DNA of 28,037 bases from a virus. A program made the translations under genes and the position numbers. The DNA lies in IMG/VR virus record IMGVR_UViG_3300045999_002802, positions 1 to 28,037 of that record; one strand, 5' to 3'. Under the pieces are notes generated by a model. It ran no database searches. It was not told where the DNA came from and worked only from the letters and a program-made list of their open reading frames with translations. Shown in pieces: positions 1 through 28,037 of this stretch (position 1 is its first letter; the number at the start of each line of letters is the position of its first letter).

Positions 1-627
1 CTCGACAACAGTCACAGTGCCAGCTTGGAAAAGCTCTGCGCCGTTAGTCAGGTTCTGACCGATCAGCTTGTGATACATCACGCCGTCCATCACATCACAA
101 ACCAGCAACTGGCTGGAATCGCCAAACAGTGCGTGTGAGTTGTTGATGTCGTTGTAGGTCAGATCACGGCCAGTGCCGATGTCATTCGTGACCGTTGCTC
201 CGAGGTTCTCCATTGCAGCGATTGCTGATGCAATACCAGCGTTCAGCATGTCACGCAGCATTGCTTCTGCCATGTTGCGAGAGATAACTTCAACAGCAAT
301 AGTCGGGTTATCACCGACCCAACGCAGTTGTGAAGGTTCCCACTCAATTGGACCAAAACCGCCGGCAACCTTTGCAGTCACATGCTCAAGCTGTGCAAGC
401 TGAGTGCTTGATGCGCTGGTGTTGGTGGCGTAGCGATCAACTCGGCGTTGTGCGCTGTGCAGGCTGGAGAACATTGACTTCAGGAAGAAGTCGCCGTCAA
501 AACCTTGCGTAGACAACTGAATGCCGCCGTTGCTGGCTGCGTTAAATTTCTCGACCATTTGTGCAACAGTTTCAATTGTTGCTTCACGGACGTACTCGTT
601 AAACACTTTCATGTTGGTTAGAGCCAT
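1..627 (-). CDS. Major capsid protein, N-terminal part (cut by window edge)
   Basis: Open without a stop for 209 codons from an ATG at 627 to the window edge, so the C-terminus is missing. The protein begins MALTNMKVFNEYVREATIET, with a helical N-terminus followed by capsid-like sequence (GFGPIEWEPSQLRWVGDNPT, then helical repeats). A strong ribosome site (AAGAGG) lies upstream. It follows the scaffold gene directly, the usual place for the main shell protein, which assembles on the scaffold into the procapsid. The family call rests on position and general resemblance to phage capsid proteins adjoining DUF4055-type portals, not on a catalytic motif. Confidence 0.8.
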   Translation of the reverse strand, partial: MALTNMKVFNEYVREATIETVAQMVEKFNAASNGGIQLSTQGFDGDFFLKSMFSSLHSAQRRVDRYATNTSASSTQLAQLEHVTAKVAGGFGPIEWEPSQLRWVGDNPTIAVEVISRNMAEAMLRDMLNAGIASAIAAMENLGATVTNDIGTGRDLTYNDINNSHALFGDSSQLLVCDVMDGVMYHKLIGQNLTNGAELFQAGTVTVVE

Positions 628-644
628 GATAATTACCTCTTAGG

Positions 645-1262
645 TTATGGCGTTAAGTCAGGGAATTTTGTGGCGAAATATGCTGCTCGTTCAACAGGTG
701 AGCCATCAATTCTGCCTTTTATCGAGGCAGCCCCGCCGCCATTTCCACCAGTGGCTCCACCACCAGAGTTTGCAGGAGCTTGGACAAAATGCTTGCCTTC
801 GTCACCCGCTGCCCATTCCTTCACAAAGTCTGAAAGGGCTTTATCACCGATCTTTGCAATTCGCGCATCACCTTCAACAACGATTTGCACATTTTCCTTC
901 AACATCGCCTGTACTGCTTTTAGGTGTGTTGGGTTTGTCACTCCAGCCTTAGACAGCTCTGCTGTTAGGCCGTTTTGTATCAAAAGCTGGCGAGTGTATT
1001 TCGACTCTGAGTCTAGAGCATTGCTTTTCTCTTCAAAATTCTTGGACAAATCTTTGTACTGCTTTTGCAGTGTTGCGTTATCAGCTTGCGACTTTTCTAG
1101 CGCAGCCTCTAAACGCTCAACCTCTGCTGGATCAACGGACTTGCCGTTTCTTTCATTTCGCTTTAAATCTGCCAACAGTTGCTTGTTGTGATTTTTTAGC
1201 CCTTCAGTAGCAGTAGCAACCGCCTCGTCAACTATTGCTTTTATTTCTGGTGTTATTTCCAT
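645..1262 (-). CDS. Phage capsid scaffolding protein
   Basis: About 205 aa, acidic and strongly helical. A predicted coiled coil covers roughly residues 25-100 (heptad-like ERLEAALEKSQADNATLQKQ). A glycine/alanine-rich linker precedes a C-terminal tail ending in YFATKFPDLTP, which could contact the capsid. Coiled coil, charge and position between minor head protein and capsid fit internal scaffolds that guide procapsid assembly and then leave. The ATG at 1262 has AGGGG seven bases upstream; an ATG at 1280 would add six residues and has a closer, weaker GAGG, so the start is not certain. Confidence 0.78.
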   Translation of the reverse strand: MEITPEIKAIVDEAVATATEGLKNHNKQLLADLKRNERNGKSVDPAEVERLEAALEKSQADNATLQKQYKDLSKNFEEKSNALDSESKYTRQLLIQNGLTAELSKAGVTNPTHLKAVQAMLKENVQIVVEGDARIAKIGDKALSDFVKEWAAGDEGKHFVQAPANSGGGATGGNGGGAASIKGRIDGSPVERAAYFATKFPDLTP

Positions 1263-1291
1263 CGTTTGACCCCTGGTCATGGCCTCTGGCC

Positions 1292-2266
1292 TTAATTGTT
1301 TCTCTCTTTAAGCTGTGCAATCGTTAATGGCCTGCCTCGACCATTGACTAAATCGTTCAGCGTTATCTCACCTTTACGATACATCTCTGCGCGACCTTTG
1401 CCAAGTATATCATCTTGACGATCTTGCGTCTGCCGTGATAGCCAGCCCTCAAATGTCAGTGAAGCCTTGACCTGTCCTGTCTCTGACGCTCTTGTTCCAC
1501 CAGGCTCACCATCAAGCACTACCGGAATCAATAAGCACCGGCAGTTAAAGTGCAGCGGATAACTTGGCATTGGCGAACTGTGACCGCCGTATGGTTTGCC
1601 AGACTTCTCCCACTCTTTACCATCTAATGGCGCACAGACTAAACAGGTGCGCGAATCAAGTGTTGCGACAGCCCTATAACGCAGGACGATGTCATCATTG
1701 TCCTCCATTACCTTCATGCGAGCATCGTTGGCAATGGTCGCTGTCGATGTCTGCACCAGTGCCGCTGCGTTGCTGCGTGATACATCCATCACCTGACGCA
1801 CACGGTTTATGATCTGCGCGTTAGTCTCAGCCCCTGCGATACCTTGCCTGACCGCTGCTGCAAACTTAAATTGTACATCAGCAGACTGCTTTGCCCAAAA
1901 TGCACCTTGTGTCGCGCCCTGAATAACAGCATCAGTTGCTATTTTATCCAGAACTGCTGCTGCTGGCAAAACAGCGTCTCTGCTAATGGATGACGCGGTT
2001 ACTTGTGCTGCAACCTTTGCGATCTCATCTGTATCTGATATTGACTGAATTGCGATACGGTCATAGTACTTTTCTATCAGAGCTTGTGCTTCTTTTAATT
2101 GCTTGTTTGCCCTTGCCCTGCCCCACTCGGTCATCTCGCCTGCAAGTTTGCCAATCAGCTCACGTTCTAACTGGCGCAGAATGCGGATTACGTCTCGGCT
2201 GACACCTTCAGAAGCCCTGAAAATGTCCAGCTGTAACGCAACTGCCGCATCAAATTGTTTGTTCAT
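1292..2266 (-). CDS. Phage head morphogenesis / Mu F-like minor capsid protein
   Basis: 324 aa. The C-terminal third carries the hallmark of the Mu gpF / SPP1 gp7 family: an asparagine/alanine-rich helix (VQTSTATIANDARM), then TLDSRTCLVCAPLDGKEW and PLHFNCRCLLIPV, with paired cysteines and a histidine likely to bind metal. Family members are minor head proteins present in few copies near the portal and involved in head assembly or DNA ejection. The ATG at 2266 shares its A with the portal stop (TGATG), favouring this start over an in-frame TTG one codon upstream. It sits between portal and scaffold as usual. Confidence 0.85.
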   Translation of the reverse strand: MNKQFDAAVALQLDIFRASEGVSRDVIRILRQLERELIGKLAGEMTEWGRARANKQLKEAQALIEKYYDRIAIQSISDTDEIAKVAAQVTASSISRDAVLPAAAVLDKIATDAVIQGATQGAFWAKQSADVQFKFAAAVRQGIAGAETNAQIINRVRQVMDVSRSNAAALVQTSTATIANDARMKVMEDNDDIVLRYRAVATLDSRTCLVCAPLDGKEWEKSGKPYGGHSSPMPSYPLHFNCRCLLIPVVLDGEPGGTRASETGQVKASLTFEGWLSRQTQDRQDDILGKGRAEMYRKGEITLNDLVNGRGRPLTIAQLKERNN

Positions 2267-3663
2267 CAATCAATCCGCTGGCTGTTTATCCGTTCCTGCT
2301 CAACTTCAAAAGTGACACCTTGAGCTATGATTTCACCATCTTGCAAGTTATCAAATAAGGTCTGGTTAGAAATCGCACCTGACTGCCATGAGCCGATCAG
2401 CGCAGTCAATTCCTGAGCCGACATTCTAACCGGCACAAAGTCGTTGTTAAGAGTATATGCAACAGGTGCATTAAACCCAGCCCAACGCAAAAACGTAGTC
2501 AGTGCATTAGTGACTGTGATGTTTATGACCTGCGTCATTGCAGCCAGTTGTGACTGTTCGCCAGATTGCCTTGTCATCTGCGTTTCTGCTGATTCGACAC
2601 TAGACTTCTGGCCTTCAAGCATTCTTGCGCCAAGCACTGCCATCTGTGATTTCTTATCTTCGAGGTTCGTTCGCAGAGCAGGGAAGTCGCCTGTTGTTTC
2701 AACGTAAAATGCCTTCGCCATCGGGTCAGGCAGGCAGTTTGCTGACGTTCCACCCAATGTGATAGGCGGGTCACCTTGTTCCATTCTGTGACCAGTGATG
2801 AACAAAGTTGGTAAGCCTGAGAAGTGACAAGCGTGTTCATAGTCAGATGTGACCATGTAGTGCGCTAGGTTCATATCAACTAAATCCAGCAGCGGAGGTG
2901 AGCTGACTGCGGAACTTATGGAGTCAACACCAGCAAAGTAAAAAGGTATTCTTCGCATCGGCTGATTGTTCATCAACGGATATAAATCTTCACCAATCTG
3001 ATTATCCGCATTATCAACTCGCTGGTACACTCGTTGGCGGTATCCTTCAGGCGTTAAATCAAGCACCCTGAAAACTGTCTGCATCTCGTGTGAATATGGG
3101 TTCTGCTCCATAGCTTTTTCTTCTTGCAAAACTACAAGCGTTAGCACTTCCGCGCCATTAATTCGGGTTGTGCGCCAGTTAATTATTGCTTTTTCAGTAT
3201 AGTGAGCCATTAAAGGTTGCCCACCTAATAGTTCTGCGCCAGCAAGAGTAAACCCGCCAGGGTTAGCAATGGGCGGGTAATCAACAAGAATGCCACTTCT
3301 GCCTGTCTTAAGCACACGCTCAAAGATACTTTGAACAAAGACATCCAGTGGAGTACCGGCGAGATCAACATTATTGATAAAACGCTCTGCCCCTGTTGGC
3401 GCAACAATGTTTGCTGGCTTGCGAAATACCATACCCTTCAGGCCAGAGATGGTTCGCCAAGTAGCGTTAAAGAATGGAGTTCTCTTCAGCCTTGTCTCGT
3501 AGTCGTTTTGCTCTTCGAACCGCAATCTTGGCAGGTAGGCAGTATTTTTTTCATGGATTTTATACTGGCCTTCTGAGGCATCAATGCACCGATCCCACAA
3601 AGGCAGGTTCTTTTCATAAGCCGGATGTGGCGTTGATACGCCGGTATAGTTTTTGGTGATCAT
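2266..3663 (-). CDS. Portal protein (DUF4055-type)
   Basis: 465 aa, a normal size for a siphovirus portal. The N-terminus (YEKNLPLWDRCIDASEGQ, then YLPRLRFEEQNDYETRLKRT and WRTISGLKGMVFRKP) matches what I know of the DUF4055 portal-like family. The portal forms the dodecameric ring at one vertex through which DNA enters and leaves and to which terminase docks. The middle holds the stem/clip-like hydrophobic region, and the C-terminus has the glutamine-rich helix typical of portals (QMTRQSGEQSQLAAMTQVIN). The start overlaps the TerL stop as ATGA. Confidence 0.85.
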   Translation of the reverse strand: MITKNYTGVSTPHPAYEKNLPLWDRCIDASEGQYKIHEKNTAYLPRLRFEEQNDYETRLKRTPFFNATWRTISGLKGMVFRKPANIVAPTGAERFINNVDLAGTPLDVFVQSIFERVLKTGRSGILVDYPPIANPGGFTLAGAELLGGQPLMAHYTEKAIINWRTTRINGAEVLTLVVLQEEKAMEQNPYSHEMQTVFRVLDLTPEGYRQRVYQRVDNADNQIGEDLYPLMNNQPMRRIPFYFAGVDSISSAVSSPPLLDLVDMNLAHYMVTSDYEHACHFSGLPTLFITGHRMEQGDPPITLGGTSANCLPDPMAKAFYVETTGDFPALRTNLEDKKSQMAVLGARMLEGQKSSVESAETQMTRQSGEQSQLAAMTQVINITVTNALTTFLRWAGFNAPVAYTLNNDFVPVRMSAQELTALIGSWQSGAISNQTLFDNLQDGEIIAQGVTFEVEQERINSQRID

Positions 3664-4898
3664 ATGCCTGCAATCCTCGCCTGTGATATTGGGCGAACCA
3701 GTGGGAATCTCCTGTGCAGGAAATAACCCATTGAATCTGTGTAGTCATCAATGGATGGGTGATCGTTGTATTTCTCCGGTTCACCCTTCGCATCGTAGCC
3801 TTGCGACTCAAGCGCATCTGTCAGCATTGGGCATCTGTCAGTGTTAATACTGATGCGATCATGTGCAAACAAAGCGTTGACTGCGTTAATTCTATCACGA
3901 ATTGCCGGATTTGCATTAGGAGCGTCCACACGGTAGCCAGCCTGCTCGATTATCTGAATATCAGACTGGCTTGCATTGGTTCTGCCAGCCCTGCCTGATG
4001 CGTCTGGGTAGACAGTTATCATCCTGCCGCCTTGCCTGTAGCGATCAAGCCTGTTGCAGATGTCGCGGGTATCGTGCGCCACAAACTCATCAACTGCTAC
4101 GGGTTTATTGTTCTCAATCAGCCAAAGGTTAGCAGCGCAGCCGCCAATGTTAAAATCCAGTCCGACATAGATTGCTCTGTCATCTGCTGTCAAAACTCTT
4201 GTTGTGTGATGCTTTTGCCGGTCAAAGAAGTGATAGACCTTGTTCTGGCTTAGACTGACAAAATCGCCGTTAAGGTACATCTCTGCGAGCAGCGGATCGT
4301 AGTTTTTGCGAATATCCTCAATGTACTTTTCTGGTAAGTAAATATTTGATGATGTTGCTGCTTTGATTAGATGGTAGCCCTCTTGTGCTTTTTTGACCCA
4401 CTTCTGGTAAGTGAAGCCGCTGAAGCCCTGATCTGGTGTAGTTACGTTGCCCATCGTGTTCTGTTGGCCGCAGTTCTGCCGGTTGCGCTCTGCTGCCTTG
4501 CGCCAGACTTCTTCAGCCTTGTCCTTTGGCAGTGTGTCAAGCTCGTCCACGATGCTGTGTGCAACTTCATAAGCCACGATCCTGCTTGGCTTGTCATAGC
4601 TGCGGAAGATCATCTTGCCGTAGCCTTTGATCTTTATCGTGTAACTGGAATTGTTGATTGTGTGCTTAAGGCCAAGCTCTGAAATAATTTTTTGTGCGCC
4701 TGGCATTGCTCTCAGTTTCAGGAGGTCGTAGGTCGGCATGTAGTAGGCTGTGTCGATGCCTGGGGTTTGCAGCATCTTAAGCAGGTTTCTGACTATGCCA
4801 GCTTGTGTTTTTCCTGCGCCAAGTCCGGCCACCATAGCTGGATAAGGCTGTTCGCAGAAAACAAACTCTTCCTGAGGTTCAGACAGGCTTAGTCGCAC
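3660..4898 (-). CDS. terL: Terminase large subunit (ATPase and nuclease)
   Basis: 412 aa with both motor parts visible. Walker A is AGLGAGKT at residues 24-31. Walker B is SIVDELDT near residue 117. A coupling-type segment (GNVTTPDQGFSGFTYQKW) follows. The RNase H-fold nuclease has three acidic sites: YVGLDFNIGG near 250, VYPDASG near 300 and SIDDYTDSMGYF near 388. It pumps DNA through the portal and cuts the concatemer. It begins at GTG 4898 inside the end of the small subunit gene (20-nt overlap); the upstream GAG is a weak ribosome site, so translational coupling is likely. Confidence 0.95.
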   Translation of the reverse strand: MRLSLSEPQEEFVFCEQPYPAMVAGLGAGKTQAGIVRNLLKMLQTPGIDTAYYMPTYDLLKLRAMPGAQKIISELGLKHTINNSSYTIKIKGYGKMIFRSYDKPSRIVAYEVAHSIVDELDTLPKDKAEEVWRKAAERNRQNCGQQNTMGNVTTPDQGFSGFTYQKWVKKAQEGYHLIKAATSSNIYLPEKYIEDIRKNYDPLLAEMYLNGDFVSLSQNKVYHFFDRQKHHTTRVLTADDRAIYVGLDFNIGGCAANLWLIENNKPVAVDEFVAHDTRDICNRLDRYRQGGRMITVYPDASGRAGRTNASQSDIQIIEQAGYRVDAPNANPAIRDRINAVNALFAHDRISINTDRCPMLTDALESQGYDAKGEPEKYNDHPSIDDYTDSMGYFLHRRFPLVRPISQARIAGI

Positions 4899-5307
4899 GG
4901 ACTATCTCAATTGATTTGCTTAAAATCTCGTCATTGCCGACATCTGGGTTTGTTCTAAACTCGTCTGGCATTCTGTTCTTGAGCCAAAAAATGCAAGCGG
5001 TTGTGTCTGGCGGGTAATGTTTGACAGTCTGGGTTATAACAATTTCACCGTTTATGATGCGGATATCATCTTCGGTGTGTGTGTAGCCCATTGCTCTGTG
5101 TACTAGTGATTGCTTGACCCTTTCGTCCACCTGAGATTTGCCAATCTTTAGGGACTCAAAAAACTCAGGGTTTGCCACTTTCCAGTTATTGATTGTTTGC
5201 TCTGTTACGCCAAGAGCCTGTGCAATGTCTTTGTCTATTGCGCCAAGTTCGCACATTTTTTTGGCAATAGCGCAATATTTAGGATTGTATTCAGAAGGTC
5301 TGCTCAC
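4879..5307 (-). CDS. terS: Terminase small subunit
   Basis: 142 aa. The N-terminal HTH (KDIAQALGVTEQTINNWKVANPEFFESL, about residues 23-50) is followed by helices (VDERVKQSLVHRAMGYTH) and a C-terminal segment PPDTTACIFWLKNRMPDEFR, typical of phage TerS proteins. TerS binds the packaging site and recruits TerL. A stop codon lies two codons upstream, so GTG 5307 is the first possible start. AAAAGG sits unusually close to it. It overlaps TerL by 20 nt. Confidence 0.88.
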   Translation of the reverse strand: MSRPSEYNPKYCAIAKKMCELGAIDKDIAQALGVTEQTINNWKVANPEFFESLKIGKSQVDERVKQSLVHRAMGYTHTEDDIRIINGEIVITQTVKHYPPDTTACIFWLKNRMPDEFRTNPDVGNDEILSKSIEIVRATKPV

Positions 5308-5370
5308 CTTTTAGCCCCCAGCCATAAGGTCATGCCCCCACAGGGAGCGATACAACTTATCTTATCACAG

Positions 5371-5508
5371 TTACTTCTTTTTGCGTCTAGCCTTCTCGGC
5401 AGCACTTATTGCTATGGCAACAGCCTGCTTTTGAGACTTGCCAGCCTTAAGCTCTGTCTTGATGTTGGATTCTATTGTCTTTTTACCGTAACCAGTTTTC
5501 AGCGGCAT
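5371..5508 (-). CDS. Small basic phage protein (45 aa)
   Basis: ATG at 5508, TAA at 5371. The protein starts MPLKTGYGKKTIESNIKTEL, contains QKQAVAIAIS and ends in a lysine/arginine run. Short lysine-rich proteins with a QAVAIA core are common beside terminase genes in marine and environmental phages; their function is not known to me. The strong charge suggests nucleic-acid contact, which is inference. It lies between the 93-aa basic protein and TerS in the same direction. Confidence 0.7.
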   Translation of the reverse strand: MPLKTGYGKKTIESNIKTELKAGKSQKQAVAIAISAAEKARRKKK

Positions 5509-5512
5509 GTTG

Positions 5513-5794
5513 TCACCATTTAACTTTGTTTGACCAGTACGCGCCCGACAGTTTGCCTTTGGCTATGTTTGCAGCATGTCGAGCCTTAAACGCTGCCCTT
5601 CTGGCTGCATCTGCCTTGCTTTCACCTTCACGCTTTGGTGAGCCGCTAACACCCTGCTGCCCAAAACGGATCGTCTTGATCTGGTCACCTTCTTTCGCCA
5701 CTACAACATGAGATTTGGTCGGGTGATTCGGTGTTCTCTTGGGCTTGTTAAAGCCTTCTACTCCTGCTCGCTCAATACGCGGGTCTTTTGCCAT
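5513..5794 (-). CDS. Small basic protein (93 aa), environmental-phage family, unknown function
   Basis: ATG at 5794. The core KTIRFGQQGVSGSPKREGES, then ARRAAFKARHAANIAKGKLS and a final AYWSNKVKW, is a pattern I recognise from uncharacterised small proteins of cyanophages and other marine phages. It is highly basic and arginine/lysine-rich with no membrane segment. It begins 21 codons inside an overlapping 20-aa reading frame and is followed closely by the 45-aa basic protein, forming a basic-protein cluster ahead of terminase. Confidence 0.75.
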   Translation of the reverse strand: MAKDPRIERAGVEGFNKPKRTPNHPTKSHVVVAKEGDQIKTIRFGQQGVSGSPKREGESKADAARRAAFKARHAANIAKGKLSGAYWSNKVKW

Positions 5795-5834
5795 AACCCT
5801 TACCGCCTTTTTTCTTACCCTTCTTCATCGGCAT
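5772..5834 (-). CDS. Possible 20-aa lysine/glycine-rich peptide
   Basis: ATG at 5834 with AAGG nine bases upstream, stop at 5772. The peptide is MPMKKGKKKGGKGYGKRPAY. It is the first open frame after the terminator at 5857-5885 and overlaps the start of the 93-aa gene by 23 nt. MPMKKG-type openings are common in small phage proteins, but at 20 codons it could equally be a leader that couples translation of the next gene. Confidence 0.4.
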   Translation of the reverse strand: MPMKKGKKKGGKGYGKRPAY

Positions 5835-5856
5835 GATTATTACCTTGCTAGAGTTT

Positions 5857-5885
5857 AAAAAAAGCCTCGGCATGTTCACGAGGCT
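5857..5885 (-). terminator. Rho-independent terminator (minus strand)
   Basis: On the minus strand the sequence reads AGCCTCG, a nine-base loop, CGAGGCT, then TTTTTT: a perfect 7-bp GC-rich stem with a U tract. It follows the 61-aa gene and precedes the basic-protein/terminase block, so it should separate the metallophosphoesterase transcript from the packaging and head genes. Confidence 0.85.
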
Positions 5886-5932
5886 AATAGGGGCTGGCAC
5901 ACATTCAGCCCACCAGTCGGATTAAGCTGGCC

Positions 5933-6118
5933 TTAATAGTCTACATCACTCTCGTATGTTTCGGTAGTCATCAACATCATTGCCTGCTCTGGCGTAAAGC
6001 CTGCGTCAACATGCGCTTGATAAAATATGTGGTTAAGTTTTGCACACAGCTTGCTTGCCTTGCGGTAATCGTCAATCTGTTTATCGTCTGCTGTTTTAAA
6101 CTCCAGAACTGTTGTCAT
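5933..6118 (-). CDS. Hypothetical protein (61 aa)
   Basis: Starts MTTVLEFKTADDKQIDDYRK with AGGAAG upstream. It is helical and acidic towards the end (TTETYESDVDY), with no recognisable domain. It starts 8 bases after the metallophosphoesterase stop and is the last gene before the terminator at 5857-5885, so the two are probably co-transcribed. Function unknown. Confidence 0.7.
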   Translation of the reverse strand: MTTVLEFKTADDKQIDDYRKASKLCAKLNHIFYQAHVDAGFTPEQAMMLMTTETYESDVDY

Positions 6119-6126
6119 CTTGCTTC

Positions 6127-7332
6127 CTAAAGTTTGGCATCTGGTTCAACAATGTTTCTGGGGATAGAGTACTGGTAAGTTGAGTGCAAGCCGCCCTCAC
6201 GCTTAAAAGTCAGCATTTCCATCACTCGCTCTGATCCATATCCTTTTGACGAATGCCAGCCATCAGGTGGCGCAAGTGTACCAAACGTCCTCATGATGCA
6301 GCCTGCCATTTCTTTTGTGGTCTGGTGGTGTATGTGACCCAATGCCCAGAGCCTATGCGTTGTCTCGCCCCATGCTTTTGGCAAGTCTCTTGCAAGTATG
6401 CCTGGCAAATCATTTGTCTTGACCTTGTCGCCGTGATGCACTGCAATCAGCCATTTGCCAAACTGTAGATAATGAAAGTATCCCTTTGTCGGCATGATGT
6501 TCACGCGAGGCTCATTCTCAAAGTAAAACGATAACAGCACTTGAATGGCAATCGCGCTGCTGTCGTTGTGATTACCTCTGGCTACGATTACGACCACTTT
6601 CGGGAACTTCTCTAGCATACGGATGACCGTGTACTTCATGACCTCTGCCAGCCGGTAGAAGGTGTTGTGGTATCTGGTATCTACATCAAGCGCAGTGCCA
6701 TTAAAAGTTGCGTTGTGCGCTGAGTCAGCATGAAGCGCATCGCCAACATCCACGAACATCCCCGTTTCTGCCGCTGGAGCCTTGTTTATCAGATAATCGA
6801 CTGCATCCCTGATCTGACTGGTTGCCAAGTTGGTATCAAAATCAGCCTGGCGAGTCTCTGGTGCATGACTGTATTGTCCCACATGAGCATCACCCATAAA
6901 GATTGCAGAGAGCAGGTCAGGATCGTTGCAAAGCACTGGTTGCGGCTCTTGCGGCACGAATTGGGTCATCTCTGCCGTGAGTGCTTCAGCGTAGTCTTTC
7001 AGCTTATCCCTGATTGCTGCCTCTTTCTCAGGCATAGACTTGACCCATTGCAGCCTGATCTGTCCATCTTCCCCATACAGAGTTGATGCGCCAGCCAGTA
7101 ACTGTGAGTCACCAACTGGCCTGGTCAGGTCTCTTTCAGGCTCGTAGCCCTTTGCTGCTGCCCTTTTTTTGCAAGCCCTAACCGTCTCTCTAATCCGAGC
7201 AACGCTCGTTCCGGCAGCGATGGCTGCTTGTGTCAATGATCCTGTGTCTATAACAGCCTGTAGATGCTCAATCTGCCTTGTTGTTGATACAAACTCTTTT
7301 AAGCGCGGGTCAATGTCGATAGGTGCAGGCAT
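6127..7332 (-). CDS. Calcineurin-like metallophosphoesterase with HTH-like N-terminus
   Basis: 401 aa. The N-terminus (QAVIDTGSLTQAAIAAGTSV, about residues 24-43) looks like a helix-turn-helix. The rest carries the full metallophosphoesterase set: FMGDAHVG near 146, VDVGDALHAD near 195, VARGNHND near 250, AVHHGDKV near 298 and ALGHIHH near 332, so both metal sites look intact. Phage relatives are annotated as DNA-repair exonuclease-like or phosphatase; the true substrate is unknown. The ATG at 7332 has GAGGT upstream. It opens a leftward transcript from the 7333-7536 divergent region. Confidence 0.88.
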   Translation of the reverse strand: MPAPIDIDPRLKEFVSTTRQIEHLQAVIDTGSLTQAAIAAGTSVARIRETVRACKKRAAAKGYEPERDLTRPVGDSQLLAGASTLYGEDGQIRLQWVKSMPEKEAAIRDKLKDYAEALTAEMTQFVPQEPQPVLCNDPDLLSAIFMGDAHVGQYSHAPETRQADFDTNLATSQIRDAVDYLINKAPAAETGMFVDVGDALHADSAHNATFNGTALDVDTRYHNTFYRLAEVMKYTVIRMLEKFPKVVVIVARGNHNDSSAIAIQVLLSFYFENEPRVNIMPTKGYFHYLQFGKWLIAVHHGDKVKTNDLPGILARDLPKAWGETTHRLWALGHIHHQTTKEMAGCIMRTFGTLAPPDGWHSSKGYGSERVMEMLTFKREGGLHSTYQYSIPRNIVEPDAKL

Positions 7333-7447
7333 AATTTAGACCTCAAAAAGGTTTTGCATATTTTACAGCCATTTACATGACAATGATATGCAACGGGCTT
7401 TTGATACAAATAGGCTATTAATTTAATCGGTATTGATATAAACGATT

Positions 7448-7473
7448 GTGCAATATTATATTGCACTGCAATA
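7448..7473. promoter_or_regulatory. Operator with three TGCAATA half-sites in a divergent promoter region
   Basis: The 204-bp gap 7333-7536 separates divergent genes. In it GTGCAATATTATATTGCAC (7448-7466) is a perfect 9+1+9 inverted repeat, and TATTGCACTGCAATA (7459-7473) is a second, overlapping perfect 7+1+7 one. TGCAATA thus occurs at 7449, inverted at 7459 and again at 7467. A possible plus-strand promoter overlaps (TTGATA, 17 bp, TTATAT). The rest of the gap is AT-rich with no ORF. Confidence 0.7.
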
Positions 7474-7536
7474 CGGTTGTGGTAAAGTAACTACATCGGC
7501 AGCACTATTGATTGCCACTAACAGAGGGTAGAACAA

Positions 7537-7725
7537 ATGTACAACTCAGTGACAAGCCTAAGGATCGCGCAGACTCTAAAAGGCTACACAGTTTTGGTTA
7601 CATACAAAGACGGCAGAACTGGCAGCTTTGGTAGCCGCACAATGACAATAACAGGCGCAAAAAACATGCTTGCACAGCACGCAAAGCGACACGGATTAAA
7701 AGTATCAGGCGAACAAGCAGCATAA
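7537..7725 (+). CDS. Hypothetical protein (62 aa)
   Basis: ATG at 7537 after AGAGGG. The protein MYNSVTSLRIAQTLKGYTVL is followed by a beta-rich stretch (VTYKDGRTGSFGSRTMTITG) and a basic helix. It looks like a small single-domain fold, perhaps nucleic-acid binding, but I do not recognise it. It is the first gene of the plus-strand cluster downstream of the TGCAATA operator. Confidence 0.65.
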   Translation: MYNSVTSLRIAQTLKGYTVLVTYKDGRTGSFGSRTMTITGAKNMLAQHAKRHGLKVSGEQAA

Positions 7726-7770
7726 ACCAACCACGGCCACGGACGGCCATCAACTCAGAGGATAAGCAAA
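7726..7770 (+). repeat. Leader repeat copy 1 (CGGCCACGGACGGCC)
   Basis: The gap before the gene at 7771 holds CCACGGCCACGGACGGCCA, then CAGAGGATAAGC and the ATG. A close copy precedes the gene at 8248. The two GGCC tetramers could pair as a small stem just ahead of the ribosome site GAGGAT. Confidence 0.65.
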
Positions 7771-8010
7771 ATGAAAGCAACAATTAGCCGTCTCAACTGT
7801 TTCCTGATCAACCGACTGCCGCAATATCGAATTGTCAAAGGCCACGGGTACTTTTACTTTGTCTGTGCTGATGACGCGCCTAGCGATACACCAGAACCGC
7901 CAGAATCAATTTGTGTGTATTCTCTAGATCAGATGAATTTTAAGAACTGGATTGCTGCAATTAGCAGCAGTGTCGAACGGTGGGAAAGAAACCAAGGAGA
8001 ATGGTCATGA
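7771..8010 (+). CDS. Hypothetical protein (79 aa)
   Basis: Starts MKATISRLNCFLINRLPQYR with GAGGATAAGCAAA upstream. The middle is aromatic (GHGYFYFVCADD), then a proline-rich loop (SDTPEPPES), then ICVYSLDQMNFKNWIAAISS. Similar small proteins with a GYFYF core occur in phage early regions; their role is unknown. It ends in an ATGA overlap with the next gene. Confidence 0.65.
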   Translation: MKATISRLNCFLINRLPQYRIVKGHGYFYFVCADDAPSDTPEPPESICVYSLDQMNFKNWIAAISSSVERWERNQGEWS

Positions 8011-8210
8011 CAGACCGACAGACACCAGCACATGTAGCGCAGCGCAAGCAAATCGCGGTAATGAACCTTGACCAGTGCATGATCGAATATTCCCAGAAAG
8101 GGCTGAACCCGCAGTACATAGCAATGTTAGAAGAACGGCTTGATGATCTGCAAAAACAGTTTACAGCAAGCCGCTTAGGAAACACTTGGCAGCATTGCGA
8201 TTTAAACTAA
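8007..8210 (+). CDS. Hypothetical protein (67 aa)
   Basis: The ATG at 8007 overlaps the preceding stop (ATGA) and has AAGGAG seven bases upstream, so it is preferred to the longer GTG frame at 7980. The helical protein includes QKGLNPQYIAMLEERLDDLQ. No recognisable domain; possibly a small protein-binding factor. Confidence 0.6.
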   Translation: MTDRQTPAHVAQRKQIAVMNLDQCMIEYSQKGLNPQYIAMLEERLDDLQKQFTASRLGNTWQHCDLN

Positions 8211-8247
8211 CCAACGGCCAAGGACGGCCACACACTGAGGATAAACC
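8208..8247 (+). repeat. Leader repeat copy 2 (CGGCCAAGGACGGCC)
   Basis: Second copy of the leader found at 7726-7770: CCAACGGCCAAGGACGGCCA, then CTGAGGATAAACC and the ATG at 8248. The GGCC pair and the GAGGATAA ribosome site are conserved, while spacing and flanks have drifted. Confidence 0.65.
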
Positions 8248-8547
8248 ATGAACGATAAAGCAATAACCGCCACCAGCTTAAGAATGCCTGATGGCCTGCT
8301 TAGATTGGTCACAAAGGCAGCTCACAAGTGTGAGCTATCCCGAACCGCGTACATCACACAGGCTCTGCAATCGGCTGTAGCGCATGATCTGCCCGACTTT
8401 GAATACAAGCAGGCATGGGAAACGCTTCAGGACATTTACGACACACTCTTGCCTGACATTGACAAGGACGGCAACCCTGACAAAGACATGATGCTAGTTG
8501 CAGTTCTTGATATTTTCTTTCCACAACTTAAAGGTAACAGATTATGA
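8248..8547 (+). CDS. Ribbon-helix-helix (Arc/CopG-like) DNA-binding protein
   Basis: 99 aa. Residues about 9-45 fit a ribbon-helix-helix: a short basic strand (TSLRMPDGLLRLVTKAA) followed by CELSRTAYITQALQSAVA. The rest is an acidic helical tail (DIDKDGNPDKDMM) that may bring partners together. RHH proteins bind tandem short half-sites as dimers of dimers, so the three TGCAATA half-sites at 7448-7473 upstream of this cluster are an attractive target, by inference. The repeated leader precedes it. Confidence 0.75.
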   Translation: MNDKAITATSLRMPDGLLRLVTKAAHKCELSRTAYITQALQSAVAHDLPDFEYKQAWETLQDIYDTLLPDIDKDGNPDKDMMLVAVLDIFFPQLKGNRL

Positions 8548-8630
8548 CCCGCGCCCAGAAGATCGACCTGCTCTGTGCTGTTGCCACTTGCATCCTGTGT
8601 GCTGGGATGTTTATCCTCCTGTTCCTTTAA
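8544..8630 (+). CDS. 28-aa single-span membrane peptide
   Basis: ATG at 8544 overlapping the previous stop (ATGA), TAA at 8628-8630. The peptide MTRAQKIDLLCAVATCILCA continues with GMFILLFL: a basic start and one hydrophobic span. The coupling junction supports translation. It converges on NinG with a 4-nt overlap of the stop codons. Function unknown; small phage membrane peptides can alter membrane physiology or exclude other phages. Confidence 0.55.
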   Translation: MTRAQKIDLLCAVATCILCAGMFILLFL

Positions 8631-9196
8631 TCTGCTGGCTGGCGGGTTTTCAACTCTGCCAGCTTTGCTTTGTACTCTGCCTTGATCCTCTTGGCATCCT
8701 CAATCGTAAAACGCGCCTCTGAATTGTCGCATTCAATCCTGTCCACTTCTGCCTGTCCTATTCTGTTCAGCAACTCACGCCTGTAGTTGATCAGGTTGCC
8801 CGACAGGTGGTTATTGCATGTGGCGCACTGGAGCCAGACTTGAGCCTCATCAAACCGCAGTTGTGGTGCAGCCTTTCGGGTTCGATAGTGACCCGCGTGA
8901 TACTGAATATCTTGCTTGTTCGTGCCGCACGAAATGCAACCCAGCCCATGATCTCTTGCCCTGATGTATTGATTGAAGGCTGTCTGAGCCTCTGTGAGCC
9001 ATTCTGTTTTTGTCTTGATACAATCCTTGCGGGTCTTGGTTTCTGCCTTGTGTTGACGCTCTCTGGCCTGTGTAGCTTTGTCCATGCCGTGACCAGCCAT
9101 GCAATCCAGTGTGCAAAATCCTTTTGCTTGCCACTTGTCTGACAGCTTTGTTGTTGGCAGTGGTGTTCTGCATGACTGTCGGCGGCACTTTCTCAT
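8627..9196 (-). CDS. ninG: NinG/Rap-type recombination protein
   Basis: 189 aa. Zinc-binding cysteines lie near the N-terminus (RKCRRQSC) and the core fits the NinG family (lambda Rap, a Holliday-junction/D-loop nuclease): FNQYIRARDHGLGCISCGT, YHAGHYRTRKAAPQLRFDE and QCATCNNHLSGN, an HNH-like Cys/His arrangement. The C-terminal helix is rich in lysine and glutamate. It is the last gene of the leftward early transcript, as NinG lies late in the lambda nin region. AGGG is positioned upstream of ATG 9196. Confidence 0.9.
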   Translation of the reverse strand: MRKCRRQSCRTPLPTTKLSDKWQAKGFCTLDCMAGHGMDKATQARERQHKAETKTRKDCIKTKTEWLTEAQTAFNQYIRARDHGLGCISCGTNKQDIQYHAGHYRTRKAAPQLRFDEAQVWLQCATCNNHLSGNLINYRRELLNRIGQAEVDRIECDNSEARFTIEDAKRIKAEYKAKLAELKTRQPAD

Positions 9197-9208
9197 TTTA
9201 AGCCCTGC

Positions 9209-10258
9209 TTAATTGTGTACAAGGTGACCGCCAACATATTCATGCGAATAAGAAAATACCTTTCTTGATAACCATTTAACATTATTGTTAACAGGGTCAT
9301 TGCGCTCAATCATATTTTTGCTTGTTGGTTTCCATAGTGGAGAATTGTTGCGGTACTCTCCCATTCTTGGATGTGCTGTTTTGCTGAAGTATCTAAAACC
9401 CTGTTGCTTGTGTATTTCAGCAACCGCATCACTAAGCCTAACGCCTATTCCTAACCCTTGATAATCTGGAAGTACCACTGTTCTATGCCCCCTGTAAGCA
9501 TTTTTAACAGTGCCTGATGGGTATGCTATTGCGGAGGCAAATCCAACAACATTTGATCCCCAAGTGCAGAGCCAATGCTTTGCACTTTTATTGATGTCGT
9601 CTGTGAGATAGTGATGCTTGCTGAAGATTGACCACGACTCGACCCCACAAGGAAATATTTCCAAGTCAATTTGCTGTCGCCTAGCCGACCCCCTGTATGA
9701 CAACTTTTGTGTCAATGTATCGTATACCCAGTCAGGCTGTAACCAATCAATAATGTCGTAATGGCATGAAGCAAAAACTACATTCCTCAAGCCATATTGT
9801 TTTGCATATCGGTTGACTGCATTGGCGCACGACATTGCTACTGGCCTGTCTATTACGCTGGTAAATTCATCCACAATAGCACCAGACTTTAACTGCATTG
9901 CCAAATCAGCACGATATTTTTCACCAGTTGATAGGGCGTGATATGGCCTTAGCCACGCAGGTATGCTGTTTAAGCCGACTGCGGCCAACCTGCTTTGCGC
10001 CTCATCAGCAGTTTTAAAATGCGATGCTATGCACTTTTGGGAATCCCATTCAAACTTTGATTCATTGCCAAACTTTTGAAGCAAGGTAGATTTGCCACTA
10101 CCTGATGATCCAACAATCAATCCAATATTAAAATCATTGTTAACATGGAAGTCACTGATCTTTGTTTCTGTTGTTCCGTTAAACTGATAATCAAAAGCCC
10201 TGCATATTTCTTTCGTTATTTGATCTTCACTTACCGAAACGCGCAAAGTAGTTTCCAT
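9209..10258 (-). CDS. ABC-type ATPase fused to GNAT acetyltransferase (COG2401-like)
   Basis: 349 aa from ATG 10258, which has AAGGG upstream and lies 5 bases after the previous stop; the longer open frame to 10501 runs antiparallel-free through the neighbour and is not credible. ATPase half: Walker A GSSGSGKST (50-58), ABC signature LSTGEKYRADLA (109-120), Walker B GAIVDEF (126-132) with the D-loop, and switch His166 in FASCHYDIIDWLQPD. GNAT half from about 200: VVLPDYQGLGIGVRLSDAVA (261-280) with the QGLGIG acetyl-CoA loop. No membrane segment, so it is not a transporter. The fusion is known from cellular genomes; substrate unknown. Confidence 0.85.
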   Translation of the reverse strand: METTLRVSVSEDQITKEICRAFDYQFNGTTETKISDFHVNNDFNIGLIVGSSGSGKSTLLQKFGNESKFEWDSQKCIASHFKTADEAQSRLAAVGLNSIPAWLRPYHALSTGEKYRADLAMQLKSGAIVDEFTSVIDRPVAMSCANAVNRYAKQYGLRNVVFASCHYDIIDWLQPDWVYDTLTQKLSYRGSARRQQIDLEIFPCGVESWSIFSKHHYLTDDINKSAKHWLCTWGSNVVGFASAIAYPSGTVKNAYRGHRTVVLPDYQGLGIGVRLSDAVAEIHKQQGFRYFSKTAHPRMGEYRNNSPLWKPTSKNMIERNDPVNNNVKWLSRKVFSYSHEYVGGHLVHN

Positions 10259-10262
10259 GTTT

Positions 10263-10685
10263 TTACCCTTTTTCCTTACTAGGCCACAAAGGCAACGTGA
10301 TCCCGTGATGACCTGCGAACCGGCTGTGAATAACTTCATAAACTTGATTATATTCTGGCCTGTATGCCTCAGTTGTAGATTGCTTCCCGATAATGGCCTC
10401 CTGCACTGGTCGCCAGATGTTCTCCTTAACCGTGTCTTTACTCCACGGGATAGTCCACTGCTTACCAGTTGGCAGGTTGACCACCATCTCAAGCCCTGCA
10501 TCGTTTAATGCTTCTGCTACCCATTTGCACCACAAGTGCAGCGCATCGTTTTGAGCATCAGTGCGCTGTTGACCAGTTGAACACTTAAAGCTAACCCACT
10601 TGTGCTTCCGATAAAGCTCGGCAGCGTGAGCCAAGAAGCCTCCGAGTTTACTGTCAGAGTTGACTATCCACTGCTCACCACTCAT
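10263..10685 (-). CDS. Possible NinB-like recombination protein (140 aa)
   Basis: The ATG at 10685 overlaps the upstream stop as ATGA; a second ATG lies two codons earlier. Motifs: GQQRTDAQNDALHLWCKWVA, ALNDAGLEMVVN, IPWSKDTVKENIWRPVQEAI and EVYEVIHSRFAGHHG. This is a common phage protein of the early recombination region. The RTDAQN opening, size and position between P and NinG recall lambda NinB (Orf, a recombination mediator), but sequence similarity to NinB itself is weak as far as I can see. The assignment is tentative. Confidence 0.5.
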   Translation of the reverse strand: MSGEQWIVNSDSKLGGFLAHAAELYRKHKWVSFKCSTGQQRTDAQNDALHLWCKWVAEALNDAGLEMVVNLPTGKQWTIPWSKDTVKENIWRPVQEAIIGKQSTTEAYRPEYNQVYEVIHSRFAGHHGITLPLWPSKEKG

Positions 10686-10870
10686 AACCAATACTCTGCA
10701 ATGCGCTTGCCGTTGATCCTGATCAGTTGAGACTTGACCTCATGCCCAACGTCCCGCAGCTCCTGCACCCTTGCTGCCAATCTAAAGCAGGCGAACAGGT
10801 TCAGTGCTTCGAGCGATGTGATCTTGTTGCCTTTCTCAAGGTATTTCAGTATCTGCTGTGTCTGTGTCAT
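10682..10870 (-). CDS. Small helix-turn-helix protein (62 aa)
   Basis: The protein begins MTQTQQILKYLEKGNKITSL and continues with EALNLFACFRLAARVQELRD, then GHEVKSQ and RIAEYWL. It fits the small phage winged-HTH family in which an HTH is followed by a short wing (HTH_39-like). AGGAG lies seven bases before ATG 10870. It overlaps the DUF551-like gene by 35 nt and the next gene by 4 nt. Probably a DNA-binding accessory protein. Confidence 0.7.
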   Translation of the reverse strand: MTQTQQILKYLEKGNKITSLEALNLFACFRLAARVQELRDVGHEVKSQLIRINGKRIAEYWL

Positions 10871-11096
10871 GTTGTTCTCCTGTGTTTAATGTAAAAGCCG
10901 ATTTTCTTGTTTTAACTTTTAGAACTGGCGGGTACATCCAGTGTGTGTATTCCATCTGCGAATTACCGAACTTACCATCTTGGTAAACTACAGCAGCAAA
11001 ATAGTCAGGACGATCATCTGAATCAATCGCAGCAGCACAAACAAAAACCATCCGCTGATTATCTGGCAATTCTTTTTTTATCACTTTCCACGACAT
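10836..11096 (-). CDS. DUF551-like protein (86 aa)
   Basis: The N-terminal WKVIKKELPDNQRMVFVCAA and the later MEYTHWMYPP match the layout of DUF551 (W-x-LP-x(n)-VLV ... THWMPLP). The C-terminal 25 residues are a hydrophilic tail that overlaps the start of the HTH gene. DUF551 proteins are widespread in phage early operons; their function is unknown. Confidence 0.6.
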   Translation of the reverse strand: MSWKVIKKELPDNQRMVFVCAAAIDSDDRPDYFAAVVYQDGKFGNSQMEYTHWMYPPVLKVKTRKSAFTLNTGEQHDTDTADTEIP

Positions 11097-11110
11097 GATT
11101 GTTGTCCAGT

Positions 11111-11725
11111 TTATATTCCTAGGCTTCCGCGTAATTGCGACATCCGATCTTGATTTTCTTCTGGCGTTAAAATAACCGTAACTTTCTCAGGCAGTGCTTC
11201 CATCATTGGTGCGTCCAGCTTTTCGCCTTGCATTACTCGATCACAGTAACCAGCGTAAAAGGTTTTGAAGCGAGAATAAATTTGATCTTCAGCAAATGTC
11301 GCCAGCTCAAACCACCCAGTAGCCTTGCCAGCATGGTAGACAGCAGGATGTGACCACTTGTGCTTGGCTTTGGGACTGGGAGCCATGCAAGCCTCAATGT
11401 ATGCTTTCTTGACTTCTGGCAAACCAAAATCTTCAGGCTTCGGTTTGCAAAGCTCACGGAATATCGGCAGAGTAAAATAACCTGTATGGCTTAAAGCCTT
11501 AGATAATCCAACCTTAATTTGCCGATCACTCAGGTCTGACAAGCCTCGCGCCCATGTTTGGTAAACCTCTGGTGTCGGGTTGTTCAACAATCCCATCCTC
11601 GAAAGCTCCTGTAAAGCTGCCTTCAAAAACTGAGTCGTCAAAGTCTGATCCGAATGCTTGGTCTGCTGCGATTGCTGCTTTATCTCTGGTGTCACGTTGT
11701 TTAACAATTCTGCTGCTGATTTCAT
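11111..11725 (-). CDS. Replication protein P-like (helicase loader)
   Basis: 204 aa. Features of the lambda P family: helical N-terminus (FLKAALQELSRMGLL), ARGLSDLSDRQIKVGLSKAL, GYFTLPIFRELCKP, then LPEVKKAYIEAC, HKWSHPAVYHAGKATGWFEL and a C-terminal helix with CDRVMQGE. Lambda P brings host DnaB helicase to the O-origin complex. ATG 11725 has AGGAG nine bases upstream, so the long (200-nt) out-of-frame overlap with the O-like gene looks real. Confidence 0.8.
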   Translation of the reverse strand: MKSAAELLNNVTPEIKQQSQQTKHSDQTLTTQFLKAALQELSRMGLLNNPTPEVYQTWARGLSDLSDRQIKVGLSKALSHTGYFTLPIFRELCKPKPEDFGLPEVKKAYIEACMAPSPKAKHKWSHPAVYHAGKATGWFELATFAEDQIYSRFKTFYAGYCDRVMQGEKLDAPMMEALPEKVTVILTPEENQDRMSQLRGSLGI

Positions 11726-12416
11726 CTTCCCATCTCCTGTTTTTAAGCCATCGTTCTACGTGTTGAAAAGGCGCAAAGAATGATCCGTTTGCGTCCTGCA
11801 TACGCTTTACTGATAACTGTCTTTCAGCGGATGCGAGTATTAAATTAAATAACTGTTGATCAGGATTAATCCTGTTGAACTGTGCGAGTGCATTTTTCTT
11901 ACTGCCCTTTTCTCCATAAGAAGGATCAAAAGAGTTCCACAAAATTTCAAAACAAGCGAGCGACTGCGAGCGACTGTTGTTTTCCTTTCCCCTTCCCTGT
12001 TCCTTTCCCTGTTCCTTTCCTTTCCTTTCCTGTAGTGAGTCATCCGTGAATTGTGTATGAATACTCACTGAGTTTTCAGTGATATCAACTAAGTCCTTGA
12101 TTTTGCTTTTAGTTGGCCTGTTGATTACTTGATGCTTTAAAAAGTTAATGACATAGCCATAACTTTTGCCATCTAAGCCCGTGTGCAGAGAAATGTACTT
12201 AATTTGTGATAGCTGCATGAGCATTGTATGAATGCTCACTGAGGTTTCATTGAATGGGAAAACAGCGCCTTTTAATATTGCAGGGCTGGCTTTGAAGTAG
12301 CCTTGATCATCGGACTGGTTTAACAAGCCGATGGCTAAAAGCCTTGTCTCTGGAGGTAATTCTGCAAGCTCTTCATTAAGCCAAAATTCCGGCTTTACAG
12401 TTCTAATTCTAGGCAT
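11526..12416 (-). CDS. Replication protein O-like (origin-binding initiator)
   Basis: 296 aa. The N-terminal winged-helix domain begins MPRIRTVKPEFWLNEELAEL and continues through DDQGYFKASPAILKG. A charged linker (ERKGKEQGKEQGRGKENN, about 130-147) is followed by a second domain with FEILWNSFDPSYGEKGSKKN, FAPFQHVERWLKNRRWEDE and an acidic 60-residue tail. Such proteins bind iterons inside their own gene and recruit the helicase loader; the linker DNA holds repeats at 11956-12031. The ribosome site is weak (GGA). The tail is the part overlapping the P-like gene. Confidence 0.8.
   Translation of the reverse strand: MPRIRTVKPEFWLNEELAELPPETRLLAIGLLNQSDDQGYFKASPAILKGAVFPFNETSVSIHTMLMQLSQIKYISLHTGLDGKSYGYVINFLKHQVINRPTKSKIKDLVDITENSVSIHTQFTDDSLQERKGKEQGKEQGRGKENNSRSQSLACFEILWNSFDPSYGEKGSKKNALAQFNRINPDQQLFNLILASAERQLSVKRMQDANGSFFAPFQHVERWLKNRRWEDEISSRIVKQRDTRDKAAIAADQAFGSDFDDSVFEGSFTGAFEDGIVEQPDTRGLPNMGARLVRPE
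11956..12031. repeat. Candidate replication origin: direct repeats and polypyrimidine tract inside the O-like gene
   Basis: GCGAGCGACT is repeated in tandem at 11956-11965 and 11966-11975. Next comes a pyrimidine-only plus strand broken by a few Gs (11980-12031), including a tandem 12-mer CCCTGTTCCTTT at 11995-12006 and 12007-12018 and then TTTCC repeats. Lambda ori lies in the same place, in the middle of O as iterons plus an easily opened tract. Whether this is the origin is inference. Confidence 0.5.
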
Positions 12417-12424
12417 GGTATAAT
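12395..12424 (+). promoter_or_regulatory. Extended -10 promoter for an antisense RNA
   Basis: On the plus strand TGGTATAAT (12416-12424) is a perfect extended -10 (TGnTATAAT). A weak -35 (TTACAG, 12395-12400) sits 18 bp upstream. It overlaps the O-like start codon on the other strand and points towards a terminator only about 20 bp past the expected start site. Confidence 0.65.
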
Positions 12425-12430
12425 TCCAAC

Positions 12431-12490
12431 CTGTAATGTGTGTTGAAGCCGTATGAGTCCCGTCAGAAGGTCATGCGGCTTTGTTTTTTA
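12431..12490 (+). ncRNA. OOP-like antisense RNA (about 60 nt), predicted
   Basis: A transcript starting about 7 nt after the TATAAT at 12419-12424 would end at the hairpin and U tract at 12446-12489, giving roughly 58-60 nt with no ORF. Its 3' end is complementary to the last 20 nt of the ribbon-helix-helix gene, and its 5' part lies in the gap before the O-like gene. Lambda OOP RNA has the same geometry: antisense to the 3' end of cII, from a promoter just ahead of O. Position and signals are seen; the function is inferred. Confidence 0.6.
12446..12489 (+). terminator. Rho-independent terminator (plus strand)
   Basis: AAGCCGTATGA (12446-12456) pairs with TCATGCGGCTT (12471-12481) over 11 positions with one mismatch and a 14-nt loop, followed by TGTTTTTT. 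The U tract is present only on the plus strand, where there is no protein gene; on the minus strand the hairpin is followed by CAACACAC, so it is not a terminator for the early operon. Confidence 0.8.
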
Positions 12491-12629
12491 ACGCTTCCTC
12501 TGCAAGACAACTCAGCATGTTTGAAAAGCTGCGCTTTTCGCTCTCAGCCAGCAGCTTGATCTGTTCAATCAAATTTGCAGGTATTGTCACTGATATCTTC
12601 TTTGTGTTCATGTCGTAATTATCGCTCAT
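12471..12629 (-). CDS. Ribbon-helix-helix (Arc/CopG-like) regulator (52 aa)
   Basis: Start at ATG 12629 (AGAGGGTAGGATA upstream) rather than the longer frame to 12680. After MSDNYDMNTKK comes the RHH strand KISVTIPANLIEQIKLLAES, then EKRSFSNMLSCLAEEALKNK. Small RHH proteins act as dimeric repressors or activators. It occupies the position that cII has in lambda (between the first early gene and O), and its 3' end is covered by the predicted antisense RNA, so it may be the regulated switch. Confidence 0.75.
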   Translation of the reverse strand: MSDNYDMNTKKISVTIPANLIEQIKLLAESEKRSFSNMLSCLAEEALKNKAA

Positions 12630-12633
12630 TATC

Positions 12634-12948
12634 CTACCCTCTGCAACTTTGTTTTGGTCTCTCAAACACTCTGCCGTCAAACTGGGTCAGGTAAAGCCTG
12701 CCATTGCATTCCATCATCTTAAAATGACCGCTGGCATAAGCTCTGACTGGTGTAGCCAGATCAACGCCACGGCGCGGTAGGTAGACAGTGTAGATGTCGT
12801 ACCGAGTACCCTTATAAGCTGCCAGGCGACCAGTCGGCCTGTACTTGTCTGGCTGCATCGTGTTTAAACTAAGCCACGGGTCTTGCGCCTTGGTGTCCTC
12901 TGGTTCCAAACTGGCTGTCCAGTCTAAGTTGTAGCCTCGCTCTCTCAC
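12634..12948 (-). CDS. Hypothetical first early gene (104 aa)
   Basis: GTG start at 12948 with GAGGATATAAA upstream, nearly the same leader as the divergent gene at 13085. The protein is aromatic and basic: TGRLAAYKGTRYDIYTVYLP, RAYASGHFKMMECNGRLYLT. The stop lies 4 bp from the next start. It lies in the position of lambda cro but shows no HTH; I do not recognise the family. Confidence 0.65.
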   Translation of the reverse strand: MRERGYNLDWTASLEPEDTKAQDPWLSLNTMQPDKYRPTGRLAAYKGTRYDIYTVYLPRRGVDLATPVRAYASGHFKMMECNGRLYLTQFDGRVFERPKQSCRG

Positions 12949-12972
12949 TTTATATCCTCGATCTTGTTAATT

Positions 12973-13058
12973 GTTCGCTAATCAAAGCACACTATTTTAT
13001 CAAAGTAAACCTCATTTGTGCTTTACATAAGGCACAATAAGTGCTTAAATGTGCGAAC
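12973..13058. promoter_or_regulatory. Divergent early promoters with three 18-bp operators
   Basis: Three related 18-bp sites: O1 12973-12990 GTTCGCTAATCAAAGCAC; O2 13018-13035 GTGCTTTACATAAGGCAC; O3 13041-13058 GTGCTTAAATGTGCGAAC (O3 inverted matches the GTTCGC-N6-AAGCAC form of O1). Leftward promoter: -35 TTTACT (plus 13004-13009), 17 bp, -10 TTTGAT inside O1. Rightward promoter: -35 TTTACA (13022-13027, inside O2), 17 bp, -10 TTAAAT (13045-13050, inside O3). A protein on these sites would block both. Confidence 0.7.
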
Positions 13059-13084
13059 ACACAAACCAAAAAGAGGATATAACA

Positions 13085-13612
13085 ATGATACACAAAGAAA
13101 TCTGGCAAACCTTGTCTGCTATTGATTGCAGCCAGCATGTAGAAAAAAAGAACAACTTGACTTACCTAAGCTGGGCTTGGGCATGGTCAACTCTGATGGA
13201 GCATTACCCAGAAGCCACGTTTGAGTTTGACGAGCCAAAGGTTATGGCTGACGGCACGATGATGGTGTTCTGCACTGTCAGCATTCAAGAGTGCAGCCGC
13301 AAGATGTGGTTGCCAGTTATGGACTACAAGAACAAAGCCATCAGCAACCCCGACAGTTTTGCCGTTAATACGGCAATGATGCGTTGCCTGGTTAAGTGCT
13401 TGGCATTGTTTGGCCTCGCACATTATATCTACGCTGGTGAAGATGTTCCGCAATCTCACAAGCCTGACCGCAAACCTGATCCAATCTTGAGCCAGATGCT
13501 ACATGCCTGCACCAACATTGATGAGTTGAGAGCCGCTTGGAAGGCAATGACACCTGACCAGCGTGAAGCCCACGGTGATGTGCTGGCAGAAGTCAAAGAG
13601 AGGCTCGCATGA
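13085..13612 (+). CDS. Single-strand annealing protein (DUF1071/Sak3-like)
   Basis: 175 aa from ATG 13085 (AGAGGATATAACA upstream); the longer frame from 13049 runs into the operator and is unlikely. Hallmarks: IDCSQHVEKKNNLTYLSWAW near the N-terminus, FCTVSIQECSRKMWLPVMDY and then KAISNPDSFAVNTAMMRCLV with KCLALFGLAHYIYAGED, which match the DUF1071 family of phage recombinases. These anneal complementary single strands, working with a 5'-3' exonuclease. The YqaJ exonuclease follows directly with a 4-nt overlap, giving a two-component system. Confidence 0.88.
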   Translation: MIHKEIWQTLSAIDCSQHVEKKNNLTYLSWAWAWSTLMEHYPEATFEFDEPKVMADGTMMVFCTVSIQECSRKMWLPVMDYKNKAISNPDSFAVNTAMMRCLVKCLALFGLAHYIYAGEDVPQSHKPDRKPDPILSQMLHACTNIDELRAAWKAMTPDQREAHGDVLAEVKERLA

Positions 13613-14193
13613 GCCTTTCGCCTGATCGTGAAGGAAGGCTGACAGCAAGCGTTTTTGCTTCAGCCATAGGTGTTGGCTACGACTCCAGACAAAAGCTCTG
13701 GAGGCAGCTTACAGGCCGTGAGGAACGCTTTGCTGGCAATGACGCTACTCAGTGGGGAAGTGATAACGAGCATCACGCTATAACGGCCTATGAGGTCGCT
13801 ACAGGCGACATCGTGCAAAGTGCTGGTGGTAAGCAGGGTTTTGTTATAAGTCCTACCCATGACTGGCTAGGATGCACTCCTGACGGTTATGTCGGTAGTG
13901 ACATCGTTGTCGAGGCCAAATGCCCAGCATCAATGAATCTTTATGGCAGAGTGCCGGATAACTACATGCCGCAAGTTCAAGGCCAGATGTTTATCACTGG
14001 TCGCAAGCTGGCTCACTTTATTTGCTGGACACCAGAAGGCTTTGAAGTATGGGAAGTGCCGTTTGATGACCAATACTGGGATGAGTGCCTTGCGCTATTG
14101 TCCGACTTCTACAGTTTTTGGAAGTCAGACCAAGAACCCAAAAGACAGAAGAAACCAATTTTACCAACCGTTGAATACCGGAGATTGATATGA
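13609..14193 (+). CDS. YqaJ-type viral recombinase / lambda exonuclease-like nuclease
   Basis: 194 aa. PD-(D/E)xK nuclease core: WGSDNEHHAITAYE (E54), then LGCTPDGYVGSDIVVEAKCP with D92, E102 and K104, and the helix YMPQVQGQMFITGR. This is the family of lambda Exo, which degrades one strand from DNA ends to feed the annealing protein encoded just upstream. The ATG overlaps the preceding stop. All catalytic positions appear intact. Confidence 0.92.
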   Translation: MSLSPDREGRLTASVFASAIGVGYDSRQKLWRQLTGREERFAGNDATQWGSDNEHHAITAYEVATGDIVQSAGGKQGFVISPTHDWLGCTPDGYVGSDIVVEAKCPASMNLYGRVPDNYMPQVQGQMFITGRKLAHFICWTPEGFEVWEVPFDDQYWDECLALLSDFYSFWKSDQEPKRQKKPILPTVEYRRLI

Positions 14194-14402
14194 ATGATGA
14201 TGATTTTAAAAAAGTTTGGCGTGAGCAGGTTTTACCTGCGCTTTCACCTGATGACCGTAAGCGTTTAAAAGATGTTCTTTATAGCATGGCCTTTATTGGT
14301 TACAGGATTGCTAAAAACGAATACCGCGAAGGAGACAATGAAACTATGCAAGAAAATTTTACAACATATAAAGAAATCGTCAGCAAAATACAAACAAACT
14401 AG
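14190..14402 (+). CDS. Hypothetical protein (70 aa)
   Basis: ATGA junction with the exonuclease gene. The helical, charged protein begins MNDDDFKKVWREQVLPALSP and includes VLYSMAFIGYRIAKNEYREG. No domain recognised. Coupling places it in the recombination operon; an accessory role is only inferred. Confidence 0.6.
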   Translation: MNDDDFKKVWREQVLPALSPDDRKRLKDVLYSMAFIGYRIAKNEYREGDNETMQENFTTYKEIVSKIQTN

Positions 14403-14411
14403 GAGATTAAA

Positions 14412-14705
14412 ATGAACAATTACGACAATACAAATCGCGGTGCAATCTGGAAGAACGAAAAAAAGCAAACCGAAAAGCATCCTGACTTTAAAGGTGATCT
14501 GAACATTGATGGCGTTCTCTACAATGTGTCGGCCTGGAAACGTAAAGCAGATGCAAACCCAAAATCGCCTCTGCTGTCTTTTTCTGTCAGCAAGCGTGAG
14601 GTTCCGCAAGAGGTTAAACAAGCTGCAATGCACAGCAATCACGGTCGCCAGTCTGCACCACAAACAATGCCTGACCCATTTGATGACCAGGATATTCCGT
14701 TCTGA
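14412..14705 (+). CDS. Single-stranded DNA-binding-like protein
   Basis: 97 aa with TAGGAG upstream. The body is a short beta-rich domain (FKGDLNIDGVLYNVSAWKRK, SPLLSFSVSKREV). The C-terminus ends DPFDDQDIPF, the acidic Asp/Pro/Phe tail that SSB proteins use to bind partners. It is smaller than bacterial SSB (about 170 aa), like several phage OB-fold SSBs. Placement after SSAP and exonuclease supports a role in protecting ssDNA. Confidence 0.72.
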   Translation: MNNYDNTNRGAIWKNEKKQTEKHPDFKGDLNIDGVLYNVSAWKRKADANPKSPLLSFSVSKREVPQEVKQAAMHSNHGRQSAPQTMPDPFDDQDIPF

Positions 14706-14714
14706 GGATAAGTT

Positions 14715-15026
14715 ATGAGTGCATATTTGGAAGAAGAAATACTGGACTGGGCGCACGATAAAGGCATCTTGGGCGCAAAAGGCCGAGGCACTGAAGCAGG
14801 CCAGCACATGAAGACGCTGGAGGAAGTGGAAGAGCTTACCCACGCACTGGCTGATCGCAACCTGGCAGAGATTGCTGATGCCATTGGCGACATCTATGTG
14901 ACGCTTGTTATCCAGGCTGAGATGCAAGGTCTACGCATGTCAGATTGCATTGAAGGAGCCTACAACGTGATTAGCAAGCGCACTGGGCGAATGGTCAACG
15001 GACAGTTCGTTAAGGATGGCAGCTAA
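14715..15026 (+). CDS. MazG-like nucleotide pyrophosphohydrolase
   Basis: 103 aa with GAGG upstream. MazG-type metal-binding pattern: EEVEELTHAL (E36, E37, E39, E40) and EIADAIGD (E52, D55, D59), followed by a helix (VTLVIQAEMQGL). Such enzymes hydrolyse NTPs or dNTPs, or reduce (p)ppGpp-type signals during infection; the substrate cannot be told here. Its stop TAA shares the A of the next start. Confidence 0.8.
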   Translation: MSAYLEEEILDWAHDKGILGAKGRGTEAGQHMKTLEEVEELTHALADRNLAEIADAIGDIYVTLVIQAEMQGLRMSDCIEGAYNVISKRTGRMVNGQFVKDGS

Positions 15027-15232
15027 TGGACTCGCATACGTTTGTGAAGGTTCAGGCTGCGCTTGGCTACGACAATGCGCGGATGGCTGCTGAGATCGGG
15101 CTGTCAGAAAGGATGGTCGTTGCTATGAGGTCAGGCGAAAGGCTAGTTAGCAACAAAACCGCATCGGAAGTTAAAGCTGCAATTAAAAGGCAAATTGATT
15201 GCCTAAAAGCATTGCAGAAGTGCTTAAAATAA
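15026..15232 (+). CDS. Small HTH (Cro/XRE-like) DNA-binding protein
   Basis: 68 aa. Residues about 10-45 read ALGYDNARMAAEIGLSERMV then VAMRSGERLVSN, a helix-turn-helix with a recognition helix (SERMVVAMRSG). It is the only XRE-like protein near the 13-kb control region, and its own stop codon lies inside a copy of the operator (15220-15237). A Cro-like role on O1-O3 is therefore plausible but inferred. TAATG coupling to mazG. Confidence 0.68.
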   Translation: MDSHTFVKVQAALGYDNARMAAEIGLSERMVVAMRSGERLVSNKTASEVKAAIKRQIDCLKALQKCLK

Positions 15233-15237
15233 AGCAC
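15220..15237. promoter_or_regulatory. Fourth copy of the 18-bp operator
   Basis: GTGCTTAAAATAAAGCAC has perfect 6-bp arms (GTGCTT/AAGCAC) around 6 bp, and shares 15 of 18 positions with O2 (GTGCTTTACATAAGGCAC). It spans the stop codon of the small HTH gene and precedes the gene at 15269. Confidence 0.7.
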
Positions 15238-15268
15238 AATCAAATGACACACACTAGGAGTTATAAAA

Positions 15269-15493
15269 ATGAGACGCGACCCAGCAGCAACTGAAACTTT
15301 TACCAAGTTGGGCATTGAGTTTAAAGCCCACTTTGATCTTGTAACTGACGATGACGGCGATTCTTGGCTGGCACTGTCCGGCGAGTATATTAACGGCAAG
15401 CGTGATTATCTGCCGCCAAGAGTTGAGGCTCGGCTTTACGAGCTGGCTGAAGGCACAATGCAACATAATTATGAGATGGAGGATTTTCGATGA
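15269..15493 (+). CDS. Hypothetical protein (74 aa)
   Basis: TAGGAG eight bases before ATG 15269. Acidic protein: FKAHFDLVTDDDGDSWLALS, then PPRVEARLYELAEGTMQHNY. No family recognised. It is the first gene after the fourth operator, in a string of short coupled genes up to 16669. Confidence 0.62.
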   Translation: MRRDPAATETFTKLGIEFKAHFDLVTDDDGDSWLALSGEYINGKRDYLPPRVEARLYELAEGTMQHNYEMEDFR

Positions 15494-15669
15494 GCAATCA
15501 ATACCACCACCGCGTCCGATACACTGACAAAGCCACAGGCGAAACTATGCACACCGGCCTCTGTCGTGATCTAAATGACGCTATGCTCAAAGCTGCGTTT
15601 CTCGGCGGCACAGTTATTGATGAAGATGAAGGTGTTGTGTGGAGTCGTGATCAGGAGAATAACAAATGA
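15490..15669 (+). CDS. Hypothetical protein (59 aa)
   Basis: ATGA junction at 15490; stop TGA at 15667-15669. It begins MSNQYHHRVRYTDKATGETM and later has FLGGTVIDEDEGVVWSRDQE. Beta-rich small protein, family unknown. The overlap at each end supports translation. Confidence 0.55.
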   Translation: MSNQYHHRVRYTDKATGETMHTGLCRDLNDAMLKAAFLGGTVIDEDEGVVWSRDQENNK

Positions 15670-15881
15670 CACACTTAACAGTCTTAATTATTGGCTTGTT
15701 ATCAGGCTACCTCGTAGGCTCTGCCGGTGTGCGTTACCAGCGCGGTGATGACATCCAGAGGCTCATCGACATTGACGCTACTCAGCGCAAAGCTGATGGA
15801 GCGTATCGAGTTGGTGATGACTACACTGAGTATCAAAAGCACGAATGCGGAGCAGGCAAACCCCGCGAGGTAGCACGATGA
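15666..15881 (+). CDS. Small membrane-anchored protein (71 aa)
   Basis: The N-terminus MTHLTVLIIGLLSGYLVGSA is a membrane segment or uncleaved signal anchor, followed by a polar, charged tail (YQRGDDIQRLIDIDATQRKA). It overlaps both neighbours by 4 nt. Membrane location is predicted from the sequence; function unknown. Confidence 0.58.
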   Translation: MTHLTVLIIGLLSGYLVGSAGVRYQRGDDIQRLIDIDATQRKADGAYRVGDDYTEYQKHECGAGKPREVAR

Positions 15882-16015
15882 AAGACACAGTGACCAGGGT
15901 GAAAGAGAAGCACCAAGCAGAGGCTAAGAAAATGCTGCGGGAGTCTATTATCATCTGCGGTACGATCATTGTGCTGGCTGTTGTTGTGATTGTGATGGGA
16001 GTGCGGATGGGATGA
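15878..16015 (+). CDS. Small single-span membrane protein (45 aa)
   Basis: ATGA junction at 15878, stop at 16013-16015. A basic N-terminal helix (KDTVTRVKEKHQAEAKKMLR) is followed by a hydrophobic span (SIIICGTIIVLAVVVIVMGV). The positive-inside rule predicts a cytoplasmic N-terminus. Unknown role; two membrane peptides in a row suggests a membrane-acting pair. Confidence 0.55.
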   Translation: MKDTVTRVKEKHQAEAKKMLRESIIICGTIIVLAVVVIVMGVRMG

Positions 16016-16179
16016 TACTAGACTCAGAGTTTTTACTGTACGCTATTGAACAGAAACAAGATCAGCAACGTGTCACTTACAAAGATCAGACGCGAACGGA
16101 AATAACAATCTTAAAGCGGAGGTTGATCGAAAATGAAAACCTGTTTCGACTGCCCAGCGTACCGCTTGGAGAACAATAA
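16012..16179 (+). CDS. Hypothetical protein (55 aa)
   Basis: ATGA junction at 16012, TAA at 16177-16179. It starts MILDSEFLLYAIEQKQDQQR and is charged throughout. Its last 47 nt overlap the next gene in another frame, so either a long dual-coded stretch is present or only one is expressed. Start coupling favours this frame; a good ribosome site favours the next. Confidence 0.45.
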   Translation: MILDSEFLLYAIEQKQDQQRVTYKDQTRTEITILKRRLIENENLFRLPSVPLGEQ

Positions 16180-16336
16180 TGCGCGAGGCTATTGCCCAAT
16201 CAATCACCGGCAAATCAGAAAAGGTTATATAGTAATGCCAGAAGGTGATTGCCCAAAGCCTGACCAAGCACAACTGATCGAGATACTGGAGCAAATGAAA
16301 CGTGATGAAATATCAGAAGGTGGAAAAGGATGTTAA
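16133..16336 (+). CDS. Small cysteine-rich protein (67 aa), possible zinc binding
   Basis: ATG 16133 with GGAGG 11 bases upstream. Cysteines in CFDCPAYRLENNNARGYCPI and EGDCPKPDQ (C4, C7, C22, C41) may bind zinc. The C-terminus is a charged helix. No family recognised. It overlaps both neighbours. Confidence 0.55.
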   Translation: MKTCFDCPAYRLENNNARGYCPINHRQIRKGYIVMPEGDCPKPDQAQLIEILEQMKRDEISEGGKGC

Positions 16337-16502
16337 GGAACGGCTTGAGTTAGACATTAAGATGTATCTATCAGCAGGCAATAAGATTGATGTGCGTAAG
16401 CCTGGTGAGTCGGTTGCAGTAGATGGGACAAATCACTGGCCTGCCGGTTTTTACAATGATGACAATATTGCTTTTCACAAGAAGCGTCCGAGGCCGCGAT
16501 GA
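16305..16502 (+). CDS. Hypothetical protein (65 aa)
   Basis: ATG at 16305 (a GTG one codon earlier is also possible). It starts MKYQKVEKDVKERLELDIKM and ends in a basic tail (AFHKKRPRPR). It overlaps the previous gene by 32 nt and the next by 4 nt. Unknown function. Confidence 0.5.
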   Translation: MKYQKVEKDVKERLELDIKMYLSAGNKIDVRKPGESVAVDGTNHWPAGFYNDDNIAFHKKRPRPR

Positions 16503-16669
16503 AGTTCGTAACCTACCCATCTGGAGCAGTCCTGTGCTGCGCTCCACACGATTCTGGATCAATCATGGCACTATGTAGCGACTTACAGCTATCGTTGCAG
16601 GAGCGTCACGATAAAGCCCAGCAAGAAGTTCAGCAGATACTGGACAGACTAGCCGCCGGAGAGGAATAA
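16499..16669 (+). CDS. Hypothetical protein (56 aa)
   Basis: ATGA junction at 16499, TAA at 16667-16669. It begins MKFVTYPSGAVLCCAPHDSG, then a polar helix (LSLQERHDKAQQEVQQILDR). Last gene of the rightward operon; its final 21 nt overlap the convergent endolysin gene. Confidence 0.5.
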   Translation: MKFVTYPSGAVLCCAPHDSGSIMALCSDLQLSLQERHDKAQQEVQQILDRLAAGEE

Positions 16670-17134
16670 GGCTCTCTCTGCTTCTCTGCGCCGCTCTAGT
16701 CCTCGCAGTACCACGCCGTTTGCTTTGCGCCACTTGAGGAACTCATCTGCCGCAGCAGCGTACTCGGCTCGTTTGTACTTCATTATTAGGGTGGAAGCCT
16801 GCAAGTTGCCTAAACCAATATTGAAAGCCAGGCTTGTAAGTGAATCCAGGTGGCACTGATTATCAGCAGCAGCAGGACAGTATCGTAATACGCCATTCGT
16901 AAACCGTAATAAATCTTTTTTAAGAAGCGAATCAATTTCGATAGCATCCCACACCCGATCATGTTCTGGCTTAAGTGAATAGGAGGCTCTCTCAGGCGTT
17001 TTGAGCCTCGCTTGGTCTGGATACAATACATGCCCATACCCTATTGTCCAAAGCCCAGCAGGGCAGCGATAAGGGCTGTTGTGGCAACCCTCAAAGCTCT
17101 TAATTAACTGGATGCCTACTTCTGATATTGTCAT
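16649..17134 (-). CDS. Endolysin, GH24 lysozyme
   Basis: 161 aa, normal for GH24 phage lysozymes. The active-site pattern is E15 (KSFEG), then C24 in RCPAGLWTIGYGH and T30: Glu-x8-Cys-x5-Thr, with Cys where T4 lysozyme has Asp, as in P1-type relatives. The C-terminus has the RRREAERALFL helix. No signal or SAR anchor is seen at the N-terminus, so release should depend on a holin. It cleaves peptidoglycan at lysis. ATGA junction with the holin-like gene. Confidence 0.9.
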   Translation of the reverse strand: MTISEVGIQLIKSFEGCHNSPYRCPAGLWTIGYGHVLYPDQARLKTPERASYSLKPEHDRVWDAIEIDSLLKKDLLRFTNGVLRYCPAAADNQCHLDSLTSLAFNIGLGNLQASTLIMKYKRAEYAAAADEFLKWRKANGVVLRGLERRREAERALFLSGG

Positions 17135-17622
17135 GCTTGACGCTTATTCCAAGCTTGACTGCCGAACCAGAAGCTCAATATTGCCGCAAGCATGGCCATC
17201 TCATCGTCACTGAACACAATCTCCATCGCTTCCGCAAACGCGATGCCTGTTGAGTAAGCGTACCAGATGCCTGCTATGTCAACGACCACCAGCAAAGCTA
17301 CGAAGATATAGGTCACAACTGGTCGGACGCTAGCCCTGAGGTTGATCACCCAGGTTGACCCGCCTTCCCCAATTTTCATATCGTGCTTGTACATCCCAAG
17401 CCTTTCTTGGGTCTGTGTCTGCATAGCGATCTGGTCACTTTTGATCTCTTCTACGCGAGCTTGGGCAACAAAGCCCTCCTTAGCAAGTGCCAGTTCGCGC
17501 TCACGTTGCATCGCCATGAGGGCTAATTCGTGCTTCTGGTCGCTCTTATTTTGGAAAAAATCCAGAGCTTTTGGTAGTCCCGCAGATGCAAATCCCAACA
17601 AACTTGATACTAAACTCAACAT
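17131..17622 (-). CDS. Holin-like membrane protein (GTA_holin_3TM type)
   Basis: 163 aa. The N-terminal segment LSLVSSLLGFASAGLPKALD is hydrophobic, then comes a long charged helix (KHELALMAMQRERELALAKE). The C-terminal half has two membrane spans (VVTYIFVALLVVVDIAGIWY and MAMLAAILSFWFGSQAW). The order matches the three-span holin family of gene transfer agents. It lies immediately upstream of the endolysin, consistent with timing lysis. Confidence 0.78.
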   Translation of the reverse strand: MLSLVSSLLGFASAGLPKALDFFQNKSDQKHELALMAMQRERELALAKEGFVAQARVEEIKSDQIAMQTQTQERLGMYKHDMKIGEGGSTWVINLRASVRPVVTYIFVALLVVVDIAGIWYAYSTGIAFAEAMEIVFSDDEMAMLAAILSFWFGSQAWNKRQA

Positions 17623-17627
17623 AACTG

Positions 17628-18104
17628 TTACCCCAGATTCGTTAAAATCCCGATTATTAATGCCAACAATGCACCCACTAAACCGAGTATCACAACAATG
17701 GTCAGAGTGTTTGCAATAAACTTACGCATCTTGCGCCGTTGATTTTGGATAGCTTTAGCGCGAGTGTCTTTAATTCTTGCCCGATCTCTAAGCATATCAA
17801 CGTAAGCGTCAGTTCCCCACCTGTACACAATAAGCTCACGCAGTTCACGTTCTTGCTGCTCAATCTTTTTACGAGCTAGGAGTGCTTGCATAGCCTCTTG
17901 CTCGACTGAGTTTTTACTTAAAAGCTTTTTAAACAGTGGTGGGTCTTTAGCTTCCTCTTCAGCGGATTTTACGTCACTGACGGCTCCGAACCAGGTTCCC
18001 AATTGGCCGCCCATGTCCTCCAACTCACGACCCATTTCAATGCCACGCTTGATGACTTTGTAAGCGGATGTAGCTATGGCTAACGCGGAAACTGGGTCGA
18101 GCAT
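17628..18104 (-). CDS. Membrane-associated protein of unknown function (158 aa)
   Basis: N-terminal hydrophobic/helical stretch (DPVSALAIATSAYKVIKRGI), a central highly charged helix with ARKKIEQQERELRELIVYRW, basic RRKMRKF, then a membrane span (TLTIVVILGLVGALLALIIG) at the C-terminus. Proteins of this plan occur beside lysis genes in marine phages. It could be a virion-internal, lysis or spanin-like protein; no lipobox is present. TAATG junction with the previous gene. Confidence 0.6.
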   Translation of the reverse strand: MLDPVSALAIATSAYKVIKRGIEMGRELEDMGGQLGTWFGAVSDVKSAEEEAKDPPLFKKLLSKNSVEQEAMQALLARKKIEQQERELRELIVYRWGTDAYVDMLRDRARIKDTRAKAIQNQRRKMRKFIANTLTIVVILGLVGALLALIIGILTNLG

Positions 18105-18346
18105 TACTTATCTGCCTTCTTGTCCAGCTTGCTGAAAACTTTGTCAAAGTTCTGATTCATCTCTTGCCGGAAGCCTTGCATGTCTTGTCGGAACTCCTCA
18201 CGGCTTAACAGAGCAGCCTGTTCACGCTGCAAGGTTTCGATCTTGCGATCCTGTTCCTTGTTATCTTCACGGGTAGATTTGACGAACCAGGCTACTACAG
18301 CACCGGCTCCGGCAATTAACATATCAATCAGGCTAGATTCGGGCAT
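18104..18346 (-). CDS. Holin-like small membrane/coiled-coil protein (80 aa)
   Basis: One N-terminal membrane segment (SLIDMLIAGAGAVVAWFVKS), then a charged coiled coil (DRKIETLQREQAALLSREEF, FRQEMNQNFDKVFSKLDKKA). Resembles small XhlA-like or type III holin accessory proteins. GAGGT lies before ATG 18346. Together with the two following genes and the endolysin it forms a four-gene lysis region. Confidence 0.65.
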   Translation of the reverse strand: MPESSLIDMLIAGAGAVVAWFVKSTREDNKEQDRKIETLQREQAALLSREEFRQDMQGFRQEMNQNFDKVFSKLDKKADK

Positions 18347-18354
18347 GATCTACC

Positions 18355-18567
18355 TCACACTGGCTGCGTAGGCCACTCTACAGTTGCTGGGAAGCCTTCC
18401 TGTGCGCTGATGTCTCTTAATGCTTGGCGGTAGGTAGCCCAGGCTGCTTTGTCTACAGGAGCATCAGCTACCTGTGTCCAGTCTGATGCTGACAGTAGCT
18501 TGTTGCGCCTCTTGCGAGCATTGGCTGACTGCACAATGCTCTCTAACTCGACTTGGCTATGTTTCAT
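18355..18567 (-). CDS. Tail fibre assembly chaperone (Phage_tail_APC-like)
   Basis: 70 aa. The pattern RKRRNKLLSASDWTQVADAP, then VDKAAWATYRQALRDISAQE and GFPATVEWPTQP matches the small assembly-chaperone domain that usually follows tail fibre genes or is fused to their C-terminus. The start shares a TAATG with the fibre stop. It probably helps folding or attachment of the long fibre encoded just upstream. Confidence 0.8.
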   Translation of the reverse strand: MKHSQVELESIVQSANARKRRNKLLSASDWTQVADAPVDKAAWATYRQALRDISAQEGFPATVEWPTQPV

Positions 18568-21500
18568 TACACCACCCTCACTTTATAGTTACCTGCGATC
18601 AATGCTGTAATCCTTGCCTTATCACCTGCTGGAGCGTCAAAGTCGTAGTCAGTGCCTAAGATAGCTCCCTCGTTTAAGACGTTAGCATCGTAGTTAATTG
18701 ATACACCGTTGGATGACGGCACTGTTGTTCCGCTGGTCAAATTAAAGATGATGGCTAGGTCAAAGTCGTTACCCAGTGTTATTTGATTTGGGTCAGTGAC
18801 AGCGTCTAGTTGAGTCTTGTTCATCTGGTTTGGGTACGATGTTGAGCCAAGTGAATATTGGTTAACATCAAAGCCAATTTGCCCAGTAATAAACATTTTA
18901 GTTCCATCAGGGCTGAAGGCTAGATGCTGCGGCGATGTATCTTCTGAAGCGACAGAAAACAACTGAGTAAAGCTTGCCGTTGATACATCAAAGCCAGTAG
19001 ATAACGCATACTCGTTAACGTCATCGCCTGTGGTTCCAAGAATAAACATCTTTGTTCCATCAGTGTTAAAAGCAATTCCTTGCGGACTGTTTTCTTGGGA
19101 TGCAACACTGAAGCTGTCTACAAATGAGGCAGTAGAAATGTTAAATGCAGTCGATAACGTATACTCGTTAACGTCATCGCCAGAAACGCCAACAACAAAC
19201 ATCTTAGTGCCGGTGGTGTTAAAAGCCACACCTCTTGCGTCTGTTTCCTGAGCTGTTACATCAAGAGACTGAATATAACTTGCTGTTGAAACATTAAACC
19301 CAGTTGACAATGTGTATTCAAGAATCGCACTAGCTACACTATCAACAACAAACATTTTTGTTCCAGCAGGATTAAATGTTAAACCGCCAGGGGAAGTTGT
19401 TTGAGCCGATACAGAAAACACTCGGACATAACTTGCTGTTGATACATCAAACCCAGTAGAAAGGCTGTACTCATTAACGTCATCTCCATCATTGCCAACA
19501 ATAAACATCTTCGTGCCAGTAGAGTTAAAGGCTATGCCTTTTGGTGTAGTATCTTGTGCCGATACTGAAAAAGCCTGCGTAAAACTTGCCGTAGAAACAT
19601 CAAACGTACCCACAAGACTACTAGCTCCCTCCATAGCCTGAGCCAATGCCGGTAACTCAGCATTCGTTGTGGCGTTAGTCCAGGTCTCTGAAGCGTATGT
19701 GCCGTTCGAGTTGTACTGCCATGTGCCTGCGTTATTCCTGACAATGTCTCTAGCACCCAGCGTCTCACTTACAACTGTGTAACTGATGCGGTTGTCGTTT
19801 GATAGGGCGTATAGGACTTTGCCGCTACCAGCAGACTCGTTAGCAGTCATGTCGTTGATGTCGATCCAGTAGGTGGTGTCTATAGAGGCTTTAGTGTGTA
19901 CTGGTTGGTAGCCTGATGTGATGAATGCTGAACCTGTTGAGTACTCGTTTACATCGTCTCCACTACGGCCAACAATAAACATTTTAGTCCCATCAGTGCT
20001 GAACGCTATTGCTTCTGGATTACTCTCCTGCGCCGATACAGAAAACAATCGTGTGAAACTTGCTGTGGACACATCAAAGCCTGTGCTTAATGTGTATTCA
20101 TTAACATCATCGCCAGTATCGCCGACAATAAACATCTTCGTACCGTTAGTATTAAAAGCTATGCCTCTTGGCTCTGTTTCTTGTGCCGATACACTAAACG
20201 AATCAACAAAAGTAGCTGTTGATACATCGAAACCTGTTGATAACGTATATTCGTTAACATCTACTCCAGCAGAGCCGACAATAAACATTTTAGTGCCGTT
20301 GGTGTTAAAGGCTATGTCTTGAGGAATTGTTTCTTGCGCTGACACTGAGAACGCATCAACGAATGAGGCTGTGCTTACATCAAATCCTGTAGATAATGTG
20401 TACTCGTTAACATCATCGCCATCTGAACCTACAATAAACATTTTAGTTCCGTTGGTGTTAAAGGCTAATCCTGTTGGATTTATTTCTTGCGCTGACACAG
20501 AAAACGCATCTACAAAACTTGCTGTGCTTACATTAAATCCAGTTGATAGCGTGTATTCGTTAACATCATCTCCGTCAAAACCTACAATGAACATCTTTGT
20601 GCCATCAGTGTTAAAAGCTATTCCTGTTGGATTTATTTCTTGTGCCGACACAGAGAACGTCTGCGTAAAACTAGCTACCGTCAAATCAAACCCGTTTACA
20701 TACCCACTCAACTCCAGATCACCATCAACAGCGTTATACACTACACCGTACATGTCCCAGTCACCTGATGCGACTTGATTGTAGGATGTAGGTGCAGTGG
20801 TCTCTACAAATGCTCCACTTGTAGCTGTGAGGACAAATACACCGCTGTTGGCTTCAATCGTCTTGCCTACGTCTGCTGAGACGAATGAGCCTGTGCCTAG
20901 TGCTATGGTTGCAACGTCTAGTGTGTACTCGTTAACATCGTCACCGGTAACACCCACAATAAACATCTTAGTACCGCTAGGATTAAAAGCTATTGCCCAC
21001 GGGTCATTTTCTTGTGAGGATATTGAAAATAACTTAACAAAAGTTGCGGTCGATACATCAAACCCAGTAGACAGGCTATATTGATTTACTTCTTGCCCAG
21101 CACCTACAATAAACATCTTTGTGCCGTCAGCATTAAAAGCTAATCCTTTCGGGTCTGAATCTTGTGCAGATACACTAAAGCTATCTACAAAGGTTGCTGT
21201 TGAAATGTTAAACCCAGTGGACAAAGTATATTCATTTACGTCCAAGCCGCCCCCGCCAACAACAAACATTTTAGTGCCGTCAGGGCTGAAGGCCAGTCCT
21301 TGAGGATAAAGGTCTTGCGCGGATACTGAAAACAGTCTTGTAAAACTTGCTGTAGATATATCAAACCCTGTCGATAAGGCATACTCGTTAACGTCAACAC
21401 CAGTTGCGCCAACAATAAACATCTTAGTGCCATCAGCGTTAAAACAAAGCCCTGTTGGGTTTGTATCTTGTGAATTGACTGAAAACAACTGCGTAAAGGT

Positions 21501-22511
21501 AGCTGTCGAGACATCAAATGACGCTGATAAAGCGTACTCATTTATATCCTTACCAGCAACGCCAGTAATAAACATCTTAGTTCCGCTAGGATTAAATGCT
21601 ATTCCCTTTGGTGCAGTATCTTGAGCCGACACACTAAACGCATCTACAAACACTGAAGTAGAAACATCAAACCCAACAAAGTTCAACGTAGTCGCAGGCG
21701 CACTGTTCAACCTTTCATAGTTTTCAGTTGTCGAGTTTACATCCCACTCATTATTGGTTACGCCTGTCTGTGGCACTTCTTTCGTCACGCTTACCACGGG
21801 TGTCAGCACTGTCTTAGTCAGGCTGATTGTAGACAGCTCATTTGCTGTGAACGTCTTGGTCAGCGTACCCAGCGTTGCGTTTGTGTCAATGGTTGCGTAC
21901 TCAAGCCCTGTAGCACCTGAGTTAACAACTAGAGCCTGACCAGCAGTGCCGAGTGTAGATAAGCCTGTGCCGCCTTTAGCAGTGGTCAGTGTGCCTGTGG
22001 TTTGTGTCGCCAGGTTAATTGTTGTGGCGATTGCTGCGGTATCTTGAAACGCTGCGCCGTTATAAACGCGCATGGCAGTTGTCGATGTGTTGAAGTAAAT
22101 AGCACCTGTCACCAGAGCATTGCCATCATTATCAAGTGTCGGGTCTGATGCCTTAGCACCTAAGAACCTATCATCAAACAAGTCATAACTCGCAGCAGCG
22201 TTATTAGCCGCAGTTGTTGCCGTTGAGGCACTGGCAGATGCAGAGCTTGCAGAGCCTGATGCCGCACTAGCAGAAGCGGTTGCACTTGATGCAGAGCCGG
22301 TGGCAGAGCTTGCACTTGCTGCCGCGTTAGTTGCGTTTGTGTTGACCTCGCCAGCAACAGTATTGACTTGCCCTGACCATGTGTTTGTTGCAGTGATTAC
22401 AGCAGGCAGTGATGTGCCGTATAAAGTATCTGCGCGACTATCAAAGTTTGCTGGGTCACTTGTTAACGGTGGTGAACCTAGACTTGGAATGCTTTGCGTT
22501 ATTGTAGTCAT
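18567..22511 (-). CDS. Large receptor-binding tail fibre with 15 beta-propeller-like blades
   Basis: 1314 aa. About residues 1-280: a Ser/Ala coiled stretch (SASSATGSASSATASASAAS), then a fibre-like domain (DDRFLGAKASDPTLDNDGNA, GAIYFNTSTTAMRVYNG). Residues about 281-1225 hold fifteen ~51-residue repeats with core NPTGIAFNTDGTKMFIVG and DVNEYTLSTGF, in three arrays of five, separated by about 72-aa (GKTIEANSGVFVLTATSGAF) and 108-aa (TTYWIDINDMTANESAGSGK) domains. The C-terminus (MNKTQLDAVTDPNQITLGND) is non-repeated. The repeats resemble NHL/YVTN-type propeller blades. A chaperone gene follows. Host binding is inferred. Confidence 0.85.
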   Translation of the reverse strand: MTTITQSIPSLGSPPLTSDPANFDSRADTLYGTSLPAVITATNTWSGQVNTVAGEVNTNATNAAASASSATGSASSATASASAASGSASSASASASTATTAANNAAASYDLFDDRFLGAKASDPTLDNDGNALVTGAIYFNTSTTAMRVYNGAAFQDTAAIATTINLATQTTGTLTTAKGGTGLSTLGTAGQALVVNSGATGLEYATIDTNATLGTLTKTFTANELSTISLTKTVLTPVVSVTKEVPQTGVTNNEWDVNSTTENYERLNSAPATTLNFVGFDVSTSVFVDAFSVSAQDTAPKGIAFNPSGTKMFITGVAGKDINEYALSASFDVSTATFTQLFSVNSQDTNPTGLCFNADGTKMFIVGATGVDVNEYALSTGFDISTASFTRLFSVSAQDLYPQGLAFSPDGTKMFVVGGGGLDVNEYTLSTGFNISTATFVDSFSVSAQDSDPKGLAFNADGTKMFIVGAGQEVNQYSLSTGFDVSTATFVKLFSISSQENDPWAIAFNPSGTKMFIVGVTGDDVNEYTLDVATIALGTGSFVSADVGKTIEANSGVFVLTATSGAFVETTAPTSYNQVASGDWDMYGVVYNAVDGDLELSGYVNGFDLTVASFTQTFSVSAQEINPTGIAFNTDGTKMFIVGFDGDDVNEYTLSTGFNVSTASFVDAFSVSAQEINPTGLAFNTNGTKMFIVGSDGDDVNEYTLSTGFDVSTASFVDAFSVSAQETIPQDIAFNTNGTKMFIVGSAGVDVNEYTLSTGFDVSTATFVDSFSVSAQETEPRGIAFNTNGTKMFIVGDTGDDVNEYTLSTGFDVSTASFTRLFSVSAQESNPEAIAFSTDGTKMFIVGRSGDDVNEYSTGSAFITSGYQPVHTKASIDTTYWIDINDMTANESAGSGKVLYALSNDNRISYTVVSETLGARDIVRNNAGTWQYNSNGTYASETWTNATTNAELPALAQAMEGASSLVGTFDVSTASFTQAFSVSAQDTTPKGIAFNSTGTKMFIVGNDGDDVNEYSLSTGFDVSTASYVRVFSVSAQTTSPGGLTFNPAGTKMFVVDSVASAILEYTLSTGFNVSTASYIQSLDVTAQETDARGVAFNTTGTKMFVVGVSGDDVNEYTLSTAFNISTASFVDSFSVASQENSPQGIAFNTDGTKMFILGTTGDDVNEYALSTGFDVSTASFTQLFSVASEDTSPQHLAFSPDGTKMFITGQIGFDVNQYSLGSTSYPNQMNKTQLDAVTDPNQITLGNDFDLAIIFNLTSGTTVPSSNGVSINYDANVLNEGAILGTDYDFDAPAGDKARITALIAGNYKVRVV
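18843..19604 (-). repeat. Blade array 3 (five ~153-bp repeats)
   Basis: GTKMF motifs near 19502, 19350, 19196, 19043 and 18890. The second blade is irregular (FVVDSVASAILEYTL lacks the DDVN turn) and the third has a shifted core (LDVTAQETDARGVAFN). Confidence 0.85.
19932..20690 (-). repeat. Blade array 2 (five ~153-bp repeats)
   Basis: GTKMF motifs near 20590, 20437, 20281, 20131 and 19978. The most uniform array: four of five blades share FNTNGTKMFIVG or FNTDGTKMFIVG and VNEYTLSTG almost exactly. Confidence 0.85.
20920..21671 (-). repeat. Blade array 1 (five ~153-bp repeats)
   Basis: GTKMF motifs near 21570, 21417, 21267, 21113 and 20960 at a ~153-bp period. The blades share protein sequence (FDVSTATF, GTKMFIVG, NEYTLS) but use many different synonymous codons, so the copies are old or selected at protein level. 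Most diverged of the three arrays. Confidence 0.85.
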
Positions 22512-23566
22512 CAGACTCGCTCCAGCTCAAAATTCAAAATAACATTTTCGGGATATTGTAAATTGATACTAAAATCACGGTAATACCCAAGCATTGACAC
22601 CGCTTCAAAGTAACCATCAGTTGCATTATCAATGCCGTACCAGAAGGCAGGCTCTGCGTTAAGCAGGTCTCTCGTTTCAATTATTTTATTGACAGCAATT
22701 TTATCACAGAAAACAGTCTGCTTGCTTTTCGGGATATTCCTTCTTTTTACCAAAATCGCATTGCCTTCATCGTCTCTGGTAACAGTTGAAAAGTTCAAGA
22801 TGTCGCTAATGGCATTGTATTGTGTTCTGCCAAAGATAACTTCACGCCCTACGCCAAGCGCAGCCAGTTCTGCGTTGCCTGATGTTGCAGTCAAAGTAAC
22901 CGTCACGATGCAGTCGGTATAAGGTGGAATGTTGAAAAAGTTTAAGCTCTTCTGCGTTGTGAATGGCACTGTCAGGTGTTCATACCATGTGCGAACAATT
23001 CGAGTATTTAAACTGCCCGTTGAGGTAAAGATAGTGCCGCCACCCAGCACACTGGTAACTGTCACTGTGTAGGAGTTAGCCTGTATGCCATCGAGACAGA
23101 TACTGTCGATTCGTTTACCTGGTGCGAAAACAACAGTAAATGTCAGAGGCACACTAGTTCGATTGTTTCTGTCGTAGTCAAACAATCGGAAGCGGTTAGT
23201 CTTGCCGATATACTTCCATTTTGTGGTGTCGGTCAACGGGTTGCCAGTGTTAGCCGCAACCAGCGATTGATAGAGATCATGATTAGCCAAGTCGGTAACG
23301 ATGTCACCAAGATCGCAAGATGACCCAGAAGCATAGATTGGATAAACAATGCCTGCTTCAGTCCAGTACGCACCTTCTGCAAGGGTTTGCCCGACATTGC
23401 CATTCTGCAAAGATCGCCAGACCGTTTGCGGATCACCGTAGACAGATGCAAGGCCGACCAAAGCATTTATGGCATAGGTTGTCCCAGCGTTATACGTTGC
23501 TGCAACCTCCTCTGGCACTGTGCTGGATGTGATTGATGTTATCGCAATGGGCGGGATTACTTTCAT
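22511..23566 (-). CDS. Minor tail protein, probable fibre-attachment/baseplate component (351 aa)
   Basis: Between tape measure and fibre. N-terminal part contains a carbohydrate-binding-like module (YAINALVGLASVYGDPQTVW, GAYWTEAGIVYPIYA, TKWKYIGKTN), typical of small chitin-type folds in tail proteins. The rest is beta-rich (VPFTTQKSLNFFNIPPYTDC) and ends in a conserved-looking FWYGIDNATDGYFEAVSMLG. Both ends overlap neighbours by short ATGA/TGATG junctions. Likely a hub or tip protein linking the tube to the fibre; role inferred from position. Confidence 0.6.
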   Translation of the reverse strand: MKVIPPIAITSITSSTVPEEVAATYNAGTTYAINALVGLASVYGDPQTVWRSLQNGNVGQTLAEGAYWTEAGIVYPIYASGSSCDLGDIVTDLANHDLYQSLVAANTGNPLTDTTKWKYIGKTNRFRLFDYDRNNRTSVPLTFTVVFAPGKRIDSICLDGIQANSYTVTVTSVLGGGTIFTSTGSLNTRIVRTWYEHLTVPFTTQKSLNFFNIPPYTDCIVTVTLTATSGNAELAALGVGREVIFGRTQYNAISDILNFSTVTRDDEGNAILVKRRNIPKSKQTVFCDKIAVNKIIETRDLLNAEPAFWYGIDNATDGYFEAVSMLGYYRDFSINLQYPENVILNFELERV

Positions 23567-26500
23567 GCTGCCACCGTTACAAGTGAGTCACCATCTCTGG
23601 TCACGCGCAGCAACAAGTCTGCTGTGCGCTTGGTGTAAAAAGCCATGTTACGCATTTCGGTTAGCATATCACGCATTTCGCTCATCATGCCCCCGTTGTT
23701 GCGGTTGCGCGGATCACTCGCAGTTAGTACTTCCTCGCCTTTGTGCAATTCAGCCCTAAAACCGTTAAACGGAACATTTCTAATACCGCCGAAACCTATT
23801 CCATCTAACCTGCCGCGTTCAGCCTGACCAAGCGTTGCAGCCCTTTCCAACAAGACATCGGCAGAGCCAGAGGATAACAGGAACTCTCTATCAGCAGGCG
23901 ATACCTGACCGCCAAGAGCCTCGACCCACTGCTTTGTAAACTGGGTTAGTTGCTCAGACATTGGCGCAGATGTTACGCCCCTGCCTTCCTCTGCTGCTGT
24001 ACCCAAGAACAAGCCACTGCCCTGACCCTTTTCATCAAAGCCACCAAAAGGATTGTTGCTGAAGTTAACATTAAGGCCAGCCGCTTTTGCGATCTCGGTT
24101 AATGAGGCATCGTATTTTCTGAAAACATCAATTACCTCATTTGCTGACGCTTGATCTTCGCGCCTTGCAAAGCCAACAGGAGCAAAGCCAGAGGCAAAGG
24201 CATCAACAGCAAACTTTCGGTCAGCAGATGCACCAGGCGCATCGTGAATCAACAGGCCAGCGTTGCTAGAGGTTGTTGGCTTTTTAGCAAGTGCAGCAGC
24301 AGCAGCAGCAGCAAGTGCAGCCGCAGCCAGTAAAGGGTTAGCCATAATAAATGCGGTTGCCGCAGTTGCACCACCGGATATTGCAGAACCTACAGCAGCA
24401 GCACCGCCGCTTATTGCAGTGCCTACTGACCCAGCAGCAGAGGCTATTGTTGCACCTATACCAGTACCAGCAGCAGCACCACCAGCAGTTCCAGCGGCAG
24501 CAGTACCAGCAGCAGCACTGCCACCAGTTATTGCAGAGGTGACAGCCTTAGCAGCAGCGTTTGCAACAGCACTCGTTGCAGCACTGGTAACAGATGCGCC
24601 AGCAGACCCACCACGACCACCGCCACTGCTAATGCCGACAAATTCCATCAGCTTGGACGCAGCCCACTCGGCGAGCATCCGCTGAATCATCGTGCTGAAT
24701 GCTTTCGCGATATTGTCAAAAGCGTTTCTGCCATTATTGAAAATGTCGATAAAGCTTGTGGTCAGGTATTCGTGAGTTCTGGATATTGCCTCTTCTTGCC
24801 GTCTTTGCGACTCTATTTCAGCCGCTGCGCGTTGTTCTGAGCCGCGAGTGGATAGCTTAGTCCATACATCTACCGCTTCTTGGTTGCGCTCTGCGGCTGC
24901 GGTAGCTGCATCAGTAGCATCTCTCTGGTCATACAGCGAGTTTATTGATGCTTCGATGGCAATCATTTGTTCAGTAGTTAATGCTGTGCCAGCACTCATC
25001 ACCGCGTTGTAGATTGCTTGTTGTCGCTCATTCAAAACTAGCTGGATTTCTGCGCGTTTGTTTTCTGTTACCAGTTTGTTTGTATGCTCGACAGCCTTTT
25101 CCCTAGCAAGGTTCAGTGCTTCTTGTGCAGCCTGGCTAGATTTTAATTCTGCCCTTTCATCAAACAGTGCAGATGCAGATGCAATAATTGCTTCTTTCTG
25201 GTCGTCTGTTAATTCAATGCCTTTAATTTTTGTCGCGTTAAGAATAAACAATTCACGCTCAGACAGTTGCAGTGCAGCCCTTTCCGCATCAAGTTCTGTA
25301 ACCTTTGCCATGATGGCTAGTGATGCTTCTTCTTCGGCAGCAGTCATTGCCACAATCGCAGTAGTTGCGGTTGTTGTACTGCCACCCATTGCTGTGATTG
25401 CAATTTCAAGCTCTGCTATTTCGCGCTCAAGGTTTAATGCTTCTGCTGAGTTTTCACCCATTGCCGCAGTAATGTTCTGGTGATTTGCGCGTGATGATAC
25501 AAGCCTGCCTTGCAAGTCATCTAAACTGCCGACATACGAGGACAATATCCGATTGTGGTTTTCTTCTGTTCTGGCAAGCGCAGCAGTTTCAGCCTCAAGT
25601 GCTTCTGTCTCCTGCCGGTTGTCGTACATCATCTTGCCAAGCACTGCCAGCGTTGATACAACACCGACAATGATGCCAACTGGACCACCCAGCAGCGTCA
25701 AGGCAACACGCAAAGCACCTGCCGCTGTAGTTGCCACTGTCATGCCGCCGACTGTTGCAGACATCGCTCCGACAAGGCCAACAACACCTTTTGCAGCAAA
25801 CATTGATGCAGCAATACCGGCAACCGTTGCAACCGTATCAAGGTTCTCTGACAGGAAAACAAGCGCAGCACCAGTTGCACCCACGACACCTTTGACAGCC
25901 TCGCTTGAGCCAACAAACTCCATCATGTTGTTGTTGGCAACAGTCATATTCTGTTCAAAGGTTGCAGACATCTTTGTAAATGTCGCATCAATCTCGCCAG
26001 AGGCTTGCTGCAATGCTGTAACAACAATCTCAGCAGTAATGCCGCCTTCTGCCGCAAAGTCTCGCAGTTCACCACGGGTCATCCGCAAACTGTCAGCAAT
26101 GGCCTGCATCAGTATCGGTGATTGCTCTGATACTGAGTTAAATTCATCGCCGCGCAGTGCGCCTGCCGCCAAGCCTTGTGATAACTGTGTAATCGCGTTT
26201 GATGCTTCCTGTGCGCTTGCACCAGAAACCGCAAATGATTTGTTGATGGTATCTGTGAGGTCGATTAACTCAGCCTGATCTAGATTTAGGTTGGCCGTTG
26301 CGCGTGACAGCCTTGTGTACAGTCCAGCCGTAGCCTCAAAACTAGCGCGTGAGTCGTTAGCAACTCGCATCAATACTGCTTGGGTTGTAGAAAGGTTTTC
26401 TGTCGCACCCTGCACAGTCTTAAGCTGGTTGGTTGCGTTTTGCCATGCGTCAGCGTATTCGATAGCCTGCCGAACAACCATTGAGCCGCCCAGCGCAACT

Positions 26501-26670
26501 ATTGCCGCGCCAGCAGCCTTTGCAGCACTTGTTAAGCCGCCAGTGGTTTTGGTGAGTTTATCGGTAGACTTGTCGGCATCATCGCTGGACGCAGCAAGGC
26601 CATCCAGCGATTTGCGACCTTTATCGACTTCGGAGCTATCGACCTTAATTCGTAAAGTAACGTCAGTCAC
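23563..26670 (-). CDS. Tail tape measure protein
   Basis: 1035 aa from a GTG at 26670. Residues about 70-230 match the tape-measure N-terminal domain (SRASFEATAGLYTRLSRATA, AGALRGDEFNSVSEQSPILM, GELRDFAAEGGITAEIVVTA). Hydrophobic stretches near 290-345 (GGPVGIIVGVVSTLAVLG) and about 770-790 are likely membrane-insertion segments. Long coiled coils fill 360-640. An Ala-rich stretch is encoded by a GCA/TGC microsatellite near 24290-24310. Sets tail length and is ejected with DNA. The preceding GT frame ends 8 nt inside this start, so coupling is probable. Confidence 0.92.
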   Translation of the reverse strand: MTDVTLRIKVDSSEVDKGRKSLDGLAASSDDADKSTDKLTKTTGGLTSAAKAAGAAIVALGGSMVVRQAIEYADAWQNATNQLKTVQGATENLSTTQAVLMRVANDSRASFEATAGLYTRLSRATANLNLDQAELIDLTDTINKSFAVSGASAQEASNAITQLSQGLAAGALRGDEFNSVSEQSPILMQAIADSLRMTRGELRDFAAEGGITAEIVVTALQQASGEIDATFTKMSATFEQNMTVANNNMMEFVGSSEAVKGVVGATGAALVFLSENLDTVATVAGIAASMFAAKGVVGLVGAMSATVGGMTVATTAAGALRVALTLLGGPVGIIVGVVSTLAVLGKMMYDNRQETEALEAETAALARTEENHNRILSSYVGSLDDLQGRLVSSRANHQNITAAMGENSAEALNLEREIAELEIAITAMGGSTTTATTAIVAMTAAEEEASLAIMAKVTELDAERAALQLSERELFILNATKIKGIELTDDQKEAIIASASALFDERAELKSSQAAQEALNLAREKAVEHTNKLVTENKRAEIQLVLNERQQAIYNAVMSAGTALTTEQMIAIEASINSLYDQRDATDAATAAAERNQEAVDVWTKLSTRGSEQRAAAEIESQRRQEEAISRTHEYLTTSFIDIFNNGRNAFDNIAKAFSTMIQRMLAEWAASKLMEFVGISSGGGRGGSAGASVTSAATSAVANAAAKAVTSAITGGSAAAGTAAAGTAGGAAAGTGIGATIASAAGSVGTAISGGAAAVGSAISGGATAATAFIMANPLLAAAALAAAAAAALAKKPTTSSNAGLLIHDAPGASADRKFAVDAFASGFAPVGFARREDQASANEVIDVFRKYDASLTEIAKAAGLNVNFSNNPFGGFDEKGQGSGLFLGTAAEEGRGVTSAPMSEQLTQFTKQWVEALGGQVSPADREFLLSSGSADVLLERAATLGQAERGRLDGIGFGGIRNVPFNGFRAELHKGEEVLTASDPRNRNNGGMMSEMRDMLTEMRNMAFYTKRTADLLLRVTRDGDSLVTVAA

Positions 26671-27426
26671 TATCAGCCCCCATAAATACCAAGTCTATTC
26701 GCCTAAGAGCAATGCGCTCCCATAGCTCTAATTGTACCGCATAAAACCAGCAAAAATCCTGTACATCCTGAGCCGTCATTGCTTTGCGGGTTTTAGAATC
26801 TATCAGGCTGCGTATTTGGCAATAATAATCCCAAACATGTAGCCCGTACTCTGGTGCTGGTACTGCGTCAGCAAGTTGATCTGGGATAACGCCTGTTTGA
26901 CGCTTGATGCTCTCTAAATGTACCCGCAGTGCAATGCCATCTTCTTGTGGTGTCGCCAGCGTTATTTCTGATCGTGCATAATTTACAAGCCCTGCAATCA
27001 GGGCATCATAAAATTTGCGTTGCTATGTACCGCAGCATCAACCTGCTCTTTTACCCACGGTAAGCTGACAGACTTGTAAAGCTCAATTGCAGCATCAAAA
27101 GAAAACTGCTGATCTTTGCCGTGAAAGAATATTGTCCGTGAATCATCAGTGCGCCAGCCTAAAGTAGAACGAGCCAGCAGTTGTGTGCCTCTTTCGTTTG
27201 CTTCGGTAACAATATCCATTTTTTCTTTTTTGTTAGCCGCAACCTTGATTGACTGGTTCGATACTTCGCGAACAGCAGCCTGATACCTTTCAGAGTAACG
27301 ACCAACAACAGTGATAAAGATGCCAAGCCCCTGACCGTTGACAGGGTTCTTTAGCTCAACATCAACACCCTCATTTGATTTTGTGCCTAGATCAAACTGA
27401 TCCAAGCTCATCGCTTTCTTGTTCAT
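26663..27426 (-). CDS. Tail assembly chaperone GT (made by -1 frameshift)
   Basis: If ribosomes slip at 27010-27016, the 139 residues from the G frame join a 115-codon extension: YDALIAGLVNYARSEITLAT... ending WERIALRRIDLVFMGADSD. The extension has no start of its own except a late ATG (about 40 codons), yet is open for its whole length and contains HVWDYYCQIRSLIDSKTRKA, which resembles T-type chaperones. It ends inside the tape measure start (TGA at 26663-26665). In lambda the same G/GT pair binds tape measure and recruits tube subunits. Total 254 aa. Confidence 0.78.
26989..27016 (-). promoter_or_regulatory. Programmed -1 frameshift site with downstream hairpin
   Basis: The heptamer A-AAT-TTT (27016-27010) is a canonical X-XXY-YYZ site in the G frame. 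After a 5-nt spacer, GCCCT (27004-27000) pairs with AGGGC (26993-26989) around a 6-nt loop that contains part of the G stop codon. Slipping by -1 enters the open extension frame. Confidence 0.8.
26998..27426 (-). CDS. Tail assembly chaperone G
   Basis: 142 aa with GAGGAT upstream of ATG 27426. It lies between tube and tape measure, the position of lambda G. Charged, helical; core GLGIFITVVGRYSERYQAAV and RTIFFHGKDQQFSFDAAIEL fits phage tail-tube-associated chaperones. Ends NANFMMP with the slippery site just before the stop. Expected to be made in excess of the GT fusion. Confidence 0.8.
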   Translation of the reverse strand: MNKKAMSLDQFDLGTKSNEGVDVELKNPVNGQGLGIFITVVGRYSERYQAAVREVSNQSIKVAANKKEKMDIVTEANERGTQLLARSTLGWRTDDSRTIFFHGKDQQFSFDAAIELYKSVSLPWVKEQVDAAVHSNANFMMP

Positions 27427-27471
27427 TCGTATATCCTCGCGGTTTGGTTTAATGCCCTTACCGCCCCGCCG

Positions 27472-27489
27472 CTAGTCCGCGAGGACTAG
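27472..27489. other. Intergenic hairpin between tail tube and G
   Basis: CTAGTCC-GCGA-GGACTAG, a perfect 7-bp stem with a 4-nt loop, inside the 86-bp gap 27427-27512. No U tract follows on either strand, so it is not a simple terminator. It may stabilise or process mRNA, or trim expression between abundant tube and scarcer chaperone. Confidence 0.55.
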
Positions 27490-27512
27490 TTGGCAGGACG
27501 GCAGGTACTCGG

Positions 27513-28037
27513 TTAAGCTACTGCGCTATCCTGTATAACTATCGTTGTTTCGTCAAAAGCCAAAGCAGCACCGCCGTCTACGTTCAGTCGCGCACTAAAA
27601 GGATAAGTACGCATAATTGCATCGCCATCATCTGGTGAGTCACCAGTGATTCGGATTTTCGGTATTGAGAAGCCCATAAAGTCAGCAGCGTCAGTCTCAT
27701 CAGCAGCAGCAGCAACAATCAGGCTGATTTCAGTTTCTGCATCGTAAAGCGCAGAAAGGGTTTGATCACGCAGCATTGCCATGAACTGACCAGTCACCAC
27801 GATCTGATTACGGAACACATCACCAGACTCGTTGCTGCCGATCTCTGCGCCTGTTGGTGCTGCGCCGTTGGCAATCTGTATATTCACAGCAGTCACAGGA
27901 ATTGCAGTGCCATTGATGAAAATACGACCATTGATGGATGCAATGATGCCGGTCTGCGTTTCAGCAGTTGGGCTGGTCATTACCTGTGAGCCAGACAGTG
28001 CGCGTGACAGGCCAGCCAGTGTAGCTGACATTGTTCT
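27513..28037 (-). CDS. Major tail tube protein, C-terminal part (cut by window edge)
   Basis: Open to the right edge; an internal ATG at 28031 is preceded by coding codons (Arg-Thr), so the real start lies outside. The visible 172+ residues are beta-rich and mostly neutral: INGRIFINGTAIPVTAVNIQ, VTGQFMAMLRDQTLSALYDA, FMGFSIPKIRITGDSPDDGD and YPFSARLNVDGG, fitting siphovirus tube proteins. Position ahead of G/GT and tape measure supports this. Confidence 0.72.
   Translation of the reverse strand, partial: RTMSATLAGLSRALSGSQVMTSPTAETQTGIIASINGRIFINGTAIPVTAVNIQIANGAAPTGAEIGSNESGDVFRNQIVVTGQFMAMLRDQTLSALYDAETEISLIVAAAADETDAADFMGFSIPKIRITGDSPDDGDAIMRTYPFSARLNVDGGAALAFDETTIVIQDSAVA

Follow-up and report, generated by a model that had tools for sequence, protein, structure and literature searches.

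Phage lambda, phage P22 and plasmid pMV158 share an arrangement in which a small regulator gene is followed by a gap encoding an antisense RNA and then by a second gene, at the start of which lies the promoter of that RNA. The arrangement is known above all from certain bacterial plasmids, whose copy number it controls. In pMV158, the 48-nt RNAII, in which a 5' tail of 17 nt precedes a terminator hairpin, prevents translation of repB (PMC4485353). It lies between copG and repB and acts just upstream of the atypical repB ribosome site (PMC4485353; PMC5703833). In the sequence of pSMQ172, a plasmid of the pMV158 family, a 60-nt gap separates copG from rep. An antisense TATAAT lies 4 nt from the start codon of rep, and a hairpin is followed by a T run at the copG stop. 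In P22, sar blocks the ant ribosome site (PMC7968456), and in the P22 sequence it fills the arc-ant gap exactly. The oop RNA of lambda shares 52 nt with cII and promotes a decay of the cII message that depends on RNase III (PMC5869508). Its promoter pO, which reads TGTCATAAT in the lambda sequence and overlaps the CAT of the O start codon, has an activity that also tunes replication (PMC3985674). Besides these, the Bacillus subtilis RNA ArrA is antisense to dnaA and lowers dnaA expression (PMC12112137).

The locus considered here lies in a 28,037-nt stretch of viral DNA (IMG/VR record IMGVR_UViG_3300045999_002802), hereafter the window. A ribbon-helix-helix (RHH) gene (12471..12629, minus strand; Pfam RHH_5, E 9e-11) encodes 52 aa from the ATG at 12629, or a 46-aa core of CopG size from an inner ATG at 12611. 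Profile comparison gave CopG as the best PDB match (1b01/2cpg, E 0.004), followed by Arc and Mnt. With an HMM of the RHH proteins, the next matches beyond the family were CopG of pSMQ172 and then P22 Mnt and Arc (all from fetched sequences). Downstream on the same strand is an O-like replication initiator gene of 296 aa (11526..12416, minus strand; PHROG 1408 replication initiation protein, E 1e-33), with its start codon at 12416-12414, and a lambda-P-like gene follows the initiator (11111-11725). The O-like gene contains a 29-nt direct repeat (90%; 12054-12082 and 12225-12253) and an inverted repeat near 12207-12249. The 29-nt pair may represent origin iterons; the repeat also encodes a repeated SVSIHT peptide. 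Ahead of the inner RHH ATG, a weak TTGCAG-17-GATAAT (12618..12646, minus strand) is a possible promoter of the RHH-initiator operon itself. Its score alone is unremarkable, but four RHH alleles have a -10-like hexamer at this position, 6-7 nt upstream of that ATG.

An earlier note on this DNA had proposed an antisense RNA similar to lambda OOP in the gap between the two genes. The perfect extended -10 that it described is present on the plus strand as TGGTATAAT (12416..12424), overlapping the O-like start codon, with the TATAAT hexamer at 12419-12424. Pattern counting found TGnTATAAT once on the two strands of the window, where 0.6 sites would be expected by chance in first-order Markov sequences of the same composition; an extended -10 with a terminator-like hairpin within about 110 nt is expected 0.005 times per window in Markov simulation. 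No well-placed -35 was found ahead of the window's -10 (TTTACA at 12394-12399 leaves a 19-nt spacer), and the promoter is therefore assigned to the extended -10 type. The generic promoter and terminator scan missed both elements, since it accepts only promoters with a -35 and loops no longer than 8 nt.

The intrinsic terminator stem-loop (12445..12482, plus strand) has 12 pairs, formed by the arms GAAGCCGTATGA and TCATGCGGCTTT, and a 14-nt loop. Its T tract, TTTGTTTTTT (12480..12489, plus strand), overlaps the RHH codons K-N-K. The hairpin and T tract of the earlier note thus stand, although its count of 11 positions with one mismatch needs correction: there are 12 pairs, and the supposed mismatch, at pair 8, becomes a U.G wobble in RNA from the plus strand and would be A.C on the minus strand. 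As had been claimed, promoter and terminator oppose the early transcript, both being on the plus strand and the RHH and O-like genes on the minus strand. With +1 assumed 7 nt after the -10, the predicted antisense RNA is about 59 nt long (12431..12489, plus strand, from the promoter and terminator positions; the covariance model matches 12415-12490). It would have an unstructured 5' tail of about 14 nt, a hairpin and a U-rich 3' end (dG about -18.7 kcal/mol). This RNA would cover the 54-nt gap between the RHH and initiator genes, except for the last 14 nt or so before the initiator ATG. Ending near 12489, it would overlap about 19 nt of the RHH gene, whose stop codon is at 12473-12471 (minus strand), which agrees with the 20 nt given earlier. 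From these features we infer that the RNA is transcribed, and its existence is considered highly probable.

The RHH protein is encoded by 13 viral contigs, and the cassette was found in all 13. Three of them (L064, L067 and L073) are identical to the window at the cassette, leaving about nine distinct versions. The cassettes combine four RHH alleles, 40-98% identical to that of the window, with three initiator types: O-like, DUF1376-like (L065, L066, L068, L070 and L071; a label given by resemblance only) and a hybrid in L091. Across these combinations the -10, the spacing, the stem and the T tract are retained. The -10 is TGnTATAAT in the relatives and TGGTACAAT in the most distant one, L009, in each case at a distance of 2-3 nt from the start codon. 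The assumed RNA 5' end falls 14-15 nt before the initiator ATG in nine of nine cassettes, for which folds predict RNAs of 57-61 nt. In L091 (contig 3300046000_003730, 2140-3040), a DUF1376-like N-terminal half is joined to the O-like C-terminal half of the window's initiator, an apparent domain swap beside the conserved antisense cassette. Sequence and conservation together establish the promoter, the terminator, their strand and extent, and the linkage to the RHH gene.

The cassette is absent from more than 100 initiator loci that lack this RHH gene. The covariance model found nothing comparable in the remaining O-like loci or in 79 loci that have the other initiator type and lack the RHH gene. 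Since the model matches none of the RHH-less initiator loci, the cassette tracks the RHH gene and not the initiator, for which shared descent of adjacent sequences can be enough. Only metagenomic relatives were usable, because sequenced phages gave no match in DNA comparison or in a search with the upstream 104-aa protein. Several candidates outside the family were set aside. L080, the lone extra-family match of a second DNA pattern scan, lacks the rest of the cassette. Hairpins ahead of other initiators (L031, L047/L078 and L096/L097) were not counted, having neither an antisense extended -10 nor an RHH gene of the family. Marinomonas phage P12026 and Enterobacter phage Tyrion carry relatives of O, but in their annotations the upstream genes run directly up to the initiator, so that there is no gap for a cassette.

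Covariation of the hairpin and -10 in related phages had been named in the earlier note as a check on its proposal. When this was looked at, two stem pairs were found to covary: one changes from A-U to C-G, and another occurs as U.G, U-A and C-G. This covariation is modest, as just two stem pairs vary; most relatives are close and four cassette copies including the window's are identical, so that independent changes are few. All 96 of 96 pair cells in eight aligned versions are standard on the plus strand. The plus-strand RNA is fully paired in every version, and its minus-strand counterpart loses 1-2 pairs in each. A functional hairpin on the sense (minus) strand was accordingly rejected, the stem losing pairs there and no T run following it. 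A covariance model trained without L009 gave a full-length match to L009 at the syntenic place, with an E value of only about 0.1, and no match outside the training family was better. These data also bear on the view that the cassette is chance sequence or a recombination linker giving no RNA. The cassette does sit where RHH alleles and initiator types are swapped, and could persist there as a homologous joint. However, a linker has no need for wobble and compensatory changes, or for a -10 kept amid changed flanks, and the chance expectation per window given above is low; this explanation is regarded as very remote.

The locus is best read as a compact replication-control cassette that joins three genes, for a CopG/Arc-like RHH repressor, an antisense RNA and a phage replication initiator, and in which the RNA most likely reduces initiator translation. 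This reading is given a probability of about 0.5, and it is about an even chance that the initiator is the main target of the RNA. The RHH and initiator genes would be transcribed leftward, probably as a single message. Driven by the extended -10 promoter over the initiator start codon, the RNA would cross the gap backwards and stop over the last RHH codons. Its pairing with the RHH-initiator message would extend to some 14 nt short of the initiator ATG and take in a weak Shine-Dalgarno region. A duplex there should hinder ribosome entry and lower initiator translation, as RNAII does on repB and sar on ant. By analogy, autorepression of the operon by the RHH protein is probable. Cleavage of the duplex by RNase III could also occur, lowering RHH expression as OOP does for cII, and the net effect would be that initiator synthesis is held down or timed. 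The best Shine-Dalgarno-like bases, read by eye (AGG, GGGA, GGG and GAG), lie under the assumed RNA 5' end, and they are unusually distant from the ATG, the spacer being taken up by the antisense -10. Several points count against this reading. The window's extended -10 has no good -35, and most of the relatives that keep the cassette are close. The recognisable Shine-Dalgarno bases are reached just by the very 5' end of an RNA whose +1 is assumed. In addition, the RHH coding end is overlapped here, whereas RNAII does not overlap copG and sar barely overlaps arc, which leaves room for an effect like that of OOP.

Such an effect as the main function is possible but rather unlikely. In this case the duplex formed by the RNA with the RHH 3' end and the gap would be cut by RNase III, and the RHH message would be lost to decay while that of the initiator stayed intact. 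The promoter is placed as lambda pO, and the RNA overlaps the RHH 3' end. The overlap of about 19 nt is short compared with the 52 nt in lambda; nevertheless, the lambda RNase III cut lies 12 nt outside cII (PMC5869508), so that a short overlap suffices. Between RHH alleles, third codon positions are better kept in the overlapped tail (about 0.62-0.75) than in the rest of the gene (0.46-0.56). The terminator alone could explain the conserved tail codons, however, and comparisons within a single RHH allele do not consistently show better conservation in the tail than in the body. Moreover, the RHH protein is not a CII protein, and in pMV158 and P22, whose layouts include an RHH gene, it is the downstream gene that the antisense RNA targets. 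The claim of the earlier note that the lambda circuit is kept, with an RHH protein in place of cII, finds no support here. The RHH protein is CopG/Arc-like, and neither an integrase (PF00589) nor an HTH_3-type repressor (PF01381) was found in the window or in any of eight related records, none of them complete. Control of initiator translation is favoured over decay of the RHH message, the two not being mutually exclusive.

In a further explanation the RNA itself would matter little: firing of the antisense promoter beside the origin would hamper the leftward early transcript and tune initiation, as in lambda pR/pO. In lambda, regulation of replication by pO activity does not require oop RNA in trans (PMC3985674), and the 29-nt repeat pair in the O-like gene could be the iterons of such an origin. 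The covarying stem is left unexplained, unless termination alone is needed, and three initiator types share the cassette, which tracks the RHH gene rather than the initiator; promoter interference is accordingly held to be improbable. The unstructured 14-nt tail, together with a loop that is largely kept in close relatives, would also fit a small RNA acting in trans on another phage or host message, or a terminator that merely blocks stray rightward transcription. The loop, however, is altered in L091 and L009, a promoter directly upstream would be purposeless for insulation alone, and the cassette is always in the RHH-initiator gap. These functions are therefore judged more improbable still.

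Other features of the window were recorded alongside the cassette. The divergent early promoter region contains an inverted repeat, AAGCACA...TGTGCTT (12970-13038), with similar motifs in relatives. It is a possible repressor operator and does not track the RHH allele. RHH operators were sought in the divergent region and none could be assigned, the region likewise not following the RHH allele. The protein encoded at 9209-10501 (minus strand; PHROG 11143, function unknown) combines an ATPase/P-loop part with one of the GNAT acetyltransferase kind. A 1314-aa tail-region protein (18567-22511, minus strand) has many repeats of about 50 residues (FSVSAQDTxPxGIAFNxxGTKMFIVGxxGDDVNEY) and is probably propeller-like.

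It can be speculated that this group of tailed phages brakes its own initiator in plasmid style, with a CopG-like repressor and an RNAII-like RNA, possibly as a low-copy plasmid prophage that is not integrated, and that the brake is a portable cassette joined to at least three initiators. The proposal is doubtful. The plasmid-prophage markers ParA (PF13614) and ParB (PF02195) were not found in the window or the eight related records, all incomplete. No phage case combining an RHH gene, an antisense RNA and an initiator was found in the literature searched, which is not proof of absence. If the cassette acts in the way proposed, one three-part logic of small repressor, antisense RNA and target gene would operate in lambdoid-type replication regions and in rolling-circle plasmids, and OOP, sar and RNAII would stand as variants of one arrangement. 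It would also suggest a means by which an uncultivated phage, in which an integrase has yet to be found, could restrain its own replication. A simple signature with which metagenomic phages can be searched for such RNAs is provided by an antisense extended -10 over the initiator start codon.

Among the described systems, the closest layout is copG-RNAII-repB of pMV158, with arc-sar-ant of P22 second. As in pMV158, a CopG-like RHH gene, whose product is closest to CopG, lies directly upstream of the initiator on the same strand. The gap holds a predicted RNA with a 5' tail and a terminator hairpin (57-61 nt vs 48 nt) that starts from a promoter at the initiator start and ends around the RHH stop codon. 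Unlike in pMV158, the initiator is phage O-like or DUF1376-like, with a P-like partner in the window, and not a rolling-circle Rep_2 protein; the genome is that of a tailed phage and not a plasmid, and the predicted RNA runs about 19 nt into the RHH gene. The immI region of P22 likewise has a phage-borne RHH gene, an antisense RNA (about 70 nt in P22) that fills the gap, a terminator at the RHH stop codon and a promoter inside the start of the downstream gene. That gene is the antirepressor ant in P22 and a replication initiator here, and the overlap with the RHH gene is 2 nt there and about 19 nt here. ArrA resembles the present RNA in lying ahead of a replication initiator gene, but it is chromosomal and, as described, involves no RHH gene. 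With lambda OOP the locus shares an extended -10 over the O or O-like start codon directed against early transcription, a short terminated RNA overlapping the 3' end of the upstream regulator gene, and an O-like gene downstream. The geometry proposed in the earlier note was borne out in this respect, lambda pO lying likewise over the O start codon and oop covering the 3' end of the upstream gene. Unlike in lambda, the upstream protein is an RHH protein (Pfam RHH_5; CopG/Arc/Mnt in PDB) and not an activator of the cII family, the overlap is smaller, a search of Rfam gave no match, and the incomplete records yielded neither the integrase nor the repressor sought. The label "OOP-like" is therefore right for the geometry and too narrow for the locus, which is pMV158-like in the kind of both neighbours and in the anatomy of the RNA, lambda-like in its O-like gene, and P22-like in being a phage with an RHH gene.
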